DNA from: a virus
Reading direction: 5' to 3' (one strand)
Length of the DNA stretch: 40,709 nucleotides
IMG/VR virus record: IMGVR_UViG_3300044675_004707
Coordinates: 1-40,709 of that record
Made by a program: the position numbers and the translations under genes
Notes under the pieces: model-generated
What the model saw: only the letters and a program-made list of their open reading frames with translations
The model's database searches: none
Told to the model about the DNA's origin: nothing
Shown: in pieces, positions 1-40,709 of the stretch
How the letters are laid out: each line of letters opens with the position of its first letter
Numbering within the stretch: position 1 is the first letter of the stretch

Positions 1-54
1 ACTGCTACGAGGCCCTGATCGCCCATTCCGCTGTCACCCCTCCCACGGGAACAC
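1..54. repeat. Terminal overlap, left copy
   Basis: These 54 bases are identical to the last 54 bases of the window (40656-40709). The gene interrupted by the right end continues in frame from here, so the contig closes into a circle. The length is about that of an assembler k-mer overlap, so a circular or circularly permuted genome is likelier than a true short terminal repeat of the virion DNA. Confidence 0.9.
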
Positions 55-257
55 ACTGGAAACAGATCCCGGTCCCCCAGATCCTCGCCGAGTACCTCAA
101 GCTCTCGGTCGCCAGCGACGCCCTCCGCGAGGATGGCCAGCTCGACAAGGCCAACAACGAGGAATACCGCGCCGAGGGCCACTTGATCCGCGAAAGCGAC
201 AAGATCGGCCTCCAGATCGGAGGCATGGGCGGGCGCTGGAGCGCACGGGTCGCCTAA
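1..257 (+). CDS. Junction gene, C-terminal part (probable tail or head-tail adaptor protein)
   Basis: This is the 3' part of the gene that starts at 40196. Base 1 is the second base of a codon when 40655 is joined to 1, and the frame stays open to a TAA at 255-257, giving a joined product of about 238 residues. The residues spanning the join read like a small carbohydrate-binding module (W, then ATSYAAGDIV, an aromatic or Cys-Tyr pair, then PPTGTHW), the pattern seen in ChtBD3-like modules of phage tail proteins. The rest is charged and ends in a Gly/Arg-rich tail. See 40196-40709 for the N-terminal part and function. Confidence 0.8.
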   Translation, partial: CYEALIAHSAVTPPTGTHWKQIPVPQILAEYLKLSVASDALREDGQLDKANNEEYRAEGHLIRESDKIGLQIGGMGGRWSARVA

Positions 258-425
258 AGGCGACCGGTAATAGGTAATAGGAAATAGGTCATAGGGACTG
301 CAACCCGATCCCCATTTCTTCCCGATAACCCATCACCCATTCCCGATCCCCGATCACCCATCCCCTTCATCCCCTTCATCCCCTTCATCCCTGTGAATCA
401 ATCCTTCAGCCTTCAGTCTTCAGCC
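258..425. repeat. Intergenic microrepeat cluster
   Basis: This stretch has no gene. It is built from several short-repeat families in succession: TAATAGG/AATAGG units (266-296), ATCACCCATTCCCGAT-type units (about 320-365), CCCCTTCATC units (361-391) and TTCAGCC/TTCAGTC heptamers (404-426). The same families recur in other gaps of the window. I see no promoter or terminator that I would defend. Confidence 0.8.
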
Positions 426-442
426 TAAACCCCTACCTATCT
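420..442 (+). promoter_or_regulatory. Non-SD leader CAGCCTAAACCCCTAYC before the start codon
   Basis: The bases just upstream of the ATG at 443 read CAGCCTAAACCCCTACC and then a few bases. Almost the same string precedes the starts at 4214, 5331 and 39840. None of these has a Shine-Dalgarno. It may be a translational element or simply the standard end of the heptamer repeat; the sequence alone cannot decide. Confidence 0.45.
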
Positions 443-691
443 ATGTCCGCCAGAGACCAATTCCCAGCAGCAGTCGGCCAAGTCATCGCCGACACCAACA
501 CCGTCAACGGAACCTTCCGCGAGATCCGGGTCGTCACCGCGGCCCAGTTCCACACGCTAACCGGCAGCCTGACCGGAGCCGCCAATACCACGATCGGAAG
601 CGCCCCGACCTATCCTGCCAATCATGTCCTGAGCGGGCTATTCAGCTCGATTAAGCTGCACGGGGGATCGGTCGTCGCCTACCAGGACTAA
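443..691 (+). CDS. Small virion-associated protein, unknown function
   Basis: This encodes 82 residues with no signal peptide or membrane segment. The layout (GTFREIRVVTAAQFHTLTG, then a short Ala/Thr-rich loop, then PANHVLSGLFSSIKLHGGSVVAY) matches small phage proteins made of two similar beta-rich halves, commonly found beside tail or decoration genes. That is recognition of a pattern and not a proven function. It follows the junction gene and directly precedes the lysis genes. The stop TAA at 689-691 abuts a GTG/ATG start for the next gene, so the two are probably translated together. Confidence 0.6.
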   Translation: MSARDQFPAAVGQVIADTNTVNGTFREIRVVTAAQFHTLTGSLTGAANTTIGSAPTYPANHVLSGLFSSIKLHGGSVVAYQD

Positions 692-694
692 GTG

Positions 695-979
695 ATGGCC
701 TCGGCCTCCTCACCCATGCCACACCCGGCGGTGCTGGCCCTCTCGGCCGTCGCCGCCTGCTCGGGAGGTGCCGCCCTCTTCACCTTCTTCAGCCTCTACT
801 CAGCCCTCCCCCTCCGGATGGAGCGGGTCGAGAAGCTGAACGAATCCCAGGATGCTCGACTCTCGGAACTCCAGAGCGAAGCCGCCCAGCGCCGCGAGGT
901 ACTGGCCGCCGCCATGGCGACCCTGACCCAGATCGACCAGCGCACCCGCCGAATCGAGGACAGGATTCTCAGCAAATGA
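695..979 (+). CDS. Single-pass membrane protein with coiled coil (possible spanin or holin partner)
   Basis: This encodes 94 residues from ATG 695; a GTG at 692, directly after the upstream stop, would add one residue. One hydrophobic segment (about residues 12-32, VLALSAVAACSGGAALFTFF) is followed by a charged, heptad-like helix rich in Glu, Arg and Gln. An N-terminal anchor plus a periplasmic coiled coil next to a holin and an endolysin resembles an inner-membrane spanin or an accessory holin. No Rz1-like lipoprotein is visible inside it, so the spanin assignment is only a suggestion. Confidence 0.6.
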   Translation: MASASSPMPHPAVLALSAVAACSGGAALFTFFSLYSALPLRMERVEKLNESQDARLSELQSEAAQRREVLAAAMATLTQIDQRTRRIEDRILSK

Positions 980-1225
980 AGAATGAAGAATGAAAAATGA
1001 TGAATGACCGAAGGGTCAGAACTTCATGCTCTCCATACTCTTCATGGTAAATCCTTCTTCAGCCTAACCACCTATCCAATGCTTTGCTGCGGGCGGGGAG
1101 TCCGAACCCCCTGCGTCGGATGACGATCCGTCCGTAGCGCCACTCAGGGAAATGAAGAATGAAAAATGATAAATGACTGAAGCTCTTCAGATTCCACTTT
1201 TCACTTTTTAACCTCCCCTATCCAC
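980..1225. other. Gene-poor gap with microrepeats and a structured GC-rich core
   Basis: This holds GAATGAA/GAATGAT units at 978-1010 and 1150-1176, a TTCAGCCTAACC element near 1060, and a CACTTTTCACTTTTT element near 1195. Between them, 1082-1145 is GC-rich and can fold: GGGGAGTCCGAACCCC forms a hairpin and CGGAT/ATCCG forms a second one. The minus strand of this core faintly resembles the T-arm side of a tRNA, but no acceptor stem can be built. A 14-codon ORF starts at 1079; I do not call it a gene. Confidence 0.5.
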
Positions 1226-1630
1226 ATGCCCTGGGACATTCCACAGATGGTGACGACTCTCGGCGGGATCGTGAACAAGTTTGTTCCCGACCGGGATCAG
1301 GCTGCCAAGATCCAGGCGGAACTCAGCGTCAAGCTGATGGATATGGAGGCTCAGATGAGCAAGGCGCAAACCGATGTCAACGCCATCGAGGCCTCAAGCA
1401 GTAACCTCTTTGCCTCATCATGGAGACCCGCCGTGGGATGGGTCTGCGCTTCGGCGTTTGCCTGGCAGTTCGTGGGACAGCCCCTCTTCAGTTTCTTCTA
1501 CACGCTCTTCACCAAGCATCCCGCACCCGTCGTCGCCCTCGATCACGATGCGCTCAACACCGTCCTCTTCGGCCTCCTCGGTCTAACCGGCGCTCGCTCC
1601 TGGGAGAAGATACGAGGAGTCACCAAGTGA
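1226..1630 (+). CDS. Phage holin, 3TM family
   Basis: This encodes 134 residues. The first half is an amphipathic helix-rich stretch (about residues 20-60, with DRDQAAKIQAELS and a run of Lys/Glu/Gln). The motif SSWRPAVGW follows, then hydrophobic segments at about residues 70-97 and 108-123. This is the layout of the holin family with three membrane segments (the GTA_holin_3TM group), in which WRP(A/M)xGW opens the membrane part. It would permeabilise the inner membrane and release the endolysin encoded next, 64 bp downstream. The leader is C-rich without a Shine-Dalgarno. Confidence 0.85.
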   Translation: MPWDIPQMVTTLGGIVNKFVPDRDQAAKIQAELSVKLMDMEAQMSKAQTDVNAIEASSSNLFASSWRPAVGWVCASAFAWQFVGQPLFSFFYTLFTKHPAPVVALDHDALNTVLFGLLGLTGARSWEKIRGVTK

Positions 1631-1656
1631 TCCCGTTCTGCTTCTGACCTAACAGT

Positions 1657-1683
1657 CTTCAGCCTTCAGCCTTCAGCCTTTCG
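1657..1683. repeat. TTCAGCC heptamer array
   Basis: Four TTCAGCC-like units (the first is TTCAGTC-derived) fill the gap between the holin and endolysin genes. It belongs to the same family as 404-426, 5291-5316, 6547-6576 and others. Confidence 0.85.
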
Positions 1684-1694
1684 CCTTTCCCCTG

Positions 1695-2144
1695 ATGATC
1701 GACCCCCGCTCCGCCAAGGTCATCGCCACCCTTCTCCTGAAGGTCCAGCCGACCTTTGCCAATCTCCTGATCGAGCTGAAGAAGCACTACCAGGAGAAGG
1801 GACTGGAGGTGAAGTATATCAGCGGCACCCGCACCTACGCCGAGCAGGATGCCCTCTACGCCAAGGGCCGCACCGCGCCGGGGCCTATCGTTACCAAGGC
1901 ACGCGGAGGCGAGAGCAATCACAATTTCGGCATCGCCGTCGATGTCGGGCTCTTCCTTCCCGATGGCCGCTACCTGGGCGACACCCCCTTCTACCGCGAC
2001 ATCGGCAAGATCGTCGCCACCTTCCCGACCCTCGAATGGGGAGGGGACTGGAAATTCATCGACGAGCCACACATCCAATGGCGGACCGGCCTCACCATGG
2101 CCCAAATGCGCGAACGGGTGAAGAACGGCGGCTCGGTAGTCTGA
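1695..2144 (+). CDS. Endolysin, M15 family peptidase
   Basis: This encodes 149 residues. The zinc-site pattern of M15 D-Ala-D-Ala/L-Ala-D-Glu peptidases is clear: SNHNFGIAVDVG gives His76 and Asp83, and EPHIQW gives His126 as the third ligand. The upstream SGTRTYAEQDALYAKGR (about residues 40-56) is the usual substrate-side segment of CwlK/VanY-like enzymes. The protein is a bare catalytic domain with no signal peptide and no wall-binding module, so it depends on the holin upstream for access to peptidoglycan. It would cut the peptide stems of the cell wall at the end of infection. Confidence 0.9.
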   Translation: MIDPRSAKVIATLLLKVQPTFANLLIELKKHYQEKGLEVKYISGTRTYAEQDALYAKGRTAPGPIVTKARGGESNHNFGIAVDVGLFLPDGRYLGDTPFYRDIGKIVATFPTLEWGGDWKFIDEPHIQWRTGLTMAQMRERVKNGGSVV

Positions 2145-2146
2145 TC

Positions 2147-2193
2147 CCTTCGGTCCCTATCACCTATTCCCTATCACCGATCCCCTGCCTCTC
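2147..2193. repeat. CCCTATCACC-type microrepeat
   Basis: Three or so imperfect units of the CCTATCACCTATTCC type fill the gap before the start at 2196. Related units lie at 320-365, 25261-25295 and, translated, at 27655-27695. Confidence 0.7.
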
Positions 2194-2195
2194 AA

Positions 2196-4079
2196 ATGCC
2201 CCTCGACAACCCCACCCAACGCGAAGGCGATTCCGGCTTCATCGGCATGGCCTCCCGCATCAATCCTCTCCAGCTCAAGGAGGGGATGGTCCAGCTCGCG
2301 GTCAACATGCGGCTCGACCGAGGCGTTGCCCAGACCCGCAAGGGAGCCAAGCGTCTGGCCGATGCCATCGCGGCCGGTGAGACGGAGCTGGTCCTCGACT
2401 TCACGCTCGGAGATGAGGTGACGGGACCTATCGTCCGCTCCACCTACTCGGGAGGTGTCTTTGCGGCCGGTCTCTACTCCTCGCCACGACTCGACGACTC
2501 CAATGAATACATTGTCCTGGCAGGCCCCGATGCCGCCTATCTCTGGCGCGACGGGGCAAGCCTCGTCACCAAGAGCTATCCCACCTCTCCCGTCACCGAG
2601 CTGATCCTACAGAGCGATGATGTCTCGATGATCCAAGCCTTCGACCGCCTCTATCTCCTGCGCTGGCGGGATGAGCCTGAATACCGCCTCTCCTCCATCA
2701 CGCAGACGACCGGCACTGCCACCGCCACCACGCCGACGCCCCATGGCTACACGGCCGGTCAGGTGGTCCGGATCTATGGCAGTGATCAGGCGGGATACAA
2801 TGCCGACTTCCTCATTGCCAGTGTCCCGACGGCTACAACCTTCACCTTCGCCGTCCCGACCGGCACCGTCACCCCCTCGACCGGCGTGGCCTTCGCCCGG
2901 CGAGTCTGCGCTCCCCTGGTCTGGGATGGAGGCGCGGGGAACTTCGTCCGCGTCGGCCTCGGCACCCACCCGGCAGGACCCACCTTTAGCCGGATGCCCT
3001 CGGGCTCCATCGTCACCTACACGAACAATACCCTGCTCATGGCCCGCAACCGCGACGAGGTGATCATCAGCGATGTCCTCGACGCGGAGACCTACGATCC
3101 CCTGCTCAAGAGCTTCAGGGCCAATGCGGGGAGCAACGATCAGATCGTGGCCCTCCATCCCTATGCGGAGGGTCAGGTCCTCGTCTTCTGCCGGAAGTCG
3201 ATCTGGCTGGCCACCGCCGTCATGGGTGCCGATGGGATCTCGATCGACCCGGCCAACTCCTCGCTCCAGCTCCTCACCAATGAAGTCGGCTGCTGTGCCC
3301 GCCGCTCGATTGCAACGGCCGGTGTCTATGTCTACTTCCTCTCAGACAGCGGGGTCTACCGGCTCGATAATCAGTTCGACCTGAAGCTGCGCGGCAATAC
3401 CAAGCCCCTCTCCGATCCGATCGCCGATCTGCTCAGTGACATCAATGTCCCGGCCGTCGGCACCTCCAACGGGGTCTTCTTCAACAACCGCTACTACCTA
3501 GCCGTGCCGACCAAGCTGGCCAATGGCCTCCCCTCCGATACGCCCAACACCCTCTTCATCTACAATATGCTCAATGAGGCATGGGAGAGTCGGGATGTCT
3601 ATGCCTTCAACCTCGACAACCTCATGGTCTCGGACTATGGCACCGAGCGCCGACTCTATGCGGCCTCGCGCAATGGCAAGCTCTACCTGCTCGACCAGTA
3701 TGACAGCGGGCTCGATGACCAGCCGACCGGAAGCGGCACCTATGTCGTGGAAGGGGAACTCCTCACCCGCCGCTATGGGTTCGGATCACTCACCAGCAAG
3801 AGGATGACCAGGACCGTCTCCTCGGTGGTGCTTCCAGCCGGAGCCAGCGCCGCCATGGATGCCATCACGACCGATCCCGATGGAGATTTCGAGATCCTGA
3901 GCTTGACAAATAGTGGGAACTCACTGGAAGATTATACCATCAAGGGGCCGATCCGCAGGAATGCAAACATGCTGGATCTGAGATGGAGGACGACATCAGG
4001 CAGGCCGATTCTAAGGGCCATCACCGCAGAAGCCACCGTGGACGGACTACCGAAGACCGGCACGCGGACGGAAGAGTGA
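2196..4079 (+). CDS. Large tail protein, probable tail nozzle/stabilisation protein (propeller type)
   Basis: This encodes 627 residues, mostly beta-rich. The opening (GFIGMASRINPLQLKEGMVQLAVNMRLDRG, then RKGAKRLA) has the N-P-x-x-L..G..N-M-R-L-D-x-G..R-x-G pattern seen at the start of phage tail nozzle or P22 gp10-like packaged-DNA stabilisation proteins. Repeated YLL/VYFLSDSGVYRLD-type blades in the middle (about residues 340-510) suggest a beta-propeller. It would sit at the distal end of a short tail, closing the portal channel and holding the fibres. The assignment rests on pattern and position between lysis genes and the collar fibre, not on a unique motif. Confidence 0.6.
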   Translation: MPLDNPTQREGDSGFIGMASRINPLQLKEGMVQLAVNMRLDRGVAQTRKGAKRLADAIAAGETELVLDFTLGDEVTGPIVRSTYSGGVFAAGLYSSPRLDDSNEYIVLAGPDAAYLWRDGASLVTKSYPTSPVTELILQSDDVSMIQAFDRLYLLRWRDEPEYRLSSITQTTGTATATTPTPHGYTAGQVVRIYGSDQAGYNADFLIASVPTATTFTFAVPTGTVTPSTGVAFARRVCAPLVWDGGAGNFVRVGLGTHPAGPTFSRMPSGSIVTYTNNTLLMARNRDEVIISDVLDAETYDPLLKSFRANAGSNDQIVALHPYAEGQVLVFCRKSIWLATAVMGADGISIDPANSSLQLLTNEVGCCARRSIATAGVYVYFLSDSGVYRLDNQFDLKLRGNTKPLSDPIADLLSDINVPAVGTSNGVFFNNRYYLAVPTKLANGLPSDTPNTLFIYNMLNEAWESRDVYAFNLDNLMVSDYGTERRLYAASRNGKLYLLDQYDSGLDDQPTGSGTYVVEGELLTRRYGFGSLTSKRMTRTVSSVVLPAGASAAMDAITTDPDGDFEILSLTNSGNSLEDYTIKGPIRRNANMLDLRWRTTSGRPILRAITAEATVDGLPKTGTRTEE

Positions 4080-4213
4080 TGCAGGAGGCTATTAGACTGT
4101 TGGACTATTAGACTATTAGCAAAACAGCCAGCCAATCCCCTTTATCCCACCTCCCACTGGATCCAGTTACCACCCAACAGCCTAACAGCCCAACAGCCTA
4201 AACCCCTATCTAC
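4080..4213. repeat. Repeat-filled gap with AACAGYCCAACAG units and a palindrome
   Basis: This contains TTAGACTGTTGGACTATTAG (4090 region), ACTGGATCCAGTTA (about 4156-4169, a palindrome repeated at about 29298 and, with one change, at 33230), and CAACAGCCTAACAGCCCAAC ending in the CAGCCTAAACCCCTA leader just before the ATG at 4214. No gene or RNA is recognised. Confidence 0.75.
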
Positions 4214-4900
4214 ATGGCTCTCGTCACCAAAGGCCGCACCTTCGTCTCCGGCGAAGTCGTCACCCCGACCAAGCTCAACTCGCTCGTCGATAGCGCGACT
4301 GTCACCCAGATCGTCGATGCCGATGTCTCGGCCACGGCCGCGATTGCCGGGTCAAAACTTGCTGATGCAAGCATTCCTCAGTCTAAGTTTGCTCCTTCAG
4401 TAATCCTTGTTCCAACAGGGGCCGTCATGCCCTTTGCCATGAACTCGGCCCCGACCGGCTGGCTGGCAGCGGACGGGACTGCTGTTTCCAGGACGCTTTA
4501 TTTGGCGCTCTGGACGGCGCTGGGAACGACCTACGGAGTGGGTGACGGATCGAGCACCTTCAACCTTCCCGATCTGCGGGGCCGCTTTGTGCGGGGAGCA
4601 GGATCGGATGGAGTCGCCACGGCTGGAACCTTCGGAGCCAAGCAGGCCGATAGTGTCATCAGCCACACCCATTCGGGCACGACGGGTAATGACTCCCCTG
4701 ATCATACGCATGCTGTTGAAGGGTCTTCTGGGTATGGTGGCCATGCTGCAAGTGGGGCATACGATGCACCTTCGGCGGGAACATCAGGCGGGGCATCTGC
4801 CCGCCACCAGCACGCGTTCACCACCTCCAGCCAGTCTCCGGCTGGTGCCACCGAAACCCGACCTGCAAATATCGCGATGCTCTATTGCATCAAGTTCTAA
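4214..4900 (+). CDS. Tail fibre protein with phage collar domain
   Basis: This encodes 228 residues. The segment PTGAVMPFAMNSAPTGWLAADGTAVSR, then YGVGDGSSTFNLPDLRGRFVRG (about residues 70-135), is a classic phage tail collar domain. The His-rich middle (SHTHSGTTGN, DHTHAV, RHQHAF) and the end ETRPANIAMLYCIKF are the usual C-terminal half, where the His residues often hold metal along the fibre. The N-terminal 65 residues are a short helical or repeat stalk. The protein probably touches the host surface. Part of the middle (about 4330-4480 and 4690-4790) is less GC-rich than its neighbours, as expected of exchanged fibre tips. Confidence 0.88.
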   Translation: MALVTKGRTFVSGEVVTPTKLNSLVDSATVTQIVDADVSATAAIAGSKLADASIPQSKFAPSVILVPTGAVMPFAMNSAPTGWLAADGTAVSRTLYLALWTALGTTYGVGDGSSTFNLPDLRGRFVRGAGSDGVATAGTFGAKQADSVISHTHSGTTGNDSPDHTHAVEGSSGYGGHAASGAYDAPSAGTSGGASARHQHAFTTSSQSPAGATETRPANIAMLYCIKF

Positions 4901-5292
4901 TGCTCGCATGGGAGATCGCACGACAATGGCAGGAGGCCAACTGCATGACGCCCTTCGAGGAAGTCCTCGGGGCGCATCTCTCGTGTGGTCTGGTTCATTC
5001 CACTCCCAAGGTCTTCTTGTTAGCTCAGGAATGTCACTGGACCGGCGAGGAAATGATCTCCCGCAGAGACGCAGAGGCGCAGGGATTACCGATCAATGCA
5101 TGGTTCACCGAGCTGGCGGCTGCTTCCCCAACAGTCCAACAGTCCAACAGTCCAATAGCCGAGTTCCTCAGAGTGGCTTCTCATCCTCACGAGTTCGTCC
5201 TCTGGTATCGGGCCGCGCGCAATCGCCCGCACAACATCCACGCCTACCACTGGGATCACCTCGCCCGCAAAGTCGGCCTGCATTCTTCTTAG
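4900..5292 (+). CDS. Conserved small phage protein, unknown function
   Basis: This encodes about 130 residues. The start chosen is the ATG at 4900 in the TAATG overlap with the collar fibre gene, giving coupled translation; an in-frame ATG at 4885 would add five residues. The core (TPFEEVLGAHLSCGLVHSTPKVFLLAQECHW, NAWFTELAAA, FVLWYRAARN, AYHWDHLARKV) has the look of a conserved phage family of unknown role with many Trp, His and Cys. Two microrepeats are translated inside it: GCAGAGACGCAGAGGCGCAG at 5061-5081 and a run of CCAACAGT units at 5128-5155. They insert loops between the conserved blocks. Confidence 0.65.
   Translation: MLAWEIARQWQEANCMTPFEEVLGAHLSCGLVHSTPKVFLLAQECHWTGEEMISRRDAEAQGLPINAWFTELAAASPTVQQSNSPIAEFLRVASHPHEFVLWYRAARNRPHNIHAYHWDHLARKVGLHSS
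5061..5081. repeat. GCAGAGACGCAGAGGCGCAG repeat inside a gene
   Basis: A near-identical copy lies at about 28531-28551, also inside a gene. It is read in different protein contexts, which suggests a mobile or spreading microrepeat rather than a shared protein motif. Confidence 0.7.
5128..5155. repeat. CCAACAGT tandem units translated in frame
   Basis: Three to four units of CCAACAGT/CAACAGTC are read as a Gln/Ser/Asn-rich loop in the protein at 4900-5292. The same units occur untranslated at 4085-4205. Confidence 0.7.
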
Positions 5293-5316
5293 CCTTCAGC
5301 CTTCAGCCTTCAGCCT
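5291..5316. repeat. TTCAGCC heptamer array plus leader
   Basis: Three and a half TTCAGCC units run into CAGCCTAAACCCCTACC, which lies immediately before the ATG at 5331. It is the cleanest example of the heptamer-plus-leader arrangement. Confidence 0.85.
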
Positions 5317-5330
5317 AAACCCCTACCATT

Positions 5331-6536
5331 ATGGGCGGATCCTCCAAACAATCAGTTCCCGACAAGCCTCAGCCGATCGACTATAAGGCACTCATGGCCT
5401 CGGCCAACGAGCAGGCCCGCGCGGCGGTCGACCAGCAGTTCAAGTCGCAGATCAAATACTACCCCCAGATGGAGAAGCTCCAGCTCGGGACGGTCGCAAA
5501 GATCGGCGGGAATCTCGATAACGCCTACACCCGTCAGGCCAAGGGAGTCATCGACACCACCCTCCAGCAGGGAGCCACCGCCCTGGCCGATACCGGGAAC
5601 CGGATCAATGCACTCGGCGATCTCTCGGGAGCCGTCGCTCTCGATGCTCAGGGCCGAGCTCTCGCCGGTGCCAACTCCATCGAGCAGAATCTCTACGACA
5701 ATGCCGCCACTGACTTGGCTCTCGGCCGCTCGCTGAATGCCGAGGAAGCCCGCAATGCTTCCCAAGCCGCCCGTGGTGCCTTCGCCGCCCGTGGTCTCGG
5801 AGTCGGCTCCGGTGCTGCCGCCGCTGAGATCCTGAATCGTGCGGCCGCCGCCGATGCCCGCTACCAGCAGCGCCTCGCTAATGCCCAGGCCGCCAACCAG
5901 ACCCGCGAGCAGGGTATCCAGGGCCGCCAGTCCGCAGCCCTCGGGATGCTCGGCAACACGGCCAACATCTACGGTCAGGGAGGCGGAGCCTATCAGAATG
6001 CCGCCCAGCTCGGCTTCGGCGGGGCCAATGCCCTGGTCAACCTCGACCCGTACCAGCGTGCGCTCGGCACCGGTGTCCAGCTCGGCAGTGGCATCCTCGG
6101 TCAGACCGGTCAGATGATCGGCAATACCTATAACCAAGCCCTCGGCATGGCCGGGAATGTCTCCAGCTTCAATACCAACATGGCCGCCAGCATGTATAAC
6201 TCCGCCATGAATAACAACGCGGCTACCTCCGCCGCGAACAACGCCATGTGGGGTCAGATCGCAGGGTCGGCCATCGGTGCCGTCGGCAAGATCGGATCGG
6301 CCGCCGCCATGTGCTGGGTCGCCCGCGAGGTCTATGGCGAGGAGAATCCGGCCTGGATGGAGTTCCGTGACTGGCTGCTCACCCGTGGCAGCTACCGCCG
6401 CGTCAGCCGCTACGCCGCCAACGGCCCGCGCATCGCCGAGTATATCTCCACCCGCCCCGGCTGGAAGGCCCGCCTGCGCAAGTGGATGGACGCCCGCCGC
6501 GCCGAAATGGCCAGCGCCGCCCCCTACCAATACTAA
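5331..6536 (+). CDS. Internal virion / DNA ejection-type protein
   Basis: This encodes 401 residues rich in Ala, Gly, Asn and Gln. The first 250 residues are helical (IDYKALMASANEQARAAVDQQFKSQIKYY onward), followed by a Gly/Asn-rich low-complexity stretch (about residues 200-330). The C-terminal block CWVAREVYGEENPAWMEFRDWLLTRG, ending LRKWMDARR, is a compact module I have seen attached to many phage internal or tail proteins; its role is not known. The position upstream of two small unknowns and the giant polyvalent protein fits the P22 gp7/gp20 or T7 gp14-gp16 type of ejection set. No enzymatic motif is visible. Confidence 0.65.
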   Translation: MGGSSKQSVPDKPQPIDYKALMASANEQARAAVDQQFKSQIKYYPQMEKLQLGTVAKIGGNLDNAYTRQAKGVIDTTLQQGATALADTGNRINALGDLSGAVALDAQGRALAGANSIEQNLYDNAATDLALGRSLNAEEARNASQAARGAFAARGLGVGSGAAAAEILNRAAAADARYQQRLANAQAANQTREQGIQGRQSAALGMLGNTANIYGQGGGAYQNAAQLGFGGANALVNLDPYQRALGTGVQLGSGILGQTGQMIGNTYNQALGMAGNVSSFNTNMAASMYNSAMNNNAATSAANNAMWGQIAGSAIGAVGKIGSAAAMCWVAREVYGEENPAWMEFRDWLLTRGSYRRVSRYAANGPRIAEYISTRPGWKARLRKWMDARRAEMASAAPYQY

Positions 6537-6546
6537 CGCCAGTCAG

Positions 6547-6576
6547 TCTTCAGCCTTCAGCCTTCAGCCTTCAGCC
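6547..6576. repeat. TTCAGCC heptamer array
   Basis: Four units (TTCAGCC, with the first derived from TCAGTCT) lie between the ejection-type gene and the start at 6601. Confidence 0.85.
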
Positions 6577-6600
6577 CCATCTCCTAGCTCCCAACCACCC

Positions 6601-6999
6601 ATGTTCGCCTACAACCCCACCGTCAACGACAACTCCGGCCAGATCACCGCCGCTGGCACCCTCGCCATGGCCAAGGGCATCACCGACGGAGTCAACTCCG
6701 CCACGGGCTCGGTGGCCGACGGCATGGGCAAGGCCGACATGGACCGCAAGACCCTCGACATGATCATGGGCAAGGCCGACCAATACCGCGCCGCCGGGAT
6801 CATGGATGACAAGACTTATGGGGACATCACCCGTGGAAGCCTCAGCAAGGCCACCGGCATCCTAGCCGGATTCGAGGCCACCACGGTCAACCCCTACCTC
6901 GAACAGCAGAAGTACCAGAACTACGCCAACGCCCAGATGCAGATCAAGAACGCCGGATCGGGATCATCGGCTGGCAGCATGGACGGCTTCACCTACTAA
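6601..6999 (+). CDS. Small virion-associated protein, unknown function
   Basis: This encodes 132 residues from ATG 6601, the first ATG after the heptamer array. The frame is open further upstream inside the preceding gene, but that part is its shadow. The protein is helical and Ala/Met/Asp-rich (TAAGTLAMAKGITDGVNSAT, DMDRKTLDMIMGKADQYRAAG) with a Gly/Ser-rich tail. The next gene starts 5 bp after the stop. Together with the flanking genes it probably belongs to the ejected internal proteins; that is inferred from position only. Confidence 0.6.
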   Translation: MFAYNPTVNDNSGQITAAGTLAMAKGITDGVNSATGSVADGMGKADMDRKTLDMIMGKADQYRAAGIMDDKTYGDITRGSLSKATGILAGFEATTVNPYLEQQKYQNYANAQMQIKNAGSGSSAGSMDGFTY

Positions 7000-7004
7000 T
7001 CGCC

Positions 7005-7784
7005 ATGGCCGACCAACCTCAGATCATGGACCTGCGGACATTCGGCCGCACGATGCTCGGCCGCCAGCCGGGATACAGGCCGACCAAGCAGGAACTCTCG
7101 GCCGACATCGCCCTCTACAAGCAATACCAGAGCGAGGCCGTGAAGCAGTCCCGCCCGGCCTTCACCCCCGGAGCCACGGAAGTCGCCCTACCCGACGGTC
7201 GCAAGGTCCAGATGATCGGCACCTCTCCCAACTCGGCCATGGTCGCCCCCGCCGAAGCCGCTCCGAAGTTCGAGCGGATCACCGCGGCCGATGGGACGGT
7301 CAAGCTGATCGACACGATGACCGGCAAAGCGATCACCGCATGGGATGAGCAGACCGGATCACCTGTGAAGGCCCCCGTCCGCTCCGGCGAGGATGCCGTG
7401 AAGGGTCAGCAAGTCGACATGCTGGCCAGCGACATCGCCAAGCTGCAATCGGGATCAGGCTTCTACTGGACCCAAGCAGGCCGTCAAGCGGACATCGCCG
7501 CGAAGCAGGCCCAGCTCAACGCCATGCTCAATCCCGCCTCGGTCCTGGCTGGCGCTCCATCTCCCAGCGCCCAGCCCCCAGCTCCTACGCCGCAGGCCAC
7601 TCCTGTCCCTACTCCGGACAGCGCTTTCCTCACCTCTCCCATGCCATCGCCAACACCCGAGGCCACCCCGGCACCCACCCCGCTCTCCATGTCATCCTCT
7701 GATTACCAGTCCAAGTATGGCCGCGCCATGAAGCCCGGCCGCTATCGCACCAAGAGCGGGGCCGAGGTCCTCATCACGGACTAA
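7005..7784 (+). CDS. Proline-rich virion-associated protein, unknown function
   Basis: This encodes 259 residues. The N-terminal 60 residues (MDLRTFGRTMLGRQPGYRPTKQELSADIALYKQY) are helical; the middle is mixed and includes FERITAADGTVKLIDTMTGKAIT. Residues about 185-235 form a Pro/Ala/Thr-rich linker (APSPSAQPPAPTPQATPVPT), and the short C-terminal motif SKYGRAMKPGRYRTKSGAEV follows. The architecture of a folded head, a flexible linker and a short tail suggests an internal or minor structural protein that tethers partners. It is 4 bp upstream of the giant gene and probably cotranscribed. No family recognised. Confidence 0.6.
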   Translation: MADQPQIMDLRTFGRTMLGRQPGYRPTKQELSADIALYKQYQSEAVKQSRPAFTPGATEVALPDGRKVQMIGTSPNSAMVAPAEAAPKFERITAADGTVKLIDTMTGKAITAWDEQTGSPVKAPVRSGEDAVKGQQVDMLASDIAKLQSGSGFYWTQAGRQADIAAKQAQLNAMLNPASVLAGAPSPSAQPPAPTPQATPVPTPDSAFLTSPMPSPTPEATPAPTPLSMSSSDYQSKYGRAMKPGRYRTKSGAEVLITD

Positions 7785-7788
7785 TCGC

Positions 7789-10700
7789 ATGGCCGCTCCC
7801 TCGCAGGACGAGCTGGCCGCGCTCGATTACATCGGACCCGTCGAGGCGTCCGGTCAGGCTCAGGCACCCGCCGCCCCCGATCCTCTCTCGGAGCTGGAGT
7901 ATCTCTCACCCCTTGACGCCAGGGAGAATCCTCCCCTTGTCGCCGTGGACCGCTCCGGCGCTCCGCTTGATCCTGCCAAGGCGGGCTTCGCACCCGAGGG
8001 AACCGACCCCCTCTCACCGGCCAATCGCTGGAATGAGAAGTCGGCACCCTACAAAGTCACCTCGGCCGGAATCGAGCTAGATCCCCTCCGCTACGGAGCC
8101 GGTGTCCAGTCTGCCTACGCCGCTGGCCTGATCGACCAGGCCACCTTCTCCAAGCTCTCTTCCAACGCCGCCAAGATCGAGGAGACCGCACGCCGCCGCC
8201 GCGATCTGGAGGCCACGGCCGGATCCTCCCCCGAGGGGAAGGCCCTCCTCTACGGAGCAGGCCGGGGTGGAGCCGTGACGATGGGATTCCTGGGTGGCGC
8301 CGCCATCCCCGCTGTAGCCGGGATGGCTGCCGGTCCCGTCGCCCTGATCACCGGTACCGCCGGAGGCATCGCGGGAGGCTATGCCGCAGGCAGGGGATAC
8401 GATGCTCTCTACAAGACACTGGCCGAGAATGACTCGGAGTTCTCCAGCTACCTCGCAGCCAGCGAGGCCCGACCCGGATACAATGCGGCCGGTGAGCTGG
8501 CCTCCATCGCCATCACCGCCCCCGCCGCCCCCTACAATCTGATCAAGGGGATCCAGCTTGTGCGCGAGACCAAGGGTGCGCTCGAAGCCGCCAAGTTCGC
8601 AGGCAAGGTCGTCGGACTCGGGGCCGGCACCGGTGCCGCCACCGACATCACCTGGAGGCTGGCCGATCAGGCGCTCGCCTCCGGGGATGAGACGCCAGAG
8701 GGCCCGACCTTCCAGTCCTCCTTCCAGTCCGCCGTCATGGGGGCGCTCCTCTCGGGGCTCACCGTCCAGAACAAGCGCTATGAGATGGGCGACATCCAGT
8801 CACTCGTCTCCAAGAAGCAGGCCGGTGAATCCCTCTCTCCCATGGATGAGGAGGCGGTCTCCACCGCGCTCCGCGTCACCGACGCCGTCCGGGGTGAGTA
8901 TGGTCCCGCCGCCCGAGGCACCATGCGGATGCAGGGCACTTCCTTCCTGGGCAAGCCCGAGGCGCTCAAGACTGAGGTGGCGCTCGGAGAGGGAGTTGAG
9001 GGTCGAGGGTCGAGAGTCGAGGGCCTACCGGGACAACCTCCATCCCCGGCACCCGCTGATCTGGGTGAGCTGATCCCGATCGAGGATGCACCGAGCGGGG
9101 CCTTCACCATGGATCGGAACAATGCCGTTCCGGCCAACACTCCCGATGGCGTGATCGCCATGGGTGGCCAAAGTGAGAGACCCGGCCTTCCTACCACCTC
9201 TGGGGAAGAGAGAAGAAGTACCCGAGCCCGACCACCTATATCAAGCGGTGGCAACCCTATCAGCCCTGAGCAAGCGGATTTTAACAAACAATTTTTATTG
9301 TCGGGAGTGGTGCATCCTTCGTTGACATCAAGTTATGCAACGGACTTTCCAAATTCAGCAGCGTATTACGCGGAGCAACCGCAAGCTATAGGAGCCCCTA
9401 ATCCTGGACGCACCGATTCAGGTGTTGTGCGGGTTTTTGCCAGGTTGGGATCAACCCCGGCAACACCAAACGAGTTTATATTACCAAATGGCGCCGAGCC
9501 TGTAATGGAATTTACGCCAACGGAAATCAGGCAAGGTAAGCATATACAATGGTTTGCTCAACAATCCGCCGCTAAGCCGCCAGCTCCCGCCGATGACTTG
9601 GCTGAGTTGACTCCGGCCAGCGACACTCCGGCACCCGTCATTCCTTCCGTTCCCGAGACCCCCTCGATCAGCTCGATCGTCTCGGAATATCCCGTAGTCG
9701 AGACGCCCCTCGATCAGATCACCCTCTCGGAGGATGTCCCCAACTTTAAGAAGAATGCCAGCGGATCCACCGGCGTCGTCCAAGGCAACGAGCTGGCCGG
9801 GAAATACAACCGGCTCGGCACGGGGAACATCGTTCTCTGGCAACGACTTAACGGAAATCTGGAGGTGATCTCCGGACGCCACCGGCTCGATCTGGCCCGA
9901 CGCACGGGTGAGAAATCCATCCCCTCGCAGGTCGTCCGGGAGGCCGATGGATTCCTAACACAGGACGCAATGACCCTAGACGCGGAGCTCAACATCCGCG
10001 ATGGTCAAGGTGAGGTCAACGACTATGCAACCTACTTCAGAAACAGCAACATCGACCAGCCAGCAGCAGAAGCGGGAGGCCTTCTGGCAAGAGCGAAAGG
10101 CCGTTCCGGCTGGGCGCTTGGCAAAAGTGCGAGCGATGATCTCTACGCGCTCTACCAGTCCGGAGGGATCAAAGAAGCCCAAGCAGTAACAATCGCCCAG
10201 GCAGCCCCGGGAGATGCCGAACTCCAGCGGGCTGGCATCAATGCTGCCACCAAGCGGAATCTCTCCGGGGATGCCCTCACTGGCTACCTGGGATACATCC
10301 GCGCCAGCAAGGATCTGGCCGCTCAGGGATCCCAAGGGGATCTCTTCGGGACCAGTGACGCCGCCCTACAGAAGGGTGAGGAGATCGCCAAGGCCGCCGC
10401 TGCTAAGGTGCGCGAGATCAATGAGCAGATCGCCGCCGTCCAGTCCGCGGCCAAGCGTCCCGCCGCCGCCGCAAAGCTGGGCGTCAATGTCAAAGACCCG
10501 GAAGCAATCCTCAACCGCGTCGCCGAACTCCAGCAGCTCGCCGCGAGGTACAAGTCATTCTACACCGATCCGGAGATCATGGCCGAACTCTCAGGCGTCT
10601 CGCCCGAGCAGGCCGCCGCCGAGATGGCACCTCCGGCACCGGCTACCCCCAACATCGCCACCAATGGGGAGGGGAATCTCTTTGCTCCTGCCGACATGCC

Positions 10701-13700
10701 CTTCAGCCTGACCGGTCAGGTAGCTTCTGAACCGACCCCCGCCGAGATCGCCGAGGCCGAGCGCCAGCGTCTTGCCCAAGAGGAAGCCGACCGCAATCAA
10801 GGGGATATGTTCTCGGGGGGATTCTCAGGCACCGCCGACTACGGCCCGCAGGGTGGATCTCGTGGAGCCACTGCCGCCGATCCCTCCATCCCCAAGGAGG
10901 CCACGGTCATGTCAAGAGGCCCCGGATGGGAGATGCCCGAGGTCCTCGGTGCCACCGACCGAGTGCTCCCCATCGAGGCACCCGAGCTAATCCGATGGTT
11001 CCGCGAAGCCACCGGCATGTCACCCGAGGTTCGCCGCCGGATGAAGTCGCTGGGTCTCTTCTACCCTGTCGGCAAGGGACGCATTGCCCTCCGCGCCTCT
11101 CTCTTCTCCAATCCCCAATCAGTCGCCATGACCCTCGCCCATGAGATCGGCCACTGGATCGACTATCTCCCCGACGAGTCTCTCAAGCGCGGGAATATCC
11201 TTGGCAGGCTGGCGACGCTTTCCAAATTCAAGAGCAACCTTCTTCCTGAGATAGGGGGATCGAACAAGGAGATCCGCGCCGAGCTGATCGCTCTCTCCGA
11301 CTGGTGGAAGCCGTTCGGTGCCGAGACGGCCAGCAAGAAATCGAGCTACTACAAGTATCGTGTGAGCGCCGTAGAGCTCTATGCCGATGCTATCTCGGTC
11401 CTCTTCAACTCTCCGGCTGATCTGGAAGCCCGATCCCCTAAATTCTGGAAAGCATTCTTCGACCTCGTGGATCGGAAGCCGGAGGTGGCCGAAGCCATCG
11501 CTGCCATCCAGACCTTTTTAGCCAAGGGCCCCGAGGCCGTCAACCGGACCCGGCTTGCCGAGTCGAAGGCTGGCTATGCCAAGGCCAGCGAGCTGGTCAA
11601 GCGGCGCTCCGCCGCCATGAAGGCATGGGCCAAGTCACCCATCCGTCTCTGGGAGCGGGCCAAGGATACCTATTACTTCTACGCCCAGCCAGCCATCGAG
11701 CTCATGCACCAGAAGCGCCGCTCCGGCCAGCCCCTCAAGCCGGAGGATCGGATGGACTGGCTCTTCGAGGAGATGCCGCTGGCCAACTCCAGCGTGCAGG
11801 CCGATCTCATGGAGATCACGGCCAAGGTCTCCCCCATCCTGCAATCCGTCGGCCTGACCGATGATGACCTGGGGATCTACCTAGAGAACTACCGCATCGC
11901 CAATGAGCGGATCGAGGTGGAGCGCCAAGTCGGCAAGGCCAGCGAGCAGGAGAGTGAGATCGAAGTCACCGGCCGGACGGTCATTGCCAATCCCGACGGC
12001 AAGGATCCCGTCATCGCCCAGGCTCTCCTCGACCAGCAGCGTGCCGACATATCACCGGAGCAATGGAGCGCCCTCCAGCAGGCAGCCGAGGCATTTCACG
12101 ATAAGATCTTCTCGGTCCTCTCGGAGGCTGTCGATGCGGGGATCATCTCCCGGGAGATCTACGAGACGCTCCTGGTCCCGAACAAGGATGCCTACGCCAC
12201 CTTCACCCCGCTGAAGTATGCCGACCGCTATGTCCCGGCCGGGATCGTGAAGCAGGTAGGGACGCTCGACCAGGTCGCCAATCCCTACACGCAATCCGTC
12301 CTGAAGATGGCGGCCATGCGCCGCGCCGCCCAATCCAATCAAGCCAAGGCTACCTTCTTTAACTGGATGAAGGAGAACTTCTCCGGGATGATCCGGGATG
12401 CCGAGATGCGCTGGGATGGCCGCCGCAATGTGCCGGTCCCGACCCGCGAGGTGGGGTGGAAGACGCTCACCTACCGCGTGGACGGGAAGCTCCGCGGGGT
12501 CCACCTACCGGAGCGCTATGCGGATGTCTTCGAGTCGATGAGTCCCTCCCACCAGGACGGGCTGATGCAGGCGCTCTCCTTTCTCTGGAGCTCGGCCGCC
12601 TACCCGCTCATCATCAAATACAATCCCTCCTTCCAGCTCGCCCTCTCCCCCATGCGCGATCTGCTCCGCACGATGCGGAATGCCCCGGACAAGACCCGTG
12701 GGAGGATCCTCGGCCAGCAGGCCTATCAGCTTGCCCTTGCCATGCTCCAACCGCAGGGGCGCGAGGCTCTCTCTACGACCGCCGGGGGCGTCGTCGGCAC
12801 CGCTGTCGGATCGACCATCGGATTCGTCGGGGGTCCCGCCGCGGCCGTGGCCGCCGGTCAAGTGGGGAGCTATGTCGGAAGCGCCATCGGCATGGCCATC
12901 GGGAAGATGCTGGCCGCGATCCCGGTCAACATCGGATCATCCCCCCTGGTCAACCGGATCTCCGGCCAGGCCGATGATCTCCTGATCGAGATGCTCCAGA
13001 ACGGGGCGATGGTGGGGCCGCACGAGTCCTTCTACGCGACGGCCGATTCCCACGGTGCCCTCGGTGACATCCTCCGCCAATACAATATGCTCCCGGCCGA
13101 GGATCAACCGGCATGGTCCCGCAAGTGGTTCGTCAAGCCGGTCCTCTCCTACCTGCGCTCGATCCAGTTTGCCGGTCAGATCATGGAGGCTCTCCCCAAG
13201 GTCTCGGCCTACAAGGTGCTCGCCAAGGATCTCGGCTGGCCAACCCGTGAGGCGGCCGCCTATGTCCGCAACTACATGGGCGTCCCTAACTACATGAAGA
13301 AGGGGAACGGGATCTCGACGCCGGGGATTCTCTTCCCCTTCATCAATATCACGATGCGCTCCTGGGAGTCCTCGATGAAGCTCCTCGCCGGACGGGAGAA
13401 GGGGCGCAAGTCGCAGGCCGACTATCTCCTGAGCTATCTGTTCTTCGGGGGATTCCTGACGACGGTGATGACGGTCCTCGCCAGGGAGGGATTCTTCGGG
13501 GATGACATGGCCGGGATCTTCCGGAAGATCCCCGACCGCGATGTCTATGCCTACCACTCGATCCCTGTCGGCACCACGACCACGGGTGACTATGGCTCGA
13601 AGACGGCCTATTTCCGCTGGCCTGTCGATGAGGTGGACCGCGCCATCAATGGGATGGTCTATTACGGCCTGACCTCGACGCTCCGCCAGCTCAAGGGGGA

Positions 13701-14343
13701 GAAGACGGGAATCGGCCTCGGCCAGATCATGGCCGTTCCTCAAGGGGAACTGCCCTCGCTCAACCCCTTCCTCTCACTGCCGGCCAAGTGGGCCACCTAT
13801 GCCGCCGGGATGAATCCGATCGACGAGCACCGCGGTCGCTCGATCCTGACCGATGACGAGCTGAAGGCGGGAGGCTGGCCCGCTGCCAAGAAGATGGTCA
13901 TCCATTCGCTCGACAAGATGGGTGTCTCTAACTTCCTGCGCTACGATGAGAAGAGCAACACGGTCTCGGAGTTCGCCGTCTCCTCGACCGCCCCGATCAA
14001 CCGATTCCTGAAGATCACCGACGCCGGGGAGTCTGAGCGTGACCGGGACGAGGTGGCCGGTGAGGAGAAGGCAATCGCCCAGGTCCGCGTCGATCTCTCT
14101 GAGGATGTCCGCACCGCGACCCGCGAATACTCATGGCTCCAGAAGCTGGCCGAGAAGCGGACGCCTCAGCAGACGCTCCGCTTCGCTGTCCTGAAACAGT
14201 GGAACAGTCAAATCTACCGCCCACAGATCGAGGCGATGCGCTCCGCTGTCGAGAAGGGGGATGTCGCCGCCGGTGCCCGATCCGTCCGCACAATCAACGG
14301 GATCACCGACGGGATGAAATCAGCCTGGGCAAAGAGCCGATAG
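7789..14343 (+). CDS. Giant polyvalent virion protein with ddrB-ParB-like and zincin domains
   Basis: This encodes 2184 residues. Seen: two Gly/Ala-rich hydrophobic stretches (about residues 155-210 and 268-295); a repeat-derived linker (400-415); an AT-richer inserted segment (484-598); and a ParB-like core (about 634-840) with LDQITLSEDVPNFKK and SGRHRLDLARRTG, which matches the ddrB-ParB type. A HEIGH zinc motif follows at 1118-1122 with Glu1196 in SAVELYADA as likely third ligand. A long helical region contains a glycine-zipper membrane stretch (about 1663-1714), and a C-terminal part (YNPSFQLALSPMRDLLR, then FPFINITMRSWESSMK) resembles large polyvalent-protein-associated domains. Polyvalent proteins of this kind are thought to enter the cell with phage DNA and protect or process it. 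The position fits a T7 gp16-like ejected protein with a channel-forming segment. No lysozyme or RNA polymerase motif seen. Confidence 0.8.
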   Translation: MAAPSQDELAALDYIGPVEASGQAQAPAAPDPLSELEYLSPLDARENPPLVAVDRSGAPLDPAKAGFAPEGTDPLSPANRWNEKSAPYKVTSAGIELDPLRYGAGVQSAYAAGLIDQATFSKLSSNAAKIEETARRRRDLEATAGSSPEGKALLYGAGRGGAVTMGFLGGAAIPAVAGMAAGPVALITGTAGGIAGGYAAGRGYDALYKTLAENDSEFSSYLAASEARPGYNAAGELASIAITAPAAPYNLIKGIQLVRETKGALEAAKFAGKVVGLGAGTGAATDITWRLADQALASGDETPEGPTFQSSFQSAVMGALLSGLTVQNKRYEMGDIQSLVSKKQAGESLSPMDEEAVSTALRVTDAVRGEYGPAARGTMRMQGTSFLGKPEALKTEVALGEGVEGRGSRVEGLPGQPPSPAPADLGELIPIEDAPSGAFTMDRNNAVPANTPDGVIAMGGQSERPGLPTTSGEERRSTRARPPISSGGNPISPEQADFNKQFLLSGVVHPSLTSSYATDFPNSAAYYAEQPQAIGAPNPGRTDSGVVRVFARLGSTPATPNEFILPNGAEPVMEFTPTEIRQGKHIQWFAQQSAAKPPAPADDLAELTPASDTPAPVIPSVPETPSISSIVSEYPVVETPLDQITLSEDVPNFKKNASGSTGVVQGNELAGKYNRLGTGNIVLWQRLNGNLEVISGRHRLDLARRTGEKSIPSQVVREADGFLTQDAMTLDAELNIRDGQGEVNDYATYFRNSNIDQPAAEAGGLLARAKGRSGWALGKSASDDLYALYQSGGIKEAQAVTIAQAAPGDAELQRAGINAATKRNLSGDALTGYLGYIRASKDLAAQGSQGDLFGTSDAALQKGEEIAKAAAAKVREINEQIAAVQSAAKRPAAAAKLGVNVKDPEAILNRVAELQQLAARYKSFYTDPEIMAELSGVSPEQAAAEMAPPAPATPNIATNGEGNLFAPADMPFSLTGQVASEPTPAEIAEAERQRLAQEEADRNQGDMFSGGFSGTADYGPQGGSRGATAADPSIPKEATVMSRGPGWEMPEVLGATDRVLPIEAPELIRWFREATGMSPEVRRRMKSLGLFYPVGKGRIALRASLFSNPQSVAMTLAHEIGHWIDYLPDESLKRGNILGRLATLSKFKSNLLPEIGGSNKEIRAELIALSDWWKPFGAETASKKSSYYKYRVSAVELYADAISVLFNSPADLEARSPKFWKAFFDLVDRKPEVAEAIAAIQTFLAKGPEAVNRTRLAESKAGYAKASELVKRRSAAMKAWAKSPIRLWERAKDTYYFYAQPAIELMHQKRRSGQPLKPEDRMDWLFEEMPLANSSVQADLMEITAKVSPILQSVGLTDDDLGIYLENYRIANERIEVERQVGKASEQESEIEVTGRTVIANPDGKDPVIAQALLDQQRADISPEQWSALQQAAEAFHDKIFSVLSEAVDAGIISREIYETLLVPNKDAYATFTPLKYADRYVPAGIVKQVGTLDQVANPYTQSVLKMAAMRRAAQSNQAKATFFNWMKENFSGMIRDAEMRWDGRRNVPVPTREVGWKTLTYRVDGKLRGVHLPERYADVFESMSPSHQDGLMQALSFLWSSAAYPLIIKYNPSFQLALSPMRDLLRTMRNAPDKTRGRILGQQAYQLALAMLQPQGREALSTTAGGVVGTAVGSTIGFVGGPAAAVAAGQVGSYVGSAIGMAIGKMLAAIPVNIGSSPLVNRISGQADDLLIEMLQNGAMVGPHESFYATADSHGALGDILRQYNMLPAEDQPAWSRKWFVKPVLSYLRSIQFAGQIMEALPKVSAYKVLAKDLGWPTREAAAYVRNYMGVPNYMKKGNGISTPGILFPFINITMRSWESSMKLLAGREKGRKSQADYLLSYLFFGGFLTTVMTVLAREGFFGDDMAGIFRKIPDRDVYAYHSIPVGTTTTGDYGSKTAYFRWPVDEVDRAINGMVYYGLTSTLRQLKGEKTGIGLGQIMAVPQGELPSLNPFLSLPAKWATYAAGMNPIDEHRGRSILTDDELKAGGWPAAKKMVIHSLDKMGVSNFLRYDEKSNTVSEFAVSSTAPINRFLKITDAGESERDRDEVAGEEKAIAQVRVDLSEDVRTATREYSWLQKLAEKRTPQQTLRFAVLKQWNSQIYRPQIEAMRSAVEKGDVAAGARSVRTINGITDGMKSAWAKSR
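8993..9027. repeat. GAGGGTCGAG repeat translated in frame
   Basis: GAGTTGAGGGTCGAGGGTCG and GAGAGTCGAGGG are consecutive imperfect units read as a Gly/Val/Glu/Arg-rich linker in the polyvalent protein. It resembles a dispersed intergenic microrepeat captured by the gene. Confidence 0.6.
9240..9585 (+). other. AT-richer domain insert within the polyvalent protein (possible ART-like fold)
   Basis: About 345 bp, clearly lower in GC and with different codon use (ttt, tta, aaa, caa, gtt) from both flanks, codes for about residues 484-598. Visible motifs: PEQADFNKQFLLSG, SSYATDFPNSAAYYAE, GVVRVFARLG, NEFILPNGAEPVMEF. The order (a serine-tyrosine-threonine turn followed by an AAxYA helix, then a VVRVxxRL strand and an N-x-F-I-L-P strand) recalls phage-encoded ADP-ribosyltransferase-like domains, but key residues cannot be confirmed by eye. 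It is flanked by Pro-rich linkers. Confidence 0.55.
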
Positions 14344-14377
14344 CCTAGGGCTGGAGCTAGGGGTATCTACCAATCTT

Positions 14378-14402
14378 CTACTAAAACGTTTACAATTAGT
14401 AG
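14378..14402. terminator. Weak hairpin between convergent genes, possible bidirectional terminator
   Basis: The arms CTACTAA (14378-14384) and TTAGTAG (14396-14402) are perfect complements around an 11-base loop containing AAACGTTT. The hairpin sits in the 59-bp gap between the polyvalent gene and the leftward exported protein gene. The stem is AT-rich and no clear U-tract follows on either side, so termination is plausible from position rather than strength. Confidence 0.35.
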
Positions 14403-14702
14403 TTACCGCTGGCGGTTCCGCTGGCCAGCGGGAGGGTTCGCAGTCGGGACGATGAAGGTCACGTCGCCTATCTTCTGGATGTAGGTGGGGCCTCGATCCT
14501 TGTAGATGACGCCGGATCCCTTCCCGTCTCCGACGACAAAGGCATTCCGCCCATTGTCATTGATCTGCTGGACGCCGCCGGTGCTCTGTCCGCCGACGAT
14601 GGTGGCGATCCCGACATCTTCCAAATCGCAGTCCTGGGCTGCACAATTCATTGCAGAAACTGCAAGGATGAGGGTGGCTAGGATGGTGGTGGTTGTCTTC
14701 AT
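14403..14702 (-). CDS. Small exported protein of the lysogeny block
   Basis: This encodes 99 residues. A signal peptide is clear: MKTTTTILATLILAVSAMNCAAQ, with probable signal-peptidase-I cleavage after CAA or AAQ; a lipobox is not well formed. The mature part is small and beta-rich (IATIVGGQSTGGVQQIND, VVGDGKGSGVIYKDRG, VTFIVPTA) with an Arg/Gln-rich tail. The start overlaps the integrase stop in an ATGA arrangement, so it is coupled to integrase. Position at the end of the leftward unit and export make it a candidate lysogenic-conversion gene. No family recognised. Confidence 0.65.
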   Translation of the reverse strand: MKTTTTILATLILAVSAMNCAAQDCDLEDVGIATIVGGQSTGGVQQINDNGRNAFVVGDGKGSGVIYKDRGPTYIQKIGDVTFIVPTANPPAGQRNRQR

Positions 14703-15955
14703 GGGGTGGGTGTGGTTGGTGGTGGTGTGGTGGCTGGTAGTCCGTAGATATTCAGGAGATCGCTCGGCTTGGCGCTCCGTACTCCCTTCAACTCCTTGGC
14801 ATAGTATTTCGTGACGGTGACAACGGAGGCGTGCCGGAGGGTATCCCTGGCGGCGTCGGATCCGTGGACCGTGTAGATGAGTGAACCAGCCCAGCGCCTC
14901 AGCTCATAGGCTATCTTCCTACGACCTTTAATTAGATCGCGCATGGCGTCGTTAATCCCTCGTTCGCAGATCTTGAATCGCTCGGTCTTGTTCTTGGCCG
15001 GGACGATATGGGTGCAGGTGTCGCAGGGGAGTGGATCTCCGTTCTTGTCCATGCTGATCTCGTGGGTGCAGGTGGTCGGCCTGAATGTCCGGAGATGCTG
15101 CCAGAGGTCATCGCTGATCTCGACGGGTGCCGGGATGGCCTCGGCGTACTGGCCGACGACGCGGAGGTAGCGCTTGCTCACCGGCTTGCCCTCTTCGTAC
15201 TCGACTCCCTCGCTGATGTCGCTCCACTTGGCCCGCGCCACTTCGTTGTTGCGTAGCGCCAGCCTGGACATGAAGACGTAGACGATCCAAAGAGGGGAAC
15301 GCGCTTTCAGCAGCTCATTGCCTTTGCTCTCCCAAGCGATCACTTCTTCTCTTGTGGGGGGAATGAATCCCGCTTCACGATCGCCCTTGAAGTCTCGCTT
15401 GGCCCGGAAGCCGTCGAGGTTCGGGAGGATGAGGCCCTTGTAAAGTGACATGACCTTCGGGCTCACGATGCACCGCGCCTGGGTAATGGAGGCATGAATG
15501 CTGTGGTCGGGTCGGCCTTTGGCTCGTTCCTTGGCAATATAGCTATCGAGGGTCTCCTCGCTGAGGATCGAGGAGGAGAGCACTCGAGGGTCATCCTTGC
15601 CGGTGACGACTCGCAGGAGGGTCTCCATGGCGGAGATGTAGTTATTCCTGGTGGCTGGTGCGATGTCCCGCCCGGCTGCCATGTAGCGGTCCAGGATCTC
15701 GCCAACGGTGGCGAGGCCGGTAGTCGAGGCCGTCACGGGTTTCTTGGGCGCTTTCTTCCAGTCGTTCTTCTCCAGCCGGTCGAGCTCCACCTTGGCCTGC
15801 TTGACGGCATGATCTTTCAGGGTGGTCCCGAGGGTCTTCCAGATTGCCCGGCCATCCCGACGGAGACGGAGATAGAGATTGTCCCCACGCCTCCAAAGCG
15901 TGTAGCTTTTGCCCCGGTGAATAACGACGATCTCGGATCTCTCTGCGGTGCTCAT
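14699..15955 (-). CDS. int: Tyrosine-family site-specific integrase
   Basis: This encodes 418 residues. An N-terminal arm-binding or core-binding helical part (about 30-200, including GEILDRYMAAGRDIAPATRNNYISAM) is followed by a catalytic domain: Arg235 in RLALRNNEVARAKW, Y350-E-L-R353 in the place of the usual HxxR, Arg374-His375 in LRHASVVT, and nucleophile Tyr384 (or 385) in TKYYAK, nine residues after His375. Tyr in place of His in the HxxR box is tolerated in many integrases. A small Cys cluster (about 290-305, THEIS.CDTCTH) looks like an extra zinc loop inside the catalytic domain. AAGGA precedes the start. The attP site lies directly upstream. Confidence 0.93.
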   Translation of the reverse strand: MSTAERSEIVVIHRGKSYTLWRRGDNLYLRLRRDGRAIWKTLGTTLKDHAVKQAKVELDRLEKNDWKKAPKKPVTASTTGLATVGEILDRYMAAGRDIAPATRNNYISAMETLLRVVTGKDDPRVLSSSILSEETLDSYIAKERAKGRPDHSIHASITQARCIVSPKVMSLYKGLILPNLDGFRAKRDFKGDREAGFIPPTREEVIAWESKGNELLKARSPLWIVYVFMSRLALRNNEVARAKWSDISEGVEYEEGKPVSKRYLRVVGQYAEAIPAPVEISDDLWQHLRTFRPTTCTHEISMDKNGDPLPCDTCTHIVPAKNKTERFKICERGINDAMRDLIKGRRKIAYELRRWAGSLIYTVHGSDAARDTLRHASVVTVTKYYAKELKGVRSAKPSDLLNIYGLPATTPPPTTPTP

Positions 15956-15968
15956 GGTAATGGTTCCT

Positions 15969-16004
15969 TGCTACGCCCCAACCTGCTACACGTTCTGCTA
16001 CACG
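15969..16004. repeat. Left integrase arm-type sites
   Basis: TGCTACGCC (15969-15977), TGCTACACG (15984-15992) and TGCTACACG (15996-16004) are direct repeats overlapping or adjoining the integrase promoter region, so integrase may regulate its own expression by binding here. Confidence 0.65.
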
Positions 16005-16106
16005 TCAAGCAGGTTAAGAATGGTGGTCTCTGGTGGGTTCAAGTGGGAACGATTTGTAGCATCGTACAGAGAGAAATGAGGGAATTGTCAACCTTCACAG
16101 AGTAAC

Positions 16107-16145
16107 GCCGCTTTAGCTCAGTCGGTAGAGCATCTCATTCGTAAT
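16107..16145 (+). other. 5' half of tRNA-Thr(CGU), attachment core
   Basis: Starting GCCGCTTTAGCTCAGTCGG, this contains the acceptor 5' strand (GCCGCTT), the D-arm (GCTC, AGTCGGTA, GAGC), the anticodon 5' strand (TCTCA) and the loop TTCGTAA with anticodon CGU. After T16145 the sequence no longer pairs with the anticodon stem (TCATC instead of TGAGA) and there is no T-arm. It is therefore a half tRNA, not a gene. Strand exchange would fall in the anticodon loop or stem of the host tRNA-Thr, and the phage copy would replace the tRNA's 5' half. Confidence 0.85.
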
Positions 16146-16173
16146 CATCTTTCTCTCTCTTTCAGTGGTCTCG

Positions 16174-16194
16174 TGCTACGCGTTTTGCTACACC
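16174..16194. repeat. Right integrase arm-type sites
   Basis: TGCTACGCG (16174-16182) and TGCTACACC (16186-16194) have the same orientation and 12-bp spacing as the inner left pair. Confidence 0.65.
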
Positions 16195-16220
16195 TTTTGG
16201 AGGCTGGCGGGGCTGGTAGT

Positions 16221-16415
16221 TTATTCCCGTGGTGGGTGTTTCTCGGGAGGTGTGGCGCCGGGTTTCTGGGGCTGGCTGAAGACGGTGATGTCGGGGTTTG
16301 CTCGCTGCATCCTGGTCAGTGCTCGAATGACCATGACGACGAGTCCGGGCGGATACTTGGCGAGCAGATCGCGGATGACCTGGGCGGCGATTGCTTTTGC
16401 TTGCTGGTGGCTCAT
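16221..16415 (-). CDS. Small helical protein, unknown function
   Basis: This encodes 64 residues. The start is fixed by a TAATG overlap with the stop of the upstream leftward gene (16415-17116). The first 40 residues form an amphipathic helix pair (SHQQAKAIAAQVIRDLLAKY, VVMVIRALTRMQ), and the end is Pro/Lys-rich. It lies between the leftward regulatory genes and attP. No family recognised; a small DNA-bending or accessory recombination role would fit its place but is not shown. Confidence 0.55.
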   Translation of the reverse strand: MSHQQAKAIAAQVIRDLLAKYPPGLVVMVIRALTRMQRANPDITVFSQPQKPGATPPEKHPPRE

Positions 16416-17116
16416 TAAAATCGGCTTTCACAGGCGATCATCTCGGCTATGGAAGCGGGCTTAGCTCCCTCTGGGATTGTATAGACGATCTCACCATCGT
16501 CGGTCTCGGTGGCATCGAGGTCGTCGGTCCGGTAGAACTCCGCCGCATCGTCAAGGTAGGTGTAGTTATCAACGAACGCCTGCCGGCTGAATGTTTCCCT
16601 GATCTGACCAACTGCCGCAGCGCGGTCGCGGAAGGCGTAAAACTCATTGTTGGGGGATGAGCCCATGGTGGCAGACTCGATGATGATCGTAGACTCGCGT
16701 GATGACTTGATTAGATCCCACCAGTAAGGGGCACTCGATCCCCGATGGAAGAGGCCGCCTGTTTTGATTTGCTCTAGGTCAGCCAGCGCTCGACCTAAAT
16801 AGTTCAACTGGTTTTCCACGGACATCTCCATGTCTCCCCCGGAGTGCCACTGAGTCATCTCTTCGAGGACCGCCTGGGCCTCGTTGGGGTGGTTGGCTTC
16901 TAGGTCGGAAACTAGGCCGTCCCTCTCTTCCATCTTGTCGATCATGTCGATCCACCAGTCGATGGTGGATTGATTGGCTGTCGCGTCGTAGTCCGCGTTA
17001 TCTACCCGGACTATGCCGGGATCATCGGATGTAATGTCGCCCAGATGATCGGCGCAGGTGCCGGCTGTATAGGTTAGGATCTCGATCTCGTTGGTGTTGG
17101 TGTTGAGGATTTTCAT
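16415..17116 (-). CDS. Acidic protein of the lysogeny block, unknown function
   Basis: This encodes 233 residues, strikingly acidic (many Asp and Glu, for example ITSDDPGIVRVDNADYDAT, MEERDGLVSDLEANHPNEAQ, TDDLDATETDDGEIVY). No signal peptide or membrane segment. The middle has an aromatic patch (SSAPYWWDLIKSSRES). A high negative charge is typical of DNA-mimic anti-restriction proteins, among others; no such family is recognised here. The leader is C/A-rich (AACCCACCCACACCC on the coding strand). It overlaps the next gene by TAATG and so belongs to the same leftward unit. Confidence 0.6.
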   Translation of the reverse strand: MKILNTNTNEIEILTYTAGTCADHLGDITSDDPGIVRVDNADYDATANQSTIDWWIDMIDKMEERDGLVSDLEANHPNEAQAVLEEMTQWHSGGDMEMSVENQLNYLGRALADLEQIKTGGLFHRGSSAPYWWDLIKSSRESTIIIESATMGSSPNNEFYAFRDRAAAVGQIRETFSRQAFVDNYTYLDDAAEFYRTDDLDATETDDGEIVYTIPEGAKPASIAEMIACESRF

Positions 17117-17144
17117 GGGTGTGGGTGGGTTGTAGTGGTTAGGC

Positions 17145-17414
17145 TTAAATTCCGGCCACTAGGTTCCAGTATTCGGTGACGCTGACGAGGTCGTCGCGGA
17201 ACTCTTTGAAGAGGGCTTCGGTGAACTCGCTCGTGAATCCTTCCTCGTCGCCAGTCATGTCGAGGTCTCCGGAAAGGAGAACGTCGCCCTCTGAATTGCA
17301 CAGTCTAAAGGGCGTGGACCGGACGCCGTTCGAGGTCTGGTAGTCGAGGGAGACGCCCCCCTGTGTGGTTTCTATGAGGTCAAGGAGCTGCTGGCGGGTG
17401 TATTCAGTTTTCAT
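17145..17414 (-). CDS. Small acidic protein, unknown function
   Basis: This encodes 89 residues with no signal or membrane segment. An N-terminal helix (EYTRQQLLDLIETTQGG) is followed by beta-like segments (VSLDYQTSNGV, FRLCNSEGDVLLSGDLD) and a C-terminal helix with an aromatic pair (EALFKEFRDDL, VTEYWNLVAG). It lies in the leftward unit between two other unknowns. The leader is a CCACAACAA repeat without Shine-Dalgarno (17419-17456). No family recognised. Confidence 0.55.
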   Translation of the reverse strand: MKTEYTRQQLLDLIETTQGGVSLDYQTSNGVRSTPFRLCNSEGDVLLSGDLDMTGDEEGFTSEFTEALFKEFRDDLVSVTEYWNLVAGI

Positions 17415-17418
17415 GGGT

Positions 17419-17456
17419 GTTGTTGTGGTTGTTGTGGTTGTTGTGGTTAGTGTGGT
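17419..17456 (-). repeat. CCACAACAA leader repeat
   Basis: On the coding (minus) strand, the bases before the ATG at 17414 are repeated CCACAACAA units. The string is unstructured, C/A-rich and lacks a Shine-Dalgarno. Similar C/A-rich leaders precede 14702, 17116, 24155, 24789 and 34487. Confidence 0.6.
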
Positions 17457-17474
17457 GCGTTGTGGGTGGGTTGT

Positions 17475-17648
17475 CTAGTTTCTGAAGGGGTTGGGGAGTT
17501 GGAGGGATCCGCTACCGGACCAGTGCCAGCGATTGTTGACGATGGCGATCCATGCCCGGCATGTGCTGGCCTTCGGTTGCTCTTTAAGGGAGGCGAGCCG
17601 TCGCAGGTGGTCCCGGCGTGCTAGGTCTTTGACTTTGCGGAGGTTCAT
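17475..17648 (-). CDS. Small basic protein, unknown function
   Basis: This encodes 57 residues. The start chosen is the ATG at 17648, two bases after the stop of the upstream gene (17651), with a basic N-terminus (NLRKVKDLARRDHLRRLASLKEQP). A start further up at 17708 would overlap that gene by 58 bases and is less likely. The second half (CRAWIAIVNNRWHWSGSGSLQLPNPF) has three Trp. The basic helix suggests nucleic-acid contact; no family recognised. Confidence 0.5.
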   Translation of the reverse strand: MNLRKVKDLARRDHLRRLASLKEQPKASTCRAWIAIVNNRWHWSGSGSLQLPNPFRN

Positions 17649-17650
17649 GG

Positions 17651-18142
17651 CTAGGCGGTGGCAAAGTGTTCCATCCGGAGCTGGCGACTGGTCTTGGGGG
17701 ATCCCCATGCTGCGTCCGAGTATCCCGCCAGCGAGCCAATTGCGGCGTTTTTCAGACCCTCAAGGAATGCATGGGCGTTGCTGGTCTCCCATTCGGGGTG
17801 TTCACTGCTCTGATAATCAAGGCAGGATATGGCCTTCAGTACCTGGACAGGCTCGAAGTCCCATGAATTTAGCATTTCATCGAGCTTGATCGGCGAGATC
17901 GTGAAGAGGTCAATCGGTGCCGGATCTTTAGGGTAACGGTAGTTGACGCTCTTTACGTTCTCCTGCCACAGCTCCGTAGCAAATGCGGCGGCGGCCTCGG
18001 GGTCGTACTGACTGATTTCCTTGGCCTCGTTGTTCCACCAGGTGAAATTCCCGTGGGATCCCCGGTTGATGCGACGGCTCAGGGCTGCCGCGACGAGGTA
18101 GATGATGTGGTTTTCATTGACTATGTATGCACTCATTTTCAA
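17651..18142 (-). CDS. Conserved protein of phages and plasmids, unknown function
   Basis: This encodes 163 residues. It opens MSAYIVNENHIIYLVAAAL (after MK) and contains ENVKSVNYRYPKD, LKAISCLDYQSSEHPEWETSNAHAFLEGL and a C-terminal GYSDAAWGSPK. This set (MSAYIV at the start, a YRYP block, LDYQSxE..W..S.A) is one I recognise as a widely distributed small protein of mobile elements without an assigned biochemical role. It is soluble with no catalytic motif visible. It sits in the leftward unit after the RHH and lipoprotein genes. Confidence 0.65.
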   Translation of the reverse strand: MKMSAYIVNENHIIYLVAAALSRRINRGSHGNFTWWNNEAKEISQYDPEAAAAFATELWQENVKSVNYRYPKDPAPIDLFTISPIKLDEMLNSWDFEPVQVLKAISCLDYQSSEHPEWETSNAHAFLEGLKNAAIGSLAGYSDAAWGSPKTSRQLRMEHFATA

Positions 18143-18254
18143 TTTGCCCGTTTGGTCGGTCGGCTCTTCCGTGGTGCTAATCTCTCACGGGATCTCACTG
18201 GAACGCAAGAGAAATCTTAAGAAATCTTTTATGGCCTGCGGAATGGCTTAGAAT

Positions 18255-18530
18255 CTAGTTCGGCGGGCGGTTGCGGTCGTCCTTCTCGGCGGCCTTCCGG
18301 GCTTTCTGGAGGGCTGACGGTGGGATTTTCCCGGTGCCTGTCACTCGGGGGAACGTGGTGCCATTCAGGACTGAGGCCGTCACTGCGGCGGAGATATAGC
18401 CTCCTCGTGAAAGTCCGCTTTCCTTGGCTAGGTAATCCATCGCGGCGAGGACTTCGACGCATAGCGTCGAGCTGATGGATGCCTTGCCCTTCCCTGGTCC
18501 GTTTCCCGTGCGGTCTGGTTTCTTGGTCAT
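18255..18530 (-). CDS. Probable ribbon-helix-helix DNA-binding protein
   Basis: This encodes 91 residues. After a basic N-terminus (TKKPDRTGNGPGKGKA), the strand ISSTLCVEVLAAMDYLAKESGLSRGGYISAAVTASV has the RHH layout: one beta-strand, helix, GLSRG turn, helix. The remainder is a basic tail (LQKARKAAEKDDRNRPP). It would act as a dimeric DNA-binding protein, perhaps a second repressor or an auxiliary to the switch. The gene is spaced 1 base from the lipoprotein gene's stop, so the two are cotranscribed. Confidence 0.6.
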   Translation of the reverse strand: MTKKPDRTGNGPGKGKASISSTLCVEVLAAMDYLAKESGLSRGGYISAAVTASVLNGTTFPRVTGTGKIPPSALQKARKAAEKDDRNRPPN

Positions 18531-18531
18531 G

Positions 18532-18861
18532 TCAGTAAATGTCTAAGGGCGTTCCGGGGTTGGTTCTGAGCATTTCTTCAGTCTTTCTGAGTTCCAAATC
18601 CAATTTGTAAGCGCGGTTGAAATCATCAATCCCCCTCCAGACTAGCCAAGTGCCGTTTGTTGTCTGGTATCCGCCGAGATAGGCGGCTTGGCCTTTTGTG
18701 GTGTCAAGCAGGAGTGTTATTTTGTTGCCGTTTCTAGGGTCTGTCGTTTCATGGAGTGCGTAACGTGGCGCAGGGTAGCAACCGGCAACGGTCAGAATGC
18801 CGAGGAATATCAAGGGATATTGCATGACATTCCGTCTTGCAGTGTATTTGACATTTTTCAT
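18532..18861 (-). CDS. Small predicted lipoprotein
   Basis: This encodes 109 residues from ATG 18861; an internal ATG at 18825 would give 97. A basic n-region (KNVKYTARR) and hydrophobic core (YPLIFLGILTVAGC) end in a lipobox (VAGC), so the mature protein is lipid-anchored. The mature part (GNKITLLLDTTKGQAAYLGGY, WLVWRGIDDFNRAYKLD) is soluble, with a C-terminal helix. Position directly after the RHH repressor in the leftward unit suggests expression in the lysogen, where an envelope lipoprotein could act in superinfection exclusion; that is inference from place and export only. Confidence 0.65.
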   Translation of the reverse strand: MKNVKYTARRNVMQYPLIFLGILTVAGCYPAPRYALHETTDPRNGNKITLLLDTTKGQAAYLGGYQTTNGTWLVWRGIDDFNRAYKLDLELRKTEEMLRTNPGTPLDIY

Positions 18862-18879
18862 AGAAGTAAGATGCGATTT

Positions 18880-19194
18880 CTACGATGTTGCCCTTCGGTT
18901 CGTTTGCTTTAAGGCGGCGCTGGGTCCGTTGTGGTTCTTCTTTGCGTGAAAGCCTATCCTGGGCGTGTTCGTAGGGGGCTCTTCGGCCACTTTGGCTGTT
19001 TCTGGTTGTGGTGGAGGATATACGCGGCTAAGGAGGTTGGTCCGGTCGAGCTGCTCGATCGTGTCGAGAAACTCAGAGATGGCCGTGACGGCTAGGTCAG
19101 CCTTGGTGATCCCTCGCTCATCACAGAACTTATCCAGCCGGGCTTTTAATGCCTTTGGCAGTCTGAAGTTGAATGTGCTTTCCCGCTTCTTCAT
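18880..19194 (-). CDS. Ribbon-helix-helix regulator, leftward side of the switch
   Basis: This encodes 104 residues from ATG 19194; a TTG at 19212 lies inside an operator and is rejected. KRESTFNFRLPKALKARLDKFCDERGITKADL is a textbook RHH: a basic beta-strand (STFNFRL), helix 1, a GITKAD turn and helix 2 (AVTAISEFLDTI). A Pro-rich linker and basic tail follow. It is the first gene of the leftward unit and faces the RHH at 19286, so it is the prime candidate for the lysogeny repressor. Likely target: TGTGGCACA sites at 19203 and 19257. Confidence 0.75.
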   Translation of the reverse strand: MKKRESTFNFRLPKALKARLDKFCDERGITKADLAVTAISEFLDTIEQLDRTNLLSRVYPPPQPETAKVAEEPPTNTPRIGFHAKKNHNGPSAALKQTNRRATS

Positions 19195-19202
19195 GCACCC
19201 AA

Positions 19203-19211
19203 TGTGCCACA
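19203..19211 (-). promoter_or_regulatory. Operator copy 1 (TGTGGCACA on minus strand)
   Basis: TGTGCCACA on the plus strand is the exact reverse complement of TGTGGCACA at 19257. It lies 9-17 bp upstream of the leftward start at 19194, where a bound protein would block leftward transcription or translation initiation. Confidence 0.6.
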
Positions 19212-19250
19212 ATGGAAATTCCCTGCACTAAGAATTTCGCTTATTTGTGG

Positions 19251-19278
19251 TTGACATGTGGCACACGCAAGATACAAA
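19251..19278 (+). promoter_or_regulatory. Rightward early promoter, repressor-controlled
   Basis: A perfect TTGACA at 19251-19256 is followed 16 bp later by TACAAA (19273-19278). The spacer contains TGTGGCACA (19257-19265), so a bound repressor would exclude RNA polymerase. The expected transcript start is about at the ATG at 19286, which suggests a leaderless mRNA. Confidence 0.6.
19257..19265 (+). promoter_or_regulatory. Operator copy 2 (TGTGGCACA)
   Basis: This copy directly abuts the -35 box of the rightward promoter. Together with copy 1 it forms an inverted pair with 45 bp between the sites, suited to binding by RHH dimers from either or both switch proteins. Confidence 0.65.
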
Positions 19279-19285
19279 TGGGCGC

Positions 19286-19474
19286 ATGACGGATCAACTA
19301 GACGCAACCATGACCATGAGAATCCCCGTTGAACTCAAGGCGCGACTCCGCGCAGAAGCTGATAAAAACTGGCTTAAACCTTCCGATGTCGCACGCATCG
19401 CCATCCGTGATTTCTTGGATGCAAAGTGTGGCACAACCGAATTGCAAGCGAATCATGAGGAGGTTGAGAAATGA
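19286..19474 (+). CDS. Ribbon-helix-helix regulator, rightward side of the switch
   Basis: This encodes 62 residues from ATG 19286; upstream in-frame GTG 19247 and ATG 19256 overlap the promoter and operator and are rejected. TMTMRIPVELKARLRAEADKNWLKPSDVARIAIRDFLDA is an RHH of the CopG/Arc type: strand MTMRIPV, helix, LKPSD turn, helix. It is the first gene of the rightward early unit, so it probably acts as a Cro-like counter-repressor. Its end overlaps the next start by ATGA. A third TGTGGCACA copy lies inside its 3' part. Confidence 0.72.
   Translation: MTDQLDATMTMRIPVELKARLRAEADKNWLKPSDVARIAIRDFLDAKCGTTELQANHEEVEK
19427..19435 (+). promoter_or_regulatory. Operator copy 3 inside the RHH gene
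   Basis: TGTGGCACA occurs a third time, 162 bp downstream of copy 2, in the coding sequence of the rightward RHH gene. The distance is compatible with DNA looping to copies 1 and 2. It may be chance; a 9-mer three times within 240 bp argues against that. Confidence 0.45.
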
Positions 19475-19605
19475 GCACGCATTCATTCATCTTGGAGCTG
19501 ATCGCGCTCGGGTTCCTGTTTTCCCTGGCGATCTTCTCCGGGCCTCTCTCTGCCGCCGCCTCTTCTTTTTTTTACGGTTCCAACAACCGGAGGGTAAGAA
19601 AATGA
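19471..19605 (+). CDS. 44-residue membrane protein coupled to both neighbours
   Basis: ATG 19471 overlaps the RHH stop (ATGA), and the stop TGA at 19603-19605 overlaps the next ATG at 19602 in the same way. The product starts MSTHSFILELIALGFLFSLA and has one membrane helix (about residues 7-30), then Ser/Phe/Tyr and a basic end (NNRRVRK). An ORF this short is easy to miss; the two overlaps and the membrane character support it. An eight-T run (19566-19573) encodes two Phe. Function unknown. Confidence 0.6.
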   Translation: MSTHSFILELIALGFLFSLAIFSGPLSAAASSFFYGSNNRRVRK

Positions 19606-19823
19606 GCACCGCAGGGGAACTGGTGCGCCTGGAAGTCTGGCCGTCGAGGAAGACCCGCGTCATTCTTGAGAAGCTGCGCCCGTCCTGGCTGCTGGCCCTC
19701 CATCCCGGCGTTTCTTTTTTTTATAGGGTAGAGGTCAACCATGACACGAAGACACTAACACCAGACCCTGTAAGGGCTCGGGATGTCTTTCGGGAGTCGT
19801 GCCGCTGGGCTGCAAAAGCATGA
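19602..19823 (+). CDS. Small early protein, unknown function
   Basis: This encodes 73 residues from ATG 19602, overlapping the upstream stop. AGGGTAAGAAA precedes it, a fair Shine-Dalgarno. Sequence features: ELVRLEVWPSRKTRVILEKL, a hydrophobic patch LLALHPGVSFFYRVEV, and a basic end. The frame is open further upstream but that part overlaps two genes. No family recognised. It carries an eight-T run at 19715-19722. Its stop overlaps the next start (ATGA at 19820). Confidence 0.55.
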   Translation: MSTAGELVRLEVWPSRKTRVILEKLRPSWLLALHPGVSFFYRVEVNHDTKTLTPDPVRARDVFRESCRWAAKA

Positions 19824-20017
19824 GCGCCACACCTACAACTCCTGCCCGCTGGCTGACCTCCCGCGAGGTGTGCGACCGCCTCGGGATCCACCTCAATACG
19901 CTCGCCCGGTATGTCGCCGCCGGTGAGTTCGGCAAGGTCTTGTTCCTATCCCGGAAGGATAGGCGGATCAGTGAGACTGCCCTCGATGCTTTCATCACTC
20001 GCCGACTTGTAGGTTGA
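19820..20017 (+). CDS. xis: Excisionase-like HTH protein
   Basis: This encodes 65 residues from ATG 19820. RWLTSREVCDRLGIHLNTLARYVAAGEFGKVLFLSRKDRRISETALDAFI is the winged helix-turn-helix of the MerR/excisionase (HTH_17) type: S-R-E-V..L-G-I..T-L-x-R-Y, a wing with R-K-D-R-R-I, then a helix E-x-A-L-D-A-F. In a temperate phage with a tyrosine integrase this is the natural candidate for excisionase, although a general regulator would look the same. It lies in the rightward unit, so it would be made on induction and not in the lysogen. Confidence 0.7.
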   Translation: MSATPTTPARWLTSREVCDRLGIHLNTLARYVAAGEFGKVLFLSRKDRRISETALDAFITRRLVG

Positions 20018-20019
20018 CC

Positions 20020-20976
20020 ATGGCAAAGCGCTCCAAGCATTCACTCCTGGATCAGGTGGCCGCGGAGGAATCCGCCGCCCCTTCTCTTTTTTTAGTTTCT
20101 ACGGAAGAGGAAGGGAATCAGGAGATGGAGCGCCGTGGAGAGTTCACCGCTGAAAGGCTGATGGAATCCCGTCCGATGATATATAAAGCGCTGGTCGATG
20201 GTCTCGGGCAAGGTCTCGGGGTTCGTCAACTCTGCCGGGCTTATCGGGTCAGTCACCACACCGTCGCCGCCGTCATGGCTCGGGAATCTGCCGCTGTAGC
20301 CACACTTAAAGAAAGAACAGTTTCGGTTCTTCGCACCTTCGGACGACTCGCCGCCGATCGTCTCCTGGATGAAGTCGATCAGATCCCCATTCAAAGTCTC
20401 CCGATTGCTCTCGGAATCGCCGTGGAGAAGGCGGAGCTGTTGAGCGGTGGAGCCACTTCAAGAATAGAGCACGCCGATTCCGGTCCTACTCACGAGGACT
20501 ATCTCCGGATGATCTCCGGGAAGGTCATAGAGGCGGAGCTTGTCCCGGCTACCGGTTTTAAGGGGGAAGAAGTCGCCCAAAAGAGCGACGATCCCGCTGC
20601 CCTGGTGCAGGCCGAGCCCGCCGCGGTTGCCGCTCCCGGCGCCGGCCTGGCTCTCCTCCCTGGTGTCTCTTCTGCTGCCTTGGTTCCCACTGGAATCAGT
20701 GAGAATCTGACAGCACCTGATGAGCAATCAGGTGTTTCAGAGGGTTCCTACTCTGTAGAGGCTGCTCCTGCTACGCTTTCTGATACACAATCGCCCAGCT
20801 TCGAGGCCGTCGAGGATGGCCAGCCAGCGACTCAGGAGACCCACCAGCGCGTCGAGGATGTCGAGACGGCCATCGATGCGACGACCGCGGATGGAGCGAG
20901 CACGAGGGCACGGCGGACGCGGACAGAGGGGGGGAGGGGGTCCGCAAAATCACGCCGGGTGTCCGGGGGGCATTGA
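20020..20976 (+). CDS. HTH DNA-binding protein with long disordered tail (TerS-like or regulator)
   Basis: This encodes 318 residues from ATG 20020; a TTG at 20014 that overlaps the upstream stop would add two residues. Residues about 40-150 are helical with an HTH (GLGVRQLCRAYRVSHHTVAAVM), and then LGIAVEKAELLSGGATSRIEH, a pattern found in small-terminase-like phage proteins that follow the HTH with an oligomerisation helix. Residues about 160-318 are Ala/Pro/Ser/Glu-rich and probably disordered, ending in a basic Arg/Gly tail. It is about 8.4 kb from the large terminase, unusual for TerS, so an early regulator is the alternative. The end of the gene holds G-runs (20928-20940, 20965-20970). 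Confidence 0.55.
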   Translation: MAKRSKHSLLDQVAAEESAAPSLFLVSTEEEGNQEMERRGEFTAERLMESRPMIYKALVDGLGQGLGVRQLCRAYRVSHHTVAAVMARESAAVATLKERTVSVLRTFGRLAADRLLDEVDQIPIQSLPIALGIAVEKAELLSGGATSRIEHADSGPTHEDYLRMISGKVIEAELVPATGFKGEEVAQKSDDPAALVQAEPAAVAAPGAGLALLPGVSSAALVPTGISENLTAPDEQSGVSEGSYSVEAAPATLSDTQSPSFEAVEDGQPATQETHQRVEDVETAIDATTADGASTRARRTRTEGGRGSAKSRRVSGGH

Positions 20977-20986
20977 TCCATTCACG

Positions 20987-20996
20987 GAAAATTTTC
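20987..20996. other. AT-rich palindrome GAAAATTTTC
   Basis: This perfect 10-bp palindrome in an otherwise G-rich patch lies between a group of T-runs (19566-20093) and a group of A-runs (21084-22511). It may be part of a replication origin; that is speculative. Confidence 0.3.
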
Positions 20997-21002
20997 ACTA
21001 AA

Positions 21003-21374
21003 ATGAGCACCACACCAACACCAACCAACACCACTGAGGAGAAACCCTCGCTGATCCATCGTATCCTGCCCGGAATCGCTTCCAAAAAAGAAAAAGGGGG
21101 GGCGACTGGGCCGATGGGTAAGACGGCACCTGAGACCTCGGGAGCTTCCGACCAAGGGAACGACCGTCGAGTCCGCCTCTATGTCGCCAAAATCGGAAAA
21201 AACAAGAACCTCCTTCAGGCCCGCAGGATGCATGGACCGGAGGATGAGCTACTCACGGTCGGCTGCAAGGATGCCCAGGCATTCCGGGTCAAGACCTACA
21301 TCGAGGCGGAGGCCGATGCCGATGGCCGTCTCTACATCGTGGAGGAGAAGCGCTGGCTTCGTTTCGCAAAATGA
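21003..21374 (+). CDS. Small early protein, unknown function
   Basis: This encodes 123 residues from ATG 21003 (GGAAAA upstream; an in-frame ATG at 20973 is less likely). A Thr/Pro-rich N-terminus and a Lys/Gly patch (encoded by A6-G-A5-G7 at 21084-21102) are followed by a folded part of about 65 residues (RRVRLYVAKIGKNKNLLQAR, EAEADADGRLYIVEEKRWLRF) that alternates strand-like segments. No family recognised. The stop overlaps the next start by ATGA. Confidence 0.55.
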   Translation: MSTTPTPTNTTEEKPSLIHRILPGIASKKEKGGATGPMGKTAPETSGASDQGNDRRVRLYVAKIGKNKNLLQARRMHGPEDELLTVGCKDAQAFRVKTYIEAEADADGRLYIVEEKRWLRFAK

Positions 21375-21586
21375 AGCGGCTCTCCAACATCATGGGCTGG
21401 CGTTACCGCCATGCCGGGAGCATCGACTCCTATCTCGCCGATCGGGAGGAATCCGGCGCGGCATCAGCCCGGTCGGCCATGAGCGCCGTCCAGTGGAGCC
21501 AGTTCTGGTTCCTCATGCGCGATGCCCTGAAAAAAGAAGGGGTCCACGCTCCACGCTATGCATCCACCATCGGGAGGGCTGTCTGA
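21371..21586 (+). CDS. Small helical protein, unknown function
   Basis: This encodes 71 residues. Start by ATGA overlap with the upstream gene; stop TGATG overlap with the replication gene at 21586. Sequence: a Trp/Tyr/Arg-rich start (IMGWRYRHAGSIDSYLADRE), then a helix (SARSAMSAVQWSQFWFLMRDALKK). Continuous overlap on both sides places it in the replication operon. No family recognised; a helicase-loader or replication accessory role would fit the place only. Confidence 0.55.
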   Translation: MKRLSNIMGWRYRHAGSIDSYLADREESGAASARSAMSAVQWSQFWFLMRDALKKEGVHAPRYASTIGRAV

Positions 21587-22491
21587 TGCACTACTATCAG
21601 TTCAATCCTGCGGCCTATTGCCTCGACACGGCACACCTCACGAACAAGGAAGATCTGGCCTACCGGAGACTCCTCGATCTCAGCTACACGAGCGAAAAAG
21701 AATTGCCACTTGATATTACGCTTTTAGCGCGAAAAGTCCGCTGCGGAGTCGCTGAAGTCAAAGTCGTCATTGCCGAGTTCTTCACCGAGACCGAAAAAGG
21801 CTACGTCAACGATCGCGTCCAGTTGGAACTCTCTAAGTTGAAGGAATTTGTGGAAGCAGGGAAGGCGGGAGCCGAGAAGCGCTGGGGCAAGAAAAAGAAA
21901 AGCCCCCCTACCGAATCGGATATGGCCCCCGATAGCCCCCCTACCGAAGGCCATCAGCAAAACGATGGCCCCCTAATGCTACCTAATACCTATAACCTAT
22001 TACCTAGTTCCCCTATAGTCCCCACGGGGGACGTTCAGACTGATCTGCTCGACAAGAATCTGCACCTCAATCGAGCCCGGATGCTCTTCCGGATGCGTCC
22101 CTCGACTCAACTGGATTCAAGCCAGCTCCGTTCGTGGAAAAAAAATAAAGGGGTCGTCGAGAGCACCAGCGAAGAGGACTGGCTCCTGCTTGAGTGGCTC
22201 TTTGCCCAGGGCACCGGCAAGGGCGAGGCCGGAGAGTACCGCCGCAAGGATCTGGCTACCCTGCTCGCCAACTGGAACGGCGAGATCCAGCGAGCCCGCA
22301 CCGAGGCCAGCAACCGTGGCGCGGACTTCTTGAAAAAAGAAAAACGGGGGGGCGATCCCGAGCCCGAAGGATGGAGACGCATCCTGGTCGAGCTGTACGA
22401 CGACAGCGACCCCGAGGCCGTGGAGAGCGCCACATGGGAGGGGCTGCCTCCCGCCGTCAGGGCTCAGATCCTCAACCGCATCAAGGAGTAG
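21586..22491 (+). CDS. Replication protein, DUF1376 (YdaU-like)
   Basis: This encodes 301 residues. The N-terminal about 75 residues (MHYYQFNPAAYCLDTAHLTN, EDLAYRRLLDLSYTSEKELP, LLARKVR) are a DUF1376/YdaU domain, a winged-helix module of phage replication initiator proteins comparable to lambda O. A basic linker (KKKKSPPTES) and a low-complexity stretch with CTATAACCTATTACC repeat-like DNA follow (about residues 105-150). The C-terminal part (residues about 165-301, SSQLRSWKKNKGVVES, EWRRKDLATLLANW-type helix) would contact helicase. The DnaB gene lies 3 kb downstream, completing a lambda O/P-like pair with host-type loading. Start by TGATG overlap. Confidence 0.75.
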   Translation: MHYYQFNPAAYCLDTAHLTNKEDLAYRRLLDLSYTSEKELPLDITLLARKVRCGVAEVKVVIAEFFTETEKGYVNDRVQLELSKLKEFVEAGKAGAEKRWGKKKKSPPTESDMAPDSPPTEGHQQNDGPLMLPNTYNLLPSSPIVPTGDVQTDLLDKNLHLNRARMLFRMRPSTQLDSSQLRSWKKNKGVVESTSEEDWLLLEWLFAQGTGKGEAGEYRRKDLATLLANWNGEIQRARTEASNRGADFLKKEKRGGDPEPEGWRRILVELYDDSDPEAVESATWEGLPPAVRAQILNRIKE

Positions 22492-22493
22492 CT

Positions 22494-22742
22494 ATGAGTG
22501 ATCTAAAAAAAGTCCACGAGCAGGCGATCCGCGTGGCGGAGCTAAGGATTCATAACGACTGGCATCGTGCCGGTGACTGGCTTCCTGATCGCCCTCTTTG
22601 CGTCCTTGCATGGGATGGCGAGGCTCACTTCATCGCCGTCTATGAAGGAGACAAGTGGTGGAATGCCTACCTCGATGAGGAAATTGATTCCGTAATAACG
22701 CACTGGTGCCATCTGCCAGAGCCAAGCAGGGAGCAGATATGA
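22494..22742 (+). CDS. DUF551-like small protein
   Basis: This encodes 82 residues from ATG 22494, two bases after the upstream stop. The second half (WLPDRPLCVLAWDGEAHFIA, KWWNAYLDEEIDSVITHWCH, ending LPEPS) is the W-L-P..V-L-A..W..V-T-H-W-x-x-L-P-E-P pattern of DUF551, common in phage early regions. Its function is unknown; the fold is compact and beta-rich. The stop overlaps the next start by ATGA. Confidence 0.7.
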   Translation: MSDLKKVHEQAIRVAELRIHNDWHRAGDWLPDRPLCVLAWDGEAHFIAVYEGDKWWNAYLDEEIDSVITHWCHLPEPSREQI

Positions 22743-23110
22743 GCAGCGCCGCCACCAGCAACCGGTCAGAGCGATGGGGTGGAGGATCCCGCATGAAGGA
22801 TGCCCCCGCCATCGACTTGAGCGAGCTCTCCACCGTCCGGCATAACGGCTCCGCCCTCTCCGTCGAGCCCGAGCCCGGCACCGGAGTCTGGAACTGGTGG
22901 GAGATTGCCAATGCCAAGATCGTCGGCGACGCCTGCGACCGCTGGCTCCGCGAACGCTACGAGCGCACCCGCGACCGACTCATCTGCCCCGTCGAGTATC
23001 ACCGGGCAGTGCTCACCCGCGAGATCATCATGGCCGTCGAGGCCAAGCGCGAGCGCGGCGAGACCGTCGTCATCCCCGAGAAGCCCCAACAGCCTCTTCC
23101 CCATGAGTAG
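22739..23110 (+). CDS. Early protein, unknown function
   Basis: This encodes 123 residues from ATG 22739 (ATGA overlap). The N-terminal half is mixed, and the rest is helical and charged (WNWWEIANAKIVGDACDRWL, RERYERTRDRLICPVEYHRA, IIMAVEAKRERGETVV). The 3' end overlaps the next gene by eight bases, so translation is coupled. No family recognised; there is no signal or membrane segment. Confidence 0.55.
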   Translation: MSSAATSNRSERWGGGSRMKDAPAIDLSELSTVRHNGSALSVEPEPGTGVWNWWEIANAKIVGDACDRWLRERYERTRDRLICPVEYHRAVLTREIIMAVEAKRERGETVVIPEKPQQPLPHE

Positions 23111-23303
23111 CACCGAGACCATCGACGCACCGTGCGCCCTCTGCGGGTGCAACCACCCCGAGATTGCCAAGCTCCACGAGCCCGGCATCGGCCCCTTGTG
23201 CGAGGAATGCCGGATCGAGACCGAACTGGTCGAGAGCCGACTCCTCGACAGCGGATTGCGCCCCATGACGAGGGGGGAGCTGAAAAGGATGAATGATGAA
23301 TGA
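23103..23303 (+). CDS. Small zinc-ribbon-like protein
   Basis: This encodes 66 residues from ATG 23103. Two Cys pairs (CALCGC near residue 11 and CEEC near residue 37) plus His residues between them suggest a zinc knuckle or ribbon (CxxC..H..CxxC). The rest is charged and helical. Its end is made of the GAATGAT repeat (23289-23312), which is translated as MNDE. It may bind nucleic acid or protein; nothing more can be said. Confidence 0.55.
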   Translation: MSSTETIDAPCALCGCNHPEIAKLHEPGIGPLCEECRIETELVESRLLDSGLRPMTRGELKRMNDE

Positions 23304-23312
23304 TGAATGATG
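23289..23312. repeat. GAATGAT tandem repeat at a gene boundary
   Basis: Three and a half GAATGAT units (7 bp) encode the end of one gene and the spacer before the next. The same repeat occurs at about 978-1010, 25102-25127, 27872-27897 and 31380-31412 (opposite strand), among others. Confidence 0.8.
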
Positions 23313-23317
23313 AAACT

Positions 23318-24130
23318 ATGAGCACCCAGCAAAAGACAGACGCTATTCTCATTCTATATCCCCGCATCGAGAGGGAGTGGGTTCATTTTGATTGGGCCAT
23401 CTATGTTGATGGTCGTCGCCGGGCTTTGTATCGGTCTAGCTCCAGCAGGCTACAGCGTGATGATGGCCCATTGTTCCCGTCATTCGAGTGCCGTAAGGCA
23501 GCTCAGTGGCTAGTTTCCGAGGACAAGAAGAGATTTAGGTCGATACAGACAACGGCCATGGGTGGCCTGTGGGATCAAGAGATCACGCTTGAGATGATTA
23601 AAAGAAACATTCCGTCGTCATCCAACTGGTACGATAGGACACAATACTTACCTTGTCCTGATCGCTGGAATATCACGGAGTTTGCGGTTGCTCCGGTTAG
23701 GATCTGCCCCCGCACCGGACTGGTGTGGAGGTATAGAACTGAGGCGTTTCCGCTAGCTATGCAATTTCCACCAAGGAGAGTCTTTGTCTTATCTCTCCTG
23801 CGGAGGCCGTTGAGTGAAGTGATTATTGGGGGAGGTTTTAGTAATCTGCTTAAGGCTTTTATTTACGGCCCCAGTAGGAAGGCGGCAGGTCCGACCTTCC
23901 TTTCGGGAGATCGCTTTCATCTGATCAAGATGGCACTTGGCCTCAAGCATCAAGATCCCCGTGCGTTCCTCTACGAGAAGAAGGAGCGCATCCGCAAGTC
24001 ACAGATCGTGACCTTTATCAGCCGCCGCATTCGGAAGATTTCCAAGATTCGGCCAGTCAGCAAGTCGGAGAAGTTCTTCTTCCAGTCCCTGATCGGGATC
24101 AAGCGACTAATGGATTTAGTAGCAGCATAA
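23318..24130 (+). CDS. Basic protein of lower GC, unknown function
   Basis: This encodes 270 residues from ATG 23318, the first ATG after the GAATGAT repeat (an ATG at 23300 lies inside the repeat). It is clearly less GC-rich than its neighbours, with rare-looking codons (aga, ttt, ata). The protein is rich in Arg, Lys, Trp and Phe: WVHFDWAIYVDGRRRALYRS, MGGLWDQEITLEMIKRN, RICPRTGLVWRYRTEAF, FFFQSLIGIKRLMDLVA. No signal peptide or certain membrane helix. No family recognised. It looks like a recent acquisition in the early region. Confidence 0.6.
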   Translation: MSTQQKTDAILILYPRIEREWVHFDWAIYVDGRRRALYRSSSSRLQRDDGPLFPSFECRKAAQWLVSEDKKRFRSIQTTAMGGLWDQEITLEMIKRNIPSSSNWYDRTQYLPCPDRWNITEFAVAPVRICPRTGLVWRYRTEAFPLAMQFPPRRVFVLSLLRRPLSEVIIGGGFSNLLKAFIYGPSRKAAGPTFLSGDRFHLIKMALGLKHQDPRAFLYEKKERIRKSQIVTFISRRIRKISKIRPVSKSEKFFFQSLIGIKRLMDLVAA

Positions 24131-24154
24131 ACACCAAACCCAAAACACAACACC

Positions 24155-24757
24155 ATGACAACACTAGCAAAACACCACACCAAGATCCCTGCGGCCAGCG
24201 CTCCGCTTATCTCTGAGTTCGCAGAGCTGATCACTCAGGGCCTCGAATGCTGGGCCAAGGCCGGAGAGGTCGTCGTCGCGCTGATCGACGAGCACGGACT
24301 GACCGTGCCGGAGATCGCGGGGTCGTCCTCGTGCCTGACCGAGGCCATCGTCGGGAGGTTCGAGTCGCTAGGACGCAAGCAGATCCTTCCTCGCCTACTT
24401 GTCGCCGACTATCCGGCGGCGGATCACATGATCAAGCTGCCCTACTCCGAGCAGGCAAGGCTTCAGGATGGAACTGTCGAGCTGCTCATCATCACGGAAT
24501 CCGGCACGGAGACCCTTCAAGTGGCTCCCGAGAACCTGACACCCGCGCAATGCAGGCAGGTATTTGACCGGGGAGCCGTTCGATCCTTGGCCGCGCAGAG
24601 AGCGTTCATTGAGTCCAGGAACGAGGCAGACCGCGCCAAGGGCAAGGTCATGTCTTCCCTTCCCGTTTATAGCGTGCGTGGCCGCAAGGTGATCATCAAT
24701 CACCCCTGCGAACTCAGCGCCAGACAACTCGCCAGCATCCTCTCCGAAATCCAGTAA
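24155..24757 (+). CDS. Early protein, unknown function
   Basis: This encodes 200 residues, soluble and mostly helical. PLISEFAELITQGLECWAKA and LIDEHGLTVPEIAGSSSCLT give a helical N-terminus with an HTH-like spacing (HGLTVPEIAGSSSCLTEAIV), a middle of strands (GTVELLIITESGTETLQVAP), and a C-terminus (LPVYSVRGRKVIINHPCELS, ARQLASILSEI). The leader is C/A-rich (AAACACCAAACCCAAAACAC) without Shine-Dalgarno. A DNA-binding role is possible but unproven. Confidence 0.55.
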   Translation: MTTLAKHHTKIPAASAPLISEFAELITQGLECWAKAGEVVVALIDEHGLTVPEIAGSSSCLTEAIVGRFESLGRKQILPRLLVADYPAADHMIKLPYSEQARLQDGTVELLIITESGTETLQVAPENLTPAQCRQVFDRGAVRSLAAQRAFIESRNEADRAKGKVMSSLPVYSVRGRKVIINHPCELSARQLASILSEIQ

Positions 24758-24788
24758 CCACCAACAAACAACCCACAACCCAACTACC

Positions 24789-25094
24789 ATGCCCATCGCC
24801 ATCGACATCGACGTCACCCTCCTCGACAAGGCCCGCTTTAAGCGGATCACCCGCAAGTCCGGCCAGCCAGCCGTCTTCGTGAACCTCGTCCTCTTTGACA
24901 AGCCGGACGCCCACGGGAATGACGGCTTCGTCAAGCAGAACCAGACTAAGGAAGAGCGCGACCGTGGGGACAGCCAGCTCCCCATCCTGGGTAACTGGAA
25001 GCACCTCGGGGAGAAGCGCCAGGCACCCGCCCCTGCTCCGAAGCCACCGGCCACGCCCCAGCCCGAGATGGCTGAGGATGACATCCCGTTCTAG
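24789..25094 (+). CDS. ssb: Single-stranded DNA-binding-like protein
   Basis: This encodes 101 residues. The N-terminal part (IDIDVTLLDKARFKRITRKS, VFVNLVLFDKPDAHGNDGFV, LPILGNWKHLG) is an OB-fold-like layout found in short phage SSB-like proteins. A Pro/Ala linker leads to the acidic C-terminal tip EDDIPF, the hallmark through which SSBs bind partner proteins. It would coat single strands during replication and recruit host factors. The leader is C/A-rich. The neighbours (DUF1376 protein, DnaB) support the role. At 101 residues it is shorter than host SSB. Confidence 0.75.
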   Translation: MPIAIDIDVTLLDKARFKRITRKSGQPAVFVNLVLFDKPDAHGNDGFVKQNQTKEERDRGDSQLPILGNWKHLGEKRQAPAPAPKPPATPQPEMAEDDIPF

Positions 25095-25123
25095 GGGAAA
25101 GGATGAATGAAGAATGAAGAATG

Positions 25124-25210
25124 ATGAATCCCGAGACCATTAACACCACCCTCACCGCCGCCATGGGCATTGCTCTGGCGGTCCTCTTCTTCTTCACGCC
25201 GAAAACCTAA
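25124..25210 (+). CDS. 28-residue membrane peptide (tentative)
   Basis: ATG 25124 (or 25121) opens a 28-codon frame closed by TAA at 25208-25210. The product has one hydrophobic segment (TAAMGIALAVLFFFTPKT). Upstream are GAATGAA repeats containing AAGGATGAATG, which can serve as a Shine-Dalgarno. Too short to be certain; the membrane character and a clean stop before the next repeat array support it. Confidence 0.35.
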   Translation: MNPETINTTLTAAMGIALAVLFFFTPKT

Positions 25211-25214
25211 AGAA

Positions 25215-25252
25215 AGGCTGAAGACTGAAGGCTGAAGGCTGAAGGCTGAAGA
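25215..25252. repeat. GGCTGAA heptamer array
   Basis: About five units of GGCTGAA (reverse complement of TTCAGCC) lie in the gap before the 25303 gene, followed by CCTATCACC-type units (25261-25295). The gap contains nothing else I can name. Confidence 0.85.
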
Positions 25253-25302
25253 AAACCAACCACCCGATTCCCTATCACCTATTACCGATTACCTAAAACA
25301 CC

Positions 25303-25593
25303 ATGACAACCACCATCAACTACGATCCCTACGAGTTCGCCCAGGTGAACACCAAGCCAGCCCATCCCGACAACCCCGATGCCATCTTCTGGATGGTCGT
25401 CAGGCTCGGGTCGGGCTGCGTCACCAAGGCCGACGCCCACCCCACCCGAGAGCACGCCACCTATGAGGAAGCGTGCGCAGAGGCCCACAGGCTGGCGGCC
25501 AAGCATCCGAATCATGCCCGAGGCTTCGCCGTCCTGAAGGCGTGCAAGATTGTGAAGGCCGAAGTCTCCATCACCAGCAGGAACCTCGTATGA
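25303..25593 (+). CDS. Small early protein, unknown function
   Basis: This encodes 96 residues. Strand-like TTINYDPYEFAQVNT is followed by FWMVVRLGSGCVTKADAHPT and helix TYEEACAEAHRLAAKHPNHA, then a strand GFAVLKACKIVKAEVSI. Such a beta-alpha-beta layout with an R-L-G and a helix full of Ala/Glu/His resembles small phage proteins whose task is unknown. The stop overlaps the helicase start (ATGA at 25590), so it is cotranscribed and coupled with helicase. Confidence 0.55.
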   Translation: MTTTINYDPYEFAQVNTKPAHPDNPDAIFWMVVRLGSGCVTKADAHPTREHATYEEACAEAHRLAAKHPNHARGFAVLKACKIVKAEVSITSRNLV

Positions 25594-26960
25594 GCACCGA
25601 CCTCACCCGCAGTGGCATTCCCTACAACAGGGATGCCGAGAAGGGAGTCCTCTGCTCCTGCATGATTCAGCCCGAGTGCATGGAGGAGCTGGGGGATCTC
25701 ACCGGGGATCACTTCTTCGATCCCACCCACATGGTCGTCTGGGAGTGCCTGAAGCAGCGCTTCCTCGACCGCAAGCCCATCGACCTCATCTCGATCAGCG
25801 ACGCCCTGCGCGACCTCCCCGTGATCAAGGAGAACCCCGCCTACCTCACCGAGATCGCCATCTTCATCCCGACTTCCGCGAATGTCATCGCCTACGCCGA
25901 CATCCTGCGGGAGAAGGCCATGAGGAGAGCCATCCTGAGGGTCGCCAATGAGACCGCCCGCATGGCGGTCGAGAGCGTGAACGAGCCCCATGTCCTGCTG
26001 AATGAAGTCGAGGCCCGCTGGCTCCAGCTCCGGGGAGGGACCAAGGCCGAGACCTCGCTGAAGCACATCGAGGGGTATGTCATGGAGGCCATCGAGGGGA
26101 TCGAGAGTACCTACAAGAACCGTGGCAAATGCGTCGGCCTCCCCACCATGACCACCGACTTCGACCGCATGACCGGGGGGCTGCGCCCCGGCCAGATGGT
26201 CGTCGTCGCGGGACGGCCCGGCATGGGGAAGAGCGCCCTCTCCGTCCAGTGGGCGACCGCCATGGCCGAGGCTGGCTTTCCCGTGGCCGTTTTCTCACTG
26301 GAAATGACTGGAGTTGACCTCGCCTCCCGCATGATCTGCACCGAGATGCCGCTCGATTTGAAGCGTGTCCGGGACGGATTCATGAACAAGAGCGACATGC
26401 AGCGCATGCCGGTCGCCGCCAGCAAGATCGGCCACCTCCCCCTCCACATCGACGAGACCCCATCACTGAATATCTTCGACTTCCGAGGCCGCGCCCGCCG
26501 CGCCGTCGTGAAGCACGGGGTGAAGTGCATCGTCGTGGACTACCTCCAGCTCATGCGGAGTACGAGCAAGCGAGCCCAAGAGAACCGCGCCTACGAAGTG
26601 GCCGAGATCTCCATGGCCCTAAAGGCCACCGCCAAGGAACTCGGCGTCCCTGTCATCGCCGCCACCCAGCTCGGGAGGAATGCCGAGGAGCGGAGCGCAC
26701 CGAAGCTCGCCGACCTGCGCGAGTCCGGCCAGATCGAGCAGGATGCCGACATCGTCGTCATGCTCCACCGTCCGAAGAAGGGGATGAAGGACAGCGACGG
26801 GAACAGCCTCGATGACGGCTCGGTCGAGCTGATCGTTGCCAAGCAGCGCAACGGCCCCGTCGGAACGGTGAACCTCAAGTTCGAGGCCGAATACACCCGC
26901 TTCGCCAACGTCACGGAAGCCCTCTACTCCAACAACAAAGAGAAACGCCAGAAACACTAA
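25590..26960 (+). CDS. dnaB: Replicative DNA helicase, DnaB type
   Basis: This encodes 456 residues from ATG 25590, overlapping the upstream stop. The N-terminal domain (NRDAEKGVLCSCMIQPECME, HFFDPTHMVVWECLKQRF) is the DnaB N-domain. The C-terminal RecA-like motor has Walker A GRPGMGKS (208-215), VAVFSLEM, Walker B VVDYLQLM with Asp317, the QLGR-x-x-E-x-R segment and LRESGQIEQDADIV. It would form a hexameric ring unwinding DNA 5' to 3' at the fork, loaded by the DUF1376 protein or a host loader. The length is typical. The last residues are a basic tail (NNKEKRQKH). Confidence 0.95.
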   Translation: MSTDLTRSGIPYNRDAEKGVLCSCMIQPECMEELGDLTGDHFFDPTHMVVWECLKQRFLDRKPIDLISISDALRDLPVIKENPAYLTEIAIFIPTSANVIAYADILREKAMRRAILRVANETARMAVESVNEPHVLLNEVEARWLQLRGGTKAETSLKHIEGYVMEAIEGIESTYKNRGKCVGLPTMTTDFDRMTGGLRPGQMVVVAGRPGMGKSALSVQWATAMAEAGFPVAVFSLEMTGVDLASRMICTEMPLDLKRVRDGFMNKSDMQRMPVAASKIGHLPLHIDETPSLNIFDFRGRARRAVVKHGVKCIVVDYLQLMRSTSKRAQENRAYEVAEISMALKATAKELGVPVIAATQLGRNAEERSAPKLADLRESGQIEQDADIVVMLHRPKKGMKDSDGNSLDDGSVELIVAKQRNGPVGTVNLKFEAEYTRFANVTEALYSNNKEKRQKH

Positions 26961-26962
26961 TT

Positions 26963-27508
26963 ATGAAAAAAGTGAAAAGTCCAAAAGTGAAAAGTGCCGT
27001 AACGGATGCGAAGCAACGGCCGGGCCAGCCAAAGGTTAATCCCATGTTCACCCCGGCGCATGTCGCCTACATCGCCTCCCTGAAGGATCGCATCGCCGAG
27101 CTGGAGGGTCATCTCTCCGGTCAGTCGAGTAACTCCATCCTGAGCGAGGCCGAGCACCTCACCACCCAGGACAGGAACGACTCCTACGGCCATCCCTCCC
27201 ATGGCTACGGCCGGGTGAGCGCCGCGTTTAACTCACTGACCGGCCATGATATTTCAACAGAGGAGGCCATCCTTTTCATGGTCTGCGTGAAGCTGGCACG
27301 GGAGGCTTACAAGCCCAAGCGGGACAACCGCGTCGATGCCGCCGGATACCTGAACTGCCTCGACATGGCCGTCCAGGCGCGGGATCAGGGATTTGAATTT
27401 ACCACGGGCAGTCACCCCGGCAGGCCGGTGGCCGCTGGGCTCCATGGTGCTGGAGAGACTGAAAAGGACCGGCCATCCGTTCCCGTGGCGAATCAAGGAA
27501 GAGGCTAA
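26963..27508 (+). CDS. DUF6378-like protein
   Basis: This encodes 181 residues from ATG 26963. The first 12 codons are made from the AAAGTGAAAAGTCC microrepeat, so the true start may be the internal ATG at 27044 (MFTPAHVAYIASLKDRIAEL). The core, ILSEAEHLTTQDRNDSYGHP, AAFNSLTG, EEAILFMVCVKLAREAYKPK, DNRVDAAGYLNCLDMA, is the DUF6378 pattern frequent in phage genomes: helical, with D-R-x-x-x-Y-G and D-x-x-x-D-x-A-x-Y motifs as in MazG/dUTPase-like helical folds. Nucleotide metabolism is suspected for the family and not established. The C-terminal tail is Gly/Arg-rich. Confidence 0.65.
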   Translation: MKKVKSPKVKSAVTDAKQRPGQPKVNPMFTPAHVAYIASLKDRIAELEGHLSGQSSNSILSEAEHLTTQDRNDSYGHPSHGYGRVSAAFNSLTGHDISTEEAILFMVCVKLAREAYKPKRDNRVDAAGYLNCLDMAVQARDQGFEFTTGSHPGRPVAAGLHGAGETEKDRPSVPVANQGRG

Positions 27509-27533
27509 AGGCTGAAGGCTAAAGGCTAAAGGC
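27502..27533. repeat. GGCTAAA/GGCTGAA heptamer array
   Basis: About four units of the heptamer family (variants GGCTAAA and GGCTGAA) overlap the end of the DUF6378-like gene and fill the 42-bp gap before 27551. Confidence 0.8.
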
Positions 27534-27550
27534 ACAACAGGAGATACAAC

Positions 27551-27896
<346 letters not shown>

Positions 27897-28460
27897 ATGA
27901 AGACAACTACAGAAGTCAGCGGCCCTTGGGAATGCTTCAGCGACCCCTGTTATTACGACATGGCAAGGCTCCGCAGGAAGGATGGCCCCAAGGATTTCAA
28001 CACGGGATTTCACCTCAATACTCTGCGCGAGGCCCAAGAACTCCGAGACATCCTCAACAGATACGAAGCCCGACTCGCCCTCGTGCCAGAGGAACCAGTT
28101 ATTAAGGAACCCTTGACTACTGAACCCGCTCCCGAATGGCGAGAGCTTGGCCCTGACGAGGTGATCCAAGAGGGGGATGAGGTGTTCAGTCTTGGAATGT
28201 GGATTCCAGTTTCACCAAACCTAGTCATACCAATTAACGACAAGAGAAAACCAGAAGTTCGCTTCCGCACCCGCCGCCTGTTGCCAAAGCAGGAGGAGGA
28301 AAGACTGCTTAAAGTCATGGAGTATTGCAGGAAATGGGCAGACGAACACCTAGCAGGTCACGGCAAGGAGACATTCTATGCCCGTCTCGGCTTGCTAGTG
28401 GACTTCGCAACCGACCTACACCGCGACGAGATCCAAAAGCTGAAGGAGGCCAAGCCATGA
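27897..28460 (+). CDS. Early-late boundary protein, unknown function
   Basis: This encodes 187 residues from ATG 27897 after a GAATGAT repeat (the ATG at 27882 lies inside the repeat). N-terminal SGPWECFSDPCYYDMARLRR and a TGFHLNTLREAQELRDILNR helix suggest a compact domain. The middle (DEVIQEGDEVFSLGMWIPVS) is strand-rich and ends at RRL; the C-terminus is helical. A stretch at about 28080-28260 is lower in GC. No family recognised. The stop overlaps the next start (ATGA at 28457). Confidence 0.55.
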   Translation: MKTTTEVSGPWECFSDPCYYDMARLRRKDGPKDFNTGFHLNTLREAQELRDILNRYEARLALVPEEPVIKEPLTTEPAPEWRELGPDEVIQEGDEVFSLGMWIPVSPNLVIPINDKRKPEVRFRTRRLLPKQEEERLLKVMEYCRKWADEHLAGHGKETFYARLGLLVDFATDLHRDEIQKLKEAKP

Positions 28461-28885
28461 GCGCCGGGAAGGGAGACAGCCCGAGGAGCTGCTTCAGCCG
28501 CGAGTACCGGGATAATTGGGATCAGATTTTCGCGCAGAGACGCAGAGGCGCAGAGGATAGAGCGAATCTAGAGAGGCAATCATTTTGTAGGTTTTGTGGC
28601 GCTCCCGATTTCACCCCGGCAAAAAGGTATTACTTGTGCGGATCAGGAGCTCATGGGCAAACGGAGCGGTGTTGTATTTATCAAGAAGCGCTTGCCGAGC
28701 ATCATAAAGATTTTTCATGGAAGCCGAAATCATGCACGTGGCCGCTTAATGATGAAGTCCTGAAGGTGTTAAAATATCACCTCGAAATTATCGGAATTTC
28801 ACCATCCGCGTGGGGATTTGATCATTTGAAAAATTACCGACCCTCGACTCAGCCTTCCCACCGCACCGTTTCTCCTCACCCATGA
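28457..28885 (+). CDS. Chimeric small protein: phage N-terminal motif plus zinc-finger-like domain
   Basis: This encodes 142 residues from ATG 28457. The first 26 residues, beginning MSAGKGDSPRSCFSREYRDN, are a conserved opening of many small phage proteins. Residues 27-40 are coded by the GCAGAGACGCAGAGGCGCAG repeat (28531-28551). After it the GC content drops sharply and a Cys-rich domain begins (FCRFCGAPD, YLCGSGAHGQTERCC), which could bind zinc, followed by a helical tail (KYHLEIIGISPSAWGF). The join at the repeat suggests two pieces fused there. Function unknown. Confidence 0.6.
   Translation: MSAGKGDSPRSCFSREYRDNWDQIFAQRRRGAEDRANLERQSFCRFCGAPDFTPAKRYYLCGSGAHGQTERCCIYQEALAEHHKDFSWKPKSCTWPLNDEVLKVLKYHLEIIGISPSAWGFDHLKNYRPSTQPSHRTVSPHP
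28531..28551. repeat. GCAGAGACGCAGAGGCGCAG repeat inside a gene
   Basis: Second copy of the 5061-5081 repeat. It lies precisely at the change from a GC-rich N-terminal segment to an AT-richer Cys-rich segment. Confidence 0.7.
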
Positions 28886-29247
28886 ACGAACACCGCGTCG
28901 AAGTTGACATCTATCGGGACGGATGCTGGATCGTCTGGCCTGCCGATCACAAGAGCGCCCTGGCATGGTTGCACCGCAAGGGTTGCGACAAGCCGAAGCA
29001 TGTCCATGAGCTGAAGGGCGCGGACGGCCTGAGCGTGCGGACTAAGCAGATCGGCAGCGTCATCTTCCTGACCGAGTGGAAGTCCACCCCCGAGATGCAC
29101 GCCGTCCTGGCTCACGAGGCCCTGCACGCCGCCCGCGACATCCTCAACTCACGCGGCGTCCGCGAGAAGCGCAAGCACGAGGAGGCCACCACCTACCTCC
29201 AGCATTTCCTGATCGAGAAGATCCTCACCCGCCTGATGCGGAAATAG
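28882..29247 (+). CDS. Putative HExxH metalloprotease-like protein
   Basis: This encodes 121 residues. Start by ATGA overlap with the upstream gene. HEALH at residues 78-82 within VLAHEALHAARDILNSRG forms a zinc motif; a downstream Glu in KHEEATTYLQHFLIEKI (about residues 101-103) could be the third ligand. The N-terminal strands (VEVDIYRDGCWIVWPADHKS, GSVIFLTEWKS) suggest a minimal zincin. Similar small HExxH proteins occur near phage packaging genes, but what they cut is unknown. A role in head maturation or in removing a host repressor would both fit. Confidence 0.65.
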   Translation: MNEHRVEVDIYRDGCWIVWPADHKSALAWLHRKGCDKPKHVHELKGADGLSVRTKQIGSVIFLTEWKSTPEMHAVLAHEALHAARDILNSRGVREKRKHEEATTYLQHFLIEKILTRLMRK

Positions 29248-29371
29248 ACCCCATCCCTTTCATCCCCTTCATCCCTGTGAGTCTGCCCTCCTTCCCACTG
29301 GATCCAGTTAGATCCTCTGACCGACCAGCCTTCAGCCTTCAGCCTTCAGCCTAACAGCCTCCCCTCCGCCC
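29248..29371. repeat. Repeat-filled gap before the terminase
   Basis: This contains CCCTTTCATCCCCTTCATCC and TGTGAGT (like 361-395 and 31261-31288), ACTGGATCCAGTTA (about 29298-29311), and four TTCAGCC units (29326-29352). No promoter or terminator that I can support. Confidence 0.75.
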
Positions 29372-30988
29372 ATGCCCAAATCCTGGACACCTACCCCCCA
29401 TCCCGCCCTGCCGGTTCCTCCCGCGACGCTTCCCCCCGATCAGTGGCTGGCCGCCGCCCAGCTTAGGGAAGAGCTGATCCGCAAGGAGCGGGAGGACCCT
29501 TTCCGGCATGGCTTTGTCCCTGATCACTGGAAGCGGGCCAGCGCCGTGCTGGAGCATGACCGGGAGGTGCTCGTCATGGGGGGCAACCGCTCGGGGAAAT
29601 CCTCCTGGGCCGCCCGTGAGGTGATGCGTGCGCTGGTGGAGAAGCCTCGTGCTCGTGCCTGGTGCTTCCAGACGACCGCTCCCAATAGCGTCGAGATGCA
29701 GCAGCCCTACATCTGGCACAACATGCCCTTGGAGTGGAAGACCGCCAAGAAGACTCAGGTCACCAATATCTCCTACTCCCAGAAGAACGGCTTCTCGGAG
29801 AATGCCTTTGTCCTTCCGAATGGCTCCCAGTGCTGGTTCCGCAACTACGCCCAGGATGTCTCCACGATCGAGGGTGGCGAGCTCGACATCATCTGGTGCG
29901 ACGAGCTCGTGCCGCTCGACTGGCTGACCACCATGCGCTACCGCCTGCTCGACCGGAATGGCAAGCTGATCGTCAGCTTCACGCCGGTCGAGGGTTACTC
30001 CGCCACCGTGAAGGATTACCTTACCGGGGCCGAGACGACCGAGGAGGCCGATGCCGAGCTGCTCCCGATCTACGGCGACGTCGAGGGGAAGAGGACTCTG
30101 ACCGGCCATGAGAAGGTGCCGGTCATCCAGAAGTGCGTCCGCAGGAAGGCGAGCGTCTTGTATTTCCACACCCGGAACAATCCCTGGGCAGGCTGGACCC
30201 GCATGAGGGAAGAGCTGGAGAAGGCCGCCCGACCCGAGATCCTCTGCCGAGCCTACGGCGTCCCGACCAAGGCGATCGCCGGACGCTTCCCCCTCTTCAG
30301 TGACCGGGTCCATGTCATCCCCCAGACCCGCATCCCGACCAAGGGGACACGATACCAGTTTGTCGATCCCTGCTCAGGCAGGAACTGGTTCCAGATGTGG
30401 CTCCTGATCGACGACTCGGGCAGGGCCTTTGTCTATCGGGAGTGGCCCGGCCAGGACTACATCGACGGCGTCGGTTATGCTGGGGCATGGGCCGAGCCCG
30501 ACGGGAAGAAGGCCGACGGCCGTGCCGGTCCGGCGCAGAAGAGCTTCGGCTTCGGACTGGAGCGCTACAAGGAGGAGATCGAGCGACTGGAGAAGGGAGA
30601 GCAAGTCTTTGAGCGCTGGATGGACAGCCGCTATGGGAATGCCGCCACCGTCGCCCGCGAGAGCGCGACCACCCTCATTGAGGAATGCGCCGAGCTCGGC
30701 CTGAACTTCGTCGCCACACCCGGAACGAACATCGACGAGGGGATCGACCTGATCAATGACTGGCTCCACTACGACACGGGGAAGCCGGTCGATGCGCTGA
30801 ACCAGCCCCGGCTCTACGTCTCTGAGGAGTGCAAGAACACCATCCACGCCCTCAAGGAATGGACCGGCGCCGACGGGAAGACCGGAGCGCTCAAAGACCC
30901 CATCGACTGCCTGAGATACTTCTGCCTGTCAGGAGTGACGAACGTCGAAGGGGAGATCCTGTCAGTCCGTTCCGGTGGAACGTACTGA
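29372..30988 (+). CDS. terL: Terminase large subunit
   Basis: This encodes 538 residues. ATPase: Walker A MGGNRSGKS (69-77), Walker B LDIIWCDE (171-178) with Glu178 catalytic, and a coupling motif near IVSFTPVEG. Nuclease: FVDPCSGRNW with Asp332, WMDSRYGN with a second Asp near residue 417, and DPIDCLRYF near the end with the third acidic residue, in the order of the RNase H-like nuclease of large terminases. It would cut and pump phage DNA into the prohead. The length is typical. No classical small terminase sits beside it; the best candidate is the HTH protein at 20020. Confidence 0.93.
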   Translation: MPKSWTPTPHPALPVPPATLPPDQWLAAAQLREELIRKEREDPFRHGFVPDHWKRASAVLEHDREVLVMGGNRSGKSSWAAREVMRALVEKPRARAWCFQTTAPNSVEMQQPYIWHNMPLEWKTAKKTQVTNISYSQKNGFSENAFVLPNGSQCWFRNYAQDVSTIEGGELDIIWCDELVPLDWLTTMRYRLLDRNGKLIVSFTPVEGYSATVKDYLTGAETTEEADAELLPIYGDVEGKRTLTGHEKVPVIQKCVRRKASVLYFHTRNNPWAGWTRMREELEKAARPEILCRAYGVPTKAIAGRFPLFSDRVHVIPQTRIPTKGTRYQFVDPCSGRNWFQMWLLIDDSGRAFVYREWPGQDYIDGVGYAGAWAEPDGKKADGRAGPAQKSFGFGLERYKEEIERLEKGEQVFERWMDSRYGNAATVARESATTLIEECAELGLNFVATPGTNIDEGIDLINDWLHYDTGKPVDALNQPRLYVSEECKNTIHALKEWTGADGKTGALKDPIDCLRYFCLSGVTNVEGEILSVRSGGTY

Positions 30989-31009
30989 CGGGGAAATGAA
31001 AAATGAAAA

Positions 31010-31288
31010 ATGAAAAATGATAAAACAGACACACCGCGAACGGATGCCGTGTTCTGGAAATTCCACACGCACGACGACATCGTGAACCTCGCACGGGATC
31101 TCGAACGCGAACTTGCCATCTCGCTAGAGAACCAATGCAAGGCACAGGCCGAGGTCGAGAGGCTGAAGGCGCAACTGTCCCGTGCCGTCGCCATCGGCGA
31201 AGCATTATCAAGCGAACTTTACTTCCCTGATTTCGTCAATGAACTCAACGCATTCAAAGCATCCCTTTCATCCCCTTCATCCCTGTGA
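31010..31288 (+). CDS. Small phage protein, unknown function
   Basis: This encodes 92 residues. DTPRTDAVFWKFHTHDDIVN, LARDLERELAIS and a helical region (NQCKAQAEVERLKAQLSRAV) match the small TPRTDA..LARxLERExA proteins common in phages; their task is unknown. The start region AAAATGAAAAATGATAAA is itself a microrepeat, and the last residues (SLSSPSSL) are coded by the CCCTTTCATCCCCTTCATC repeat, so both ends have been shaped by repeats. Confidence 0.6.
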   Translation: MKNDKTDTPRTDAVFWKFHTHDDIVNLARDLERELAISLENQCKAQAEVERLKAQLSRAVAIGEALSSELYFPDFVNELNAFKASLSSPSSL

Positions 31289-31332
31289 ATCAACCCCCAA
31301 CTACCAACTCCTAACTCCCAACTACCAACCCA

Positions 31333-31665
31333 ATGAACCCCATCACCTACATCATCCACCGCATCAAGTCCCTCTTCAGCCCTTCATCATTCATCATTCA
31401 TCCTTCATCATTCGCCGCTTCTCGTCTTTCAGACGAGGAGCGGCTCATGGCCTTCTCCGTCGGGCTCGATGATGAGCCGCTCTGGTGGCGGGGATTGCAG
31501 GAGCTGCTCGCCGATGCCGAGGCCGATCAGATCGAGCTGGTGAGCGCGGCGACCGTGGCCGACAAGCCGGGTCTGCTCGCCCATTGTGCAGGAGGGCTTG
31601 ACATGATCCGCACAGTGCGTCACGAGTTGGAACGCAGGCGTCAGGAGTCGGTCCGTCAGCGTTGA
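31333..31665 (+). CDS. Small phage protein next to terminase, unknown function
   Basis: This encodes 110 residues. Residues about 16-30 (SPSSFIIHPSSFAASRL) are translated CATCATTCATC-type microrepeat (31380-31420). The folded part (EERLMAFSVGLDDEPLWWRG, LQELLADAEADQIELVSAAT, AHCAGGLDMIRTVRHELERR) is helical and matches a small phage protein family with E-P-L-W..L-L-x-D-A-E..A-H-x-A-G-G-L-D; its role is unknown but it usually lies between terminase and head genes. A structural or packaging-accessory role is likely. Confidence 0.6.
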   Translation: MNPITYIIHRIKSLFSPSSFIIHPSSFAASRLSDEERLMAFSVGLDDEPLWWRGLQELLADAEADQIELVSAATVADKPGLLAHCAGGLDMIRTVRHELERRRQESVRQR

Positions 31666-31706
31666 CGGACGCTCATCCCCCGTATCTCGGGGGAGAAAGG
31701 GACACT

Positions 31707-32705
31707 ATGGGAAAGAAACAACCACGCATTCCGCGGGCCGCCAGCGTCCGCTCGGAGATCCAGACTGCCGCCTCGGCTGCCGAGATCATCCGTCTCAAGG
31801 AACAGCTCAAGGCCAGCGAATCGGCCAAGGCCAAGCTCGCCGCCACGCTCGACCGCCACCTCCACACCGCCAGGGTGCGACCCGTCGCGCCTGCACGCCC
31901 CACCCGCCGGGGGAAGGAGGACATCGTCCGGGTCATCATCCCCGACACCCATGGTGCGAAGGTGGACAAGGGCGCTCTGGCCGCCTGCCTCGGCGACATC
32001 AAGGCCCTCGACCCCGATGAGGTGATTCTCCTCGGCGATCATGTCGATTGCGGCGGATTCCTAGCCCAGCACCACGTCATGGGATTCGTTGCGGAAAGCG
32101 ATTACACCTACGAGGCCGACATCGCCGCCACCAATGCCTTCCTCGATGCCGTCCAGTCGGCAGCCCCCCGAGCCAAGGTCGAGTATATCGAGGGAAATCA
32201 CGAGCGGAGGATCGAGCAATGGGCCATGACCCAGACGCTCCGCAACTCCAAGGATGCAGAGTATCTGAGGCGGGCCTTCGCACCCGAGTTCCTGCTGCGG
32301 TTGAAGGAGAGAGGCATCCCCTACTACCGGCAGGCCGAATGCTACGATGAGCTCTCGCTCAGTGGTACCATCAAGCGCGGGAAGTGCTACTTCACCCACG
32401 GATCGAGCACCAGCAAGCAGGCGACGACAACGATGCTCCAGAGTTTCGCTGGCAATATCGTCTTCGGACACACCCACCGGGAGCAGTCATCGAGCGCCCG
32501 GCCGGTCCACACCGGCCAGATCAAGAGTTGGAATCCGGGCTGTCTCTGCGAGTTGCAACCCCTGTGGTGCCACACGTTTCCCACCTCGTGGAGCCACGGA
32601 CACGCCATCCAGCTTGTCGCTAGAAGCGGCGAGTTCCTCCATCTGAATATCCCCATCATCGGCGGGAAGAGCCTCCTGGGCTCACTCGCCGGGAAGTTCC
32701 AATGA
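31707..32705 (+). CDS. Calcineurin-like metallophosphoesterase
   Basis: This encodes 332 residues from ATG 31707 (AAAGG upstream). The N-terminal about 70 residues form a coiled-coil-like helix with a basic patch. The phosphoesterase core shows all motifs in order: PDTHG (Asp80, His82), GDHVDCGG (Asp111), GNHER (Asn164, His165), FTHG, and GHTH (His255, His257). These bind two metal ions and hydrolyse phosphodiesters. Phage members of the family are often found with packaging genes; substrates include nucleotides or DNA ends, not determinable here. The stop overlaps the next start by ATGA. Confidence 0.88.
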   Translation: MGKKQPRIPRAASVRSEIQTAASAAEIIRLKEQLKASESAKAKLAATLDRHLHTARVRPVAPARPTRRGKEDIVRVIIPDTHGAKVDKGALAACLGDIKALDPDEVILLGDHVDCGGFLAQHHVMGFVAESDYTYEADIAATNAFLDAVQSAAPRAKVEYIEGNHERRIEQWAMTQTLRNSKDAEYLRRAFAPEFLLRLKERGIPYYRQAECYDELSLSGTIKRGKCYFTHGSSTSKQATTTMLQSFAGNIVFGHTHREQSSSARPVHTGQIKSWNPGCLCELQPLWCHTFPTSWSHGHAIQLVARSGEFLHLNIPIIGGKSLLGSLAGKFQ

Positions 32706-32932
32706 ATCGCCCGCCCCCACTTGTCTCCATGCGTACCCTCAAGGAGGACGTCGTGCCGGAGGGTTGGTTCACGACCGAGGAATGCGCGGCGGAATGGAAT
32801 CTCTCCCGAGCGACTGCCTTCGGCCTGATCAAGCAGGCCCTCATTTCCAAGCAATGCGTCATGCGAAAATACCGCAGGATGACGACCGGCCGCGGCCTCT
32901 ACCCCATCCATCACTACAAATTCAAAGGCTGA
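32702..32932 (+). CDS. Small HTH DNA-binding protein
   Basis: This encodes 76 residues. Start by ATGA overlap with the phosphoesterase. GWFTTEECAAEWNLSRATAFGLIKQALISK is a helix-turn-helix (TTEECAAEWNLSRATAFGLI), followed by a basic wing (MRKYRRMTTGRGLYPIHHY). It may be a regulator of late genes or a DNA-packaging accessory; a 440-bp leader region with hairpins and no gene lies directly downstream, before the capsid genes, and is a natural place for it to act. Confidence 0.6.
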   Translation: MNRPPPLVSMRTLKEDVVPEGWFTTEECAAEWNLSRATAFGLIKQALISKQCVMRKYRRMTTGRGLYPIHHYKFKG

Positions 32933-33223
32933 AGGCTGAAGGCTGAAGGCTGATGAGGGAGGCTGAAGGCTGAAGGCTGAAGGCTGAAGAGCTGAGTCGA
33001 GGGCTAAGAATTACACACCTACCATTCGTGGGAAGTGTTGCGGGGTCGCTCCGGCGGCTCCAGCTTAGGACGGGGGAGGCAATGAGGGGTGTTCTGGGGC
33101 TATCCCAGAGCATAGCGACCTGATCCTCCCCCGATCCCATGGGGAGAAAGGCTGAAGGCTGAAAGCTGAAGGCTGCTAGGTTCTCTCCCCGTTTTATCAT
33201 TCATCATTTTTCATTCTTCATTT
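32926..33223. repeat. Long repeat-rich non-coding stretch before the capsid genes
   Basis: This is made of about nine GGCTGAA units (32926-32990), a GC-rich unique part (33000-33140, with ATTCGTGGGAAGTGTTGCGG and GGGGAGGCAATGAGGGGTG), a further GGCTGAA array (33149-33177), and CATTCATCATTTTTCATTC units (33196-33222). I see no gene. The unique middle could hold a promoter or small RNA, but no consensus elements stand out. Confidence 0.6.
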
Positions 33224-33249
33224 CTTTCTAACTGGTTCCAGTTAGAAAG
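33224..33249. repeat. 12-bp perfect inverted repeat
   Basis: The arm CTTTCTAACTGG (33224-33235) is complemented exactly at 33238-33249, with a two-base centre TT. The central part resembles the ACTGGATCCAGT palindromes at 4156 and 29298. It lies directly before TTGACA at 33253. As RNA it could form a strong hairpin; as DNA it could be a dimer-binding operator. Confidence 0.7.
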
Positions 33250-33252
33250 TTA

Positions 33253-33373
33253 TTGACACCTCCCCCCTCGATACCTGACGAGTGCGAGTTATCAGGCGGC
33301 AATACCTAGCCCGGCCAGCCTGATCGGAGAGCAGGGACAAATGGGGCTTGTTTCCACTTAGGGGATTTTACCT
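33253..33373 (+). promoter_or_regulatory. Capsid-operon leader with alternative hairpins
   Basis: TTGACA at 33253-33258 could be a -35 box; ATACCT at about 33271 is a poor -10 at short spacing. Downstream, CCTGA (33274), TCAGG (33292) and CCTGA (33319) allow two mutually exclusive hairpins: CCTGA with TCAGG, or ATCAGGC (33291-33297) with GCCTGAT (33318-33324). TTAGGGGATTTTACCT precedes the ATG at 33374. The layout resembles a leader that could be switched by a protein or ribosome. Confidence 0.4.
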
Positions 33374-34432
33374 ATGGCAGCAGAGAACGAGATTAGTCTG
33401 ACGGACATCGCAGCATTCCTCCCGGAGAGCATCCGAGTTGAAAGCGCGAAGCCCGCAACGGAGGAAGAGGAGCCCACGGCTGAGAAGCCCGAGGCCACCG
33501 AAGACTCCGGGAACGATGAATCAGCATCATCCGTGCAGGAGGAAGCCTCCACGACGGGTGAGGAGAAGCAAGAGGAAGACTCCAAGGAGGGTGAGGAATC
33601 ATCCGACGAGGAGGACGACGACGCGGAGGAAGCCGACAGCGAGGACACAGAGAAGGGCGAGGCCCGGTCCCCCAAGGCTGACAAGCTGCTCAAGCGCATC
33701 GACAAGCTGACCGCCAAGAGGCGCGAGGCCGAGGAGGCGCTGGAGAAGACCCGCGAGGAAACGGAACGACTCAGGACGGAACTGGCCGCCGCCTCCAAGG
33801 TGGTGCTCCAGCCGACTCCCGAGGATCCGCTCACCGACGTCGAGTCCATCGAGGACCTGGATGCCAGGATCGCCACCGCCAAGAGGGTGCGTACCTGGGC
33901 CATGACCAACCGCGACGGGGCCACCGTGAAGGGGGCCGATGGCAGTGAGGAGTATGTCGATTCCGCCGAGATGGCGCGACACCTCGCAGCCGCCGACGCG
34001 ATCGTGACCGATCACGGACCGGCACGACGGGCATGGTTGGCGCAGAGGGAGACCAGTCGGGCCGAGGCCCAGACGGCCTACCCCGCCTTCTTCACCCAGG
34101 GCTCGGCCGAGAGCAAGGCGCTCCGGGACATCCTCAAGCAGTACCCCGCAATGGGCAAGTATCCCAATGTCGAGCTGATCATCGGTGACGCACTTGTCGG
34201 CCAGCAGGCCCGCATGGCGCGTCAGGAAGCACAGGCCAAGGCTAAATCAGCCTCAGCCCCAGCCGCTTCCCCCTCCCGGAAGGCGCAGTCACCCGCGCCG
34301 GAACCTCCGAAGGTGACAGGCAAGTCGAAGATCCCGGCCAAGAGCGCCCGCGATGCCGCGTCGCTCCAGAAAGCTTTGGAGGGTGGAGACCGAGACTCGG
34401 TCACAGCCCTCATGGAATCACTCCTCGGATAA
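33374..34432 (+). CDS. Scaffolding protein
   Basis: This encodes 352 residues. The first 110 residues are extremely acidic and low-complexity (TEDSGNDESASSVQEEASTT, GEESSDEEDDDAEEADSEDT), followed by a coiled coil (KADKLLKRIDKLTAKRREAE, EALEKTREETERLRTELAAA), and ends in a basic Ala/Pro/Lys tail (about residues 285-320) and a short helix. An acidic disordered head, coiled coil and basic C-terminus just upstream of the major capsid gene is the classic scaffold profile: the basic end contacts capsid subunits, and the protein leaves the prohead before packaging. Confidence 0.85.
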   Translation: MAAENEISLTDIAAFLPESIRVESAKPATEEEEPTAEKPEATEDSGNDESASSVQEEASTTGEEKQEEDSKEGEESSDEEDDDAEEADSEDTEKGEARSPKADKLLKRIDKLTAKRREAEEALEKTREETERLRTELAAASKVVLQPTPEDPLTDVESIEDLDARIATAKRVRTWAMTNRDGATVKGADGSEEYVDSAEMARHLAAADAIVTDHGPARRAWLAQRETSRAEAQTAYPAFFTQGSAESKALRDILKQYPAMGKYPNVELIIGDALVGQQARMARQEAQAKAKSASAPAASPSRKAQSPAPEPPKVTGKSKIPAKSARDAASLQKALEGGDRDSVTALMESLLG

Positions 34433-34486
34433 CTACACGGATAGGCACAACTACCCCCGCCGACTCCGAACAACCAACCAACCATC

Positions 34487-35506
34487 ATGCCCCTACTCAC
34501 TATCAATGACCAGATCAGCAAGGGCCTCCGCGAGGACCTGAGCGATCTCATCGCCGTCGTGGACGCCAAGTCCAAGCCCCTCCTCGCCCTCGCCAAGAAG
34601 GGTGCCGAACTCGTCAACCCCGACGTCTTCTCCTGGCAAGCAGACGGCTACAATGCCCCCTCCTTCGCTGGCGTCATGGCCGGTGACGACGTCTCGACCT
34701 ACGACAGCCCAGCCGCCCAGCGTGCGAAGCTCTCCGGCCGTTGCCAGAAGTTCCGCCGCTCCATCATGGTGGACGATTTCGCCGCAAACATCTCCGATGT
34801 CGCCGGTGTCGGCCGCAAGAAGGAGATGGCCCGTGGTGCCGCCAAGTCCATCGAGGAGCTCGGCCGCGACATCGAGGCCGCCTTCTGCTCGGACAGCGAC
34901 AGCGTCCAGCAGAGCGGAGCCAGCACCCCGTACCGCACCCGTGGATTGGGCGCGTGGATTGCTACCGGAGCCGCCGCAGATCTCCCCGTCCCGAGCGACT
35001 ACCGCTCCGTGGCCGGTGCGATCAGCACGACCGCGACTGACTCGATCACCGAGGGCAGCATCCAGAACATGCTCCAGGCGATCTACGAGCAGACCGGCAC
35101 CGTCAAGTCGCTCGTGCTGCTCTGCGGCCCGACCCTGAAGCGCCGCTTCACGGAGTTCACCCGCACCCAGGCTGGCTCGGCCAACGTGGCCTTGAACGTC
35201 AAGACCTACAACCAGAACGCCTCCGAAAAGAAAATCGTTTCGACGATCGATCTTTTCGAGGGTGACTTTGGATCGACCCAGCTCCTCCCTTCCCTTCTTC
35301 TTGCCCAAGACGGGAACGCAGCGGTTCAGAGCCGCCGTGGATACATCATCGACCCCGAGATGGTCGAGGTGCGCTACGGTCGCCGCCCTGCCTTCCGCGA
35401 GCTTGAAGACCGCGGTGGTGGACCCCGAGGCATCATTGATGCCATTGCGGGCCTCGTAGTTCACTCGCCGCGTGGGTTTGGAAAGATCGCTTCGACCGCT
35501 TCCTAA
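34487..35506 (+). CDS. Major capsid protein
   Basis: This encodes 339 residues. It opens with MPLLTINDQISKGLREDLSD and shows DGYNAPSFAGVMAGDDVSTY, KFRRSIMVDDFAANISDVAG, RDIEAAFCSDSDSV, SLVLLCGPTLKRRFTEFTRT, RRGYIIDPEMVEVRYGRRPA. The order (E-loop-like N-terminal helices, a P-domain with long helix, then CGP..K..F..F and a conserved Y-I-I-D-P-E-M-V-E-V strand) matches the DUF5309-type HK97-fold capsid proteins. Position directly after the scaffold and before the portal, high Ala and a strong hairpin after the stop support it. The leader is C/A-rich with CCAACCAACCATC before the ATG. Confidence 0.88.
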   Translation: MPLLTINDQISKGLREDLSDLIAVVDAKSKPLLALAKKGAELVNPDVFSWQADGYNAPSFAGVMAGDDVSTYDSPAAQRAKLSGRCQKFRRSIMVDDFAANISDVAGVGRKKEMARGAAKSIEELGRDIEAAFCSDSDSVQQSGASTPYRTRGLGAWIATGAAADLPVPSDYRSVAGAISTTATDSITEGSIQNMLQAIYEQTGTVKSLVLLCGPTLKRRFTEFTRTQAGSANVALNVKTYNQNASEKKIVSTIDLFEGDFGSTQLLPSLLLAQDGNAAVQSRRGYIIDPEMVEVRYGRRPAFRELEDRGGGPRGIIDAIAGLVVHSPRGFGKIASTAS

Positions 35507-35523
35507 TCGGGTGGTCTGACACC

Positions 35524-35553
35524 GGATGCTCCCCTGTCATGGGGGGAGCATCC
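35524..35553 (+). terminator. Strong hairpin after the capsid gene
   Basis: The arms GGATGCTCCCC (35524-35534) and GGGGAGCATCC (35543-35553) form an 11-bp perfect stem with an 8-base loop. No U-run follows, so it is likelier to stabilise the capsid mRNA 3' end or to attenuate read-through than to be a complete intrinsic terminator. Confidence 0.55.
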
Positions 35554-35580
35554 CAGCCAGATCACAGATCACACAGGGGA

Positions 35581-35904
35581 ATGATTACTGAAGAGAACAT
35601 AGGGATCGACGATCCCGAGGTGCTTGACCTCATCAAGAAGGAGCTCTACTCCGGCTGGCACGCCTCCGCCGTCATGGCCGAGATCCGCCAGCGTCAGGTC
35701 GCCCAGGCGCATTCCCGCATCGAGAGCGCCATGATCGAGGGGATCGGCCAGCACACCATGAGCGTCGATGCCGACGCCTACTGGTACTGGAACTGGAAAG
35801 AGCGCGGCTGCTGGCAGGACAAGGGATTCCGCGCCGACTTCCTCAAGAAGAACCCCCACTGCGCCGCACCGAAGGCGGAGAGGAAGATAAGGATCACCCG
35901 ATAA
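35581..35904 (+). CDS. Small protein between capsid and portal, unknown function
   Basis: This encodes 107 residues from ATG 35581 (AGGGGA lies immediately upstream but with almost no spacing). Helical: DDPEVLDLIKKELYSGWHAS, AVMAEIRQRQVAQAHSRIES, then an aromatic block (DADAYWYWNWKERGCWQDKG) and a basic end (KAERKIRITR). The Trp/Tyr cluster is unusual. A head-completion or adaptor role fits its place but no family recognised. Confidence 0.6.
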   Translation: MITEENIGIDDPEVLDLIKKELYSGWHASAVMAEIRQRQVAQAHSRIESAMIEGIGQHTMSVDADAYWYWNWKERGCWQDKGFRADFLKKNPHCAAPKAERKIRITR

Positions 35905-35985
35905 TTGTTGATTGTTGATTGCTCCAACAGACCGACGCCCCTCCAAGGAATAAACAATTAAGAATTAGCAATTAACAAATTCCCC
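35905..35985. repeat. AATTGTTGATTG / AATTAACAATT repeats
   Basis: ATTGTTGATTGTTGATTGCT (35904-35923) and, on the other side, AACAATTAAGAATTAGCAAT (35951-35973) flank the gap. The two halves are roughly complementary (TTGATTG and CAATTAA types), so an imperfect AT-rich hairpin is possible. The same pair of repeats flanks the gap at 38041-38113 after the portal gene. Confidence 0.7.
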
Positions 35986-38043
35986 ATGGATCGTTCCCAA
36001 ATCTCCACCCTTCTCTCCGAGATCTCCCAGGCTGAGGCCGATGCCTCCTATTACTACGGGCGGAAGGTCGAGAACTTCAACACCCGCTTCTGTTTATGGG
36101 CGGGTCAGAGCGAGGATGGCCGCAAGCATCAGTCATCGCTCGGCCGGAAGCCCTTCCCTTGGGACGGAGCCGCCGATTCAAGAATTAGGCTGGCCGACAC
36201 CATCACGAATGAAAATGTCCGGCTGCTCAAGCGGGCCTTCTTCGCCGCCCGGATGCAGGTCCAGCCGGTCGAGTCGAGCGACTCCATCATCAAGCAGGCC
36301 GTGCAGGTCGCGCTCAACTGGATGATGAAGGTTCACTGCCTCGACGACCTCCGGCGCGAGGTGGAGCTGGCGCTTCAGATCAGGGAGACCTTCGGCCTCT
36401 CCTTCATGGGGATCTTCTGGAGGACCACCACCCGGATCGAGAAGAAGTCGATCACCCTGGAGGAGATTCAGAATGTCGCCCTGCAAGGAGACGGAGCCGC
36501 CGCCGCCCTGGTCGAGGCGATCCTCGATCCCCTTCAGGAGGAGAGCGCCCGAGCCATGCTGGCCCTGCTGGCCGAGGAGGCCGGGGAGCTCTCGGCCGTC
36601 CGCGCCCTGCGCGAGAAGGGGATCTTTGAGTACGAGTCACCCTACATCTTTGAGAGCAAGCCCGAGTGGGTAGCCCTCGAGCCACTGGAGGACATCCTCT
36701 TCCCCGCCTCCTGCTGGTCGATCCAGCGGGCCCCGTGGGTCGCCCGCCGTGAGCTGATCACCGAGGAGGAGCTGCGTGAGCGCGAGCTGACCGAGGGCTA
36801 CGACGCCGAGTGGGTCGAGCGTGCCGTCAAGCAGAAGGGCATGACCCAGCGGGTCAACCGGAACGTCCTCCGCAACAACGAGCACCTCACCGACAACGAC
36901 CGCGACCTGATCGAAGTCTTCCACCTCTACCGCAAGGTCCACGACAAGGGAGCCACCCGCGTCGAGTGCACCGTCCTCAATACGGCCGTCACCGATCTCG
37001 TCGCCAAGCACGACATCTCCCCCTACGAGCACGGCCAGTTCCCCTTCATCGAGCTACCCCGCGAGCGGACCAGCCGGAATCTCCTGGAGTCACGCGGCAT
37101 CCCCGAGCTGGTCGCCACCCAGCAGATGGAGATCAAGACCCAGCGGGATTACCGGAGCGACCGCGCCTCCATCGCCATCTTACCTCCCGTCCGCGTCCCG
37201 GCGAATCGTGGGAAGATCGAGCTGGTCTTCGGCCCCGGCACCCAGATCCCCGAGCGCAGGCCCGGAGAGTTCGGATGGATGGAGCCGCCTCCGTTTGACA
37301 AGGGAACCATCGAAGTCGAGCAGTCCACCCGTGGCGACGTGGATGAGTATTTCGGCCGCGCGACGGCCGCCATCGCCCCGGCCCGCACCATGCTCGCCCA
37401 GCAGGACTTGGTCGATAGCTTCCTGACCGACATGAAGCTGGCCGTCGCCCAGACCCTCCAGCTCATGCAGCAGTATCTCACCGACGCCCAGGTCCAGCGG
37501 ATCGTCGGGATGCTGCCCGGCAAGTTCCAGCTATCCCGCGAGGAGATCCAGGGACAGTTCGACCTTCAGGCCGACTTCGATGTCAGGGATCTCGACAACG
37601 AGTTCCTCGGGAAGAAGCTCGACTACATCGCCAAGGTGGCCATCCCGCTCGATGTCGCGGGAGTCATCGACCGTGCGGGTCTGGTCAAGTTCATCATGGG
37701 AGCCGTGGATCCCGTCCTGGGAGAGAACCTCGTCCGGGATGCCGGGGTGGCCGCAGCCGCCGAGGCCGAGGATGAGCAGGTGCAGTTCACCAAGATCGCC
37801 GCCGGTGCCGAGCCCCCGCTCAAGGAAGGTGGCAATCCCCAAGTCCGCCTCCAGGTCCTCCAGCAAACCATCCAGTCCAACCCCGCCGTCACCCAACGCT
37901 ACCAGCAGGACGAGATCTTCCGGAAGATGATCGACGCACGGGTGCAGAGCTTTGAGTTCCAGATGCAACAACAACAGAACGCCCAGATCGGGCGCATGGG
38001 CGCGGTGCCTGCCTTGCAGAGCCTTGGCCAAGGCCAAGGCTAA
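35986..38043 (+). CDS. Portal protein
   Basis: This encodes 685 residues, the size of podovirus portals. Seen: an N-terminal helical region (ISQAEADASYYYGRKVENFN), a conserved block (GRKPFPWDGAADSRIRLADT, then FFAARMQVQP), a wing-like region (EPLEDILFPASCWSIQRAPW), ERTSRNLLESRGIPELVATQ, and a C-terminal helical crown (EIQGQFDLQADFDVRDLDNE, then a Gln-rich tail, MQQQQNAQIGRM). The G-x-x-x-x-P-W-D-G-A-x-D-x-R and R-G-I-P-E-L motifs are typical of portals of this type. It would form the dodecameric vertex ring through which DNA is packaged and ejected. Location after the capsid gene supports the call. Confidence 0.85.
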   Translation: MDRSQISTLLSEISQAEADASYYYGRKVENFNTRFCLWAGQSEDGRKHQSSLGRKPFPWDGAADSRIRLADTITNENVRLLKRAFFAARMQVQPVESSDSIIKQAVQVALNWMMKVHCLDDLRREVELALQIRETFGLSFMGIFWRTTTRIEKKSITLEEIQNVALQGDGAAAALVEAILDPLQEESARAMLALLAEEAGELSAVRALREKGIFEYESPYIFESKPEWVALEPLEDILFPASCWSIQRAPWVARRELITEEELRERELTEGYDAEWVERAVKQKGMTQRVNRNVLRNNEHLTDNDRDLIEVFHLYRKVHDKGATRVECTVLNTAVTDLVAKHDISPYEHGQFPFIELPRERTSRNLLESRGIPELVATQQMEIKTQRDYRSDRASIAILPPVRVPANRGKIELVFGPGTQIPERRPGEFGWMEPPPFDKGTIEVEQSTRGDVDEYFGRATAAIAPARTMLAQQDLVDSFLTDMKLAVAQTLQLMQQYLTDAQVQRIVGMLPGKFQLSREEIQGQFDLQADFDVRDLDNEFLGKKLDYIAKVAIPLDVAGVIDRAGLVKFIMGAVDPVLGENLVRDAGVAAAAEAEDEQVQFTKIAAGAEPPLKEGGNPQVRLQVLQQTIQSNPAVTQRYQQDEIFRKMIDARVQSFEFQMQQQQNAQIGRMGAVPALQSLGQGQG

Positions 38044-38115
38044 TTGTTGATTGCTGATTCCTGATTGCTGATTGCCCAATAAACAATCCAAACAATTAAC
38101 AATTAACAATTTCTC
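38044..38115. repeat. ATTGTTGATTGCTGATT and AACAATTAACAATT repeats
   Basis: TTGTTGATTGCTGATTCCTG (38043 region) and AACAATCCAAACAATTAACA (38082 region) form the same complementary pairing as at 35905-35985. The AT content is high against a GC-rich background. Confidence 0.7.
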
Positions 38116-38490
38116 ATGAGTGCAAATCTAATCGTCGGGAAAGATCCCACCGGAAACAAAGTCCCCGTCGCCGTCGATGCCAGCGGTAAGCTCCAGATCG
38201 GAGGCGTCCAGCTCGACAACCTCAACGTCAACACTGACCAGATCGAGGGTAAGCAGGATGTCACCAACGCCCTGCTCACGACACAGGCCGCAGACTTGGC
38301 TGCGACGAAGGCAAGTGCGGCCTCCATCGCTGGCATGGCGATCCCGCCGAATGATTTCATCAGCCTCTCCTACACATCGGGGAACCTGACGGGGGTAGTC
38401 TACAAGTCGGGCGGGAGTGGCGGCACTACGGTTGCGACACTCACGCTTGCCTATAGCGGCAGCGATCTCGTCAGCGTCACCAAGAGCTAG
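38116..38490 (+). CDS. Small tail or fibre-associated protein, unknown function
   Basis: This encodes 124 residues. VGKDPTGNKVPVAVDASGKL is a beta-hairpin motif common in phage tail appendage proteins. It is followed by a coiled or linker part (LNVNTDQIEGKQDVTNALLT, TQAADLAATKASAASIAGMA) and a C-terminal beta sandwich-like end (FISLSYTSGNLTGVVYKSGG, ATLTLAYSGSDLVSVTKS). Probably a virion surface protein beside the fibre gene 3 bp downstream. Function unproven. Confidence 0.6.
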   Translation: MSANLIVGKDPTGNKVPVAVDASGKLQIGGVQLDNLNVNTDQIEGKQDVTNALLTTQAADLAATKASAASIAGMAIPPNDFISLSYTSGNLTGVVYKSGGSGGTTVATLTLAYSGSDLVSVTKS

Positions 38491-38492
38491 TC

Positions 38493-39461
38493 ATGGCATT
38501 TGCTTTCAACCCTATCACGGGCAAGCTCGATCTGGTCGGATCTGGTGGTGGAGGTGGTGCGACTCTCGGTGCTAATACCTTCACCGATGGCCAGACGATC
38601 ACCGCCCCTGCAAACACCTCGGCCTTGACTGCAAGCTACAGCGTCACGGGCACGAACACGACACCTCTTCTCGACTTGTCGGGAACTTGGAACACGACGG
38701 GCATCGCAAGGGGCATCCTGCTCAACATCACCGACACGGCGAGTAATGCGGCTAGTCTTGTTGCTGATTTTCAGCGCAACGGAACTTCCGTAGCTTCTAT
38801 CACCAAAACAGGGGCTTACAACATTAACGCTGCTGGATTGCCATCTAGCGGGATTGGGTGGACTTCATCCGCACACCTTGCTCTTACGCATAACGGCACG
38901 GTCAGAGGTATTGTTAATTCGCTTGGCATTACGGCAAATGCAGACACAAATCTTGGATTTAATTTTGCCGCATCTAACAACTCTGGAACAGCATTTCATG
39001 CTCGCATTTTATGTGATGGTACTGGGGTAGTCGCCCTGCGAAATGGAACGAATGCCCAGACCTTCCGTCTGTATAACACCTTCACGGACGCATCCAACTA
39101 CGAGCGCGGCTTCATGCGCTGGAACAGCAACGTCCTCGAAATCGGAACCGAGGCGGGCGGGACGGGGGCGGCGAGGGATTTTCGACTCGTAGGAGCATTA
39201 AGTGCGATTATAGATTGCGGGAGCTCTGGAACAACTCAGTTAAGAAGTGCAGGCACGACCAAAATAAATATCGGAAACTCCGTAGTGGTAAGCACGCTAT
39301 TCCGAATTACTTCTGTAGGAAGCCTTCGTCTTGAAGGCTCCGCCACCCCCTCCTCTGCAACGGCAACGGGAACGACTGGAGACATCCAATGGGACGCCAA
39401 CTACATCTATGTTTGCACCGCTACGAACACATGGAAGAGGGCCGCGCTCTCAACTTGGTAA
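38493..39461 (+). CDS. Tail fibre / appendage protein
   Basis: This encodes 322 residues. The N-terminal AFNPITGKLDLVGSGGGGGA is a common anchor segment of phage fibres (FxPxTGKLDLV). A long beta-rich shaft follows with Thr/Ser/Asn-rich repeats (TPLLDLSGTWNTTGIARGIL, ASLVADFQRNGTSVASITKT), and the end GDIQWDANYIYVCTATNTWK is the C-terminal G-D-I..D-x-x-Y-I-Y-V-C-T..N-T-W-K-R motif often seen in phage fibres. Much of 38750-39010 and 39180-39330 is lower in GC than the surroundings, as is usual when receptor-binding parts are swapped. Confidence 0.75.
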   Translation: MAFAFNPITGKLDLVGSGGGGGATLGANTFTDGQTITAPANTSALTASYSVTGTNTTPLLDLSGTWNTTGIARGILLNITDTASNAASLVADFQRNGTSVASITKTGAYNINAAGLPSSGIGWTSSAHLALTHNGTVRGIVNSLGITANADTNLGFNFAASNNSGTAFHARILCDGTGVVALRNGTNAQTFRLYNTFTDASNYERGFMRWNSNVLEIGTEAGGTGAARDFRLVGALSAIIDCGSSGTTQLRSAGTTKINIGNSVVVSTLFRITSVGSLRLEGSATPSSATATGTTGDIQWDANYIYVCTATNTWKRAALSTW

Positions 39462-39464
39462 TTT

Positions 39465-39632
39465 ATGAACAACCAAATGACACCGCAACAAGCCCTGCAA
39501 CTCCTCTCCGAAGTTCTTGAGCCTCGCAACATCAACGCCATCTCCAGACAGGGATTCATCGCTATCCAAACCGCAATCGAAACTCTCGCCAAAGCAATCA
39601 CCCCCGAACCCTCCGAAGACCATGACGCTTAA
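39465..39632 (+). CDS. 55-residue protein, unknown function
   Basis: ATG 39465 lies three bases after the fibre stop. The product MNNQMTPQQALQLLSEVLEP continues as an amphipathic helix (INAISRQGFIAIQTAIETLA) and ends acidic (EPSEDHDA). It overlaps the next gene by 11 bases in another frame. Such short helical proteins between fibre and adaptor genes are frequent in phages and might be fibre chaperones; nothing specific supports that here. Confidence 0.55.
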   Translation: MNNQMTPQQALQLLSEVLEPRNINAISRQGFIAIQTAIETLAKAITPEPSEDHDA

Positions 39633-39804
39633 TCTCGACCTATCCGACGAGCAACTCCGAGGCATCACCGCCGCAAGGCTCGCCCACAACGCGACCCCTC
39701 CCTCCGACTCGGACGCACCCTTCGAGACGGATGAAGCCTATCTCGCATGGGTGCTTTCCCGCGCCGCCGACTCCTACGCATCGCAGTATCCGGCTCAGTC
39801 CTAA
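39622..39804 (+). CDS. 60-residue protein, unknown function
   Basis: Start at ATG 39622 inside the end of the preceding gene (11-base overlap in another frame). MTLNLDLSDEQLRGITAARL is a helix, followed by a Pro/Ser/Asp linker and ETDEAYLAWVLSRAADSYAS. The layout of a short helix, a linker and a helix with a Trp resembles small host-range or fibre-associated proteins of phages. It is followed by the heptamer array at 39807. Confidence 0.55.
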   Translation: MTLNLDLSDEQLRGITAARLAHNATPPSDSDAPFETDEAYLAWVLSRAADSYASQYPAQS

Positions 39805-39806
39805 CA

Positions 39807-39831
39807 GCCTTCAGCCTTCAGCCTTCAGCCT
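39807..39831. repeat. TTCAGCC heptamer array plus leader
   Basis: Three and a half TTCAGCC units run into CAGCCTAAACCCCC directly before the ATG at 39840; this matches the arrangement at 5291-5330 and 404-442. Confidence 0.85.
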
Positions 39832-39839
39832 AAACCCCC

Positions 39840-40064
39840 ATGCCCCTCCTCCGCGATTTCCGCCTCTTCCTCCGCTGCTACCCCATCGCCCGCGGTCGTG
39901 TCTGGGCCGCCCGCGAGACACGCTACCCCGGCACCGTCCTTCACATGATCGCCTACAACGAGACCAGGACGGAGCTGGTCAAGCGCGGCATCAGGGAAGA
40001 CAGCCAGATCACCGGCGCGGTCGTGATGATCGCCGTAGGACTTGCTTACATCCTGAATAGGTAA
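39840..40064 (+). CDS. Small protein with hydrophobic end, unknown function
   Basis: This encodes 74 residues. The first half is basic (PLLRDFRLFLRCYPIARGRV, WAARETRYPGTVL), the second has SQITGAVVMIAVGLAYILNR, a likely membrane segment at about residues 55-71. Start follows the heptamer leader without Shine-Dalgarno. No family recognised. A small membrane protein just upstream of the junction gene and the lysis cassette could take part in lysis, but nothing more than position suggests so. Confidence 0.55.
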   Translation: MPLLRDFRLFLRCYPIARGRVWAARETRYPGTVLHMIAYNETRTELVKRGIREDSQITGAVVMIAVGLAYILNR

Positions 40065-40195
40065 ATACAGAAAGCGAAAAGCGAAAATCTAAAAGCGAAA
40101 ATCAGAGCGTCCCCATTTCCACTTTCCTCTTTCCACTTTCCAATTTCCCCTCCTTCAGCCTTCAGCCTTTAGCCTTCAGCCTTCAGCCTTTCACC
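40065..40195. repeat. Repeat-filled gap
   Basis: AAAGCGAAAA units (40070-40110), TTTCCACTTTCC units (40115-40145) and five TTCAGCC/TTTAGCC units (40153-40193) fill the gap before the junction gene. The AAAGCGAAAA and TTTTCACTTTT types recur near 1195 and at 26968-27000. Confidence 0.75.
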
Positions 40196-40709
40196 ATGAA
40201 ATCAACCTCCTACGAAAAGATCCTCACCGGTGTCGCCGCCCGCATGGGCCTCGACCCCTCGGCCACCCTCCAGACCTCCACCCGCGCCGCCCTCACGGAG
40301 TACCTGAACTCCCGCATCTCCATCGCCTGGGAGTGGGATCGCTGGCCGGAGCTCTGCCGCATCGAGCAGCGCACCGCCGAGCTGGATGGTGACTCGCTCT
40401 ATCTCTCCTACGAGCAGGCGGGTCAGGAGCCCTTCGGCGAGATCTTCGGGATCTACCTGGATGATCCCGACAAGACACTCACCCCCAAGGAGCTGGGATA
40501 TTCCCTGCGCGACGATCGGATTCTGCTTGACCCCGATCTCGCGGTGACGGACGTATGGGTGCACTATCGCCTCCGTCCCTACCAGTACGGCGCGGTGTCA
40601 TGGAGCGCGGCAACTTCCTATGCCGCCGGGGACATCGTGCGGTTCACGGACGGCCACTGCTACGAGGCCCTGATCGCCCATTCCGCTGTCACCCCTCCCA
40701 CGGGAACAC
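40196..40709 (+). CDS. Junction gene, N-terminal part (probable tail/head-tail adaptor with carbohydrate-binding-like module)
   Basis: The gene starts at ATG 40196 and runs off the right end; joined across the overlap it continues to 257 and gives about 238 residues. YEKILTGVAARMGLDPSATL, TRAALTEYLNSRISIAWEWD is a helical module typical of adaptor-like phage proteins. A strand-rich part follows (SLYLSYEQAGQEPFGEIFGI, LLDPDLAVTDVWVHYRL), and then the carbohydrate-binding-like module (SWSAATSYAAGDIVRFTDGH and on). It would connect portal or nozzle to other tail parts or contact the cell wall. No family is certain. Confidence 0.7.
   Translation, partial: MKSTSYEKILTGVAARMGLDPSATLQTSTRAALTEYLNSRISIAWEWDRWPELCRIEQRTAELDGDSLYLSYEQAGQEPFGEIFGIYLDDPDKTLTPKELGYSLRDDRILLDPDLAVTDVWVHYRLRPYQYGAVSWSAATSYAAGDIVRFTDGHCYEALIAHSAVTPPTGT
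40656..40709. repeat. Terminal overlap, right copy
   Basis: Identical to bases 1-54. See the entry for the left copy. Confidence 0.9.

Follow-up and report, generated by a model that had tools for sequence, protein, structure and literature searches.

The stretch of DNA analysed here (hereafter the window) is a virus record of 40,709 nucleotides, IMG/VR IMGVR_UViG_3300044675_004707. It is bounded by direct terminal repeats of 54 bp, so the phage genome is complete, with about 40,655 bp of unique sequence, and carries its attP in the free form. A terminase, a major head protein, a tail fibre and DnaB are encoded, together with a divergently transcribed tyrosine integrase that adjoins the attachment site (Table 1). 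The interval 7789-14343 encodes a phage protein of 2184 amino acids without a Pfam match; two relatives, L008 and L011, have a different large protein at the equivalent place beside the integrase module.

Table 1. Coordinates of the terminal repeats and of the integrase-attP region in the window
Feature	Position	Strand	Basis or remark
Direct terminal repeat, left copy, 54 bp	1..54		repeat comparison
Divergent tyrosine integrase of 418 aa, reading away from attP	14699..15955	-	PHROG 1 integrase, E=2.3e-12
P arm, integrase start to core; would lie upstream of the rebuilt tRNA in the prophage	15956..16106		no promoter found
Putative arm-type repeat TGCTACGC, P arm	15969..15976	+	TGCTAC[GA]C search
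Two putative arm-type repeats TGCTACAC, P arm	15984..16003	+	TGCTAC[GA]C search
CAGAG..AAT-type element, approximate consensus CAGAGTNNAATCA	16067..16079	+	read by eye, attP panel
CAGAGTAAC abutting tRNA nucleotide 1	16098..16106	+	exact or near form in most attPs
attP core, nucleotides 1-39 of host tRNA-Thr(CGU)	16107..16145	+	exact host-gene match and hybrid attL in L018
Anticodon loop TTCGTAA, probable 7-bp strand-exchange region	16138..16144	+	last bases common to attP, attB and attL
Two putative arm-type repeats TGCTACGC/TGCTACAC, P' arm	16174..16193	+	TGCTAC[GA]C search
Direct terminal repeat, right copy, 54 bp	40656..40709		repeat comparison

The integrase gene is intact and starts 152 bp from the core (positions 15955 and 16107, respectively). 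No Pfam family matches its product, no match was found among cultured phages, and a comparison with XerA gives a weak, in-register match (E=0.05). The conserved residues in alignment A1 are R235, YELRR (350-354), LRH375 and Y384/Y385. The histidine of the HxxR motif is replaced by a tyrosine (YxLR), in the window protein as well as in all eight aligned relatives.

The motif TGCTAC[GA]C starts at positions 15969, 15984, 15996, 16174 and 16186, always on the + strand, and these are five of the six copies present in the 40.7 kb. Five putative arm-type repeats, placed on both sides of the core and in a single orientation, constitute a lambda-type attP layout. The CAGAG..AAT-type element of the P arm recurs in 13 attPs, as judged by eye, some 40-42 nt before the tRNA half begins. 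Among cultured phages, matches to the attP region extend over no more than about 20% of its length, and the annotated ones are mostly phage tRNA-Thr genes. The 58 bp that precede the core (16049-16106) are only 59% identical between the window and L006/L007, whereas the flanking DNA is 93-96% identical towards the integrase and 87-89% identical in the opposite direction; this portion of the arm looks like an exchangeable segment.

The core itself, GCCGCTTTAGCTCAGTCGGTAGAGCATCTCATTCGTAAT (16107-16145), is identical to the first 39 nucleotides of a tRNA-Thr(CGU), that is, to the acceptor 5' strand, the D-arm, the 5' strand of the anticodon stem, the 7-nt loop and one additional base. The match begins exactly at nucleotide 1 of the tRNA and stops one base past the anticodon loop. 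A first-pass annotation, made from the window alone, had read these bases as the 5' half of a tRNA-Thr(CGU) from which the phage then diverges, and had expected to find their identical counterpart in a host tRNA. Both points are borne out by ARAGORN, which finds complete tRNA-Thr(CGT) genes opening with the exact 39-mer in three Spartobacteria-type MAGs (L002, L004 and L005). Two of these MAGs bear the title Spartobacteria; the third, titled Proteobacteria, has a locus syntenic with L002. The 39-mer also occurs in 13 IMG/VR contigs, where no remainder of a tRNA follows it, and no complete tRNA is detected by ARAGORN in the 40.7 kb of the window. An exact 39-base match to a gene segment, recurrent across independent phages, is not to be taken for chance.

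Integration at this site can be followed in a close relative. L008 and L016 belong to one contig, which carries an intact attP and an integrase 94% identical to that of the window. L018 consists of 64 bp of host DNA, the 39-mer core and then a phage arm. It is 100% identical to the host locus L005 over 103 bp (the 64 bp plus the core); from the core into the phage arm, identity to the phage locus L016 is also 100%, over 3681 bp. With attP (L008/L016), attB (L005) and a hybrid attL (L018) all found, integration of this relative is demonstrated at the level of assembled DNA. Two other junctions are attL-like. In L063, from MAG G017, a phage-like arm follows the host promoter and the 39-mer; G017 is devoid of an intact copy of the tRNA-Thr(CGU) gene. 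L074, in MAG G008, involves another type of element (see below). At all three junctions the host 5' flank is still joined to the displaced 5' half, after which a foreign arm begins. The polarity predicted in the first-pass annotation, with the host 5' half as the displaced one, is therefore the one observed, and prophage junctions flanked by the 39-mer, which it had proposed to look for, do exist.

These junctions (L018, L063 and L074) all come from metagenome assemblies, with the shared repeat placed precisely at each join, as would be expected if they were chimeras assembled through the common 39 bp while the phage integrates elsewhere. Such an artefact is very improbable, since three independent junctions in different hosts have an identical polarity (host 5' flank, tRNA half, foreign arm) and since the attL and attR contigs of G008 differ within their duplicated 230 bp (98.7% identity). 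Moreover, the k-mers usually used last in assembly exceed 39 bp, which places the repeat below the usual final k-mer. Even less credence can be given to the proposal that the half is a phage-encoded tRNA fragment, either a decoy or a decaying tRNA gene, and not an attachment site. Complete tRNA-Thr genes do occur in some phages, but the half adjoins an integrase gene, has arm-type repeats on either side and is cut after the anticodon loop at the identical base in all relatives. Above all, an actual host-phage junction lies at this point in L018; this contradicts the tRNA-fragment proposal, which was rejected.

We consider it highly probable that the window represents a temperate phage of freshwater Spartobacteria (Verrucomicrobiota) whose tyrosine integrase recombines the anticodon loops of attP and of the host tRNA-Thr(CGU) gene, the 5' half being carried by the phage. 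A host group and an integration site are thereby assigned to a group of uncultivated phages. Following recombination between the two anticodon loops, the host promoter and its own 5' half would stay at attL, reading into the prophage. At attR, the phage 5' half and the host 3' half would form a new full tRNA beside the integrase gene. The site, its orientation, attP, attB and attL are seen in the contigs, whereas attR, strand exchange within the 7-bp loop and a working rebuilt tRNA are inferred. Predicted attRs yield a complete tRNA-Thr and predicted attLs yield none. An attR of the window type (type A) bearing the host 3' half was not found in the viral contigs by exact and degenerate searches, nor was one found in the MAGs. 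The host 3' half is likewise missing from MAG G017, in which the attL-like junction is present, probably owing to an assembly gap. A terminator in the P' arm that could act against the stranded host promoter was also sought; the signal is not above that of shuffled sequences.

Within the 13 representative attPs, the mean pairwise identity of the tRNA half is 1.00 for nucleotides 1-7, 0.97 for nucleotides 8-25 and 1.00 for nucleotides 26-39, figures that are biased upward since 10 of the 13 were first found via the exact 39-mer. Outside the half it is 0.29-0.57 upstream and 0.35-0.56 downstream. The other three (L050, L051 and L053) were recovered by a protein search with the integrase that made no use of the core. 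Their tRNA half differs from that of the window in the D-loop alone, and in two of them it matches other host species exactly. In the whole set, variation in the half is confined to two D-loop positions (TC, TT or CT), and the TC and TT variants match host tRNAs of different MAGs. The half is found beside integrases with as little as about 34% identity to that of the window. Conservation that is exact up to nucleotide 1 points to the rebuilt tRNA, and not to an integrase site, as the object of selection. If so, the rebuilt tRNA is used and would therefore be transcribed from the phage P arm. The more distant relatives L054-L056 (integrase identity 31-32%) have another core, in an attP without a tRNA half. 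Their attP regions contain a near-palindromic sequence, TCATTCGCTGAATGA in the case of L054, set between inverted AGAGTAAA-like elements.

With the 5' half (39 nt) on the phage side, integration parts the host promoter from the rebuilt tRNA. The training set of the two-box promoter model used to address this point comprised 29 tRNA genes from host G003, without Thr-CGT; dinucleotide shuffles served as background. The model detects the promoter TTGCC[AT]-N16-TAnnnT ahead of 11/11 held-out Thr-CGT genes of the hosts (p 0.00-0.05), whereas its scores for the 13 phage arms are no better than chance (mean p 0.49 for 90 bp, 0.56 for 180 bp). A model built from all host tRNA genes likewise places the P arm at chance level. 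Inspection of the P arm for the consensus detects no sigma-70 promoter either. The earlier remark that no clear sigma-70 promoter precedes the half thus applies to all 13 arms.

What the lysogen does for tRNA-Thr(CGU) can be viewed in two ways. The rebuilt tRNA would be transcribed from phage DNA, by a promoter that is likely to be weak, non-canonical or integrase-linked and that would lie within the 150-bp P arm. It is conceivable, though doubtful, that the tRNA-Thr(CGU) of lysogens is made only from a P-arm promoter not of the host type, perhaps the fixed CAGAGTNNAATCA / CAGAGTAAC element; expression from the P arm only would tie the level of a host tRNA to prophage or integrase regulation. 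The other view, which we regard as rather unlikely, is that the rebuilt tRNA is silent in lysogens, that tRNA-Thr(UGU) covers ACG and that the 39-nt identity is kept by integrase or excision binding to the D-arm. The 13 P arms without a host-type promoter are in keeping with silence. So is the presence of tRNA-Thr(TGT) in host G003, which also carries tRNA-Thr(GGT). On either view, less tRNA-Thr(CGU) should be tolerable in lysogens because tRNA-Thr(UGU) can also read ACG by wobble. However, the identity ends exactly at nucleotide 1, as expected for an RNA function but odd for protein binding; the phage changes occur only at two D-loop positions that are also variable among hosts; and the integrase relatives L054-L056 have an attP without the half. 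The site offers a clean natural example of a tRNA gene that has to be reassembled without its own promoter.

Integration with a 5' tRNA fragment is known but uncommon. Of the 3919 islands mapped by Islander, 3760 carry a 3' tDNA fragment and 159 a 5' fragment (PMC4383910), the latter amounting to about 4% of mapped tRNA islands. This agrees with the first-pass annotation, according to which the 3' part is usual and the 5' part is carried here. Anticodon-centred crossover is a common class among tRNA-targeting integrases (PMC4383910). The 5'-fragment islands resemble the window phage in that the element has the 5' part of the tRNA, the host 5' half is displaced and the anticodon lies at the centre of the crossover. 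They were mapped in complete genomes, whereas the present elements are uncultivated Verrucomicrobiota phages with an integrase lacking a Pfam match and with arm promoters tested. What is added is thus the phage group, its host, its site and a promoter test for such uncultivated phages. Standard 3'-half tyrosine integrases, for instance those of mycobacteriophages (PMC10865867), also use a common core of 30-45 bp located in a tRNA gene, which they rebuild at one junction, as is predicted here, but the polarity of the window phage is opposite and leaves the rebuilt gene without its native promoter. In tRNA-dependent lysogeny (Guerrero-Bustamante and Hatfull 2024, PMC10865867), the phage likewise copes with a disrupted host tRNA gene. 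There, a full tRNA is supplied and not rebuilt, whereas the window phage lacks a complete tRNA gene and would restore that of the host. For the archaeal pTN3, the rebuilt tRNA reportedly uses the integrase promoter, a situation described by reviewers as seldom seen in bacteria (PMC8371274). Unlike in the window phage, with a bacterial host and attP 152 bp upstream of an intact divergent integrase, the attachment site of pTN3-like integrases lies inside the integrase gene, which is split on integration (PMC8371274).

A second type of element (type B) targets the same tRNA gene. When empty, the locus has the order GT9 gene, tRNA-Thr, EngB, UvrC, where GT9, EngB and UvrC are what we take the encoded proteins to be from our own reading, made without a family search. 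Two contigs of G008, C66 (L066/L109) and C53 (L074/L110), share the 230 bp mentioned above, which run from the end of the GT9 gene through the native tRNA promoter into the tRNA itself (38 nt). The attL contig has an intact GT9 gene, and foreign DNA after the half. The attR contig has an integrase-like gene reading away, then the 230-bp copy and then the full tRNA. Type B gets round the promoter problem, since it brings a copy of the host promoter with it. The combination of a missing promoter in type A with a second integrase type that brings the native promoter to the same site is the notable feature of this locus. Since one tRNA is targeted both with (type B) and without (type A) its native promoter, the need for a host-type promoter becomes testable. 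The type-B integrase was not found in viral contigs. The assignment of the type-B gene (MKPIKL.PK..KGW; PHROG 1, E=0.006) to an integrase family is tentative, as only partial genes are available. It lies directly upstream of tRNA-Thr(CGU), and relatives of it occupy the same place in G011 (L107) and G014 (L113).
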